The translations under genes and the position numbers were made by a program. 47,763 nucleotides of DNA from Filomicrobium sp. GTDB lineage: Bacteria; Pseudomonadota; Alphaproteobacteria; Rhizobiales; Hyphomicrobiaceae. The DNA is taken from assembly GCA_030665765.1 (NCBI GenBank), contig DAOUZE010000002.1, positions 1-47,763 on the forward strand, written 5' to 3'. The notes under the pieces are model-generated. The model saw nothing but the letters and a program-made list of their open reading frames with translations. It was not told where the DNA came from and did not search any database. Positions 1-47,763 of the stretch are shown here, one piece after another (position 1 is the stretch's first letter; each line of letters opens with the position of its first letter).

Positions 1-1151
1 GTCCATGGCTCACGAATCAAGGCGCGCAGAGAGTTGTCCAGTTGAGCCGCGTTGATGCGGACGTGAATGTGGGAGGTGCCCAATCCGGTGGCATCCAGCA
101 AACCACGCAAGGCAGCCAGAGACCGCTTCATCTGGGCCGATTCGACGACGTCAATCAGTGCATCAATCAACTTCACCAAAGGTTCCACGGACGTCAGGTT
201 GTAGCTGTCGCTCGCTGCAATGACGTTGGCGGCATTGGCAAGGCCGGCGAAATCACTGCCGACGCTATCAAGCGCTTGGACATGCTCTTGGACCGCCGCG
301 ATGGCAAGATCGAGTTTGCCGGTCAGCTGGCGGCTGATGCGTTCGACATCGGGCTCTTCGCCAAGGCGGTGCTTTAGCAAAAGAAAGCGTTGGCGGATAT
401 CGTTCAAGGCCGACAGCTTTTCCTGGAGGCGAAGCTTGAGGGAATCGATCCAGGTGATGTCGGTGCGACCGTCGAGATCATAACCGACCCAGGAGGCGAT
501 CGTCGCCAGCTTCGGCGTAGCCTGAAAGGCCTTATCGCCAAAGGTGTCGTGGGCGACGCGATAGAAGCGATTGAGCAAACCCTCAAGCGCATTACGAAGA
601 TTGGCAAGAGACGACTGTGCGCGGCGGTGCTCATAGGCTAGATCGATTGGTTCGTCGGGACGATGTGGCGGACGGGCGCGGTCGACAGCAAGCTCGTGAC
701 CGCTGGCTGCGATCTCCACCATTTGCGCGGCGAGCGCTTCGGAAACACCGAAGGTCGGATGAGCGGTTAGCACTATACCGGCTTTGGCGCGTGACCAAGC
801 TGCTTGGAAGGCTTCGAAGTCGGACGTGTTGCCTTGCTTTGAAATGGTCGATGCGACGAGTGCCGCAAAACCATTGCCATCCTCGGTTCCTACTCCAAGG
901 CCGACACGCTCGCGTAACGTGCGGGCGCGATTGAGGAGGGCGCGGTCCATCACCCGGGCGGCTACGTCCCTGAGGTCGGGTAGCGTTATTTCATCGGCTT
1001 CCAGTCGGCGGGAAAGCTCGAAAGCGACTGATACGATCGGATTGAGCCAGGGCGCGTCGGGCAGATTGCTGCGAAGCTCGCGTAACTCATCGCGGAGCTT
1101 GAACTCATCGAGCGGCAGTCCCGCCGTCGAAGACGTTTGATCTTTGAGCAC
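1..1151 (-). CDS. ppc: Phosphoenolpyruvate carboxylase, N-terminal part (3' end off window)
   Basis: This is the start of PEP carboxylase, which adds bicarbonate to PEP to give oxaloacetate and feeds C4 acids into the serine cycle. The frame is open on the minus strand from 1151 to the window edge without a stop, about 383 codons of a family usually near 900. The key motif LTAHPTFG lies around residue 130; most enzymes have E after HPT, here it is F. A second family segment, YDLDGRTDI, follows. I chose GTG at 1151, about 10 nt after AAGGAAGG; an in-frame TTG at 1172 is an alternative. It follows mtkB by 76 nt in the same direction and is probably the last gene of the operon. The identity rests on motif and context, since the C-terminal catalytic half is outside the window. 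Confidence 0.88.
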   Translation of the reverse strand, partial: MLKDQTSSTAGLPLDEFKLRDELRELRSNLPDAPWLNPIVSVAFELSRRLEADEITLPDLRDVAARVMDRALLNRARTLRERVGLGVGTEDGNGFAALVASTISKQGNTSDFEAFQAAWSRAKAGIVLTAHPTFGVSEALAAQMVEIAASGHELAVDRARPPHRPDEPIDLAYEHRRAQSSLANLRNALEGLLNRFYRVAHDTFGDKAFQATPKLATIASWVGYDLDGRTDITWIDSLKLRLQEKLSALNDIRQRFLLLKHRLGEEPDVERISRQLTGKLDLAIAAVQEHVQALDSVGSDFAGLANAANVIAASDSYNLTSVEPLVKLIDALIDVVESAQMKRSLAALRGLLDATGLGTSHIHVRINAAQLDNSLRALIREPW

Positions 1152-1227
1152 CGCTTTTGAGCCTTCCTTCAAACTGTTCCGTCTACACCAGGTGCGCCCT
1201 GGTCCGTCGTCGCGGGGTCCTTTACCG

Positions 1228-2121
1228 TTAGGCCGCCAACTTGGCGACGACCGCGGCGACGGTCGATCCCATGTCCGAGGGGGTTGGCGAGATGGCCACA
1301 CCGGCGGCTTTGAGGATCTCAACTTTCTCCGCTGCGGACTCGCCGAAGCTTGTCACGATGGCACCCGCATGCCCCATGCGGCGGCCCTTTGGAGCGGATA
1401 GACCCGCAATGTAGGCGATGACCGGTTTCGACATGTGGTCACGAGCGTACTCCGCACCTTCGGCTTCCTGAGGGCCGCCGATTTCGCCGATCATCAAAAC
1501 AGCATCTGTCTCGTCGTCCTTCTCGAACTCTTCAAGAATGTCGCGGAACGAAGTGCCGTTGATCGGGTCGCCACCGATGCCGACGCTGGTTGAGATGCCG
1601 AGGCCCAGAGCCTTCAGCTGCTCAGCTGCTTCGTAGCCGAGCGTGCCCGACCGTCCGATAATCCCGATGCGGCCGCGCTCGTAGATGTGTCCTGGCATGA
1701 TGCCAAGCATTGCGCGTCCTGGGGAAATCGTACCGGCGCAGTTGGGGCCAGCCAACTGCATGCGGTTCGCCTTCTTGTAGCGACGCATGTAGCGTTTGAC
1801 GCGGATCATGTCCTGAGCCGGAATACCGTCGGTTATGCACGTGCAGTATTTGATCCCTGCGTCGGCAGCTTCCATGATGGCGTCGGCCGCGAATGGCGGC
1901 GGCACGAACACAATTGATACTTCAGCCCCGGTCTCAGCAACAGCGCCCTTGACGGTGTTGAAGACTGGACGACCGAGATGTTCGGTGCCGCCCTTGCCTG
2001 GAGTTACGCCGCCAACGACGTTGGTGCCGTAATCAATCATTTCCTGAGCGTGGAACGTCCCAATACGGCCGGTGAAGCCCTGGATCAGGATCTTGGTGTT
2101 TTCGTTGACGAAAATCGCCAT
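1228..2121 (-). CDS. mtkB: Malate-CoA ligase (malate thiokinase) alpha subunit
   Basis: This 297-residue protein belongs to the succinyl-CoA synthetase alpha family. With MtkA it forms malyl-CoA from malate, CoA and ATP in the serine cycle. The N-terminal CoA-binding Rossmann segment includes [13 protein letters not shown] (residues 13-25). The ligase domain has the phosphohistidine loop GHAGAIV, with the active His near residue 251. Length matches MtkB and SucD alike. The assignment to malate rather than succinate rests on its place between mclA/mtkA and ppc in a serine-cycle operon, as in Methylobacterium. It starts 15 nt after the mtkA stop, so the two subunits are probably translated together. 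A normal SucCD pair elsewhere in the genome would support the specialisation. Confidence 0.93.
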
Positions 2122-2136
2122 TTCATGTCGCCTCCC

Positions 2137-3318
2137 TTAAGCGGCTTCAGCGTTTGAGTCTTTGGCCGCAGCAACCGCTTTCTCGGCGGCGTCGCGGAGG
2201 CTTTCGGCAGCCCGCAGCGTAAGACCACTTTCGGCAATAATCTTTCGGCCCTCTTCGACGTTGGTACCGGCGAGGCGGACAACGACGGGTACCTTGATGT
2301 CAAGCTCCTGGACCGCGAGCACGACGCCCTTGGCGACCCAGTCGCAACGATTGATGCCTGCAAAGACGTTGACCAGGACCGCCTTGACATTGGAGTCGCG
2401 CAATACCGCTCGGAACGACTTTTGAACCCGTTCCGGGCTGGCACCGCCGCCGATGTCGAGGAAGTTGGCGGGTTCACCGCCGGCGACCTTGATCATGTCG
2501 AGCGTCGCCATAGCGAGCCCCGCACCGTTGACGATGCAGCCGATATCACCTTCCAGGCCAACATAGGAGAGACCGCGGTCTGAGGCGTAGGTCTCGCGCG
2601 GATCTTCCTGCGACTTGTCGCGCAGCTCGGAAATCTGCGGGCGGCGGAACAGTGCGTTGTCATCAAACGACATCTTTGCGTCGAGGGCGACGACGGCGCC
2701 TTCCTGGGTAATGACCAGCGGATTGACCTCAACCATGGTGGCGTCAAGATCGCGGAAGGCACGATAACAACCAAGGATAGTGCGCTCGAACTTGTTGACG
2801 AGCTCGGGCTCAATTCCGAGACCGAAAGCGATTTCCCTGGCTTGGAAGCCCTGCATGCCGACAGCAGGGTCGACGACCACATTGAGTACCGAATCCGGAT
2901 CGCTTTCTGTGATCTCCTCGATGTCCATGCCACCGGCAGCGGAGGCGCAGACGACGATGCGTTCCTTGGCCCGGTCCATCACCAAGGAGAGGTATATCTC
3001 CTTGTCGATGTTGGTGCCTTCTTCGATGTAGAGGCGCGAGACCAGTTTGCCTTGCGGCCCGGTCTGCGTGGTGACCAGCTTTTTACCCAGGAGCGTGTCG
3101 GCGGCCTCCCAGATGTCCTCGTCAGTGCGGCACATCTTGACGCCGCCCGCCTTGCCACGCGCACCGGCGTGGATCTGGGCCTTTACGACCCAGACCGAAC
3201 CGCCGATCTCGTTTGCGCGATAGGTTGCCTGTTCTGGGGAATAGGCAAGGCCGCCGCGGGGGATAGGCACTCCGAACTTCGACAGAAGTTCTTTGGCTTG
3301 ATATTCGTGGATATCCAT
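2137..3318 (-). CDS. mtkA: Malate-CoA ligase beta subunit (ATP-grasp)
   Basis: This 393-residue protein is of the succinyl-CoA synthetase beta family and is the partner of MtkB. It opens with [18 protein letters not shown], the typical start of the family. The ATP-grasp domain fills roughly residues 1-235 ([10 protein letters not shown] near 52-61, VEVNPLV near 198). The C-terminal ligase domain has [12 protein letters not shown], the glycine-rich FLDIGGGAS and [10 protein letters not shown]. Malate as substrate is inferred from the neighbours: mclA lies 51 nt upstream and mtkB 15 nt downstream on the same strand. An AGGGAGG-type ribosome-binding site precedes the ATG at 3318. Nothing is truncated or unusual. 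Confidence 0.93.
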
Positions 3319-3369
3319 TCCGTCCTCCCTTGTTGATTTTACGGCAGCCTTCGCTGTCCGCTTTTTTGA

Positions 3370-4329
3370 TCAGCCCTTACGAGCCGACGCTGCTTCTTTG
3401 ATTGCATCGCTGGTTGCGATGACGTTGCGGGCCATACGCTCGGAAGCGGCATCTATCATCTTGCCGTCGAGAGACGCCGCACCTTTGCCTTGCGCCTCGG
3501 CTTCCTTCAAAGCGACAACCATCCGCTCAGCCTTTTCAACTTCCTTGTCGGTGGGCGAGAACACTTCGTTGGCCATTTTGATTTGGGAGGGATGGATGGC
3601 CCATTTGCCTTCGTAGCCGAGCGCGGCTGCGCGGCGGGCGGAGAGCATGTAACCTTCGGGATCATCGATGCCACCGAACGGACCATCAATCGCGCGCAGG
3701 CCGTAGGAGCGGCATGCGATCAGCATGCGGGTCAGCGAGGCGTGCCACTGATCGCCGGGATAATCGGGATTGAGGCCACCGATCACAACGGTGCGAGAAC
3801 GCAAGCTTGCCGCGTAGTCGGCAACGCCGAAGTGAAGAGCTTCGATGCGGTTAGGGTATTTGGCGACGTCTTCAACGTTGGCCATGCCGATCGCGGTTTC
3901 GATCAAGGCTTCAAGTCCGATGCGGCCCGGCTCGAATCCCTTGGCCTGCTCGATCTGGCTGAGCATGGCATCGACCATATACAGGTCCGCCGGGACACCG
4001 ACCTTGGGGACAAGGATGGTGTCAATGTGCTGGCCAACTTCTTCGATTAGCTCGACGACGTCGCGGTACATGTAATGAGTGTCGAGGCCGTTGATGCGGA
4101 TTGATACCGTCTTACCGGCGCCACTCCAGTCCATCCCCTTCAGAGCCGCGATGATGTTGGCGCGGGCCTTGATCTTCTCGGGCGGTGCAACGGCATCTTC
4201 AAGATCGAGGAAAATGTAGTCGGCTTCGCTATTCAAAGCCTTTTCAAACATAGTGGGGTTGGAACCCGGCACGGCAAGTTCGCTGCGGTGCAGGCGTGCT
4301 TTGCGAAGGTTGTATAGCGTATGACTCAT
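3370..4329 (-). CDS. mclA: L-malyl-CoA lyase (CitE/HpcH family)
   Basis: The 319-residue product cleaves malyl-CoA to acetyl-CoA and glyoxylate, the step that closes the serine cycle. It is of the CitE-like HpcH/HpaI superfamily. Seen in order are ELAVPGSNPTMFEKA, the DLEDAVAP motif (residues 42-49), RINGLDTHYMYRDV, PKVGVP, the metal-binding EALIETAIGM and FGVADYAASL segments, and WAIHPSQI near the C-terminus. These match malyl-CoA/beta-methylmalyl-CoA lyases rather than citrate lyase. It lies between sgaA (217 nt upstream, with no gene in the gap) and mtkA on the same strand. The 217-nt gap leaves room for an internal promoter. Confidence in the enzyme class is high; activity on methylmalyl-CoA cannot be judged. 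Confidence 0.93.
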   Translation of the reverse strand: MSHTLYNLRKARLHRSELAVPGSNPTMFEKALNSEADYIFLDLEDAVAPPEKIKARANIIAALKGMDWSGAGKTVSIRINGLDTHYMYRDVVELIEEVGQHIDTILVPKVGVPADLYMVDAMLSQIEQAKGFEPGRIGLEALIETAIGMANVEDVAKYPNRIEALHFGVADYAASLRSRTVVIGGLNPDYPGDQWHASLTRMLIACRSYGLRAIDGPFGGIDDPEGYMLSARRAAALGYEGKWAIHPSQIKMANEVFSPTDKEVEKAERMVVALKEAEAQGKGAASLDGKMIDAASERMARNVIATSDAIKEAASARKG

Positions 4330-4546
4330 AGACGTTTTCCTTTGTCCAGTCTGCCATCGTGGTCGTGGCAGGGCCTTTCTAGCTTTTGATTGGTCTTGCT
4401 TGTTTCGGCGAACCCATTGCTATCTGAAAAGCACGCCGATGTGCGTGAGTTTCTTCTCAGGGCAGGGCACGGCTCCTGGTAACGCCGCGGAAGTCCGCGA
4501 CGTTGATCGGCATACCAGATGTGGTTTCGCCGGTGTTTGCTTGACG

Positions 4547-5764
4547 TTAGGCGGCCTTCAGTCCGGCGTCTTCGCGCGAAGAGGCGGATTTGGTTGCCGT
4601 CTCGCTGAAATATTGGGCCGCTGCGCCTGTTCCAGAACCGAGCTCGATTTTGATGCCACTATCGCGTAGCGCCATTTCGACACCGAACAGGGCGCCGCCG
4701 ATCATGACCTCGTCGAGTGCGCCGAGATGACCGATGCGGAAGACCTTGCCGGCGACCTTTGTGAGGCCGACACCGAGCGAAACATTGTAGCGGTAGTAGG
4801 CTGTCTTAACGACATTAGCGCTGTCGATACCTTCGGGCACGTAAATCGCGCTGACCGTGTCCGATTGCCATTTCGGCTCTTTCGCGCAGAGCTTGAGGCC
4901 CCATGCGTCAACCGCCTTGCGCACACCCGTGGCCATTCGGGCGTGACGGGCGAAGATGTTATCCAGACCCTCTTCCGCGATCATGTCGAGAGAAGTGCGC
5001 AGACCGCGAAGAAGCTGGGTTGCTGGAGTGTAGGGGAAGAAGCCGAGGTCGTTGGTCTTGATCATGTCCTCGAACGAGAAGAAGCAACGGTTCATCAGCG
5101 GCTGCTGTGACTTATTGGCCTGCAGGGCCTTGTCGCTGACAGCGAGGATTCCAAGACCGGTCGGCAACATGAAGCCTTTTTGCGAGCCTGAAACGCAGCA
5201 ATCGACACGCCATTCGCCCATCCGCATGTCGATCGAAGCGACGGAGGACACACCATCGACCATAAGAAGTGCGGGGTGATTTGCCGCGTCCATCGCCTTG
5301 CGTACGCCGGCGATGTCGCTGCTAACGCCTGTGGCCGTTTCGTTCTGGGTAGCGAAGACCGCTTTGATCTCGCGGGCGGTGTCTTTGGACAAGATATCGG
5401 CATACTTTTCCAGCGGCACCCCAGTGCCCCACTCTTCGTCGCAGAGGATGACTTCAAGACCCATCCGCTCAGCCATGTCGACCCAAAGGTGCGAGAATTG
5501 ACCGAAGCGGCTCATCAGCACCTTGTCGCCAACGGTGAGAGTGTTCTCGATCGCGGCTTCCCATGCGCCGGTGCCAGAAGCCGGGTAGATGAACACGCGC
5601 CCATCGTTCATCTTGAAGACCTTCTTGATGTCTTCGAACAGGGGCAGGGTGAACTTCGGGAATTCAGGGCTACGCATGTCTTCCATAGGCAAATTCATTG
5701 CCATGCGGACCCGCTCTGGAATATTGGTTGGACCGGGGATGAAAAGGTGCGGCTGTACGAGCAT
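4547..5764 (-). CDS. sgaA: Serine-glyoxylate aminotransferase
   Basis: A PLP-dependent class V aminotransferase of 405 residues that converts serine and glyoxylate to hydroxypyruvate and glycine, a central serine-cycle step. The N-terminus HLFIPGPTNIPERV is typical. The pocket includes ASGTGAWEAA (residues 62-71) and the loop VDGVSS. The Schiff-base lysine is K196 in SGSQKGFMLPTG. I chose ATG at 5764: GGGAGG lies about 11 nt upstream and the protein then begins MLVQPHLF as in relatives. A start six codons further upstream is open but leaves no room for that site. It is the first gene of the operon; 278 nt upstream hold several inverted repeats. Hydroxypyruvate reductase, often the next gene in methylotrophs, is absent here. 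Confidence 0.94.
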   Translation of the reverse strand: MLVQPHLFIPGPTNIPERVRMAMNLPMEDMRSPEFPKFTLPLFEDIKKVFKMNDGRVFIYPASGTGAWEAAIENTLTVGDKVLMSRFGQFSHLWVDMAERMGLEVILCDEEWGTGVPLEKYADILSKDTAREIKAVFATQNETATGVSSDIAGVRKAMDAANHPALLMVDGVSSVASIDMRMGEWRVDCCVSGSQKGFMLPTGLGILAVSDKALQANKSQQPLMNRCFFSFEDMIKTNDLGFFPYTPATQLLRGLRTSLDMIAEEGLDNIFARHARMATGVRKAVDAWGLKLCAKEPKWQSDTVSAIYVPEGIDSANVVKTAYYRYNVSLGVGLTKVAGKVFRIGHLGALDEVMIGGALFGVEMALRDSGIKIELGSGTGAAAQYFSETATKSASSREDAGLKAA

Positions 5765-5934
5765 GAAGCAAGTCCCTCCCAAATCTTTTTAGTTCTTACG
5801 AAGATTGGTCTTGGCCATGGCCGAGACTTCGGTATTGGCTGACCTCCTCGTTTTTATGGACTTTGGTCGAACGCCTCACAACACCCGCGCGGATAGGAAT
5901 TACCACCTGATCGGATAGGCGTCAGGTCAAGAAA

Positions 5935-6033
5935 ATTCTCATCATTAGCAATGGGTTAATCGGGCTCAGCTACCCGAAGGGGTAGGGCGCCTGCCGGGTG
6001 GGTAGGCAGTTTACTACCTTTCATGATGAGAAT
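5935..6033. promoter_or_regulatory. Widely spaced 11-bp inverted repeat around the sgaA upstream region
   Basis: ATTCTCATCAT at 5935-5945 is repeated as its exact reverse complement ATGATGAGAAT at 6023-6033, with 77 bp between. The two arms bracket the CTACCC dyad and lie in the only gap between the regulator gene and sgaA. The arms could be two operator half-sites brought together by looping, or the stem of a long RNA hairpin ending the regulator transcript. No T-run follows either arm, so a simple terminator is unlikely. Confidence 0.35.
5970..5985. promoter_or_regulatory. CTACCC/GGGTAG dyad upstream of the serine-cycle operon
   Basis: A perfect 6-4-6 inverted repeat, CTACCC-GAAG-GGGTAG, sits about 205 bp upstream of the sgaA start. 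A looser GGTAG...CTACC pair follows at 6001-6018. Short dyads of this form suit a dimeric regulator, and the LuxR-type gene next door is the obvious candidate. The protein pairing is inference; only the symmetry is seen. Confidence 0.4.
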
Positions 6034-6041
6034 AGGCGCTC

Positions 6042-6740
6042 TCAGAAGCGTTCGGGGCCCGCGGACAAGAACATCGCGACGGCCATTGCGCGGTTGTTAG
6101 CGCCGATTTTCTCGTAGAGATTCTTCAGGTGATACTTCACCGTGTTGCGCGAGATACCAATCCTTGTCGCTATCTGCTCATTGGTCCAGCCGTTGGCAAG
6201 TGCGCGCAGAAGCTCTTTCTCCCTGACAGTCAGGTTTTCCAGCGGATCGCTCATCAGGGAGCTGATATCAACGAAGGGAATGCTCATGCGTCCTTGCTGA
6301 ACGCACGCGATGGCGTCTATGAGCACGGAGGGATCATCGGCCTTGGAGGTAACACCCCATGCGCCGCTCTTGACGGCTTCACGCAGGACCGCGGGGCTGA
6401 AGTCTCCGGTGTAGATTATGACTCGAGTCGGCAGATTGCGCCTTTTGATGGCGCGAAGGACGTCGCCGCCAGTCATATCGGGCAGGCCCCAGCCGATGAC
6501 ACCGACATCTATTTTCTGGCGCTCACAGGCCGAAATGAACTCCGCACCGCTCGCCACCATTTCACGTACGGCAAAGCGCTCATCGCGGGCGATGTAGTCG
6601 AAAAGCCCCGCTCGCACGATCGGATTTTTATCGGCAACGGCTATCGTGACGCCGTTATGTTTGCGGTTCACCACAAGGTCGGAAGGATCGGAGACGCTGC
6701 GCGGCTCGGATTGGGCGTAGATCTGTGGTCGCGCCTGCAT
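6042..6740 (-). CDS. LuxR/NarL-family regulator with receiver lacking the phospho-Asp
   Basis: A 232-residue two-domain regulator. Residues 30-150 form a receiver-like fold, and about 165-232 a LuxR-type helix-turn-helix (LTVREKELLRALANGWTNEQ, then the recognition helix ISRNTVKYHLKNLYEK). In normal receivers the strand before LPDM carries the phosphorylated Asp; here it reads VIGWGLPDM, with Gly at residue 83. The early acidic pocket is reduced to AVADKN, while the lysine of TSKADDP is kept. Phosphorylation in the usual way is therefore unlikely. It is transcribed in the same direction as, and just upstream of, the serine-cycle operon, so it may regulate C1 genes, as the LuxR-type MxaB does in Methylobacterium. 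That role is inference. The ATG at 6740 has GGAG about 11 nt upstream. Confidence 0.85.
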   Translation of the reverse strand: MQARPQIYAQSEPRSVSDPSDLVVNRKHNGVTIAVADKNPIVRAGLFDYIARDERFAVREMVASGAEFISACERQKIDVGVIGWGLPDMTGGDVLRAIKRRNLPTRVIIYTGDFSPAVLREAVKSGAWGVTSKADDPSVLIDAIACVQQGRMSIPFVDISSLMSDPLENLTVREKELLRALANGWTNEQIATRIGISRNTVKYHLKNLYEKIGANNRAMAVAMFLSAGPERF

Positions 6741-7132
6741 TGAGTTGCATGCTCCAGAGGTGTCGAATCGTACCGGCTATTGTGGCATTCAGTCTACCGT
6801 GAACCGGGTGGAGAAGACCAGCGTTAAGGGGCGCACACTCGAACCGCAAGGAATTGCGCCGCAAAAGGAAAATGCTGCACATGCGGGTTTAGCGCCGCCG
6901 CGAGCTTTGGAACAGCGCTATGAATCAGAGTGGTTTTTGGCGCGCAAGGCAACCGCAGTGCAGTTTTCTTAGCTGCTTGATCTCTAACATGTGGGTAAAC
7001 TTCTGTGCGTTCGCCGCTTCTCGGACGGGCAGTCGTTTACGCTCAACTGGAAGGCATCGACGAAGCCATCTCGGTGAAGCAATCCAACTTGCCCGCCATT
7101 GTCGTTTTAGTGCCATTAGAGCGGATGCGAGA
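6741..7132. other. Intergenic region between two divergent genes
   Basis: A 392-bp stretch separating the regulator gene (leftward) from the hydrolase (rightward). Open frames here lack recognisable protein features and ribosome-binding sites. The frame of the hydrolase is open back to 6920, but that extension has no family similarity that I recognise. Both genes must have promoters here; I cannot point to convincing -35/-10 pairs. Confidence 0.5.
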
Positions 7133-8149
7133 ATGACTACAACGACCACTGCGTGTGCGTTCCTGCCCAACTTCCAAGATCGGTTCCCTTGGTGGGGTGG
7201 CGACCTGCAAACGCTTCGCAACCAACTCATCCCGGGACCGACGCAGCTCGGCGGCGACACCACCGAGGTTCAAGTTCCACTAAGCGACGGCAGCGGTGAT
7301 CGTCTCACCGCCTATATCGATACACCACCCAGCACTCCGAAAAGCCCTCTGGTCTTGCTGATCCACGGCCTGACAGGCTGTTCCGAAAGCACTTACATCC
7401 GTGAAAGTGCGAGGTTTCATCTTGAGCGCGGGCGGCGTGTCTGCAGGCTCAATCTGCGCGGCGCCGGATCGTCGCGACAAACATGCCAAGGCTATTACCA
7501 CGCCGGCTGCACGGATGATCTCATCGATGCTATTGCAGGCCTGGCTGTCGGCGTACTGGCCGAAGGCATCTTCGTCATCGGCTATTCGCTCGGCGGCAAC
7601 ATCCTGCTCAACTTCTTGTCCCGGCTCGGCGACCGCCGCGGCATGGTCGGCGGCGCCACGGTGTGCGCTCCCATTGAACCGCTTCAGGCGGCACATCAGC
7701 TGATGCATGTCCGTAACTTCATCTACCATCAATTCTTACTGCGTCGGATGAAGCGGGACGTACTTGATCCCAATGCCGGTCTCGATGTGAAGGAGGTGGC
7801 TGCTGTTCGGAGATCAAGCTCCGTTTATGAATTCGATGACGTCTTCACCGCGCCCCGCAATGGCTTTGACGGGGTTAAGGACTACTACCGGCGCACGGCC
7901 GGAGCGGCTCATGCCCATCAAGTCGAAGTGCCTTTGTTGATGATCCACGCATTGAACGATCCATGGATTCCAGCGGCGCCCTATCAAAGGCTTGCAGAAA
8001 GCCCGCCCAGGAATGTCGAGCTTGTCCTTGTGCCCAGTGGCGGGCATGTCGGGTTCCACGCGGCTGATTCCAATGAAACGTGGCATGACCGGCGCATTGA
8101 GCAGTTTATTTCGTCGATCCCCTCGCGCGCGAATATGCGAGCGCTGTAA
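7133..8149 (+). CDS. YheT-type alpha/beta hydrolase
   Basis: A 338-residue alpha/beta-fold hydrolase of the YheT group (AB hydrolase superfamily, possible esterases of unknown substrate). The N-terminal region has the family's GGDLQTLRNQL segment. The oxyanion region is LLIHGLTGCSES near residue 75. The nucleophile elbow is GYSLGGN with Ser152, and the acid and base of the triad are seen in HALNDPWIP and SGGHVGF. I start at ATG 7133 because the family begins here; the frame is open 71 codons upstream but that part looks non-coding. The upstream ribosome-binding site is weak. It converges with the DUF2325 gene, leaving 67 bp between the stops. No neighbour hints at a pathway. Confidence 0.85.
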   Translation: MTTTTTACAFLPNFQDRFPWWGGDLQTLRNQLIPGPTQLGGDTTEVQVPLSDGSGDRLTAYIDTPPSTPKSPLVLLIHGLTGCSESTYIRESARFHLERGRRVCRLNLRGAGSSRQTCQGYYHAGCTDDLIDAIAGLAVGVLAEGIFVIGYSLGGNILLNFLSRLGDRRGMVGGATVCAPIEPLQAAHQLMHVRNFIYHQFLLRRMKRDVLDPNAGLDVKEVAAVRRSSSVYEFDDVFTAPRNGFDGVKDYYRRTAGAAHAHQVEVPLLMIHALNDPWIPAAPYQRLAESPPRNVELVLVPSGGHVGFHAADSNETWHDRRIEQFISSIPSRANMRAL

Positions 8150-8216
8150 TAGCGAATGCAAGCCTACCCAGCCGTCCTTCCGAAGATCGATAGTGCTGCC
8201 GCAAACACCGAACCGG

Positions 8217-9395
8217 CTAGTACTCGAGATCAAGAAGCGCGCGCTTAAAACTCGATGCGCCGGAGGAACGCAATGGCACGAAGGGTTTCTCGAATTTCCT
8301 GCGAAGCGCCTTCGCGCGCTCGCAGGCGCCATGGCTGACGCAGTCGACCGGGCAAAAAACCGCATCACAGCGTGTAATGAGCCCGTCGATCAAGTCGACG
8401 GTCTGCTCAGGGCCGCCATCGTGATGAAACATCTCAGCGTTGGTTTCCCCGTCGATCGATTTTAGACGGTCTATGGCGCTTGGACGGCCGCCGAGATAGA
8501 GCACCCGCCGTGGCGGCAGTTTGAGTTCACATGCGTTTGCTCCCGGACAACTGCCAAGCTCCGCGACGCGCATGGCGCGACGTGCTGCGAGTTCAAGCTT
8601 GCGGATGCGGCCGTGAAGGTTCGCGTTTTGGGATTCCATATCGCGCGCGCGCTGGCGGGCGGAGATCAGGGCGCGTTCGCGGGAGACCAACAGACGCGCG
8701 GTGCGTTTGGTCCTGCGATCGACGTTGAGGGGGTTTTCTGGGGTTGTCTGCTTTTGCCCCCGCGCCGCAAGCAGGTCCGCTGTGAGGGCCGCGATCTGTC
8801 GATCACGCCACTCGATCGCACGTTTGTGACGATCCGCTTGGCGGATAAGCTTGTCTTCATATTCGGCCAAGCGAGCGCTCAAGTCGGCAGCTTTCAGGGC
8901 CGTCGCATGCGTTGTGCGGCCTAAAACGTGGCTCAGCATATGAACTTCGCCAAAGGCTCGCTTGCGCAGATCAACTGAAACATGGGTATGCGTGGTCAGC
9001 GCCCAATAGGCGCCTGGAATTTGCCCCGACGCATACGCGCTTTGCCACAATGCAACGAGCTCTGCTTCATTTGACAATCGCCCGACCCGACGCACCATGC
9101 CGCTGAACCGGCGTTCCAATTCCTTCTGAACCAGCCTCGATGTCTTGCCATATTGCGAGACCTCACGGACGAAGTGGGCATGAATGTCATAGTCAGCTGT
9201 ACCCGGATCGATCTGAAGATCAAGCCTCCGTGCAAGCTTCAAGATGTCAACCTGAGACAAGCAGGTGCCGATGATCGAACATTGAAGGTTGCCGGGAACT
9301 TCCCAGATCGCCCAACGACGTTTGCCATCGGGCGAACCCGGCTCGTCAGCGCCAGCATCGCAGCATTCGCCTTCGTGCTTGTTTGTATCTGGCAC
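8217..9395 (-). CDS. DUF2325 domain protein
   Basis: A 392-residue protein ending in a DUF2325 domain (about residues 290-392), a family of unknown function. Its marks are the strand VLYLGGRPSAIDRL, MFHHDGGPE, DAVFCPVDCVSHGAC and the C-terminal KPFVPLRSSGASSF. The N-terminal 200 residues are helical, with a likely coiled coil around 195-285 (many Arg, Ala and Glu; two RDRQ/RERAL-like heptad stretches). A CPGANAC motif just before the domain could bind a metal; with the CPVDC motif there are four or five clustered cysteines. The start is GTG at 9395, 6 nt after GAGG. It is divergent from an Rrf2-type regulator over a 260-bp gap holding a perfect dyad, so the pair is probably coregulated. Function is not known to me. 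Confidence 0.8.
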   Translation of the reverse strand: MPDTNKHEGECCDAGADEPGSPDGKRRWAIWEVPGNLQCSIIGTCLSQVDILKLARRLDLQIDPGTADYDIHAHFVREVSQYGKTSRLVQKELERRFSGMVRRVGRLSNEAELVALWQSAYASGQIPGAYWALTTHTHVSVDLRKRAFGEVHMLSHVLGRTTHATALKAADLSARLAEYEDKLIRQADRHKRAIEWRDRQIAALTADLLAARGQKQTTPENPLNVDRRTKRTARLLVSRERALISARQRARDMESQNANLHGRIRKLELAARRAMRVAELGSCPGANACELKLPPRRVLYLGGRPSAIDRLKSIDGETNAEMFHHDGGPEQTVDLIDGLITRCDAVFCPVDCVSHGACERAKALRRKFEKPFVPLRSSGASSFKRALLDLEY

Positions 9396-9486
9396 AGCTC
9401 ACCTCAATTGCAGCATACGAAACCGCTTCGGCTGAAGATCCTAAGTCAGGGCGATCCAACCAGCATTTTGTATACTACAATTATCA

Positions 9487-9513
9487 ATAATCTGATGGGG
9501 TCAATCAGATTAT
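9487..9513. promoter_or_regulatory. Perfect 10-bp inverted repeat between DUF2325 and Rrf2 genes
   Basis: ATAATCTGAT (9487-9496) and ATCAGATTAT (9504-9513) are exact reverse complements separated by 7 bp. The 27-bp dyad lies 92 bp from the DUF2325 start and 143 bp from the Rrf2 start, and is AT-rich against its surroundings. This size and symmetry fit an Rrf2-family dimer site, so autoregulation and control of the divergent gene are likely. Binding is inferred. Confidence 0.55.
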
Positions 9514-9655
9514 CCGCTGATGGGGGCACTTTTCACGGCAGGTTTGAACAATGCAGCCCACTAGGCGGATTTGTTCGTTCTGATGTATACTTGAGCCATC
9601 GCCGGCTCTGACACGCAACGGGCGACAATAAGAGCAGTGCGCGGAGAACGCCTCG

Positions 9656-10144
9656 ATGAGAGTGCCGAAGCAGATTTCAGACGCCATACGGATTCTCGTG
9701 CGATGCCACGCCGCCGGCGATGATCTGATCAAGATCGCTGTTGTGGCGCAAGAACTTGGCCTGACGAAACAGATGGCGCTCAAGCTTTCGAACATTCTGC
9801 GGCAGCTCAAATTTCTCGATTCGGTCAGGGGACCAAATGGCGGCATCCGGCTTTCGACAGCGGCCAAAGATGCGACCGTCGGTGGAGTTGTCCGGGCTCT
9901 TCTAACCCGCCCAGAGCTGAGCCAAGTTGCCAGACAGGTCGTCGATCTCGACGGCCTCTACGATGAAGCCTTCGAAGCGTTTCTCGCCGTCCTTGACCGC
10001 CAGCAACTACAAGACCTGGCAGATCGCTCCGCGCAGTCAGCTACCAGCGCGCAGAAGCTGCGCTCAGTCCAAAAAGACACGAGCACATTGTCGGAGCCCC
10101 GGCGGCGCGGCACGCCCAAGCGCCTGCGTGGTCACCCCACCTGA
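9656..10144 (+). CDS. Rrf2-family transcriptional regulator without Fe-S cysteines
   Basis: A 162-residue DNA-binding protein of the Rrf2 family (IscR/NsrR/RirA relatives). The winged helix spans about residues 1-85: KQISDAIRILVRCHAAGD, the recognition helix region LTKQMALKLSNILRQLKF, and the wing VRGPNGGIRLS. IscR and NsrR ligate an iron-sulfur cluster through three cysteines in the middle of the protein; this one has no cysteine at all, so it must sense something else or act by a partner. The tail after residue 125 is Ser/Arg-rich and probably disordered. ATG 9656 has GGAG nine bases upstream. The divergent DUF2325 gene, which has clustered cysteines, may be its partner or target. Confidence 0.85.
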   Translation: MRVPKQISDAIRILVRCHAAGDDLIKIAVVAQELGLTKQMALKLSNILRQLKFLDSVRGPNGGIRLSTAAKDATVGGVVRALLTRPELSQVARQVVDLDGLYDEAFEAFLAVLDRQQLQDLADRSAQSATSAQKLRSVQKDTSTLSEPRRRGTPKRLRGHPT

Positions 10145-10228
10145 CAAGCAGCATACCTCTGGCTGGTCCGCGAGGCACCGTCGGTCGCCTGCCGCGTGTC
10201 TTGGAAGCAGCGTGGCGTTGATCTGGAT

Positions 10229-10737
10229 TTATCCCTTCTCAAAGATGATGGACAGCCCGATCAATTCATTGCCGAGGAACTGGACCTCGACGCTCTGTCG
10301 CTTGCCTTTCACAAACACCGTCATTTTGGCCTTGATATCGGTGCCGGAAACAGAGACGGGGAATCCCCCTTCGATAGTTTCGCCGAGGAGGTCGCCTTCG
10401 AACTCGTAGGTTCGTTCGCGCCAAGTACCCTCGAGCTGACCCCGACTTCTTGGGTCTCACTCTTGATGTTCACCTTTCCACTGGCGCTGGCGCATCTGAC
10501 GTCCTGCAGGAGATTGCCGCCGGCATCGTCCCAGCGGGAGGTCGCGCGGCATTTTACCGCCTCGCGCTTGCCATCCTTGAATTTGAGCCGACCCGTCCCG
10601 CTCCACCAGCCCAGCTGGCTCTGAAACGATCCGGCTCCCTCACCAGCAGCGATGCTGGGCTCTGCCGCGATCGGATTACCAACGATCAACCCAAGCAAAA
10701 GCATGCCGGCAACCGGAATTCCTCTGCGAACGGCCAT
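10229..10737 (-). pseudogene. Secreted protein of unknown function, frameshifted
   Basis: A gene of about 169 codons in two frames. The first part, from ATG 10737, has a signal peptide (MAVRRGIPVAGMLLLGLIVG, then a likely cut after AAA-type residues) and a domain with LGWWSGTGRLKFKDGKRE and LLQDVRCASASGKVNIKSE. At a run of four C at 10440-10443 (G on the coding strand) the frame changes. The other frame then continues smoothly with GTWRERTYEFEGDLLGE, KAKMTVFVKGKRQSVEV and a TAA at 10229. Restoring one G would join them into one small lipocalin-like or beta-rich exported protein, as found in many rhizobia. The break may be a homopolymer sequencing error or a real mutation. I do not recognise a function. 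Confidence 0.65.
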
Positions 10738-11363
10738 GCATGGCTCATTCGCCCCCCTGAACCACTGGCTTGATGAGCTAGCAAGGACAGGAGCTGTGAG
10801 CAATCCTGACTTTTGCGAATCCGGCGACTAAAGCGGCTGCTCATTACTGACTAATTAAGTATAGATATATAGCTTTGAAGAACTGAAGACACCTTCTCTC
10901 GAAGACTACCCATCAGGCGGCAGCAATAGTTGGCGCCTTTTTTCGCCCTTGTCGGCACCCAATGGCGCGCGGCACCAGCACGTTGGTTTCTTTTTCAGTA
11001 TACAATTAGCTACTGCCTCGCCAGGGGTTACCAAGAGACCGCCGCTTCAATGTTGGGGACAGCCCCGATTCGGCCAAACCTTGCCGCAATGATCGTTACC
11101 GCTATCGCCCAGCATGCGAGATCTCTGCGGCGTGAGCGAAATGAAAATTGAGTTGAAACGTTCGCATCTAATTCGTTCTATCCGCGGCCAGTTAGAAAAC
11201 CGACCTCCGGCAATCACCCGGTTTCGTCAGTAGCATGAGAACGAGCTTACTGGTGCAGCAAATACTCCGCGCTGGTTTGTTCCGATGCGCTCGTTAGATA
11301 CAAGTGCGCCGCATCGAATTACGTTCATCACTTTCCTCTTTGCCATACGAAGGAAGACGATCA
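10738..11363. other. Long intergenic region
   Basis: A 626-bp stretch between the frameshifted secreted protein (leftward) and the L,D-transpeptidase-like gene (rightward). One frame from a TTG at 10930 is open for 73 codons but has no ribosome-binding site, domain or unusual composition, so I do not call it. The part around 10850-10880 is AT-rich and may hold the promoter of the leftward gene. The transpeptidase frame is open back to a GTG at 11304. I see no RNA gene or strong hairpin. Confidence 0.5.
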
Positions 11364-12971
11364 GTGTTGCATGGATTGGCGAACAAGCGGTCAGTCTTTC
11401 TGAGCATTCTTGCACTTCTCATCAGTGCGTTTCCGGTTTCCAGCAGGGCGCCAATACCCCAAGCCCGCGTCCTGCAGGAAGTCCGTTCGCACCTTGAAAA
11501 GCCCGAGGGTCTCCCGCTCGACGTTCGAGCACAGGCAACCGCACTGAAGCGCTATTACGATTCATCCACCGCCCGCACATTTTGGACGGAATCCGGGCGC
11601 ACCGACCAGCTGATTGAAGCGCTCGAAGCCGTGCAGCTCAGCGGTTTAACCCGAACGGACCGCTGGGTGAAACGACTGCGTTTCATGGAGCAATCACTGC
11701 GCGCCCAGGATGCTAGATTTGCGGCGCTTGCCGAACTCACTTTCAGCGCCGCGCTCCTGCAAATCGTGTCTGATCTCAGACTTGGGAAGTTTCAGCGCTA
11801 CAAGAAGCTGCTACATCCGCGCACGCTCGCCCGCCGTGTCATTGAAAACCCAGCTCTTGAGGCGCTGCAGGACGGCTTCTCGCTGTCCGAAGTCCTCGAT
11901 GCCGTGCAGCCTAGCGACATTGACTATCAGGCGATGAAGTCCCGTTTGGGCGAGTACGTAGCACTGCGCAGAAGGGGGGGATGGCCCCTGGTGCGCGTTG
12001 GTCTGCAGCTGAAGGTTGGGGACAGTGGACGCGATGTGCAGGACCTGAGGCGAAGGCTTGCGGCTTCCGGCGAATTGGCCTTGCCGCTGGCCGATGGCGA
12101 CAAATACGATGCGGCACTGCGAAACGCGGTAAAGCTCTTTCAAAGACGCCATGGACTAGCGACGACAGGCACTGTTGGACGGCGAACGCAACTGGCGATG
12201 AATGTGCCTGTTGAAACGCGCATCCGTCAGCTGCAGGTCAACTTGGAGCGGTGGCGGTGGTTCGCTCTGCCGCAGGGCGGGCCGCGGTGGATAATCAATA
12301 CCGCTGCCCGGCGCATATTCGTGCAGCAAGGTCAGGCCGAGTTTCGCGAAGTCCGGATCGTTGCGACACACGCCTGCCAGGATGCAGCGGCGTTTGATAC
12401 GGCGCTTGATGGCCTCACGTTTTATCCCGAGTACCGCGTCTCCAGGGACGCCGCCGCCCGCTACGTCTTGCCGCTTCTCAAGAAGAATGCTGGCTTGCTT
12501 GGCGAGAGCATAAAGATCGAACCGCAGCAAGCACTTCGAGCTGTACCAGACGTGTTTCGGCCGGACTGGATCGACTGGAAAAACTACAAAGAAAATGATT
12601 TTCCATTCGACGTGACCATAGAGCCAGGACCGGCCAATCCACTGGGAGCCTTCAAGCTGTCGCTTGGTGAGATCGATAACATCTCGATTCACGGACAGCC
12701 CAGGAAGAAGCTGCCGTTTCGGCAAGGCCTTTCCTGCGTTGCATTACGCAAGAGTGAGAACAACCTGAAAGTCCTGTTGCCTGGGCTGACAGGCGACTTA
12801 CCGCAGTATCGGAATGACGATACGGCAAACCATGCTCCGATCCAGGTCAATCTGCCCCGCCGTCCTTCGGTCGTCTTCATCTATGCAACAGTTTGGCTCG
12901 ACGCTGGTGGCGAGCTTGTCTTCGGACCCGACCCCTTGGGCAAAGATGCAAAACTGAACCGGGCTCTCTAA
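11364..12971 (+). CDS. L,D-transpeptidase-like (YcbB type) with altered catalytic motif
   Basis: A 535-residue exported protein of the YcbB/LdtD architecture: signal peptide (SVFLSILALLISAFPVSS), a scaffold domain to about residue 190, a peptidoglycan-binding domain (about 195-265, with YDAALRNAVKLFQRRHGL) and a YkuD-like domain from about 280. The family makes 3-3 cross-links in murein and uses a Cys in a SHGC motif, with a His 14-17 residues earlier. Here H443 is present in NISIHGQPRKK and C458 in GLSCVALRK, but the HG before Cys is replaced by LS. Activity is thus doubtful. I chose GTG 11364, seven bases after AGGAAG; the frame is open to 11304. It is followed 61 nt later by a solute-binding protein gene. 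Confidence 0.82.
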   Translation: MLHGLANKRSVFLSILALLISAFPVSSRAPIPQARVLQEVRSHLEKPEGLPLDVRAQATALKRYYDSSTARTFWTESGRTDQLIEALEAVQLSGLTRTDRWVKRLRFMEQSLRAQDARFAALAELTFSAALLQIVSDLRLGKFQRYKKLLHPRTLARRVIENPALEALQDGFSLSEVLDAVQPSDIDYQAMKSRLGEYVALRRRGGWPLVRVGLQLKVGDSGRDVQDLRRRLAASGELALPLADGDKYDAALRNAVKLFQRRHGLATTGTVGRRTQLAMNVPVETRIRQLQVNLERWRWFALPQGGPRWIINTAARRIFVQQGQAEFREVRIVATHACQDAAAFDTALDGLTFYPEYRVSRDAAARYVLPLLKKNAGLLGESIKIEPQQALRAVPDVFRPDWIDWKNYKENDFPFDVTIEPGPANPLGAFKLSLGEIDNISIHGQPRKKLPFRQGLSCVALRKSENNLKVLLPGLTGDLPQYRNDDTANHAPIQVNLPRRPSVVFIYATVWLDAGGELVFGPDPLGKDAKLNRAL

Positions 12972-13032
12972 CAACTCCCAATGTACGGCCACGCATTGCA
13001 TCAAGAACAAAACCAATGGCTGGAGATTCAAA

Positions 13033-14046
13033 TTGCGAAAACTCTTTTATCTATGTCTGCTCGTTCTGACGGTATCTCAGAACTCCGCAGCGCAGGCGGA
13101 CACGATTGCTGATATCCGCGAACGCGGACATCTTAACTGCGGCGTGAGCCGAGGGATAGAAGGGTTCTCATCACGCAATAGCGCTGGCGACTGGCACGGC
13201 TTCGATGTCGATATTTGCCGCGCGGTGGCTGCAGCTATATTGGGAAAGGACGGTAAATCGGAGTTTGTACCCCTGTCGGCGGAGCAGCGGTTCAGCGCGT
13301 TGCGCGATAAACAAGTCGACATACTCTCCCGCAATACGACCTGGACAATGAAGCGCGATCTAGAGTTAGACTTGGCGTTTCCAGCGATCACCTATTTTGA
13401 CGGGCAAGGGTTTATGCTTCCGGCCAGCCTTGTGATTGACTCGATCGCGCAATTGTCCGGTGCGAAGGTTTGCATTTTATCGGGCACATCGTCGGAAACC
13501 AACATCCGCGCCTATTTCGAACTTGAAAGTCTCGAGTATTCGACCGTCGTGTCGTCAAGCAGGCCCGAGATGCTGTCGCGATATGAGCGCGGTGAATGCG
13601 ACGTTGTTTCGGCCGACCGGTCGGCGCTCTTTGGGGATCGGTTACAGCTCAAGGATCCAGCCGGGCACGTCGTGCTATCCGACATTATATCAAAGGAGCC
13701 TCTTGGACCTGTTGTCAGGGATAATGACCGGTCCCTTCAGGATATAGTCCGGTGGACGGTCAGCCTGCTCGTTACAGCCGAGGAGGCGCAGTTGCTGCGA
13801 TCGAGTATTGCCAAGCCGAACGAGGAACTGTCTGCGCTACAAAAATTGTTTTTGTCGCGTTCGGGGTCGCTCGGAAGCACGCTTGGCTTGGGAGAGACCT
13901 GGGCGCGTAATGTAGTCGCTACCGTTGGTAACTACGAAGAAATCTTCAAAAGAAATCTGGGTTCGGCCAGCCCATTGGGGATTTCACGTGGGAATAACGC
14001 TCTGTGGTACGATGGCGGCTTATTGTATGCACCGCCCATGCGGTAG
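13033..14046 (+). CDS. General amino-acid ABC transporter substrate-binding protein (AapJ/BztA type), orphan
   Basis: A 337-residue periplasmic binding protein of the polar amino-acid family 3, closest in form to AapJ/BztA. A signal peptide (LFYLCLLVLTVSQNSAAQA) precedes the mature domain IADIRERGHLNCGVS. Then come WHGFDVDICRAVAAAILG, FSALRDKQVDILSRNTTWTM, GEC-DVVSADRSAL and the C-terminal ALWYDGGLLYAPPMR, all typical. TTG at 13033 is the start, seven bases after GGAG. The permease (AapQ/M) and ATPase (AapP) genes usually follow this gene; here only a 307-bp gap and a tRNA on the other strand follow. It may serve a transporter coded elsewhere. The stop TAG is followed in frame by TGA. Confidence 0.9.
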   Translation: MRKLFYLCLLVLTVSQNSAAQADTIADIRERGHLNCGVSRGIEGFSSRNSAGDWHGFDVDICRAVAAAILGKDGKSEFVPLSAEQRFSALRDKQVDILSRNTTWTMKRDLELDLAFPAITYFDGQGFMLPASLVIDSIAQLSGAKVCILSGTSSETNIRAYFELESLEYSTVVSSSRPEMLSRYERGECDVVSADRSALFGDRLQLKDPAGHVVLSDIISKEPLGPVVRDNDRSLQDIVRWTVSLLVTAEEAQLLRSSIAKPNEELSALQKLFLSRSGSLGSTLGLGETWARNVVATVGNYEEIFKRNLGSASPLGISRGNNALWYDGGLLYAPPMR

Positions 14047-14353
14047 TGACGCAGCAACTCATTGTTGCGATCGGTTGCTGTAAATGCGTGCGGGTTGGCT
14101 CTTCCTGGACGGCGCCGGGTTGCATGTCGTTCGGAATTCGCTCGACCGCTGAAAAAATACCACGACGATACATTATGCCAGTCGCCGCCTAAGGGGGCGT
14201 CGTCTCGGTGTCCGACCGCCATTATCCTTGGACTGGCCCAAACTATTCGGGACCAGCTAACAAAGGCCGGCTGCTTACCAACTTTCGCCACGGCGGACGG
14301 ATCAGTCGCAAACCCGCGTCAATTCTGGGATTCGTGCATATTTTGGATTATGG
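14047..14353. other. Intergenic region after the orphan binding protein
   Basis: About 307 bp between the binding-protein stop and the 3' end of tRNA-His. Open frames on both strands are short and have no start signals or recognisable domains. I see no terminator with a clear T-run for either flanking gene. Confidence 0.45.
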
Positions 14354-14430
14354 TGGTACCGCCTGCCCGGGTTGAACGGGCGACCTCTAGATCCACAATC
14401 TAGCGCTCTAACCAACTGAGCTAAGGCGGC
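14354..14430 (-). tRNA. tRNA-His (GUG)
   Basis: The minus strand folds into a full 77-nt cloverleaf ending in encoded CCA. The acceptor stem is GCCGCCT/AGGCGGT, the D arm begins GCTC, the anticodon stem is CTAGA/TCTAG with loop TTGTGGA (anticodon GTG), and the T arm is GCCCG/CGGGC with TTCAACC. The discriminator is A73 and the first pair is G1:U72. Most bacteria have an extra G-1 opposite C73 in tRNA-His; its absence with A73 is known from alphaproteobacteria such as Caulobacter and supports the placement. Confidence 0.95.
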
Positions 14431-14466
14431 ACGACGCGCAGGATGAGCCCGCGCGCAAAGACCGGC

Positions 14467-14496
14467 TAGAAACATCGTCTCGGGGACGTTCGTCAA
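14467..14496 (-). promoter_or_regulatory. Candidate promoter of tRNA-His
   Basis: On the minus strand TTGACG (14496-14491) lies 18 bp before TTTCTA (14472-14467), and the tRNA begins 36 bp further on. The -35 is close to consensus and preceded by C, as favoured in alphaproteobacteria; the -10 is poor, so this is tentative. Confidence 0.35.
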
Positions 14497-14652
14497 GAGG
14501 AAATAGCGCATCGGGGCAGCGCCGCCAAGGCCACAGCATGAATTCGCTCTTGGCCTGAGAGGCCGAAGAGCGCATGGTTGGTTCGAATTCCGGCTTCATA
14601 TGAGCGGCTCAGAAGGGCTTCCGCCTGCCCAGATGCCATAATGTAAAAAATA

Positions 14653-15471
14653 ATGTCCGATTCTGGCGCAGACGACAAAGACGAAGCGAACCCCGGCACG
14701 GAGCCCTGCGCGCAGCCAAAGGCCAAGTCCGAGGCGCTTGGGGAGGCCGGTTCTGCTGCGCCCCGCACGCCGGAAAAGCACTCCTACATCCGCAGGCTGG
14801 CGCATGAACTGAAGACGCCGATTTCCGCGATTGTGGCCGCCTCCGAGGTCATGAGGGACGAGCAGCTCGGACCCATCGGTGACGAACGCTACCGGCGCTA
14901 CGCTGCCGATATTCATGACAGCGCCAAACTAATGTTGGCGATCATCGACCGCATGCTGGCGCAGCGGTCGCGCGATCCAGATCAGCCGTCGTTGGATTTC
15001 ACCGAAGTCGATCCCGTCGACCTGCTGCACGCCACGATTTCGGCGATGTTGCTGCTTGCGGAGTCCTCCGGCATACGGCTGAAACTGGTTCAGCCTGGGC
15101 AATCGCTGCCAAGGGTGATCGCCGATGCCTCAACGCTGAAGCAAATCCTGATCAATCTGCTTACAAACGCGCTGAAGTTTACTGCCAGAGGCGGGCAGGT
15201 GGTGGCGACGGCGTCTTATGAACTGGACGGCCCGTTGTCATTCGAGATCCGCGACACAGGGCGAGGCATGACGGAAGCTCAAATATCGCAGGGGCTGAAG
15301 GGCCTCTTGCCCGAGGGGCAACACCGTGACGGCGGCGGACTTGGCGTCGGCTTGCCGCTCGTCAAGGCGCTGGCGGAAGCCAACGGAGGAAGGCTCGAGC
15401 TAAAGAGCACGCCTCCGCTGGGAACGACGGCGTTAATAATTTTTCCAAAAGAGCGGGTCGTCCTTGTGTGA
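14653..15471 (+). CDS. Soluble sensor histidine kinase
   Basis: A 272-residue histidine kinase with no membrane segment. After a hydrophilic, Glu/Ala-rich N-terminus of 40 residues come the dimerisation helix with the H-box RRLAHELKTPISAI (phospho-His at residue 51) and an HATPase domain: N-box ILINLLTNALKFT, G1 box RDTGRGMTE, G2 box GGGLGVGLPLVKAL. The H-box and ATP lid resemble the DivJ/PleC group of alphaproteobacterial cell-cycle kinases, but no PAS domain is present. No response regulator is adjacent, so the partner is unknown. ATG 14653 has no clear ribosome-binding site. The cytochrome c gene begins 155 bp downstream in the same direction and may or may not be co-transcribed. Confidence 0.88.
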   Translation: MSDSGADDKDEANPGTEPCAQPKAKSEALGEAGSAAPRTPEKHSYIRRLAHELKTPISAIVAASEVMRDEQLGPIGDERYRRYAADIHDSAKLMLAIIDRMLAQRSRDPDQPSLDFTEVDPVDLLHATISAMLLLAESSGIRLKLVQPGQSLPRVIADASTLKQILINLLTNALKFTARGGQVVATASYELDGPLSFEIRDTGRGMTEAQISQGLKGLLPEGQHRDGGGLGVGLPLVKALAEANGGRLELKSTPPLGTTALIIFPKERVVLV

Positions 15472-15626
15472 TCTTTGGCCCATCCACGACCTGGCTTGTT
15501 CCTGTTAAATTGCGACTGGCCAGGTAGATTTTGGCTGAGTGGCCGACGTCTAGCGGTGCTCGGCTTTGAACGGGTGACCCGGCATGTAAATGTCACGGAA
15601 CCTGAAAAACTGTTGGAGATCCGATT

Positions 15627-16406
15627 TTGATAAAAGTGCTGAAAGGTTTCGCCACCATTCTCTCGGTATTTTTCGTCTGCTGGGCGGCGCTTGCATTGGC
15701 CGATACATCCGGGGAATCGGAGGAAGCGCAATTTGTCTTTGGAACTCCCGACCAACCATCAGAAGCCTGGCTGCTCGCTGCTGGTGGCCGCATCTACGAC
15801 AATTGGTGGGATGCACTTGACCGCAAGGAGCCGACGGACACACACCCAGCCTATCCAGAAAGTGGCCGTAAGACGGGCTCGGCGACGTGGCGCTGTAAGG
15901 AGTGCCATGGCTGGGATTATCGAGGCCGCGACGGGAGATATGGCGAGGGTAGCCACTTCACGGGCATAAAGGGCATTGATGGAGCAAAGGGCAGAGATCC
16001 CGCCCAGATCGCGAAGTTTTTGCGCGAGAAACCGCACAGCTATTCGGCGGAAATGATCAAAGATGACGAACTCGCGCGGGTGGCTGCTTTTGTCAGCGCA
16101 GGCCAGGATGAAACGGCTAGATTCGTCGATCCCAAGACCGGCGCTGTCAAAGGCGACAAGAAACGCGGAGAGGCGATCTTCCAAACGACCTGTGCAGCCT
16201 GCCACGGCTTCAAAGGCCGATTATTGAACTGGGGCACGAGCGAGGAACCGGCCTACGTCGGCACCGAAGCCAATGCCGCGCCCGATGAGGTGCTCCATAA
16301 GATCCGCAACGCCCACCCGGGGGCAGCAATGGTCAACCTGCGAGTACTTCCGATTGAAGACGCGGCTGCCGTGCTGGCCTACATCAAAACGTTACCCCAG
16401 AAATGA
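15627..16406 (+). CDS. Diheme c-type cytochrome
   Basis: A 259-residue exported cytochrome c. The signal peptide is ATILSVFFVCWAALALA, cut before DTSGES. Two covalent heme sites are seen: CKECH (residues 90-94) and CAACH (189-193). A later Met in GAAMVNLRVL may be the axial ligand of the second heme. The segment between, with GEGSHFTGIKGIDGAKGRD, is Gly/Asp-rich. The start TTG at 15627 is eight bases after GGAG. Its stop overlaps the start of the iron-type permease gene by four bases (ATGA), which implies translational coupling. A role in iron redox chemistry during uptake would make sense of the pairing, but that is inference; the cytochrome could serve any periplasmic electron transfer. Confidence 0.88.
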   Translation: MIKVLKGFATILSVFFVCWAALALADTSGESEEAQFVFGTPDQPSEAWLLAAGGRIYDNWWDALDRKEPTDTHPAYPESGRKTGSATWRCKECHGWDYRGRDGRYGEGSHFTGIKGIDGAKGRDPAQIAKFLREKPHSYSAEMIKDDELARVAAFVSAGQDETARFVDPKTGAVKGDKKRGEAIFQTTCAACHGFKGRLLNWGTSEEPAYVGTEANAAPDEVLHKIRNAHPGAAMVNLRVLPIEDAAAVLAYIKTLPQK

Positions 16407-18280
16407 GCTGGCAATCGGGATTTCCAGTCCCCTCGTTGGGAGAGACGACGCGCAAACTAGCCGGCCTTGGCCAGCGGGTGAACCGGTGGCGTGGCAAGCG
16501 CCGCTCATCGCCGCTGTGGACCATCGCTGTTGCTTCGATCATGCTGGTCATGGCGTTGCCGATCGTTACGGTCGTCGTACTGGCCCTCACACCCGAAGAG
16601 AATATCTGGCCGCATCTCGTCGCCAACGTGCTGTTTGGTCATCCCCCTATGATTGCCATGTTCTTGGCCGGTCTCGGCTGTGTTGGCTTGTCGTTTTATG
16701 CGTGGCGGCCAACGGCACCGGCGGCAACGCCGCTTGGCTACCTTTCGGTTGCCGCGCTGGTGCTGGCTTTGGGATCTTTTCCCGGATCAATCGGCCAAAC
16801 CGTCCTGCTGATGAGCGGCGCTGGAATTTTGACGATCGTCACGGGCACGGTCGCCGCGTGGCTCGTCACGATGTACCGGTTCCCAGCCCGTGCCATTGTC
16901 GACCGGCTACTGGTCATCCCGCTTGCTATGCCGACCTACATCATCGCCTATGCGTACGTGGAATTGCTCGACTATGCCGGCCCTTTGCAGACCTTCGTGC
17001 GTGACCTATTCGGCTTCCGTTCGTCGCGGGATTACTGGTTTCCGGAGATCCGTTCGATCGGCGGTGCTGTCTTTATCATGGCCTCGGTTCTCTACCCCTA
17101 TGTCTATCTCACGGCACGGGCGAGTTTCGTCCAGCAGTCGGTGTGCGCGCTCGAAGTTGCCCGAACACTTGGGCGAACGCCGCTGGGCGTCTTTTGGGCC
17201 GTTGCGCTTCCACTCGCACGACCTGCGCTGGTTGCAGGTGTGGCCCTTGTTTTGATGGAGTGCCTCAACGACATAGGCGCTGTCGAATACCTAGGGGTAC
17301 AGACGCTGACCGCCAGCGTTTATAGCACCTGGATGCAACGTTCGAACTTGGGCGGCGCCGCGCAGATCGCAACCGTGATGCTTGGCTTCATCGTAGTGTT
17401 ATTTGCCGCCGAACGTATGGCGCGCGGTTCGGCGCAGATCCACCACACAACGGGGCGCTATCGGTCGATCCCTTTCCACGATCTCACAGGGTGGAAGGGC
17501 TACACAGCAGCGGCAGTTTGCGCGGCACCGTTCGTCGCAGGTTTCCTGGTACCGGTGCTGGTGCTGATCCGCTTGGCGTGGACCGCTTCGGAGGATGCCG
17601 CCGGCAACCGTTTTTTCGAAGCGGCTTCGAATAGTTTCTTTCTTTCTGCTGTCGCAGCGGGCGTTGCTGTTTGGCTGGCATTGACGCTCGGCTACGCCAA
17701 ACGAGTGGCGGCGAACGGATTCACACGACCAGCTGTCCGTATTGCCGGGCTTGGATATGCCGTGCCGGGCACCGTGCTGGCGCTCGGACTGCTGATACCA
17801 CTTGCCGGCCTCGACAACAGCATCGATGCGATGATGCGGTCGACTTTCGGTGTATCGACGGGACTGCTGTTTTCAGGGTCCATCTTCGCCTTGATCATCG
17901 CCTATTCGATCCGTTTTCTGGCGGTCGGGCTGGGAACGATAGAGGCTGGACTGGAACGGATTTCACCCAATCTCGATGCGGCGTCCCGGGCGCTCGGGGA
18001 GACCGCGCTATCGACGCTAGTGCGGGTGCATTTGCCGTTGTTGCTGCCGGCACTCGGCTCCGCCGGGCTGCTGGTGTTTGTCGATGCAATGAAAGAGCTG
18101 CCAGCTACCTTGCTATTGCGGCCGTTCAATTTCGATACCCTGGCCACTCACATCTACGGACTGGCCGCATTGGAGCAGTTCGAGGAAGCGGCCTTGGGCG
18201 CCCTGACCATCGTGGCCGTGGGGCTTATTCCGGTTCTCCTCCTGCACAGGGCCGTGGCGGGCGGACGCCCTGGAAGCTGA
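16403..18280 (+). CDS. ABC transporter permease, iron(III) FbpB/SfuB type (two fused permease domains)
   Basis: A 625-residue inner-membrane permease with about 12 membrane segments in two halves. Each half carries an EAA-type loop for the ATPase: EVARTLGRTPLGVFWAVALP near residue 250 and DAASRALGETALSTLVRVHL near 530. The duplicated layout and the sequence ECLNDIGAVEYLG after the first loop are typical of ferric-iron permeases (FbpB, SfuB, HitB). It starts inside the stop codon of the cytochrome c gene. No ATPase (FbpC) gene lies nearby, and the nearest solute-binding protein gene (20883) is two genes downstream. Iron as the substrate is a family inference; other SfuB-like systems move thiamine or phosphonates. 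Confidence 0.88.
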   Translation: MSWQSGFPVPSLGETTRKLAGLGQRVNRWRGKRRSSPLWTIAVASIMLVMALPIVTVVVLALTPEENIWPHLVANVLFGHPPMIAMFLAGLGCVGLSFYAWRPTAPAATPLGYLSVAALVLALGSFPGSIGQTVLLMSGAGILTIVTGTVAAWLVTMYRFPARAIVDRLLVIPLAMPTYIIAYAYVELLDYAGPLQTFVRDLFGFRSSRDYWFPEIRSIGGAVFIMASVLYPYVYLTARASFVQQSVCALEVARTLGRTPLGVFWAVALPLARPALVAGVALVLMECLNDIGAVEYLGVQTLTASVYSTWMQRSNLGGAAQIATVMLGFIVVLFAAERMARGSAQIHHTTGRYRSIPFHDLTGWKGYTAAAVCAAPFVAGFLVPVLVLIRLAWTASEDAAGNRFFEAASNSFFLSAVAAGVAVWLALTLGYAKRVAANGFTRPAVRIAGLGYAVPGTVLALGLLIPLAGLDNSIDAMMRSTFGVSTGLLFSGSIFALIIAYSIRFLAVGLGTIEAGLERISPNLDAASRALGETALSTLVRVHLPLLLPALGSAGLLVFVDAMKELPATLLLRPFNFDTLATHIYGLAALEQFEEAALGALTIVAVGLIPVLLLHRAVAGGRPGS

Positions 18281-18399
18281 TCCTCGTCAGAAGCTCAATT
18301 GACGATGCGCAATGCAAATGGGATCGAAACGGACGAAAATATGTGTGACTTACACCAAGAAGGACGCCAAAACCGTCAACGTAACCGGAACAGGCACAT

Positions 18400-18651
18400 A
18401 TGTACTCAGATGTGTACAATGTCATCTTAAACACCGATCTGTTGGCCCTGACGGCACTTGGTGGGTTAGTGACCGTGTTCGCTGTGACCATCGGACTTTT
18501 CATATTCATAAATACCCATGGCGACACAAAGAAGCATACCGGCGCGCAGCAATCCTGCACACCCGTCCCGAGTGAAACGAGTGAAGCTCGATCGTTTTCT
18601 GGCGTTCGTCGACGTGCGGGAAGTGTGGCTGATGTGGTGTCCAGCGCGTAA
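18400..18651 (+). CDS. Possible small single-span membrane protein
   Basis: A frame of 83 codons from ATG 18400 in an otherwise empty 608-bp gap (18281-18888). Residues 15-37 (LLALTALGGLVTVFAVTIGL and a few more) form one clear membrane helix, followed by a hydrophilic, Ser/Arg-rich tail. AGG lies six bases before the ATG. I recognise no family. Codon use in the tail is weak, so the real protein, if any, may be unrelated past residue 50. The rest of the gap holds only a short CCCCG/CGGGG hairpin near 18797 without a T-run. Confidence 0.35.
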   Translation: MYSDVYNVILNTDLLALTALGGLVTVFAVTIGLFIFINTHGDTKKHTGAQQSCTPVPSETSEARSFSGVRRRAGSVADVVSSA

Positions 18652-18888
18652 CTCTGAGTTCTCAACAGTTGCGTGTGCCGATGGCCTCGATTTCGGCTGA
18701 CGATGATCTATTGTCGCAACAGGTTCATAGTACGATTCACGTTTTCTTCCACCTCTAAGCTACTTGCCAGCCAGTCGTCTGCCCAATAGAACTAGGCCCC
18801 GTCGCTTCGGGGTGGGGTTGTGAGGCTTTACAGACTGTGACAGGTTCTTCTTGCGGCATGTACTGCGTAATCTTTTAATGGCAGGACG

Positions 18889-20763
18889 ATGAAGCGAGAA
18901 GACCATCGACAAACTCGTCGTATTTTGGCCTTCGCTGCATTCGCAGTTGTTATTGGTCTGACATTACCGTTTTTCCTGGCGGAAGATCCTGCTGAGACGA
19001 TTCTCAAAGCGTCAGCGGTCTACGCGGCGGACCAAGGCTCCTTTACGCTCAGCGAACCCCTGCAAATCATGAAAGAACCGCGCATTCTGGTGAGGCGCGG
19101 CACGGTCTCGTTGGCACAGCCCAAAGGCGCCACGCCTCTCAGTTCACGCGCCGTCACGAAGCTTTTGGACAGTGGTAAAGGCGTTCTCATCCTACAAGAT
19201 GCCGATATCGTCATTGGCGGTAGCAAGAAGGCGGCTAGCAGCAAGGCATGGCAAGCAAGACAAGCGCCGCTTGCACGTGCGCTCGCCGACATGCACCTCA
19301 GCGCGCTCATCGTCGAGGATGGAACTCTGCGGTTCGCAGCCGAAAAGGGGCCAACCACACTGCACCACGTGCAGTTGAGAGTGCGCCCGGTTCCGGGAGA
19401 GAGAATGACCGCAGCCGGCAGCTTCGAGTTGCTCGGCCGGACCTTGAAATTCGACACGACGATTGGCTTTAGTGCTGCCGACCGGTCTGCACAACAACTC
19501 CCAATCCGAGGCACTGTTGACGGTGGGACGCTGCTTCAAGCCTCATTTGATGGTCAATTCGCCCTCGGGGATGGCGGCCGGCTCAACGCGGATACCTCGC
19601 ACCTGCAGGTCAACGATGTTCCAATGTTTGCGCGTTGGCTTGGCTTGGCTTGGCAGACGGAATTCGGCCCCAAGACTTTCACATCAGACGGCCGGATGGA
19701 ATGGGCCGGCCAGGCGCTCCATTTTCCCAGCGCACGGTTCAAACTCGACGCCAACACTGCGGCCGGTTCCTTGATGATCAACTGCAATGGCGAACGGCCG
19801 CTGATCGATGGCACCTTGGCGTTCGAACGCTTCGAACTCAGCGGGCTAATGGCCCGAACCGACAGCGAGGCCACTTCATCTATTATTGCATCGACTGTGA
19901 AGCAAACTGTCGACTGGTTACCGCCGCACCTTCATAAATTCCTCAGCGAAGCGAGTCTGCCGATACTGCGACAGCTCGACATCGATCTTCGGGTTTCAGC
20001 ACAAAGCACCGTCGCCGGTGAACTTTCACTCGGTCGTACGGCCGCTTCGATGACACTGCACGATGGCCGCATTCTTGTGGACTTTGCTGAAATGCAGCTG
20101 CCTAACGGTGGCTCGGGTAACCTGCAGCTCACCGTCGATACGAGCCGACCCGTCGCGCAATGCGGCGTACGCGGTCAACTCAAAAGTGTTCGCCTCGAAC
20201 ACCTAACGGATTTCATTTTTCCGCATCAGGTCATTACTGGGCCAGCTGATGTCACAATTGACCTCAACTGCGACTGGTACACTGCCGACACCTTCATGCG
20301 CAGTCTAGAAGGTCCGGTCGAGGTGCAAATGCGAAACGGGGCAACGTTGCGCGCCAATTTACCCGGTCTCGTCAAAAGCATCGGAGTCGGCGAGGCTCCC
20401 ACGAGCGGATGGGGAGACGCGGCCAGAGGGCAGATGGGGCTGCAAAGCATATCCGCGCATGTGGTGTTTAAAAACGGCGTGGCGCGGATCAATCGGCTTC
20501 ATGGTGCACGGCGGGGACGCAGCGAGGTGGCAGTAACCGGGACGTTTAGCCTTCACCGGCGCAGTTTGGACCTCAGTTTGTTTCCACGTGACGAGCCGAA
20601 TGCTGGCGAAGAGCCAAGCGTGCTCTACATCACCGGCCAATGGGACAATCCAATGCTGTTTCGGCGGCCCTTCCCTAACAAAGCCCAAAATCCCCTCTAC
20701 CCTAATACAACACCGTTGCCGGCGGCGCCGAAATCACGGGGTCAAGCTTCGACTCGCGGATAA
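18889..20763 (+). CDS. AsmA-like envelope protein
   Basis: A 624-residue protein with one N-terminal membrane anchor (residues 11-31, LAFAAFAVVIGLTLPFF) and a long periplasmic part of beta-rich repeats. Features of the AsmA/YhdP group include a C-terminal segment with LPGLVKSIGVGE, GLQSISAHVVFKNGVARI and a final GTFSLHRRSLDLSLF followed by YITGQWDNPMLFRRP, the typical AsmA_2 ending. The family is thought to help move phospholipid between membranes. The substrate or effect here cannot be told. ATG 18889 is preceded by AGGACG at a short distance. It is followed 119 bp later by a solute-binding protein gene on the same strand. Confidence 0.85.
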   Translation: MKREDHRQTRRILAFAAFAVVIGLTLPFFLAEDPAETILKASAVYAADQGSFTLSEPLQIMKEPRILVRRGTVSLAQPKGATPLSSRAVTKLLDSGKGVLILQDADIVIGGSKKAASSKAWQARQAPLARALADMHLSALIVEDGTLRFAAEKGPTTLHHVQLRVRPVPGERMTAAGSFELLGRTLKFDTTIGFSAADRSAQQLPIRGTVDGGTLLQASFDGQFALGDGGRLNADTSHLQVNDVPMFARWLGLAWQTEFGPKTFTSDGRMEWAGQALHFPSARFKLDANTAAGSLMINCNGERPLIDGTLAFERFELSGLMARTDSEATSSIIASTVKQTVDWLPPHLHKFLSEASLPILRQLDIDLRVSAQSTVAGELSLGRTAASMTLHDGRILVDFAEMQLPNGGSGNLQLTVDTSRPVAQCGVRGQLKSVRLEHLTDFIFPHQVITGPADVTIDLNCDWYTADTFMRSLEGPVEVQMRNGATLRANLPGLVKSIGVGEAPTSGWGDAARGQMGLQSISAHVVFKNGVARINRLHGARRGRSEVAVTGTFSLHRRSLDLSLFPRDEPNAGEEPSVLYITGQWDNPMLFRRPFPNKAQNPLYPNTTPLPAAPKSRGQASTRG

Positions 20764-20882
20764 GGGGCGGAGTATCGGGAATTGGGGTCTTTGGGAAATC
20801 ACTAGCTCTCGGAGCGCTCCCTGCAAGACTGAGTATGTTTCCCCCCTACGTCCCCGTCGCGACACAAAAGGTTTGGTATCCG

Positions 20883-22409
20883 ATGAGCGAAATTTTGCCT
20901 CCGCCGCTCTACACGCTTAACAACACCCGCTTCTGCTCCAGGAAGCAGGTTGGTGATACAGCTTGGTTTAAGGTCGGCATCTGCGCCATTGCGCTCTGCT
21001 TTGTGATGCCAGTTCAGGAACTTCGCGCGCAGCCCAGCCCGCCGGCACAACAATCTAAAATCTCCGAAGGACAGGCGGTCCAACCCAAGAAGCAAGCTGC
21101 TGAGGTGCAGCGGCCCGATGCAGACACAGAACGCCCTGCAACAGCGATCGGCGTCACATCCGATGGCGCCCAAGATAAGAGTGCCGCGGAGCTCGACGAA
21201 GAGCCAAACGTCGAATCTGCCGTAACCACTCAGGACGGCTCTGAGCAACAGGCTCACCAGCCCGATAGAACTGTTGAACCCACGGCGGATACGCCATCCG
21301 AAGTAATAACCACGAAAGAGCCTGCCGCCAGCGAGCCAGAACCAAACAAGCTCAATGTTGCGATCTGGTCCGGCGCTTACGGTGCCGCTCAAAGGGAGGT
21401 GGTGATCAATCGCTTCAAGGAGAAGCGGGACATCGACGTCGATGTAACCGTCCGGACGAATGGGGCGCCGATTGACCTTGGCGAAGGGAAGCCAGGTGTT
21501 TCGCTCGACGCCGGGGAGTTTTCCGCTGTCGAGATCGACGCAGGATGCAGTGCCGGTCAACTTGTAAAAATCGCGTCGGGCGAACACGCGCATGCTGTGA
21601 CCGGCAGCGATGGGGCCAGAGCGGATTTCCTGCCGGGTAGCCTGAAACCTTGCGGAATTGGTACGTTCGCCTGGTCGCATGTGATCGCAATCAACCGCAA
21701 GGCGTTCAAAAAGCAGAAGCCTCAGAGGCTCGTTGATCTCTTCGACGCAAAACGGTTTCCCGGCAAACGCGCCTTGATCAAAGATCCACGTTTTTTACTT
21801 GAAACCGCGCTGATGGCGGATGGGGTTTTGCCTGGTGAAGTTTACGGGCTTCTTGCGACGACCGGTGGGCAGGACCGCGCTTTTGCAAGACTCGACCAGA
21901 TCAAGAAACAGATAATCTGGGTTGATTCAAGCAAGGCTGCGATCAAAGCGCTCGGATCTGGTGATGCAGCTATAGCGCAAACCTTTAGCGGACGCGCGTT
22001 CTTTTCCGTCGCGCGCGGTTTGCCGCTCGATATTATCTGGGACGGCCAAATCTATTCGATGACCTACTGGGCGATCCCTACGAAAAGCACGCGACAGGAT
22101 CTTGCTCTGGAATTCTTACGGTTCGCGACCGAGCCGCAGCAGATGGCGGCCATCGCACAGCGCTTTCCGTATGGCCCCACGCGGACCTCGGCATTGGCGT
22201 TGACCAAGCGACACATGACGGCCGGTCTCGACCTCGGCGCCTTCCTACCGACAGCTCCAGAAAATCTCACCACCGCGCTTGAACATAGCGAAACCTGGTG
22301 GCGGGACAACCGCGATAATGTTGAGGCGCGTTTCATGGAGTGGCTCTCCGGGGTGGAAGCAGCGAAGGTCGATGAAGCACAAAAAGCGACGCCCGCGAAA
22401 GCCGAGTAA
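20883..22409 (+). CDS. Extracellular solute-binding protein (PotD/SBP_bac_8-like) with long acidic linker
   Basis: A 508-residue exported binding protein. A signal peptide (VGICAIALCFVMPVQELRA) is followed by about 110 residues rich in Gln, Glu, Pro, Thr and Ala, which look disordered. The binding fold starts at NKLNVAIWSGAYGAAQ. Later parts include FAWSHVIAINRKAF, KRFPGKRALIKDPRF, GDAAIAQTFSGRAFF, YSMTYWAIPTKS and LEFLRFATEPQQMAAIA. These suit the spermidine/putrescine-like family. I chose ATG 20883; ATG 20835 is also open. The linker would let the domain stand off the membrane or bridge the periplasm. No ATPase or dedicated permease is adjacent; the iron-type permease at 16403 is the closest candidate. 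A terminator follows directly. Confidence 0.84.
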   Translation: MSEILPPPLYTLNNTRFCSRKQVGDTAWFKVGICAIALCFVMPVQELRAQPSPPAQQSKISEGQAVQPKKQAAEVQRPDADTERPATAIGVTSDGAQDKSAAELDEEPNVESAVTTQDGSEQQAHQPDRTVEPTADTPSEVITTKEPAASEPEPNKLNVAIWSGAYGAAQREVVINRFKEKRDIDVDVTVRTNGAPIDLGEGKPGVSLDAGEFSAVEIDAGCSAGQLVKIASGEHAHAVTGSDGARADFLPGSLKPCGIGTFAWSHVIAINRKAFKKQKPQRLVDLFDAKRFPGKRALIKDPRFLLETALMADGVLPGEVYGLLATTGGQDRAFARLDQIKKQIIWVDSSKAAIKALGSGDAAIAQTFSGRAFFSVARGLPLDIIWDGQIYSMTYWAIPTKSTRQDLALEFLRFATEPQQMAAIAQRFPYGPTRTSALALTKRHMTAGLDLGAFLPTAPENLTTALEHSETWWRDNRDNVEARFMEWLSGVEAAKVDEAQKATPAKAE

Positions 22410-22430
22410 TTCAATCATCAGTCGACAGGG

Positions 22431-22467
22431 CCAGGGAGTGCGAGGGCATGCTCCCTGGTCTTTTTTT
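22431..22467 (+). terminator. Rho-independent terminator after the solute-binding protein
   Basis: CCAGGGAG (22431-22438) pairs with CTCCCTGG (22451-22458) over a 12-nt loop. TC and seven T follow. It ends the plus-strand transcript 22 bp after the binding-protein stop and lies between two converging genes. Confidence 0.85.
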
Positions 22468-22495
22468 CGTGGATCGCTATTAAGAGGACACCTGG

Positions 22496-23275
22496 TCACC
22501 ACGTCCGGCGCGGGCCAACATCGATGTGGAACAAGCCACCGCCGTAGTGCTTGTAGCCGCCCACCGAACCGTGGCTCTTCAGGTAGGCGTAGGCAGCGCG
22601 ATGATTGGCGTGCACGCGAAAATCAACCGCACTGCCCGACAGATGCTGTGACCGCTTCGCACCACCTGCTCTGGCATTACGCTTCTTGCTGCGGCAGGTC
22701 GAGGATACTGTCACAGGCCCGAATTTGGAGGCAACCTGATAGACGATCGATTTCAACGTGCCATTCAAGCAGTCAGCCGAGGCAACCCATCGGACACCGC
22801 CGCCGGAAAGGCTCTTGCGGCTTTTGGGCTTATATGACGGCGATAGAGACGCAACCTTTTTGTATTTCGTTTTGTAGGCATACCGCTTCGACGACTTGGA
22901 GCGCTTGGACTTGCGGTATTTTACGGTTTTTCCGCTATAGCGCTTTTTGCCGGAGCAACGACGTTTTCCGTTACGACATCTCTTGTACGACTTTTTTTTA
23001 CGCCATTTCTGATAGGTCTTTTTCGCTGATCGCCTGTATGTTTTTCGCGTTTTATAGGCCTGCAGCTTCTCAGCGCGGCGATTCCGATAGCCTTCGTAGC
23101 GGCCCGCCAGCTTCGACTGCATTCCTGTGTAGCCAGCTTGCGCTTGCCCAGCATCTCCCCCGAAGGGAATGCCAGCGAACAGCATCGCCGCCGTTATAAT
23201 GCTCAGAAACGCAAGAACTTTCTTTGTGAACGGACGCCGAGTGGGCGTTCCGCTGGGCTGTCGCAATGTGCTCAT
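22496..23275 (-). CDS. M15-type (YcbK-like) peptidase with a strongly basic linker
   Basis: A 259-residue exported protein. A membrane or signal segment covers about residues 19-40. The C-terminal 100 residues form an M15-type D,D-carboxypeptidase-like domain. Zinc ligands are seen as SQHLSGSAVDFRV (His and, seven residues on, Asp) and GGGLFHIDVG (His). A catalytic-region TCRSKKRNA also fits. Between anchor and domain lie about 90 residues packed with Lys, Arg, Tyr and Ser (for example KRSKSSKRYAYKTKYKK). Such a charge could bind the polyanionic wall or DNA. The family trims murein peptides. It converges with the binding-protein gene. The start ATG at 23275 has TGAGGG-type sequence upstream. 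Confidence 0.85.
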   Translation of the reverse strand: MSTLRQPSGTPTRRPFTKKVLAFLSIITAAMLFAGIPFGGDAGQAQAGYTGMQSKLAGRYEGYRNRRAEKLQAYKTRKTYRRSAKKTYQKWRKKKSYKRCRNGKRRCSGKKRYSGKTVKYRKSKRSKSSKRYAYKTKYKKVASLSPSYKPKSRKSLSGGGVRWVASADCLNGTLKSIVYQVASKFGPVTVSSTCRSKKRNARAGGAKRSQHLSGSAVDFRVHANHRAAYAYLKSHGSVGGYKHYGGGLFHIDVGPRRTW

Positions 23276-23648
23276 TTACTTTCCCTCAAAAGCCGCGGCG
23301 CGATAGTTGATTATTCGTGGCACTCCGCCGCATCATTTCAAACGCCGCGAAATAGAATTCCTCTCGCATTTTTTTTATGGGGTGCGCAAAGAAAAAATTG
23401 AACCAAACTGTTGATATTGAGTATGGTTAACGGCATAGATTTTTTCTATGCCCCAATGTCCAGCGCGGGGGTAGTGACTTAAACGAATTTGTCGCAGCCA
23501 AAGAATTCCGCACTCAATCCCGAAAGCTATTTCCGAGTTATTGCAATTATTCCGGCTAATTGGGGTCAGGGGGGTGACACGTTGCGCGCTCACGCAACTT
23601 GTGCGGACACAGAACATTAGGTGGTGCAAACAGGCGTGATGGACGGGC
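23276..23648. other. Intergenic region with a perfect 8-bp hairpin
   Basis: A 373-bp stretch upstream of the peptidase gene and downstream of the symporter gene. It contains GGCATAGA (23432-23439) and TCTATGCC (23445-23452) over five T, a perfect stem. Neither strand has a T-run after the stem, so it may be an operator or an RNA leader rather than a terminator. It is AT-rich near 23370-23450. No gene was found. Confidence 0.45.
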
Positions 23649-25685
23649 TTATAACGGACGTCGCCAAGTGGAAGGCGACAGAACGGCGGCCACGAGCGTC
23701 ACGACGATACCTAGCGGGCCGCCAATTGCAGCGCCCGCGCGCCCGTCGATCCCGAACCAATTCGCCAGCTCGGGGCCAAGTTCAAGTGCGTTTCGACATG
23801 CCTGCGGACTTTCGGCGGTCTCAGAGGCGCAAGTCTGAAGAAGCTCTCGCAACTCATCCAGGAGCCATGGCGGCGCATCGGAGACCGACGCCCAAGACAG
23901 AGCGAACTGCGGAGCGAATATGCCGGTTGTCCCGACGACGTAATAGAGACAGGCCGCAAGTCCGGTGAGTCCACCCAGCGCCAGCGCGACGCCGCTGATC
24001 CGTGGCATCAACGCTGCCAGCAGCAGCATCGGAAACAATGATGCGCCTAACACCGCGAAGGCCCAATAGAGCCGATTGACTGGCGACTCACCCAGCAGGA
24101 CGACGATCACGGTAGCTGCGGTCGCGAAAGCAATCGTCAAGAGAATGCGCAGCACCATGGAAGGCGGGGCTCTGACTTGATCGGCGTTAGAATTTCGCAA
24201 CCCGCCGGTCGAGACTTCCACCGTCATACGCAAAGTGGCCGCCGAGGCAAGAACTGCAAACAGCCCGATCAGTGCCGCAAATGCCGAGGGCTTGGGCTCA
24301 CTGAAGCCGGCAAAGGCCGGCATTAAGAGAACGACGGCGCCCGGATTAATCGCAAGATCGACGATGCGCAAGCGGCCTGTAGTATCGCCGCAGGCAGCGG
24401 GCATCTCCTTGGATGCCGCCGTTACATTTTCCGCGTCGGGCGCTATGTCGCTAGGCGCTTGTGCCCGGCAAACCCTCATATATCCGGCTTTCTGAGCTTG
24501 TTGCAGCCATGTCGGTTGCTCCTTAACCTGAAGCCCGGCGGCGACCTTCTGGTATAGCTCAAGCTTTGTGAAGACAGCGGCGGCAGGCAATGCTGTCAGT
24601 ATTATGGCCGCCACGACAAGCCCGAAAGCGGCCTTGTGTCGCGATGGAAACGCATCGCGCGACGAGGTAGCCTCGTTAGACGGGTCCGCGGCAGCGGTTC
24701 TACGCCGCCACAGCATGTGGGGAAGGACCGCCGCTCCCAGAAGCATACTCAATGTGAGCACGACGAAGTTGAGTTGCGAAACTTGAACGAATGGCCTTGC
24801 AAAGGGCGGCATACTTAGCGGATCGCCCAATCCCTCAACAAGCAGCGCCCGTTCCGTCAGGGTCAACTCGCTGAGAGCCGGGCCGTAAGCCAATTGCGGA
24901 ACGAAACCGACAGGCAGTTTGCCGGAGACCCCCCACACCAGGGTCCAGATTACCGATGCGAGTCCTACCAGCGCAGCAGCCAGCAGGGCGTGCCAGAACC
25001 GACGTCCCGGAATGAACGATAGAAACACCGCCAGCACGGACACGCCGCCGATGACGGCCGGGGTCTGCCAGCCTTGCTTACTGGCGGCCACCGACACGGC
25101 AAGACCAGCGACTTCCATTTCGATGGAGACCAAGATGAGGAGACCAGCAGCCATTCCTAGACCCGCCGCGGCCGCAGTGAAGGCGCTGCCGGTAACGCGG
25201 CCAAGAAGATCATCGACGTGGAGAGCACCGGCCCGGTCGAGAGCTGGAGCGATGAACACCAGCGAGACAAGAAGGCCGGCGCTGAGCCCAAGATAGAGCG
25301 GCAGCCCATCGTGGCCGTAGACAAACAAGGCGCCCGTCAAGGTCAAGACGGTCCCGGCTGTCAGCCAGCTTCCGCAGGCCGTGAGTGAGGCAAGGAACGC
25401 GCTTAATCTTTGCCCTCGAGCGGTACGGTTCCAGGGACCAGAGAGCCAGAGCCCAAGTAGCGCGACCAGAAGCAGACCGCCTTGAGCGGCTAGGTAATAG
25501 CCAAGCGGAAGACCGCCAATGCCTAGCCCGTTGAGAGTCGGCGCTGCAAGCGGCAACAGAAGGGTGAGAAAAGCGGCACAGACAATCGTGAAGGCCGCAG
25601 CCCACGGCCTTGGCCGAATGGGTCGATGCGGTGTCGCGGCCACCACGCTCTCGGCGCCGTTTTCGACAGACGAGCCGTGCGTCAT
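23649..25685 (-). CDS. Sodium:solute symporter family protein with fused DUF4212-like domain
   Basis: A 678-residue membrane protein with about 13 membrane segments. The first 100 residues match the small-subunit DUF4212 pattern: two membrane helices with IGGLPLGYYLAAQGGLL between. The rest follows the VC_2705 branch of the sodium:solute symporter family (acetate/ActP relatives): GHDGLPLYLGLSAGLLVS, FIAPALDRAGALHVDDLLG and LSMLLGAAVLPHMLWRR. Usually the two are separate neighbouring genes; here they are one frame. A hydrophilic insert near residues 395-460 has three cysteines. ATG 25685 has GGAG nine bases upstream; GTG 25691 is also possible. An aldolase gene lies 141 bp upstream on the same strand, so the substrate might be an organic acid, but that is a guess. 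Confidence 0.78.
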   Translation of the reverse strand: MTHGSSVENGAESVVAATPHRPIRPRPWAAAFTIVCAAFLTLLLPLAAPTLNGLGIGGLPLGYYLAAQGGLLLVALLGLWLSGPWNRTARGQRLSAFLASLTACGSWLTAGTVLTLTGALFVYGHDGLPLYLGLSAGLLVSLVFIAPALDRAGALHVDDLLGRVTGSAFTAAAAGLGMAAGLLILVSIEMEVAGLAVSVAASKQGWQTPAVIGGVSVLAVFLSFIPGRRFWHALLAAALVGLASVIWTLVWGVSGKLPVGFVPQLAYGPALSELTLTERALLVEGLGDPLSMPPFARPFVQVSQLNFVVLTLSMLLGAAVLPHMLWRRRTAAADPSNEATSSRDAFPSRHKAAFGLVVAAIILTALPAAAVFTKLELYQKVAAGLQVKEQPTWLQQAQKAGYMRVCRAQAPSDIAPDAENVTAASKEMPAACGDTTGRLRIVDLAINPGAVVLLMPAFAGFSEPKPSAFAALIGLFAVLASAATLRMTVEVSTGGLRNSNADQVRAPPSMVLRILLTIAFATAATVIVVLLGESPVNRLYWAFAVLGASLFPMLLLAALMPRISGVALALGGLTGLAACLYYVVGTTGIFAPQFALSWASVSDAPPWLLDELRELLQTCASETAESPQACRNALELGPELANWFGIDGRAGAAIGGPLGIVVTLVAAVLSPSTWRRPL

Positions 25686-25826
25686 CCTCACTCACTCCGG
25701 AGACGTTTCCAGCTAGCTGCTGGCGGCCTTGCTGGGTCATTTACCGCTGCGGCTGCTGGATGTCGATGAAACGTTGGAATTGGATTGGTAACATTGCCGA
25801 ACAATGTGGCCGGCCGGCGTCCCGCG

Positions 25827-26621
25827 CTAACGGAATGCCGCGTGTAAGAGATCGTCCCGGATTGCCCGCACCTGCGCCTTGGCTGCGTCGGTCAACAAAC
25901 GGACGTCATTTTGCAAAGTGCACATGCCGAATCCCTCGGCAAAACGTTTCTTGGCCGTTTCGGGACCGTCCGTATGGATTGCCGCGAAGCGATTGTGTTG
26001 CTGCGCCGCCGAGAGCGCCGAGCTGATCGCTGCAACAACGGTGGGATCACTTGGCGCCATAGATGGGGGAGCCCCGAAAGCCAGCGAGAGGTCGCCCGGG
26101 CCGACATAGATACCATCCAGCCCAGGGACTGACAGGATCGCATCCAAATTCTGCATACCCTCACGGGTCTCGATCATGGCCAACAATATTAACTCGGCGT
26201 CGGCGGCTGCGGCGTAGTCTCCGCTTGATCCAGCATCGGAGTATAAAGTGGCCCGATTGGGACCGAATGATCGCATCCCTCGTGGGGGATAACGACAGGC
26301 AGCGACAAACGCCTCTGCCGATTCTGCAGAGTTGACCATCGGGCAAATCAACCCGTAGGCACCGGCATCGAGGAGCTTCATCATCAAGCCGGGATCGTGC
26401 CAGGGAACCCGTGCTAAGGGGATTGTCTGCGTCGAGGAAATGGCTTGTAGCATCGCGAATGCGGTCTCGTAAGACATGGCGCCGTGCTGGAGATCAATCG
26501 TCAGGCTGTCGTAGCTCTGATGGGCCATGATTTCTGCGGCATAAGAGCACGGAATTGAACACCAACCATTGATCACAGGCGGCCCCTGCTCCAGGAGAGT
26601 TCGCAAGATGTTTTTGCGCAT
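25827..26621 (-). CDS. HpcH/HpaI-type aldolase
   Basis: A 264-residue class II pyruvate aldolase of the HpcH/HpaI family, which cleaves 4-hydroxy-2-keto acids to pyruvate (or oxaloacetate) and an aldehyde. The catalytic His is in DLQHGAMS (residue 46). The metal ligands are the Glu of MIETREGMQNLD and the Asp of YVGPGDLSLAFG. The segment VPWHDPGLMMKLLDAGAYGL with PMVNSAE is typical. The precise substrate (2,4-dihydroxyhept-2-enedioate, ketodeoxyrhamnonate or other) cannot be read from sequence. ATG 26621 follows AGGG by six bases. The symporter gene lies downstream on the same strand and the BzdR-like regulator is divergent; together they could form an uptake and cleavage unit. Confidence 0.88.
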   Translation of the reverse strand: MRKNILRTLLEQGPPVINGWCSIPCSYAAEIMAHQSYDSLTIDLQHGAMSYETAFAMLQAISSTQTIPLARVPWHDPGLMMKLLDAGAYGLICPMVNSAESAEAFVAACRYPPRGMRSFGPNRATLYSDAGSSGDYAAAADAELILLAMIETREGMQNLDAILSVPGLDGIYVGPGDLSLAFGAPPSMAPSDPTVVAAISSALSAAQQHNRFAAIHTDGPETAKKRFAEGFGMCTLQNDVRLLTDAAKAQVRAIRDDLLHAAFR

Positions 26622-27023
26622 CGTTTACCCTGATCTTTCCTTCCGAACGCGGAACAGTCAGTCCCAAGAATGCCTGGAGAAGGAATGCTTCGCATTAGCG
26701 AACGGCCTTTCCAGGGCGCATCGTCCTCATGTACACAATCGGAAGCATTACTCACTTTTTCCTGACATGGCGCAATTATCGTCCTCCGAATTCAACCTCA
26801 GAACCTATTATTTTGCTCAATGTAGACAAGCTTTCATAAAGTGCGCTGCAAAATTTATTGTTGCGCCGCGGTGCAAGTCGCTAGGAATGGGTGTACACTA
26901 TCTCCTGAAGACGTTTGCATAACTGAGGGCCTGTGGCCAAGCACAGCTCATACAAAACGAGGCTGGCTAACCCAGTCACAATTACGTTGTACAAGCGTGG
27001 GCCACCTTTCGATTGGAATGGGA
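26622..27023. other. Divergent promoter region between aldolase and BzdR-like regulator
   Basis: About 402 bp, AT-rich between 26740 and 26880. TGCA occurs at 26847, 26872 and 26916. BzdR of Azoarcus binds TGCA-containing repeats, so these are possible sites, but a four-base word is weak support. The palindrome GTGTACAC lies at 26891-26898. No gene is evident; the regulator frame is open upstream to 26841 without family similarity. Confidence 0.35.
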
Positions 27024-27947
27024 ATGGCAAAACACTCTAATGGCATCCCGAGCGAAGCACGGCGGGGGTCCGAACCGGCTGATGAAGCCTATCTGCGACT
27101 CGTTGGAGAGCGCGTTCGATTGATGCGTCTGCAGATGGGCATGTCGCGCAAGGCGCTGTCACATACTTCCGGCGTATCGGAGAGGTATCTCGCTGAACTC
27201 GAGAGGGGTTCGGGCAACGCTTCGCTGTTGGTATTGAGAAGCATCGCCGACGCTCTCGGAACTCGCGTGCACGACCTGACCATCGAGGATGATGATCGAC
27301 CGATCGACAAGACACTGGCCATCCATCACTTGGAGAAACTCGGCGCAGCGCAAGCTGCGGAGGCGCGCCAGCTGCTCGTCGACCGGTTTGGACGCAAGCC
27401 GCCTTCCCGTGTCGCGCGTATTGCGCTTGTCGGGATGCGTGGCGCTGGCAAAGCAACATTGGGTGGCGCGCTGGCACAGGCTCTATCGTTGCCCTGCGTC
27501 GACTTGGATCGCGAGGTCGAGCGCGCTAGCGGCATCGAAGTGTCGGAAGTGTTCTCGGTTCATGGTGAAGAAGTCTACCAACGGCTGCAGCACGAATGCC
27601 TGAGCAACGTTCTGAACAGCCTGCCGCGCGGTGTCATCACGACGGGAGGTGGGATCGTCCGGTCGAAGACCACCTATGATCTCTTGCTGGCTGGATGCTT
27701 TGTCGTTTGGGTGCGCGCGTCGCTCGATGAGATCCATCGCGGCTGGGGTGAGGAAACCTTCGACGGTGACGATGCCTACGCGGCAGAAGTGCACCCCAAG
27801 CTTGAAGCAGCACTGGCTGAAAGAGTGCCGCTCTACGAGATGGCAGACGCTGTTGCCGACACCACGGGGCGGACCGTCGAACAAGCAGTTAACGAGGTCC
27901 TCAAGCTGATCGAAGAACGTGCGGTGCGGCCGGGCCGAGCCGCATAG
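27024..27947 (+). CDS. XRE regulator with shikimate-kinase-like domain (BzdR/BoxR family)
   Basis: A 307-residue fusion. Residues 22-90 are an XRE helix-turn-helix (GERVRLMRLQMGMSRKALSH, SERYLAELERGSGNAS). From about 130 a shikimate-kinase-like P-loop domain follows: GMRGAGKATLG (the Walker A Ser/Thr after GK is Ala, then Thr), LDREVERASGIEVSEVF, TTGGGIVRSKTTYDLL. This layout is that of BzdR/BoxR, which sense benzoyl-CoA and repress aromatic degradation. No box or bzd gene is present in the window. ATG 27024 follows GGAATGGG closely; ATG 27018 is an alternative. It is divergent from the aldolase and may control the aldolase-symporter pair. The ligand here is unknown. Confidence 0.85.
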   Translation: MAKHSNGIPSEARRGSEPADEAYLRLVGERVRLMRLQMGMSRKALSHTSGVSERYLAELERGSGNASLLVLRSIADALGTRVHDLTIEDDDRPIDKTLAIHHLEKLGAAQAAEARQLLVDRFGRKPPSRVARIALVGMRGAGKATLGGALAQALSLPCVDLDREVERASGIEVSEVFSVHGEEVYQRLQHECLSNVLNSLPRGVITTGGGIVRSKTTYDLLLAGCFVVWVRASLDEIHRGWGEETFDGDDAYAAEVHPKLEAALAERVPLYEMADAVADTTGRTVEQAVNEVLKLIEERAVRPGRAA

Positions 27948-28134
27948 AACTCGTTCGAGCCGTCATCAAGCTAACTGGCTGGTCGCGCACTTTACCCTCC
28001 ACACTGGTTTAGGGAGTAGTCGCATGCGATCGACGCCTCCGCCGCGCGTTTATCAAAATCGCGCACGTTCTCCTTGAAACAATAGCTCAGATCGCGCCTG
28101 AAACCGAACGCTTTGTCGCTAGATGGAAAATGCC

Positions 28135-28773
28135 CTAGGACGTCAGACGGCGGCATTCCTCGTCGCCCGGAAGCGGGTCGCAACCTAGGTTTTTCACACA
28201 GGTCTCTAGTGCGCTGCGGAGTTTTTCTGAAAAGATCCCGCTCAGCACTCCATTGTAGAGACCGTGCGCTTGCAGTCCACATTGATAGAGCTTGACCATG
28301 CGGGCTTTGCCGTAACGCATCGCCGAAGTGTAATCCTTAAGAGCACCAAGCTGATCGCCTAGCGCTTGACGGACGTGCGCGCGTGTGTCGAGGGCGTGAG
28401 GGCTGTTGGGTGAAAGTTGAAGGGCGCGCGCCACATCGGGCTTGGCTTTTTCGTACAGACCGGATTTGTAATAGGCCCAAGCCCGGTTATTGAGCGCTAC
28501 TGCAAAATCCGGCGAGATATCGATGGCGCGATCATAGTCGGGAATTGCCAGCTCGTAGCGTCCCTGTAATGAATACGCGAGCGCACGCATCGCGAAGGCG
28601 TAGCTCTTTTCAAGCGGCGGAAGCGGCAACTCCAATAGGCGCGAGCAGGCATCAATGCGATTGCCGCCGTTCGGACCAAAGCAATCTTGCTGCGTATCGG
28701 CAGCCCCCGGCGCCGTCAGAGCCATTGAAGCCGCCGCTAAAAGTGCGCCTAGCCTTAAACCCAGCTTTTTCAT
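28135..28773 (-). CDS. Exported TPR-repeat protein
   Basis: A 212-residue protein with a signal peptide (GLRLGALLAAASMALTAPGA) and three or four tetratricopeptide repeats between about 50 and 160: YAFAMRALAYSLQGRYELAI, then AVALNNRAWAYYKSGLYEKA and HALDTRAHVRQALGDQLGAL. TPR arrays bind partner proteins. CFGPNGG before the repeats and four later cysteines (CGLQ, CVKNLGC, CRRL) suggest disulfides in the periplasm. I start at ATG 28773, because the signal peptide begins there; the frame is open to 28989. The stop is TAG. No neighbour indicates the partner. Confidence 0.82.
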   Translation of the reverse strand: MKKLGLRLGALLAAASMALTAPGAADTQQDCFGPNGGNRIDACSRLLELPLPPLEKSYAFAMRALAYSLQGRYELAIPDYDRAIDISPDFAVALNNRAWAYYKSGLYEKAKPDVARALQLSPNSPHALDTRAHVRQALGDQLGALKDYTSAMRYGKARMVKLYQCGLQAHGLYNGVLSGIFSEKLRSALETCVKNLGCDPLPGDEECRRLTS

Positions 28774-29342
28774 ATTGCTCAAAGGCAGCACTCCCCACCC
28801 CAGACACCATTGTATTCGGATCTTGGCTTGATGGTTTTGACCAACATCGGACCAATCTCGGGGACCTAATATATATGCCAAAAAAGCCTGAATCACTGAC
28901 GTGTTTAGCCCTGATGTCCAAGTTTTGAGCTTGGTCAACCCAATCGCCCTAACGGACAGAAAGGCCTCTTCTATAACGTGACCCTGCATCGTGACAGGAC
29001 AAAGACCTTAGCATACGATCCAGGCGGAAACGCATATTACGTCGGGACCGATGAAAAAGATGCCAACCCCGATGTCTCACTTTTACTCGCGCTTGGTCAG
29101 CGAATGCTCAAGTTAAGCGGTAGCGGCTTCAGCCCTGCCGCTGGAGAACGAAGCCAGACACAAACGGGCACGGCACTTGCTCTATCACATGAACGAATCC
29201 TGAGTTGCCCATTCAGATTGCACTCATTTCGATTGTGGCACTCGATTGCTCAAGCCATGATGCCAAGAAGACACTTGTCCTACGGAATGATCCTGATCTC
29301 AACCGGACGTTCCAACTTTTGCATTAAATTTGGAGAGCTCTC
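28774..29342. other. Long intergenic region
   Basis: A 569-bp stretch between the TPR gene (leftward) and the SH3 gene (rightward). A plus-strand frame of about 139 codons runs from 28978 to 29397 but starts without a ribosome-binding site, has no domain and overlaps the SH3 gene in another frame, so I reject it. No RNA gene or terminator was found. Confidence 0.45.
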
Positions 29343-29675
29343 GTGCTCGTCGCTAACGTCGGAAGATTTTTCACCGCCAGTATCTTTAGCGCTGTAGCGG
29401 CGTCTGCCTTCCTCGTGATGCCAGCGCCAACTGAATTTGACCGCGCGCAGGCCTTCGACTGTGCCCATGGCCCTCACAACTATCGCGTACGCGGGGTGGC
29501 GGACTAGGATGTCCTCAATATTCGCAGCCAGCCCTCCTCACGTTCTAGAGTTGTCGGACGCATCGGACCAGACGGCTTAGGAATACACTGCCTTGGTCCA
29601 TGCAAACGGAGTTGGTGCCTGGTGAGCTGGCGCGGCGGCGTCGGCTGGACCAATATGAAGTACCTTGGCGAGTAA
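29343..29675 (+). pseudogene. Exported SH3-like protein interrupted by one in-frame TAG
   Basis: The frame from GTG 29343 (seven bases after GGAG) to TAA 29675 is 111 codons long and is broken only by TAG at codon 55 (29505-29507). Before it lie a signal peptide (FFTASIFSAVAASAFLVM) and the start of an SH3-like domain, HNYRVRGVAD. After it the same frame continues the domain without a slip: DVLNIRSQPSSRSRVVGRI, GIHCLGPCKRSWCLVSW, GVGWTNMKYLGE. TGG to TAG is a one-base change that would explain it. Bacterial SH3 domains of this type bind cell-wall or protein ligands. It may be a recent pseudogene, a sequencing error or a readthrough site. Confidence 0.75.
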
Positions 29676-29812
29676 TAGCTCGACAGCGGAGGCCGCTTCT
29701 CGCACGAGAAGAGGGGCGACCTCTGGTCATGCGTTCTTGTGGTGGTGTATGGAACCGCGCGGTCAATGAGGGCTCTGATAAGCAAGGCAAGTTTGCCTAA
29801 TTGCGACGGTCA

Positions 29813-29824
29813 TTAACCGGTTAA
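29813..29824. promoter_or_regulatory. 12-bp palindrome upstream of coaBC
   Basis: TTAACCGGTTAA is a perfect palindrome 51 bp before the coaBC ATG at 29875. TTAACC resembles a half-site of the cell-cycle regulator CtrA, but CtrA sites have two TTAA words seven bases apart and here the gap is four. An operator for another dimeric protein is possible. Confidence 0.3.
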
Positions 29825-29874
29825 CGAAGCCCCCGCCGGGGTCGGCCAGGCTTAACCCTTCAAAACGTACCGGT

Positions 29875-31212
29875 ATGCTAGGTTGTCGGCGAATTCGGCC
29901 GCAGCACACCGACGAAAGCATCTCAAGAGTGGAACACAAGCGCATCCTCCTTATTATAGGCGGCGGTATTGCCGCCTACAAATGCCTGGAACTCATTCGA
30001 AGGCTGCGCGAACGCGGGGTGGGCGTGCGCGTGGTGATGACAACGGCAGCGCAGCAGTTCATCACGCCACTGTCAGTTTCGGCGCTGACCAACGAGCGCG
30101 TTTTCACCGAACTGTTCGACCTCGACGACGAAAGTGAGATTGGTCATGTCCGGCTCAGCCGCGATGCCGATGTCATCCTGGTCGCTCCGGCCACGGCCGA
30201 CCTTATTGCCAAAATGGCCAACGGACTTGCCAATGATCTGGCAAGTTCGGTGCTGTTGGCTTCCGACAAGCCACCATTGATTGCCCCAGCGATGAACCCC
30301 CGGATGTGGCTTAAACCGGCAACCCAGCGCAACGTCCGCCAGCTGTATGCGGACGGCGCTCGTTTCGTTGGACCGGAAACCGGCGAAATGGCGGAGCGCG
30401 ACGAAGCCGGACCAGGGCGGCTTGCCGAAGTCCCGGCTCTGATCGAGGCCATCGAAGAGATGACTGCTTCCGATCGCTCGGCAAGGACTCATAGCTCGAC
30501 AGGCCCGCTCCATAACCGGCACGTTGTTGTGACCAGCGGACCGACGCATGAGCCGATCGATCCCGTACGCTACATCGCCAACCGCTCTTCTGGAAAGCAA
30601 GGCCATGCCATCGCAGCTGCCGCCTTAGCAGCTGGCGCACGCGTAACGTTGATCTGCGGACCCGTCAATCTACCCGACCCGGCCGGAGTGGAGACGATCA
30701 AAGTTGAAACTGCCGCCGAGATGCTCTTCGCCGCAGAGCGGGCCCTGCCGGCAGATATCGCCGTCTTCTGTGCGGCAGTTGCGGATTGGCGGGTTGCCCA
30801 GCAAGGCACACAAAAAATCAAAAAGCAGAAGGGTGAGCCTGCTCCGGCGTTGGAGCTGGTGCCCAATCCCGACATTCTGAGAACGATTGCAAAGCAAAAA
30901 AAGGGTCGTCCGGAACTCGTGATCGGATTTGCCGCCGAGACCGAAAAGGTTATCGAGCATGCCAGCGCAAAGCTGAAGCGCAAGGGATGTGACTGGATCG
31001 TCGCCAACGACGTCTCAGCCGAGACCGGAATCATGGGCGGCAACCGCAACAGTGTGCACCTGATCCGTGAGGATGGACACGAGAGCTGGCCCGAATTGTC
31101 GAAAGACGAGGTTGCAGTAGCGCTTGTTAAAGAGATGGCACGGGAGTTCGCCGTCGCCGAAGAAAAAACGCAAATAAACAAGACCATGAGAGCCAAAACT
31201 CACAAGATATGA
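29875..31212 (+). CDS. coaBC: Bifunctional phosphopantothenoylcysteine decarboxylase / phosphopantothenate-cysteine ligase
   Basis: A 445-residue enzyme for two steps of coenzyme A synthesis. The flavin-dependent decarboxylase domain (about 22-200) begins [20 protein letters not shown] and has the PAMNPRMW motif. The ligase domain (about 210-430) has [36 protein letters not shown] and the KIKK loop. In E. coli a Cys in ACG before GPGRM takes part in the first half-reaction; here the sequence is [14 protein letters not shown], without Cys. I think relatives share this but cannot check. ATG 29875 is given; GTG 29929 is nearer the family start. Its stop overlaps the dut start (ATGA), an arrangement that I recall from other alphaproteobacteria. 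Confidence 0.93.
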
Positions 31213-31799
31213 TGAAGAGTAGCAAGCCAAAATCCGGCCCGGTTACCGTGAGATTCACGCGACTTTCGCATGGTGCGGACCTGCCGCTGCCTGCCTATCA
31301 GAGCGCTTTTTCAGCGGGTCTCGACCTGGTTGCGGCGGTTGGCTGGGATACACCTATAACCCTGTTACCTGGTTCGCGGACGCTGGTGCCAACCGGTCTC
31401 CAGCTCGCCCTGCCGGAAGGTTATGAGGGACAGGTTCGTCCCCGCTCCGGACTTGCGTTGTCGAGCGGAATCACAGTGCTTAACTCCCCTGGGACCATTG
31501 ACGCTGATTACCGGGGGGAAGTTGCCGTTTTGCTGGCGAACCTCGGTGGCGCTCCATTCGAAATCCGTCGCGGCGAACGGATCGCGCAGCTTGTCGTTGC
31601 CCCAGTTGCAAGGGTGGAGCTCGTTGAGGTCGAGGCGCTTGCGGAGACGGAACGCGGCACCGGTGGATTCGGCTCAACGGGGAAGGGTACCGCAGCAGCA
31701 GAGGCGAACCAGCCAAGCAACAAAGCCGATGGCAAACTGGAAAAGAAGACAAACAAGAAGGTAGCTGCAAGGAAGCCCGTTAAGAAGGGACGCAAGTAG
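31209..31799 (+). CDS. dut: dUTP diphosphatase with Lys-rich C-terminal tail
   Basis: Trimeric dUTPase, which hydrolyses dUTP to dUMP and keeps uracil out of DNA. All five motifs are present: [37 protein letters not shown] and the C-terminal [10 protein letters not shown]. The core ends near residue 150, the usual length. About 46 residues more follow, rich in Lys, Ala and Asn ([18 protein letters not shown] at the end). Such basic tails may bind nucleic acid; the role is unknown. The ATG overlaps the coaBC stop, and a second ATG follows at once. The stop is TAG. Confidence 0.93.
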
Positions 31800-31976
31800 G
31801 ATCGCGAGCGGAGCCGCGGATCGTTCATTGAGCTAGTGGAGAGGCAAATCCGCATGACTGCGGTTTCGACTTGCGCTTTATTAGGTTCGCCAACCGTCTT
31901 TCGACGCATATTCAGGTGCCGCTCGTGAACGCCTTCGATCAGGCCGCATTATTCCAGGTGCGCCGACACCATGGAT

Positions 31977-32476
31977 CTACTTGCCTCCTAAAAGCTCAGT
32001 GGCGTTGTGACCCGCCTGGCTCCGGGGCTCGTTTCTCGAAGCCGCTTCAGATTCCTGCATACGGGCAATCAAATTCATCAAGTCAGCTCGAAGCGACATA
32101 ATCTGCTCTTTGGTCATCCCGAGCTGTGTGGCCACGTAACGTCTGTCGTCCAGTGTGCGAGCCTGCATGACCTTGCCTTGATCAGTGACATTGACCTGCA
32201 CTTCTCGTTCGTCACGCATACCGCGGTGGCGTTCTACGAGCTCCATGCTCTTGAGCAACGGAGTAAGCGTGCCCGGATCGAGCATCAGCCTGTCCCCGAT
32301 CGCGGATATCGTAGACCCCTTGTGTTCCCACAGGACAACGAGCACCAAGAATTGCAGATAGGTGAGACTCAGCGGCGTGAGTTTGTGTCTATAGGTCTTG
32401 GTGACAGCCCATGTTGACGCGTATAGCGCAAAACACAGCGGTTTTTCTAGCCGAAGTAGCTCGTAGGCTGATTCAC
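31977..32476 (-). pseudogene. OhrR/MarR-family regulator, frameshifted near its start
   Basis: The main frame encodes a MarR-type winged helix: LTYLQFLVLVVLWEHKGSTI, GDRLMLDPGTLTPLLKSMEL, a wing with DEREVQVNVTDQGK. Upstream the same frame continues through EKPLCFALYASTWAVTKTY, where the Cys matches the peroxide-sensing Cys of OhrR, and reaches a stop without any ATG, GTG or TTG. A proper start, GTG at 32476 nine bases after GAGGAG, is in another frame and meets TAG at once. One base missing near 32449-32452 would join MNQPTSYFG to LEKPLCF. So the gene is probably broken or the sequence has an error there. No ohr gene is next to it. Confidence 0.65.
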
Positions 32477-32646
32477 GACGCCTGGCTCCTCTTCTTGGCG
32501 CTAGTTCTTGATTATGAGCGCGATACTCAGAAATTTATTCGAGCACTCCCGGTCTAGCGCTCGTAATTGTTCGAAGTGCTTCTCACTTGAATTCCATCGT
32601 AGCAATGCGGTTCGTCTCAGCCTCCCATCCGGCCTCAAAAAAACCT

Positions 32647-33612
32647 CTACGAAATACGGCTCCCAACTTCATCGGGGGCTCCGAAGTGCCCGAAGTAGCG
32701 CGGGTCGATATTTTCCACCGGTAAGACTATCAACACGTCGGTGGTCCCAAATTGGCGATCGATAACGGCACCGTCACCGACAACGGCTCCCAACCGCAGG
32801 TACCCCTTGATAAGCGGCGGCATGGCTTTGAGAGCGGCACGCGCATCGACATCCTCTTTCGCCATCCTATCCATTGGAACGTGAAGTCGATCATGGGCGC
32901 GACAACGCCACTTATTTGGCGCGAGGGCATTGTGATGTAGGAAGCTCAGCGAGACTGAGTGCACATCTGGGTCCGTGCCAGGGAAGCTGGCGCAGCCAAT
33001 CATGACGTCGACTTTATGCTCACGCACGTAAGCCCATAGACCGTGCCAGAGTAGTTCAACGGTACGTTTGTTGCGGTAAGGCTTCAGCACGCAAGAACGC
33101 CCCAGTTCCATAAATTCGTAATTGCGGCGATGGAGTTTTATCAATGGCGCTATGTCATATTCGCCCTGCGTGTAGAACCCGAGACTGCGTTCGGCCTTCA
33201 ATTGCCGCAGAACCCGATAAGTCCCGACTACTGCAGGCCGACGATGCTGTCGCCACCCGCCGCCGGTGGTGGGGGCGGCGTGGTCGATGACCAAAAGATG
33301 ATCGCAGATCGCGTCGTAGGCGTCTTCATCGCGTTTGCGCATCCGAGCGGTGATGCTCGGTACTGCTGACATTTCTTCGTAGAAGACATTAAAGCGGAGT
33401 GCCTGCGCCTCGCGGACTTCATCTCGGCTTTGAGCGAGCCGTACTTCCATGGAGCCAACCCTGCCAAACGAGCGTGGGGCTAGTGGGCGACGGCGAGGCT
33501 GCAGCGCACTCATGCGATTCTGAGCGGCATAAGGACCAGCCAAGCGACGGCCGAATGCCGATACGTCGTAGTTCCCCGTAAAGCCGTTCGTTGCCAGTCG
33601 CTCTCGTGTCAT
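32647..33612 (-). CDS. olsB: L-ornithine N-alpha-acyltransferase (ornithine lipid synthesis)
   Basis: A 321-residue GNAT-superfamily enzyme that transfers a 3-hydroxyacyl group from acyl carrier protein to ornithine, the first step to ornithine lipids. Typical parts are MEVRLAQSRDEVREAQALRF and NVFYEEMSA, then the long insert VVGTYRVLRQ, FMELGRSCVLKPYRNKRTVE, IGCASFPGTDP and PPLIKGYLRLGAVVGDGAVID near the end. The partner OlsA is not next to it. ATG 33612 has GGGGAT about eight bases upstream; the frame is open further but the family begins later, so an ATG near residue 55 is possible too. The first 55 residues are Arg-rich and unlike the domain. Confidence 0.85.
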   Translation of the reverse strand: MTRERLATNGFTGNYDVSAFGRRLAGPYAAQNRMSALQPRRRPLAPRSFGRVGSMEVRLAQSRDEVREAQALRFNVFYEEMSAVPSITARMRKRDEDAYDAICDHLLVIDHAAPTTGGGWRQHRRPAVVGTYRVLRQLKAERSLGFYTQGEYDIAPLIKLHRRNYEFMELGRSCVLKPYRNKRTVELLWHGLWAYVREHKVDVMIGCASFPGTDPDVHSVSLSFLHHNALAPNKWRCRAHDRLHVPMDRMAKEDVDARAALKAMPPLIKGYLRLGAVVGDGAVIDRQFGTTDVLIVLPVENIDPRYFGHFGAPDEVGSRIS

Positions 33613-33872
33613 TGACTTGGATCCCCATATGGACGCGATCACCACAGAATACCGGCATGCGCTCGTCATGTTTGTCTATTTTTGTGCGGTGGCAACCCCC
33701 CGGATTCCATGGTGCGACTTCTAGCAATGTCAAAGGCTGTAAATGTGACCTCTTGCTACTGGCTCATTTGCAACCACGACCCATATGCAGCACACGACAC
33801 TTTGAAATCATATGAAGGTGTGTTTCCGGAGCTGTCAAATAGGGGGGCCGTCAGCATAGCGATTGTTTTCCC

Positions 33873-36182
33873 TTAGGCAGCGGAGCCACGCTGATAGGAG
33901 AAATTTCGAAACGCATTTTCCAAGACGCGATGCAGGTCTGGGGGGACTAAGGGCTTCGTCAAGAAGTCGTCGAGACCAGCCTCGAGGTAACGTTGCCGAT
34001 CCTCGGCAAAAGCATGCGCTGTGAGCGCAATGATCGACGGGCAGGTCCGTTCCTTTTCGTCGTCAGCGAACAAGGCTCTAATGCGTTGCGAGGCTTCCAT
34101 GCCATCGAGACCGGGCATAAAAATGTCCATCAGGATAGCATCGGGCATGCGCGCTGCCCCTTGCAGAGCGCGGCGCATGTATTCCAGCGCATCGAGTCCA
34201 TTTCGCACCGTGAGCGCCTCATGGCCGGCACGCTCGACGACCTTCACTGCAAGCAACTCATTGATTGCATTATCCTCAGCGATAAGAACGACGCGCCGTT
34301 GATGCGGGATCGTCGCTACGAGAGAATTTGGCCACCCTTGTCTAGTTTCTTCCCCGATGGGCTTCGGCTGACGTTTGAGCTCTTCATCAGACCGACCAAT
34401 CTACTCAATCAATGACGCTGGGCGAACGGGACGGATTGCATATCTTTTGAAGCCCGCTGAATGGAGTTGGAGGAGTTTCGCACGGGAGTTGATTTCCGTT
34501 AGGGCAACACCAACGGGATCCTTCGCCCGGAGGGTGGCCTCTTGCATGAGCACTGCGGCTTCAACTGGATCGGCTGTCGTGTCGACCACGACGCAATCAA
34601 AGCCTGTGCCCGATTTGCAACTGCGGAGGGCGTCCACTGCGCCGGCGAAGGACGTCTCGACAACCTGCAACCCGTTGGCCAGGAGTATTCTATCCATAAC
34701 ATTCCGCTCGATCAGTCTATCGAATGCGAGAAGCACGCGACGCGCCGGCTGGGGAAGGTGGACTTCTTGATCACTCTGCGGCACGCTGATCAATGCAAGG
34801 TCGGCGGTATATGTCGACCCGGCTGCAAGAGCGCTGATGACGCTGATATCGCCGTCCATCGCCAAGGCTAGGCTAAGCGAGATCGCGAGTCCCAATCCAG
34901 TCCCACCGAGCCTTTGGCCCAAGCCAGATCTGGTCTGCTCGAATTCCTCGAACAGCTTGGCGCGATCTGCCGCGGCCAGACCGACACCGGTATCTTTCAC
35001 GGAAAACAGGAAGTGCTGACGCTTGTTTGTGGCATCGGCGCCGGGCTCACACCCGCCCATCTCAACCGACAAGGTTATACCGCCGGTATCGGTGAACTTG
35101 ATAGCGTTGGAAAGCAGATTAAGGAGAACTTGACGCACTCTCGCTGCATCGCCGATGGATTCTTGCGGAACACCCGGCGACACCCTCAAAGCCAGCTCAA
35201 GGTCATTCTCGTATGCCCGAGGTGCCAGTAACTCCACCGCCGCCTGCACCGTGTCAACGATAGTGAAGCGCTCCTCACGTAGTGTCAGCTTGCCCGCTTC
35301 GATCTTGGAGAAATCAAGGACCTCATCGACTAGCGACAACAGGATGCCCGCAGATTGATGGATCGCACTGACGAAGTTGCGCTGTTCGTCGCTCAGCTTG
35401 GTCTCGAGCAACAGAGCCTACATGCCGAGGATACCGTTCTTCGGCGTGCGAACCTCGTGGCTCATCGCGGCGAGAAAACGCGACTTGGCTTGATTGGCGG
35501 CCTCGGCGAGTTTTCGAGCCTCGGAAAGGTTTTGTTGGTATGCGCATTGCTCGGTTATGTCCCTGCCAACGAGTTCGAACGAGCGTAGGCGATGCTCGTC
35601 TGCAGGGAGTCTATGGACCTGCCAGGAAACCCAGCGAGTCCTCTGCGGTGTCACGATCTGCTTATCCTCAAGGGCGCCTACTGTCTCTTGAAGCGGATCT
35701 GCGGTGGAAAGGACCTCCGAGGATAATGGTGAGCCCAACACATCCTCGCGCCCGACATCGAACATCTGGCAGAATGACTGGTTGGCGAAGGTTACGCGAC
35801 GCTGACGGTCTATGCGTAAGATTAGATCGGATTGCGCATCGAGCAATTCACCGTAGCGGGTTTCGCGATCAAAAACTTCGGGGCGCAAATCCTGCAGTTT
35901 CTCGATGCGCTCCTCAAGCCGGTCGCCAAGCCCCTTAAGCTGGTTCAGATCCGGTGGCGAAGCTGCCGCATCGCGTTGAAAAGCGGTGCTGTGGAAGAAC
36001 CAAAATGCCAATCCACTCAGAGCCGTGCCGAGAATTGCGAGCGCGTGCGCTGCTCCAAATGGTTCGGGAAGCGACGCAAGCGCTGTTATCAGCAGCAGCC
36101 CACCTAGCAACGCACACGCGTCGGGTAGGCGCGCAGCTGCATACTCCTTCAAGCGTCCGATACTGTTGACGACCGCGTACAA
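33873..36182 (-). pseudogene. Membrane hybrid sensor kinase (PAS-HisKA-HATPase-REC-REC) with two in-frame TAG codons
   Basis: One uninterrupted reading frame of about 770 codons broken only by TAG at 35420-35418 (codon 255) and 34403-34401 (codon 594). In order: two membrane helices (about 15-60), PAS domain ([20 protein letters not shown]), H-box [17 protein letters not shown], then the first TAG, ALLLETKLSDEQ, HATPase (NLLSNAIKFTDTGG, DTGVGLAA, GGTGLGLAIS), a degenerate receiver ending RPASLIE, the second TAG, and a full receiver (VVLIAEDNAIN, ILMDIFMPGLDG, DDFLTKPL). No frameshift is needed anywhere. I chose TTG 36182 after GAGG; the frame is open to 36371. Either it is decaying, or TAG is read through, or bases are wrong. 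Confidence 0.8.
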
Positions 36183-36471
36183 AAAGCCTCGCTTAAAATC
36201 GATCCGATGCGGCGTTGCATGCCCGGTCCGAGCCCGCGAAAACTGCTTATATGGAAATAAAGACTCGGTGCAGAGCGGTGTTCTGCACTTTGTAACAGGG
36301 CCATACGAAGCACGCGGATCGTGAAGAATACCTGAATGAGTTTGGTAAACGCCACTATTCAAGCGGCACAACAGAAAGCTTGGTTAAAGCCTTGCAATAT
36401 AATAATTTTTAGAGGCTTGTGAGAACTCGACCAGGCGGCACTCTAATTTAAGCCGCTTGCGAGAATGTGCT

Positions 36472-36678
36472 CTACTCATCGTCCAGATTGCGGGCCGCTT
36501 CGCGCGTCATCAGCGGGACGCCATTGCGGATCGGAAATGCGAGAGCTGCGGCCTTGCTCACCAACTCTTCGTTGACCCGGTCGTAGGTCAAACGCGTCTT
36601 GGTAAGAGGGCAAACCAGTAGTTCAAGCAAGCGAGGATCGGGTTGTTCGTTAGGTTTGTTAGGAGGATTGTCAGCCAT
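36472..36678 (-). CDS. Trm112-family (YcaR-like) small protein
   Basis: A 68-residue protein of the Trm112/YcaR family (PF03966-like). It has [18 protein letters not shown] at 16-33 and [20 protein letters not shown] at 38-57, the usual two halves. In eukaryotes Trm112 activates methyltransferases; the bacterial role is less clear. Only one Cys remains, so zinc binding is doubtful. ATG 36678 has AAGG seven bases upstream. It follows the LON-domain gene by 45 bp on the same strand, after thioredoxin; this three-gene order is common in alphaproteobacteria as far as I recall. Confidence 0.88.
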
Positions 36679-36723
36679 GAACTTGCCTTACAATTACCTT
36701 TGCCCACAGAACCCGCAGCAACT

Positions 36724-37407
36724 CTACTGCAACGTCCCGCCCGGCTCGCCACCACCTGACGCCATCTCCATCTCCGCCAAGGCGATCAGGACATCGGCAC
36801 GGGACTTCAAATCACTGGCTTCAAGTAGCGCCTGCTTTTCCTCGGGGCCATAGGGGCTCATAACGCACAATGCGTTGATCAGCATTTCGCTGGAGGCGCG
36901 GACAATGGAGTTCCAGTCGCCCTGCAGGCGGTTGGCGTCGAGATACTTGCGCAGAACCGAAAGGAGTCTCTCACGATCGACCGCGTCTTCACCGAGACCG
37001 TGCTCGAAATCTCCGGTAAAGCGGTCATAGCTGACGTGCATGAGCCGGAACGGTGTGTCGGCGTTTAGTTCTTCGCGCACCTGAAACCGAACGATGCCAG
37101 TCAAGGTGATAACTTGACGCCCGTCATCTAGTTCCTGATAGGAAGTCAAGCGGCCTGCACAGCCAACTGAGCGCAGATCGAAATCTTTGCCGTGCGGGCT
37201 TTCTTCGTCTTCAGCGCCACCCGTAGGTTGTATGACCCCAATAACCCTATCATGGCGCAGAGCCCAGTCGACCATCGCCAGATAGCGCGGCTCGAAGATG
37301 TTGAGCGGTAGCGATGCACGTGGCAGCAGTATTGCCCCGCGTAGGGGAAATACTGGAATCTCGGTCGGCAGGTCTGACGGCTTCAAGTAACGTTCGGCCG
37401 TTGGCAA
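36724..37407 (-). CDS. LON substrate-binding-domain protein
   Basis: A 227-residue protein that is only the N-terminal (substrate-binding) domain of Lon, without ATPase or protease parts. Seen are IPVFPLRGAILLPRASLPLN and IFEPRYLAMVDWALR near the start, IGVIQPTG, VGCAGRLTSYQELDDGRQVI and a helical C-terminal half. Such proteins may bind unfolded protein; the exact role is not known. The start is TTG at 37407. It lies between the thioredoxin gene (46 bp upstream) and the Trm112-like gene, likely as one operon. Confidence 0.88.
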   Translation of the reverse strand: MPTAERYLKPSDLPTEIPVFPLRGAILLPRASLPLNIFEPRYLAMVDWALRHDRVIGVIQPTGGAEDEESPHGKDFDLRSVGCAGRLTSYQELDDGRQVITLTGIVRFQVREELNADTPFRLMHVSYDRFTGDFEHGLGEDAVDRERLLSVLRKYLDANRLQGDWNSIVRASSEMLINALCVMSPYGPEEKQALLEASDLKSRADVLIALAEMEMASGGGEPGGTLQ

Positions 37408-37453
37408 TGGCCTGGTCCTCTCGCAGTGTCTCTAAGATAGATCCTATGGATCC

Positions 37454-38377
37454 TCAGGCGAATAAAATTGCGGCCAGCCGCTTGCGGCCTTCGATACTGG
37501 CGGGATCTTTGAAACCCCATGCGTTGAAAAGTTCGACAAGCTGCTTTCGTGCTGCTTCGTCATTCCAATCCCGCTCAGTCTGAACGATTTGCAGGAGGTG
37601 GTCGAGCGCCGCCGACTTGTCGCCATTGGCCGCGAGCGCCACTGCTAGATCGTAACGGGCCTGAGGGTCTTTCGGATTGGCCTCCACGTTTGCTTCCAAC
37701 TCCGCGGTCGGCGCAGTATCACCAGCCTTGCGCGAAAGAGCCAGTGCGGCAAGCACGGACTGTACGGATTCCGTCTGCAGCGCGTTCGGCGGGACCAAGG
37801 CGATGGTCTGCTCGGCACGGTCGTTGTCGCCGCTTTTGAGATAGCAACGGGCGAGGCCGGCCAAGGCATCGGGGTTTTGCTGGTCTTCTTGCAAGGTGGC
37901 CGCGTAAATTTCCGCCGCGCCTTGAAGATCGCCGGCTTCTAAGGCTTTCTCGGCAGTTTCAAGCACATCTTCCATGCCACCGCCGCCAGATTGGCGGAGG
38001 ATGCGCTCGACGAATTCACGCAACTGGCTTTCCGGCAAGGCACCCATGAACCCATCGAGAGGACGGCCCTCGCTGAATGCGTAGACAGTTGGCAACGACT
38101 GGATGCGTAATTGCTGCGCTAGTTCCTGATTCTCGTCGGTGTTTACTTTCACCAAACGAACCTTGCCTCCATAGCTCTGGACGACCTTCTCCAGAATCGG
38201 CGTCAGCTGCTTACAGGGACCGCACCACGGTGCCCAGAAATCGACTATTACAGGCACATCCTTGGAAGCTTCAATCACATCAGCGTTGAAGCTTGCCGTA
38301 TCTGCATCCTTGATCGTGGCTGCGACGTTCGCGGTGCTATCGGCAGCGCCCTGCTTCTTGCCCGAACCGAACAGCAT
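37454..38377 (-). CDS. Thioredoxin-domain co-chaperone (CnoX/YbbN type)
   Basis: A 307-residue protein with a thioredoxin domain (residues 25-135) and a C-terminal tetratricopeptide-like region (about 150-300). The active site is WCGPC (Cys52, Cys55) and the cis-Pro lies in IQSLPTVYAF. The C-terminal half has GDLQGAAEIYAATLQEDQQN and NPKDPQARYDLAVALAANGD, helical pairs of the YbbN type. In E. coli CnoX protects substrates from oxidation and hands them to GroEL; there the active site is SxxC, while here both cysteines are present, so reductase activity is possible. ATG 38377 follows AAGGAG at a good distance; upstream in-frame codons look non-coding. First gene of the Trx-LON-Trm112 set. Confidence 0.9.
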   Translation of the reverse strand: MLFGSGKKQGAADSTANVAATIKDADTASFNADVIEASKDVPVIVDFWAPWCGPCKQLTPILEKVVQSYGGKVRLVKVNTDENQELAQQLRIQSLPTVYAFSEGRPLDGFMGALPESQLREFVERILRQSGGGGMEDVLETAEKALEAGDLQGAAEIYAATLQEDQQNPDALAGLARCYLKSGDNDRAEQTIALVPPNALQTESVQSVLAALALSRKAGDTAPTAELEANVEANPKDPQARYDLAVALAANGDKSAALDHLLQIVQTERDWNDEAARKQLVELFNAWGFKDPASIEGRKRLAAILFA

Positions 38378-38517
38378 ATCTGCCTTCTCCTTGGTGACAG
38401 CGCGGCTCCCTCTTAAATGGTCAAGCATGCCGCACATACCTGTTTGAAATCTTTGTTGAGTGCGTTCTTAACACGCTTCCTGCGTTTTTTGAGCTTGCGA
38501 TCGGAATTCCTGTCCTG

Positions 38518-39030
38518 TTAGCCAACGAGCGTGGGCAGTTGCACGATCATCGGTTCGTGGCCACAAGCGCGCATGAACGCCAAGAGATCATCGCGGCCGA
38601 TATTGGTCGTAGCGGTATTTTCGAGCGGGTGGCAGTTGATTGTCGGGTGTTCCATCAAAGCGGCGTCGATCACGACGCTGACGCGCTGATCGGGATCGCT
38701 GATGAGGCTGAAGGCGGTGACGGATCCGGGTGTCACGCCGAGTACCTCCATCAGCAAATCGGGCTTTCCAAAACTGAGGCGGGCGCACTCGAGTACCTTG
38801 GGCAGAGCCTTGAGATCGATCCGCGACGTGCTTTCGGCGACGACCAAAAACAATCGACCCTTGGCGTCTTTCAGAAACAGGTTTTTGGTGTGACCGCCAG
38901 GCATCTCGCGGTGTAGTGCCTCGCTTTCGGCGACAGTGAAAACCGCCGAGTGCTCTTGAGTTGTTGTTTCGATCCGCAGCTGTTGCAGCCTTGCGAAGAG
39001 CTGTGCGCGCTGTTTTGGTGCGGCTGTCAT
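38518..39030 (-). CDS. YbaK/ProX-type prolyl-tRNA editing deacylase
   Basis: A 170-residue YbaK-domain protein of the PrdX/ProXp-ala group, which removes alanine wrongly attached to tRNA-Pro. Typical parts are HSAVFTVAESEALHREMPGG, HTKNLFLKDAKGRLFLV (the Lys of HTKNLF is the key residue), LLMEVLGVTPGSVTAFSL and VIDAALMEHPTINCHP. It is the freestanding form, without a synthetase. I chose ATG 39030; the frame is open to 39090. It lies 141 bp upstream of thioredoxin in the same direction but probably as its own unit. Confidence 0.9.
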   Translation of the reverse strand: MTAAPKQRAQLFARLQQLRIETTTQEHSAVFTVAESEALHREMPGGHTKNLFLKDAKGRLFLVVAESTSRIDLKALPKVLECARLSFGKPDLLMEVLGVTPGSVTAFSLISDPDQRVSVVIDAALMEHPTINCHPLENTATTNIGRDDLLAFMRACGHEPMIVQLPTLVG

Positions 39031-39157
39031 GGACAATGAGGTCGCTTTAATTGGATCTACGACGTTACGAGGTGACCCTCCCGATAGCACTAGAACGGCA
39101 CCTGGCCAATGGCCACCAGAAGGTTTGCGAACGCCCAGATGCTGTCTTCTTCCGGGC

Positions 39158-39186
39158 TTGAATTCTCACTGCACTTGCGTCATAAG
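39158..39186 (+). promoter_or_regulatory. Candidate promoter of tRNA-Gly
   Basis: TTGAAT (39158-39163) and CATAAG (39181-39186) are 17 bp apart, and the tRNA begins 43 bp after the second. The -35 is preceded by C. Boxes are only moderately close to consensus. Confidence 0.3.
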
Positions 39187-39228
39187 ACCTGCCTCACGCG
39201 TCAATCACCACCTCGTGGCGCGGATCAA

Positions 39229-39303
39229 GCGGATGTAGCTCAGGGGTAGAGCATCACCTTGCCAAGGTGAGGGTCGCGCGTTCGAATCGCGTCATCCGCT
39301 CCA
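39229..39303 (+). tRNA. tRNA-Gly (GCC)
   Basis: A 75-nt cloverleaf with encoded CCA. The acceptor stem is GCGGATG/CATCCGC with discriminator T, the D arm starts GCTC, the anticodon stem is CACCT/AGGTG with loop TGCCA inside TTGCCAA (anticodon GCC), and the T arm is CGCG/CGCG with TTCGAAT. It stands alone between prolyl-tRNA deacylase (leftward) and the ParA gene (leftward). Confidence 0.96.
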
Positions 39304-39375
39304 AGTTTCCTCATAGATATCTGTGCCTTAGCTTGACCCGGCGATCCACGGGGCTTGTTTAACTCCAGCTTCTAG

Positions 39376-40263
39376 TCAGCTTGCCACGCGGTTTGCAGCC
39401 TGCGTGTGAGCTTCGGGCGGCTGCAGTTTGGCGGGAGCTTCGACTATCCCATGCAGAACCTCCAGGCTCAAAGCGCGGATCGCTCCACCGACTGCTCCAG
39501 GATACTTGGCTCCGTAAGAGCGGTTCTGGGGCTGGAAGCGGGCAGCATCCTGCAGGGAATTGGCACGCGGCACGACTGCGTCAAAGCAGCGATTGGCCGG
39601 GTTGGACCTGAGCCACTTGATGTATTCTTCATCGGTCTCCGAGGTGACATCCCGCATGTTGATCATGACACCCATGTTCTCGGCGAAGCCCATCTCGGGG
39701 TTGAGTGATTTGAAGCGGCGAAAGACTTCAAGGCCGCAGACGGAGACATAATCGGCCTTGGTCGGAGAAATATGGAAATCGGCTTCGCGCAACCAACTTT
39801 CGGTGAGGACCGACAAGCCCGGAGGGCAGTCAATCAAGACGACGTCAAAGACACTGCGCACCGCATTGAGAACGTCGGCTATCGAATTGCGCAGCCTACC
39901 GTGAGCGCCTTCCTTGGAGACTTCACGCTCAAACAGCGTGAGTTGCATGTCACTTGGCATCAGATAGACCGAGCGCGCGTCATCAATGTCGGAAACATCC
40001 CGGATCACGAAGTCCGACCATTTCGCTTCTTCCTCGCGCAGCACTTGGGTGACGAGAAAGTCTACTATGGTCAATCCGTCCCGCTGCAGGCGGTACAGGT
40101 CGCTGACCGTCATCAGCATATTGGAGACGGTCGCCTGCGCATCGCTGTCAATGACCAAGACGTTTTTGTTGTGCTCGGCCGAAAGCGTCTCGGCCAAGGC
40201 CAGCACAAGCGTCGATTTGCCAACGCCGCCCTTGGTATTCATCACTGCGATGGTGTTTCTCAT
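39376..40263 (-). CDS. ParA-family ATPase
   Basis: A 295-residue P-loop ATPase of the ParA/Soj/MinD group. The deviant Walker A is KGGVGKST (K11 and K16), Walker B is VVLIDCPPGLSVL, and a switch region reads LVIDSDAQATVSN. Later SPTKADYVSVCGLEVFRRF is typical for ParA-like proteins that place cell components. No ParB or other partner is next to it, so chromosome partition is unlikely to be its only possible role. ATG 40263 has AGGGGA just upstream. It is about 175 bp downstream of the repeat-protein gene, past a terminator. Confidence 0.88.
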   Translation of the reverse strand: MRNTIAVMNTKGGVGKSTLVLALAETLSAEHNKNVLVIDSDAQATVSNMLMTVSDLYRLQRDGLTIVDFLVTQVLREEEAKWSDFVIRDVSDIDDARSVYLMPSDMQLTLFEREVSKEGAHGRLRNSIADVLNAVRSVFDVVLIDCPPGLSVLTESWLREADFHISPTKADYVSVCGLEVFRRFKSLNPEMGFAENMGVMINMRDVTSETDEEYIKWLRSNPANRCFDAVVPRANSLQDAARFQPQNRSYGAKYPGAVGGAIRALSLEVLHGIVEAPAKLQPPEAHTQAANRVAS

Positions 40264-40383
40264 TGTCCCCTGATTCCCTAATCCGCTCGCTCGCGAAATC
40301 CTTCCCGATCCTCCGCAACACTCAATTGCGCGTGGAATGTGGCAGGCACAGGGTTGCGACGCACGATAGAGCAGAAAAGCAAC

Positions 40384-40411
40384 AAAAAGGGCAAGACGAT
40401 GCGTCTTGCCC
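40384..40411 (-). terminator. Rho-independent terminator of the repeat-protein gene
   Basis: On the minus strand GGGCAAGACG (40411-40402) pairs exactly with CGTCTTGCCC (40398-40389) over a 3-nt loop, and five T follow (40388-40384), then a T-rich stretch. It begins 27 bp after the stop of the gene at 40438. Confidence 0.88.
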
Positions 40412-40437
40412 CTGGTTTCATTTGATGTTGCAACCGA

Positions 40438-41031
40438 TCAGTAGCGAGGGTGCGAGCGAACCCAATGGCGGCGGCCGGAGGGCACCGCAACGCGATGGCG
40501 GACCGTGCGATAAACCGCCGGGACGTGGACCTTGCGAGCGCGGGCTCCTCGGACGAGTACGCGCCGCGGGATAGTGCCGTAAACGGCCGGAATATGTCGG
40601 CGGATACGACGGGCAGGGCGCACAACGACGTGGCGGACAACACGGCGGGTGACAGCTGGAACACGGACCTTGCACATCCGGTCCCGCCGGAACAGGCCGC
40701 GACGGTGAACCCAGCGCGTTGTTGCGGGACGAACGACGACGGTTTCATAAACCCGACGCGTTACGGCAGGCACCACTTCGTAAGCCGTGTGGGCGGACTC
40801 CAAAAGCACGCGGCGATGAACCGTGCGATAACGGGCGGGAGCGTGCTCGTAATGCACGCTCCGCGGTTCGACCATAACGTCACGTTCAACGGTCCGGTAA
40901 ACGTCCGGGGCGCGAACCCTTTCGTAGCACTCGAGCGAACGATGACAGCCGCGGTCGAAAGCGGACGCGGCTTGCGGCATCAGCACTAGGGTGACCGCCA
41001 CGGCCGCTCCGGCGATTGCTCTGGTCTTCAT
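40438..41031 (-). CDS. Secreted Arg/Val-rich protein of about six tandem repeats
   Basis: A 197-residue exported protein. The signal peptide is AIAGAAVAVTLVLMPQAASA, followed by FDRGCHRSLECYERV (a likely disulfide). The rest consists of about six imperfect repeats of 20-36 residues. Each opens with a Pro-Ala-Val-Tyr-Arg-Thr-Val-like phrase: APDVYRTVERDVMV, APARYRTVHRRVLL, VPAVTRRVYETVVV, VPAVTRRVVRHVVV, IPAVYGTIPRRVLV, VPAVYRTVRHRVAV. The charge is strongly positive. I recognise no named family; similar proteins occur in rhizobia. The repeated strands could build a stacked beta structure in the envelope. ATG 41031 is chosen for the signal peptide. Confidence 0.78.
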   Translation of the reverse strand: MKTRAIAGAAVAVTLVLMPQAASAFDRGCHRSLECYERVRAPDVYRTVERDVMVEPRSVHYEHAPARYRTVHRRVLLESAHTAYEVVPAVTRRVYETVVVRPATTRWVHRRGLFRRDRMCKVRVPAVTRRVVRHVVVRPARRIRRHIPAVYGTIPRRVLVRGARARKVHVPAVYRTVRHRVAVPSGRRHWVRSHPRY

Positions 41032-41362
41032 GAGGCACGCAACTCCAAAATACATTGTGGCACCGCTCCGGCGCCTCGGGGAAAAGCCCAACTCTTTGGT
41101 GCCTCGCAGCGAAATGGCCGCAATCTACCCGCACCAAGACGCCATATTTTGCCGAAGGCCCCGCAACCTGTAGAGTATTGCTGTCGACAGCCTGACTGAA
41201 GTCATTAATCGTTACGTGGTAAACTCTATTTTGTTAAGCGTCAGTATAGTACACCTAAATCGAGATCTCGTAACGATTTCGTATCAATGAGTATTGGCCC
41301 TGTACTTAATCAGGACCATTTTAAACGAAAGAGAAACTTCGACTAACGGAAGGTTGACGCTA
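41032..41362. other. Divergent intergenic region with inverted repeats
   Basis: About 331 bp between the repeat protein (leftward) and the lipoprotein (rightward). ATCGTTACG (41208-41216) recurs inverted as CGTAACGAT (41269-41277), and CGAGATCTCG (41261-41270) is a perfect palindrome that overlaps the second arm. The stretch 41200-41290 is AT-rich, so promoters for both genes probably lie here. No gene is seen. Confidence 0.4.
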
Positions 41363-41941
41363 GTGTCGGTGCGTAGTTTAGCAAATGTCGGCGGATGGAG
41401 CGTCAGGATCGCGGTGCTATTCAGCCTCCTGGCTGTTGCTGGCTGTGGCTGGGGCGATCTTGCTAGACATGACCAGGAGGCGCGCGCCAGCTGGGCTGCG
41501 CTGACGGCCGCGGACAGGATCAACGTGCAACTGGCGGACCGGTTGCTGACTGGCAGACATAACTCGGTGGTCAATCAGCCCAAAAAGGAAGCACGGCTGA
41601 AGCGCGCAGTGGCGCAGCTAAGACAGCTAAATACCGCATATGCCGTTGATCTGAGCGATAGCGCTGGCATGTCGAGCTACGGAGCGGCGCGTCAGCAGGT
41701 GGTGGGCTCGCTCAAGGAAATCGCGATCGCACTGGCCAACCGAGGCAACGCCAATCGAGCGTGGAGATCGCGATCACTGCGGCGGGAATGCGAGGCAGCG
41801 GTTTTTCGGTCCAACATTGCCATAAAATCTTACAATGCGGCTGCGCGTTCCTACAATCGCATCCTGGGTACTAGCCAAGCCAAAGTCTCTAAAGCGCTGC
41901 TTTATCCCGGGCTGCGTCAGTTCGCGTTGCTGGAGCCGTAG
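41363..41941 (+). CDS. LemA-like lipoprotein
   Basis: A 192-residue lipoprotein. The signal peptide ends in LLAVAGC with the lipid-bearing Cys28. The mature part is helical and follows the LemA pattern loosely: QEARASWAALTAADRINVQL near the start and SNIAIKSYNAAARSYNRIL, then the Leu-Tyr-Pro-Gly-Leu-Arg-Gln-Phe ending, where LemA has its final YN...F block. LemA function is unclear. The start is GTG 41363, nine bases after GGAAGG. It is probably alone; pqqA begins 214 bp downstream. Confidence 0.65.
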   Translation: MSVRSLANVGGWSVRIAVLFSLLAVAGCGWGDLARHDQEARASWAALTAADRINVQLADRLLTGRHNSVVNQPKKEARLKRAVAQLRQLNTAYAVDLSDSAGMSSYGAARQQVVGSLKEIAIALANRGNANRAWRSRSLRRECEAAVFRSNIAIKSYNAAARSYNRILGTSQAKVSKALLYPGLRQFALLEP

Positions 41942-42155
41942 AACGGCTTCGCCTGGAGTTTACCGGTAACTTCGAGGCCAGGTGGCAGGACCGAAAACGG
42001 AATGAAATAACATAACTAAGCTTATGGAATAACGTAACACCCATCAGGTGAGCTTATCTTTCGCCGGTCAATTTCCAATTTCACGGCGTCCTCGGAAAGC
42101 AGTATGACGTAATCGTGCGGTCGATAGAGACCGATTAACCCGAGGAGAGATGATC

Positions 42156-42245
42156 ATGAAAGTTTGGAGCAAGCCGCAGGTTCGCGAACAAGAAGTTGGT
42201 CTCGAAGTCACCAGCTATCTTCCAGCTGAAATCGACATCATCTAA
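42156..42245 (+). CDS. pqqA: Pyrroloquinoline quinone precursor peptide PqqA
   Basis: A 29-residue peptide that I recognise as PqqA, the substrate from which PQQ is made. It begins MKVWSKPQVREQEVG and contains the EVTSY motif, in which PqqE joins the Glu and the Tyr side chains, followed by LPAEIDII. GAGGAG lies eight bases upstream of ATG 42156. A strong terminator follows 48 bp later, so it is transcribed alone. PQQ is the cofactor of methanol dehydrogenase, which fits the serine-cycle operon. No pqqB, C, D or E is in the window; orphan or duplicate pqqA genes are known in methylotrophs. Confidence 0.93.
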   Translation: MKVWSKPQVREQEVGLEVTSYLPAEIDII

Positions 42246-42292
42246 TCGATTTATAGCTCTTCTTCCTTGATGGGAAGAACACTGTTTTAAAC

Positions 42293-42332
42293 GATGGCCC
42301 AAGCAGAGCGCTTGGGTCATCGATTTTGTTTT
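42293..42332 (+). terminator. Rho-independent terminator after pqqA
   Basis: GATGGCCCAAGC (42293-42304) pairs with GCTTGGGTCATC (42310-42321) over five bases, with one G-T pair, and a T-rich stretch ATTTTGTTTT follows. It lies between pqqA and the converging GNAT gene. Confidence 0.85.
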
Positions 42333-42350
42333 GGGCACTGCTTAACGCCT

Positions 42351-42869
42351 TCAGGACGGGCGTTGACGCAGCATCAGCCATTCCGGACCCACGATCGGGT
42401 CTTCCCAGACGGTCACCCACTGAAATCCGGCGCGTTCGTATGCGCGCACCGCAGCCTCGTTGCGCACGGAGACAAAAACGCTGAGCGCCATGGCGAGCGT
42501 CGATCCGAATACTTCGGCGGTAAGCTGATCCAACGCCGCACCGCCAATGTTGCGGCCTCGAAATTCCGCCTCGCCAATGAAAAGATCGACGTCCCAAGTC
42601 CAAGGCGGCAGGACATCGGGCAGGTTTTCGCCCCAGTAGACGGCATCGATGGCATGCGCATAGCCGACGGGTTTTCCCGAGACCTCGATAATCCTGCCGA
42701 TGGCTGACGGCGTTTCCAGTACTATGCGCACTTCCGCTTCAGCCGCTGACGGGTTGCCCCACCAGCGTTTGACCGCCGGTCCATGCAGCCAGTTGAGCAG
42801 CATCGGCCAGTCGGACGGCGTGACAGGCCGCAATGCAACGTCTTCACCGCTGTCGCTTGGGCTACCCAT
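42351..42869 (-). CDS. GNAT acetyltransferase (AAC(6')-like)
   Basis: A 172-residue GNAT enzyme of the type often named aminoglycoside 6'-N-acetyltransferase. It has VALRPVTPSDWPMLLNWLHG at the start, the WW pair in VKRWWGNP, VDLFIGEAEFRGRNIGGAAL (the acetyl-CoA loop, with RGRNIG) and VRNEAAVRAYERAGFQWV at the end. Many such proteins in non-resistant bacteria act on other amines, so a resistance role should not be assumed. It lies 29 bp downstream of purH on the same strand and is probably co-transcribed. Confidence 0.85.
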   Translation of the reverse strand: MGSPSDSGEDVALRPVTPSDWPMLLNWLHGPAVKRWWGNPSAAEAEVRIVLETPSAIGRIIEVSGKPVGYAHAIDAVYWGENLPDVLPPWTWDVDLFIGEAEFRGRNIGGAALDQLTAEVFGSTLAMALSVFVSVRNEAAVRAYERAGFQWVTVWEDPIVGPEWLMLRQRPS

Positions 42870-42898
42870 TGACGTTGCTCGGGTTGAAGTTGCTGCCG

Positions 42899-44491
42899 CT
42901 AATGGCGGAAATGGCGGACGCCCGTGAATACCATCGCTAATCCGCGCTCGTTTGCCGCCGATATGACTTCTTCATCGCGCATGGAACCACCTGGTTGAAT
43001 GATCGCGGTGGCGCCCGCCTCGGCAGCCGTGATCAAACCATCCGCGAATGGGAAAAACGCATCGGAAGCAACGACCGATCCTTTGGTCAACGGCTGCGAT
43101 AGCCCGCCAGCTTTGGCCGCATCTTCAGACTTCCAAGCTGCAATGCGTGTCGAGTCAACGCGGCTCATCTGGCCCGCGCCAATACCGACTGTTGCACAAT
43201 CCTTGGCATAAATGACGGCATTCGACTTGACGTGCTTTGCGATCTTGAAGGCGAAGCGCAGATCGGCCAGCTCCTCTTCCGTCGGAGCCCGGTCGGTGAC
43301 GACCTTGAGCTCGATGTCCTCGATGACTGCGGCATCGCGGTTTTGAACCAGCAACGCGCCGGCCAGAGACCGAACCGCAAGCCCGGGGCTGCGAGGATCA
43401 GGAAGCCCGCCCGTCGTCAGCAATCGCAAGTTTGGCTTCTTGGCGAAAACTGCCTTGGCCGCGTCAGTTGCGGACGGCGCAATGACGACCTCGGTGAAGA
43501 TCTTTGTCATCGCCAACGCGGCACCCTCGTCGATTTCCCGGTTGGTCGCGATGATGCCACCGAAGGCGCTGACCGGATCGCAGCGCAACGCGGACCGGTA
43601 AGCCTCCATGAGTGAAGCGCTGACGGCAACCCCACACGGATTAGCGTGCTTGATAATCGCAACGGCGGCGCCGGCTTCTGGAGTAAACTCCGCGACTAAT
43701 TCGAAAGCGGCATCGGTGTCGTTGAAGTTATTGTAGGAGAGTTCCTTGCCTTGAATCTGAATTGCGCTTGCGACGCCTGCACGCCGCTCTCCCGTGACAT
43801 AAAGGGCCGCCTTTTGATGCGGATTTTCACCGTAGCGCGTGACCTGTGCTAGCCGTCCAGCAAAGGTCCGCCAAGCCGGCGCGGATTCGTCGGTGATTTG
43901 GGCCATCCAGTTACTAATGGCGGCGTCATAGGAAGCGGTTCGCGCGTAAGCCTTGGCGGCAAGCGCGCGGCGCAGAGTGAGGGTCGTGGCGCCATTATTA
44001 CTCTGCATTTCCGCGAGGATTCGATAATAGTCGGCGGGATCAACGAGGACGGTCACGCCGTCGTGGTTCTTCGCCGCTGCCCTAATCATGGCCGGGCCAC
44101 CGATATCTATGTTTTCGATTAAAGCGTCGAAGTCACGGCCAGCGGCCAGAGTTTCCTCAAAGGGATACAGAGAGACCGCCAGCAGGTCGATCGGCAGAAT
44201 ACCGTGCTCGGCGGCAGCGGTCTGGTGACTGAAATTGTCGCGAACCGCGAGCAAGCCGCCATGAACCTTATGGTGCAGTGTCTTGACGCGGCCATCCATC
44301 ATTTCCGGCATGCCGGTGATTTCTGATATGTCGCGTACAGGCAAGCCGGCATTCTTCAATGCCGCTGCCGTTCCTCCGGTTGAAACCAGCTCCACGCCCT
44401 GCGAGACAAGTGCGTTGGCGAACGGAAACAATCCTGTTTTGTCGGAAACCGACAGCAGAGCGCGTGTGATCTTGCGCGGCTTTTCGGGCAT
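42899..44491 (-). CDS. purH: Bifunctional AICAR transformylase / IMP cyclohydrolase
   Basis: The 530-residue enzyme performs the last two steps of IMP synthesis and uses 10-formyl-tetrahydrofolate, the C1 carrier that also feeds methylotrophy. The MGS-like cyclohydrolase domain (1-190) has [47 protein letters not shown]. The transformylase domain has [12 protein letters not shown] and the catalytic KH pair in [12 protein letters not shown], followed by [14 protein letters not shown]. The C-terminal [15 protein letters not shown] and [11 protein letters not shown] are intact. Length is normal. The AICAR-purH gene sits between heparinase-like and GNAT genes on one strand. Confidence 0.96.
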
Positions 44492-44593
44492 AGCTTTTGT
44501 TCTTTCCTGGCATCAGCTCGATCCGTGACGGCTCCAGGTAGCATGTTGTCGAGTCTTTCGAAATGCGGCGCAGGTAGCAGCAAGTGGATGGCG

Positions 44594-46297
44594 TCAATCA
44601 GCGCTGAACGACCAGATGATTTCGCTGCTGCCGAAGGTCGCACCGCGCAGGACAATCTGCCAGGTGCGCATGGGGCCAGTCGAGTCGGAGAAATAGACTG
44701 CTTCCTCGATCGTTTTTTTTGCCCCGCGGGCGCGAAAACGCCAGGTGGTTCCGTCGGCCAATTCGATTAAAATCGAACCGTCGGCATCGGGGTCAGAAAC
44801 TCCGACATCCGGATGTAGCCGGAAGTGGATGGAATACGGCAGATCCTCCTTGAGGCGAACCTCTTTTGACTTACCTCCGATCCGATCGAAGCCGTCCATG
44901 CGCAGACCGTTCTGCGACAGACGCAAGCGGCGGAAATGAATCAAGCCGAAACGGCGCAAATAGCCGTCATGTTCAGCCTCCATAGTCCATGCATCATCAG
45001 CAACCAACACCTTCGCGGTGACATTGTTTGGGTAACGAATGGGGTGGGCTCCGACGAGATCCTCCAAAAACGGATGGCGGACCATCTTTGAAGAGGACTT
45101 TTCGCCTAGGCACAGCGTGTTGTGAGAGACTGTGGCACGCGATTTGTTGATCCACTCGGTCTCTCGCGGTCGGGGAGCGCCGCCGTTGACGAAGATCAAC
45201 TGGGACCCATAGCTCAGCTCGAATGACAGGCAACCTGCATGCGCGGTCCCAGCATATTCCAACGGAGGAGGTGGGCCGGCGTCGCAGATCAGAATTGACT
45301 CTCCGGCATTATTGCGGAAGTAGCCGCAGTGCGGTGCCCGGTCCATATGCTCTGGGTTGCTTCCGGCATCGTAGGCTAGGACTGTCGCAATGTGGGCTGG
45401 GTCGGCAATGCCGGCTCCGTTGAACCTGGCTAGCGAACCATCGCCCATGCGCATGAAGCGCAACATGCCAAATGCCCGCTGGATGGCCGAAGAAATCTCA
45501 GGCGGAACCTTCCGGTCGCGGGCAATAAAGCACTGGCTCAGTGGCAGCAGGTCGAGCATCAGCTCAACCAACACCGCAGGGTTGCGGCTAATATGGCCAC
45601 CGTCCGGCAGGATTTGACGAACGAGCTCATCGGCAAGAAGGCGTTCGGCTTCGGCCAGCTGACGGTCATGATCGGCTATGGTGAGGTCGCCCAGCACGAT
45701 CGCCATCAGCGACTGGAGCCTAGGCGGTCCAACAGGGGCGGTGCGCCAGGTCGCTGACAAGCGCACCAGTTGTATGCCGAGGCTCTCGGTAATGGCGTCG
45801 TAAGTCTTGGGGTCGGCATCCTCAAGCAGAAGGCCTGCGTGAGAGATCCACGAAATCATGCGACGGGCGATGACTTCGGGCAGCCAGGGTACGCCGCCGC
45901 CGCCACCCCGATAGCGTCCAGTCCACTCGACGGCAAGGCGGCGCGCCTCATCGCGGGCTTCAGGAGACTCGGCCGCTTCGAGATGGCGTAGCCAATCGAA
46001 GCCATGCAGAGTACGGGCCCAGGCGTCGCTCGGTGGGCGGGTTTCGAAAGGAGATCCTCCATCGACCATGGCAAGGGAACCGGCAAGTCCAAATTGACCA
46101 ACTTCGATCTCGTCCCAGAAGCTCGGGTCGCGGGTGCGTAAATCCTGGGGGAGAATGAGCAGCTGATCGGCAACCGCCGAACCGTAACGCCAACGCAGCA
46201 GCCTCGAATAGAGCGCGCGGGACACCAGCCTGCGCCGAGCTCGCTCGGCCGCCAGAGACGTGATCCGGAGGCGCTCGATCAAGCTCAGTCGCGGCAT
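44594..46297 (-). CDS. Heparinase II/III-family protein
   Basis: A 567-residue protein with the two-part polysaccharide-lyase layout: an alpha/alpha toroid in the first 330 residues (ARTLHGFDWLRHLEA, RMISWISHAGLLLE, PDGGHISRNPAVLVELMLDL) and a beta-sandwich from about 340 (HCGYFRNNAGESILICDAG, AHAGCLSFELSYG, SRATVSHNTLCLGEKSS). The conserved His-rich spots of heparinase II are present (GHISRN, GYF, VSHNT). Its true substrate is unknown; the genes next to purH in rhizobia are called this way. ATG 46297 has GGAGGA six bases upstream. No secretion signal is seen, so it may act in the cytoplasm or use another export route. Confidence 0.88.
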   Translation of the reverse strand: MPRLSLIERLRITSLAAERARRRLVSRALYSRLLRWRYGSAVADQLLILPQDLRTRDPSFWDEIEVGQFGLAGSLAMVDGGSPFETRPPSDAWARTLHGFDWLRHLEAAESPEARDEARRLAVEWTGRYRGGGGGVPWLPEVIARRMISWISHAGLLLEDADPKTYDAITESLGIQLVRLSATWRTAPVGPPRLQSLMAIVLGDLTIADHDRQLAEAERLLADELVRQILPDGGHISRNPAVLVELMLDLLPLSQCFIARDRKVPPEISSAIQRAFGMLRFMRMGDGSLARFNGAGIADPAHIATVLAYDAGSNPEHMDRAPHCGYFRNNAGESILICDAGPPPPLEYAGTAHAGCLSFELSYGSQLIFVNGGAPRPRETEWINKSRATVSHNTLCLGEKSSSKMVRHPFLEDLVGAHPIRYPNNVTAKVLVADDAWTMEAEHDGYLRRFGLIHFRRLRLSQNGLRMDGFDRIGGKSKEVRLKEDLPYSIHFRLHPDVGVSDPDADGSILIELADGTTWRFRARGAKKTIEEAVYFSDSTGPMRTWQIVLRGATFGSSEIIWSFSAD

Positions 46298-46343
46298 CAC
46301 AGTCCTCCCTCTGCTTCGAACACATAACACTCGGCAATGCGGT

Positions 46344-46423
46344 GTCGGGCTTACCTTCCGCCAACACCTCGCGCCGGCGTTGGGCTTACCCTTCGCCAAC
46401 ACATCGCAAGCCGGTGTTGGGCT
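46344..46423. repeat. Tandem repeat of a 35-37 bp unit (2.2 copies)
   Basis: Two units (46344-46378 and 46379-46415), each starting GTYGGGCTTACC and containing TTCCGCCAACAC or TTCGCCAACAC, are followed by the first eight bases of a third. They lie in the 154-bp gap between rsmB and the heparinase-like gene. The units differ at several positions, so the duplication is not very recent. Confidence 0.75.
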
Positions 46424-46451
46424 ATCTACAGACTCCTTGATCCGCGCGCAC

Positions 46452-47763
46452 CTATCCGCTCTCGCGGTGGCGTAGGCGGGCGGCGAAGAAACCATCCATA
46501 CCGGATTTCGTTGGGTGCTCATCGTTTCCCGTGTCGTTGTCACCCAAAGTTTTTGGACACCAAGACGGAAGCGTTCGCAGGAAGCCCTCAAAAGTGACCC
46601 ATTGCGGTTCGACACCGGCTACGGTATCCGCGATGGGGATCACTTCGAATGTATCGTGAGTTTCCATGAAGCGCGCGATCTGTTGCTCGCCTTCCTCGGG
46701 TTGGAGTGAACAGGTGGCGTAGACGAGTTGGCCGCCGGGGCGAACAAGCCGAGCTGCATTCTCAAGAATGCGCTGCTGCACTTGTGTGAGCGCGGCGACG
46801 TCGCTGTCGCGTTTCAAGTGAAGTATATCGGGATGGCGGCGGATGGTTCCGGTTGCCGTGCAGGGTGCATCAAGCAGCACAGCATCAAAAGACCGCCCGG
46901 GTTGCCAATGAGCTGCATCCGCGACAACGAATTCAGCTTCAAGCTGAAGGCGATGCAGGTTCTCCTTGACTCGCTCAAGGCGTGAAGCGGAGCTGTCGAC
47001 GCAGGTTACACGTGCACCCGCGGCGGCGAGTTGGGCCGTCTTACCACCAGGGGCGGCGCAGAGATCCGCGACTTCAATACCTGATACCGCACCGAAGAGG
47101 CGAGCAGGTAATGCCGAGGCAGCGTCTTGAACCCACCAAGCGCCTTCGGCATAGCCGGGCAATTCGACGACGCGTCCGGATTCGCTGAGTCTCAGTGAAC
47201 CTGTCGCCAGCTGCCGCGCACCGAGATGCCGGGCCCAGTCTTCAGCCTCGTCGAAATTCTTCAAGCTGAGATCCAGCGGTGCTTCGCGCAGGCTTGCTTC
47301 GGCAATGGACCGGGCCGTATCGGCACCGTAGGCCACCGTCCAGCGTCGCCATAGCCAATCCGGAATCGCTCTGATGAAAGATTCGCGTTCGGCGAAAGCC
47401 TTCGGCCCTTGATCAGCAACCTTGCGCAAGACGGCGTTCACGAACTTTTTGAGATGGGTGGAGTGGCGTCCTCGGGCGGTCTGCTCGACAGCCAGGCTGA
47501 TTGCGGCATGGGGGGGAGTGCGCAGCAAAAGCAGCTGGGTGGCGGCGGCAAGCAGGATTGCTGCGACGCGCTCCTGGCGTGCGGGTAGCGGCTTTTCGAT
47601 GAAGCCGGCGACGACCTCGTTAAGCGGCAGGGCAAAACGCAAGGCATTGGCTGCCGTGGTTCGCGCCAGGCCGAGGTCGCGTCCGGCGAGGTCTTTATAG
47701 GCGGGAGCCGCGACAAGCCTTGCCCACGTCTCGTCGAAGGCGCGTTGATCATGCAAAACCGAT
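46452..47763 (-). CDS. rsmB: 16S rRNA (cytosine-967-C5) methyltransferase, 5' end off window
   Basis: The last 436 or so codons of a NusB-plus-methyltransferase protein. The NusB-like RNA-binding domain covers the first 130 residues seen (LAAATQLLLLRTPPHAAISL, VNAVLRKV). The Rossmann methyltransferase follows with the SAM motif DLCAAPGGKTAQLAAAGA, the proline-cysteine motif LLDAPCTATGTIRRHPDI and the catalytic YATCSLQPEEGE. It methylates C967 of 16S rRNA. The frame is open through the right edge (a TTG at 47756 is not a convincing start), so the true start is outside. The next gene on the strand is the heparinase-like one, 154 bp on, past the tandem repeat. Confidence 0.94.
   Translation of the reverse strand, partial: SVLHDQRAFDETWARLVAAPAYKDLAGRDLGLARTTAANALRFALPLNEVVAGFIEKPLPARQERVAAILLAAATQLLLLRTPPHAAISLAVEQTARGRHSTHLKKFVNAVLRKVADQGPKAFAERESFIRAIPDWLWRRWTVAYGADTARSIAEASLREAPLDLSLKNFDEAEDWARHLGARQLATGSLRLSESGRVVELPGYAEGAWWVQDAASALPARLFGAVSGIEVADLCAAPGGKTAQLAAAGARVTCVDSSASRLERVKENLHRLQLEAEFVVADAAHWQPGRSFDAVLLDAPCTATGTIRRHPDILHLKRDSDVAALTQVQQRILENAARLVRPGGQLVYATCSLQPEEGEQQIARFMETHDTFEVIPIADTVAGVEPQWVTFEGFLRTLPSWCPKTLGDNDTGNDEHPTKSGMDGFFAARLRHRESG

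Follow-up and report, generated by a model that had tools for sequence, protein, structure and literature searches.

The window, a stretch of 47,763 nucleotides from a Filomicrobium sp. genome (G000; 4.0 Mb in 542 contigs, the window being carried by contig C534), encodes a diheme c-type cytochrome whose gene overlaps the gene of an ABC permease. The genes of this locus are the following:

14653..15471, + strand: soluble PdhS/DivJ-like histidine kinase (profile matches), 155 bp upstream of the cytochrome gene
15627..16406, + strand: secreted diheme c-type cytochrome, 259 aa, TTG start (open reading frame, Pfam, signal segment, 33-member alignment)
16403..16406, + strand: ATGA stop/start overlap of cytochrome and permease (open reading frames; identical in five species)
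16403..18280, + strand: FbpB/FutB-type ferric-iron ABC permease, 625 aa, ATG start, two fused permease halves
18889..20763, + strand: AsmA-like protein (profile, neighbourhoods)
20835..22409, + strand: PotD/opine-type solute-binding protein with a long acidic, Glu-rich N-terminal region

In the interval between the kinase and the cytochrome, no conserved promoter was seen when four species were compared. The Irr-type palindrome TTTAGAANNNTTCTAAA was matched, with three mismatches, at one site in the window and at one near FutA, which is about chance level.

The TTG start of the cytochrome gene is preceded by a GGAG at the usual spacing. The protein matches Cytochrome_CBB3/Cytochrom_C in Pfam (E 2.8e-12) and carries, near its N terminus, a hydrophobic signal segment (residues 7-25); further membrane spans are absent. 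Its two CXXCH sites and its predicted export place it among the tandem diheme c-type cytochromes, and an alignment of 33 members of its family allowed us to define the following positions:

15894..15908, + strand: heme-binding site 1, CKECH, residues 90-94 (motif; 33-member alignment)
16035-16037, + strand: H137, invariant, between the hemes; candidate sixth ligand of heme 1
16191..16205, + strand: heme-binding site 2, CAACH, residues 189-193 (motif; 33-member alignment)
16329-16331, + strand: M235, invariant, after heme 2; candidate sixth ligand of heme 2

Both CXXCH sites are conserved throughout this alignment apart from one row that deviates at the second site, and the family is marked by an N-terminal GGRIYDNWW block and a CHGWDY motif. 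On the basis of the invariant M235 and H137, we infer His/Met ligation for heme 2, while heme 1 is perhaps His/His ligated.

Comparison with known cytochromes yielded only generic relatives. The protein reached no cut-off among the curated NCBIfam models (QcrC, 35 against 200 bits; c550, 31 against 125; CcoP, 19 against 180), and its relatives among PDB sequences and in Foldseek were generic diheme cytochromes, with nothing below E 0.001 in the latter search. It resembles the tandem class I diheme cytochromes represented by the periplasmic part of CcoP, QcrC of the actinobacterial bc1 complex and cytochrome c4 in having two tandem CXXCH domains in the periplasm, but the similarity amounts to tens of bits, far below the NCBIfam cut-offs. 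It differs from them in its own GGRIYDNWW block and CHGWDY motif, and in that the candidate ligand of heme 1 is an invariant His, an invariant Met being absent. The nearest fold was that of the thiosulfate dehydrogenase TsdA, with a match too weak to be of use (Foldseek E 1.7e-3, TM 0.24). In TsdA, a Cys serves as the sixth ligand of the active-site heme; the only invariant Cys residues of the present family are those of the CXXCH sites, and membership in the TsdA group was rejected.

The permease contains two BPD_transp_1 stretches (Pfam). Its closest solved relative by sequence is 9j4r (E 3.8e-33 in a PDB search), a cryo-EM structure of FbpBC, a ferric ion importer from Thermus thermophilus, and the AlphaFold model of the permease (mean pLDDT 74) matched the same entry in Foldseek with E 8.4e-18 and a TM of 0.82 on the target. 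The protein, two permease halves joined into one double-length chain, is accordingly of the FbpB type. FutB relatives are common, being present in 77 of the 103 genomes of the family and in 314 of the 398 genomes of an order-wide sample. The kinase gene, which is short, frequently lies upstream of FutB across the family, and the AsmA-like gene is a frequent downstream neighbour.

Neighbourhood comparison showed FutA to lie beside FutB in many Hyphomicrobiaceae; in g9, g10, g14 and further genera the gene order is kinase, FutA, a 175-residue protein and FutB. Over the 103 family genomes, 72 contain both FutA and FutB, 5 FutB alone, 4 FutA alone and 22 neither (p 6e-14, with genomes counted individually and kinship ignored). 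Because of the 9j4r match, the adjacency to FutA in relatives and this co-occurrence, there is a strong case, by homology, that the permease is the FutB/FbpB membrane subunit of a ferric-iron importer. The sequence-only reading had called it iron-type, and the match to 9j4r in sequence and fold, together with the FutA adjacency in relatives, bears this out.

The 175-residue protein between FutA and FutB carries conserved Cys residues (FCRDECLA....AACQH), occurs in 82 of the 103 family genomes and has no significant Pfam match. Copies were located at:

G036:C52:14878-15399, - strand: 175-residue Cys protein (L216)
L149 8047-8574: further copy
G000:C432:20322-20780: further copy, in the genome of the window

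FutA and a putative FutC are encoded elsewhere in this genome. A single FutA (P0001, contig C381) matches FbpA 1q35 with E 3e-100 and keeps the NIYSYREP and GNSYYMAAM segments of the Tyr/iron-ligand region, as does a cognate Fe(III)-binding FutA/FbpA. One FutC candidate, clearly the best, lies on contig C482 and is 50% identical over its full length to a FutB-linked ATPase (E 8e-97); the NCBIfam matches listed for it name several importers and are all below cut-off. In Trichodesmium, the FutA gene (Tery_3377) is likewise separate from futB and futC (PMC6254336); a FutA unlinked from FutB is not unusual. The FutA proteins of Synechocystis and Trichodesmium belong to the closest known systems, and the separation of FutA from FutB is a feature that the present system has in common with Trichodesmium.

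In the window's genus (g1) and in g13, FutA has gone from the locus and the PotD-like gene lies downstream of FutB; among the FutA-at-locus genera examined, no PotD-like gene was found. This exchange could mean that the permease now serves the PotD/opine-like protein, whose gene is the second one after its own, and moves a redox-inert cation or a polyamine-like solute. We consider such a change of partner improbable. These genomes retain a single FutA and contain no second FutB, FutB itself being single-copy in the genome of the window, and the permease is still highly identical to the FutB of FutA-linked relatives. An unlinked FutA also has its precedent in Tery_3377. Moreover, binding proteins of the PotD/opine type normally work with PotB/PotC-type permeases.

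The stop codon of the cytochrome gene and the start codon of the FutB gene share the ATGA at 16403-16406, as had been read from the sequence at the outset. The identical overlap is found in four further species, whose cytochromes are 58-77% and whose permeases are 63-90% identical to those of the window. The conservation of the exact overlap while the permeases diverge by up to 37% suggests something more than chance adjacency. From this arrangement of the genes, we infer that the overlap ties synthesis of the cytochrome to that of the permease. No strong Shine-Dalgarno sequence was found before the permease start, within the cytochrome gene, and coupling by re-initiation would therefore fit. 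Given the overlap, the amount of cytochrome would likely follow the amount of FutB in this lineage.

The pair was found in 5 of the 103 family genomes, four of them belonging to the window's genus (G000, G022, G020 and G018; loci L006, L007 and L008 in the latter three) and one to another genus (G077, L011). Apart from these known carriers, no further pair was seen near the FutB places listed for the 398 genomes of the order sample. The pair is not an accident of a single genome, yet it is rare: the conservation that the sequence-only reading had proposed to check holds for five species with the same ATGA, but within two genera only. In five other genomes of these same two genera (G017, G015, G075, G076 and G078), the kinase gene directly precedes FutB in an otherwise similar locus from which the cytochrome is absent, with no recognisable remnant of it before FutB. 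In G019, the kinase precedes a broken FutB.

Relatives of the cytochrome were present at E <= 1e-20 in 20 of the 103 family genomes, mostly at other places in the genome, and in 24 of the 398 genomes of the order sample at the stricter 1e-40; plasmid sequences yielded none. Of the 77 family genomes with FutB, 59 have no cytochrome relative (E <= 1e-20), and over the 103 genomes cytochrome and FutB do not co-occur significantly (Fisher p = 0.09). In Rhodovulum robiginosum, a cytochrome relative and a FutB-like permease lie 4.9 kb apart; this proximity was judged incidental because unrelated genes lie in between.

In the cytochrome tree, four carriers fall in one (starred) clade with the fifth nearby, and a single origin is not rejected (p-AU 0.44). 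In the FutB tree, on the other hand, the carriers do not form a single clade (p-AU 4e-8). With one tree allowing a single origin and the other splitting the carriers, gain and loss of the pair look alike, and its history would be either one origin followed by several losses, or transfer, or a gain that took place twice at this junction. A repeated gain of that kind, if it did occur, would point to function.

The cytochrome family is a broad one: a relative is encoded in 552 of 589 pattern-matching stretches, and the best 80 of these 552 come mostly from Alpha-, Beta- and Gammaproteobacteria. Its neighbours outside the pair include a metallo-beta-lactamase-fold protein, a lipoate-ligase-like protein (this one named by eye), two-component systems with a 2CSK_N kinase, and diguanylate cyclases. 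Over hundreds of loci, the family has no consistent partner outside the pair. The best 80 loci yielded no FutA relative, and outside the pair no gene for iron transport was seen next to the cytochrome.

Several individual members were observed along the way. At L017 (1420-3851), a cytochrome-family gene overlaps a 2CSK_N histidine kinase gene by 4 bases, and around position 7926 of L085 another has a 4-base overlap with the gene for a 571-residue diguanylate-cyclase relative; a GGDEF domain was identified in the L071 relative of that protein. The genome of the window encodes a second diheme cytochrome, 37% identical to the first (L005, G000:C449:6592-7224). G017 contains a cytochrome relative that is unlinked from FutB and has an in-frame TAG (G017:C1:3681320-3681997).

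With a kinase gene directly upstream of the cytochrome, and with other family members adjoining 2CSK_N kinases or diguanylate cyclases, sometimes through a 4-base overlap, the cytochrome might pass its redox state to a signalling protein, either the PdhS/DivJ-like kinase or a different one. The kinase beside FutB, however, matches HisKA and HATPase domains only, with no recognised periplasmic sensor (Pfam, NCBIfam), and it accompanies FutB also in genomes that lack the cytochrome. We regard a regulatory role as very improbable.

Compared with the known Fbp/FutABC importers (Thermus FbpBC 9j4r, FbpA 1q35), the system shares a permease of FbpB fold made of two fused halves, a candidate ATPase and a FutA whose iron-ligand region retains the SYREP and NSYYM segments. 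It differs in the putative co-translation of a diheme cytochrome c with the permease, in that FutA and the FutC candidate are encoded on contigs other than that of FutB, and in an insertion in FutB after TM1:

16634..16780, + strand: 49-residue insertion, FutB residues 78-126 (alignment), with two predicted TM helices after TM1

In the AF2 model, the inserted helices span residues 83-101 and 108-124. The insertion is carried by the FutB proteins of G000, G022, G018, G020 and G017, which form one clade with full support in a FutB tree for which no insertion columns were removed beyond those discarded by the 30% filling rule. Beyond that clade, no aligned match through the stretch was found among the genomes listed from the order sample (398 sampled). 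The insertion is a separate novelty, found only in this clade among the genomes listed. It was rejected as the partner of the cytochrome because their distributions differ, G017 having the insertion without the pair and G077 the pair without the insertion.

Taken at its fullest, the arrangement could represent redox-coupled import, in which the cytochrome either supplies FutA with Fe(III) by oxidising Fe(II) or acts as a reductant of FutA-bound iron at the mouth of the permease, translational coupling keeps the two in step and the two extra FutB helices might aid docking. The ATGA pair conserved in five species, the identity of the permease and the predicted periplasmic location of a protein with two heme sites all argue for this, as do the periplasmic oxidation steps proposed for the iron importer FtrABCD (PMC11966278). 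The FtrABCD/FTR1-type systems are similar in that a periplasmic redox protein is encoded with an inner-membrane iron permease; they differ in using FTR1 where an ABC permease is found here, and a cupredoxin where a heme cytochrome is found here. An FTR1-type system was itself rejected for this locus, the permease being of the BPD_transp_1 type. Against redox-coupled import stand the 59 FutB-bearing genomes without the cytochrome, the same-genus relatives without the pair, the cytochromes elsewhere with no iron-transport gene beside them and the insertion that does not follow the pair. We consider this mechanism unlikely, and it seems doubtful that the co-translated cytochrome sets the iron oxidation state at FutA/FutB as a lineage-specific, heme-redox-assisted add-on to FutABC. 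If the cytochrome does touch iron, oxidation of Fe(II) feeding FutA would be more likely than reduction of FutA-bound Fe(III), since the potential of His/Met hemes is usually high and Fe(III) is the form that FutA-type proteins bind.

The reading that we prefer, and think probable, is that the cytochrome is a lineage-specific, co-translated accessory or passenger beside the FutB of an ordinary ferric-iron ABC importer. By homology, FutA would capture Fe(III) in the periplasm, and FutB and FutC would import the iron, with FutA and the putative FutC encoded away from the locus in this genome. The cytochrome would be exported, gain two hemes and work as a stand-alone periplasmic electron carrier, its gene sitting upstream of the FutB gene, and presumably co-translated with it, in a small lineage of Hyphomicrobiaceae. 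The same-genus loci without the cytochrome, the many FutB genomes without a relative of it and the lack of a consistent partner indicate that the transporter does not require it. What the sequence-only reading had described, a diheme cytochrome and an iron-type permease encoded by overlapping genes, stands, and the pair is conserved beyond a single species. Its suggestion of a redox step linked to metal transport fared less well, with the pair in five genomes only, FutB mostly without the cytochrome, no significant co-occurrence and unrelated neighbours elsewhere; a periplasmic redox link to iron uptake is possible and modestly supported.

To our knowledge, descriptions of ABC ferric-iron importers do not usually include a redox partner for the periplasmic step. 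In a literature search of titles and abstracts, with subscription journals mostly outside its scope, we found no description of an Fbp/Fut permease whose gene is accompanied by one for a cytochrome c. If a heme protein is indeed co-translated with the permease, it would become possible to test directly which oxidation state iron has at the importer. Even if the cytochrome is a passenger, the pair constitutes a natural experiment, since close relatives exist with and without it.
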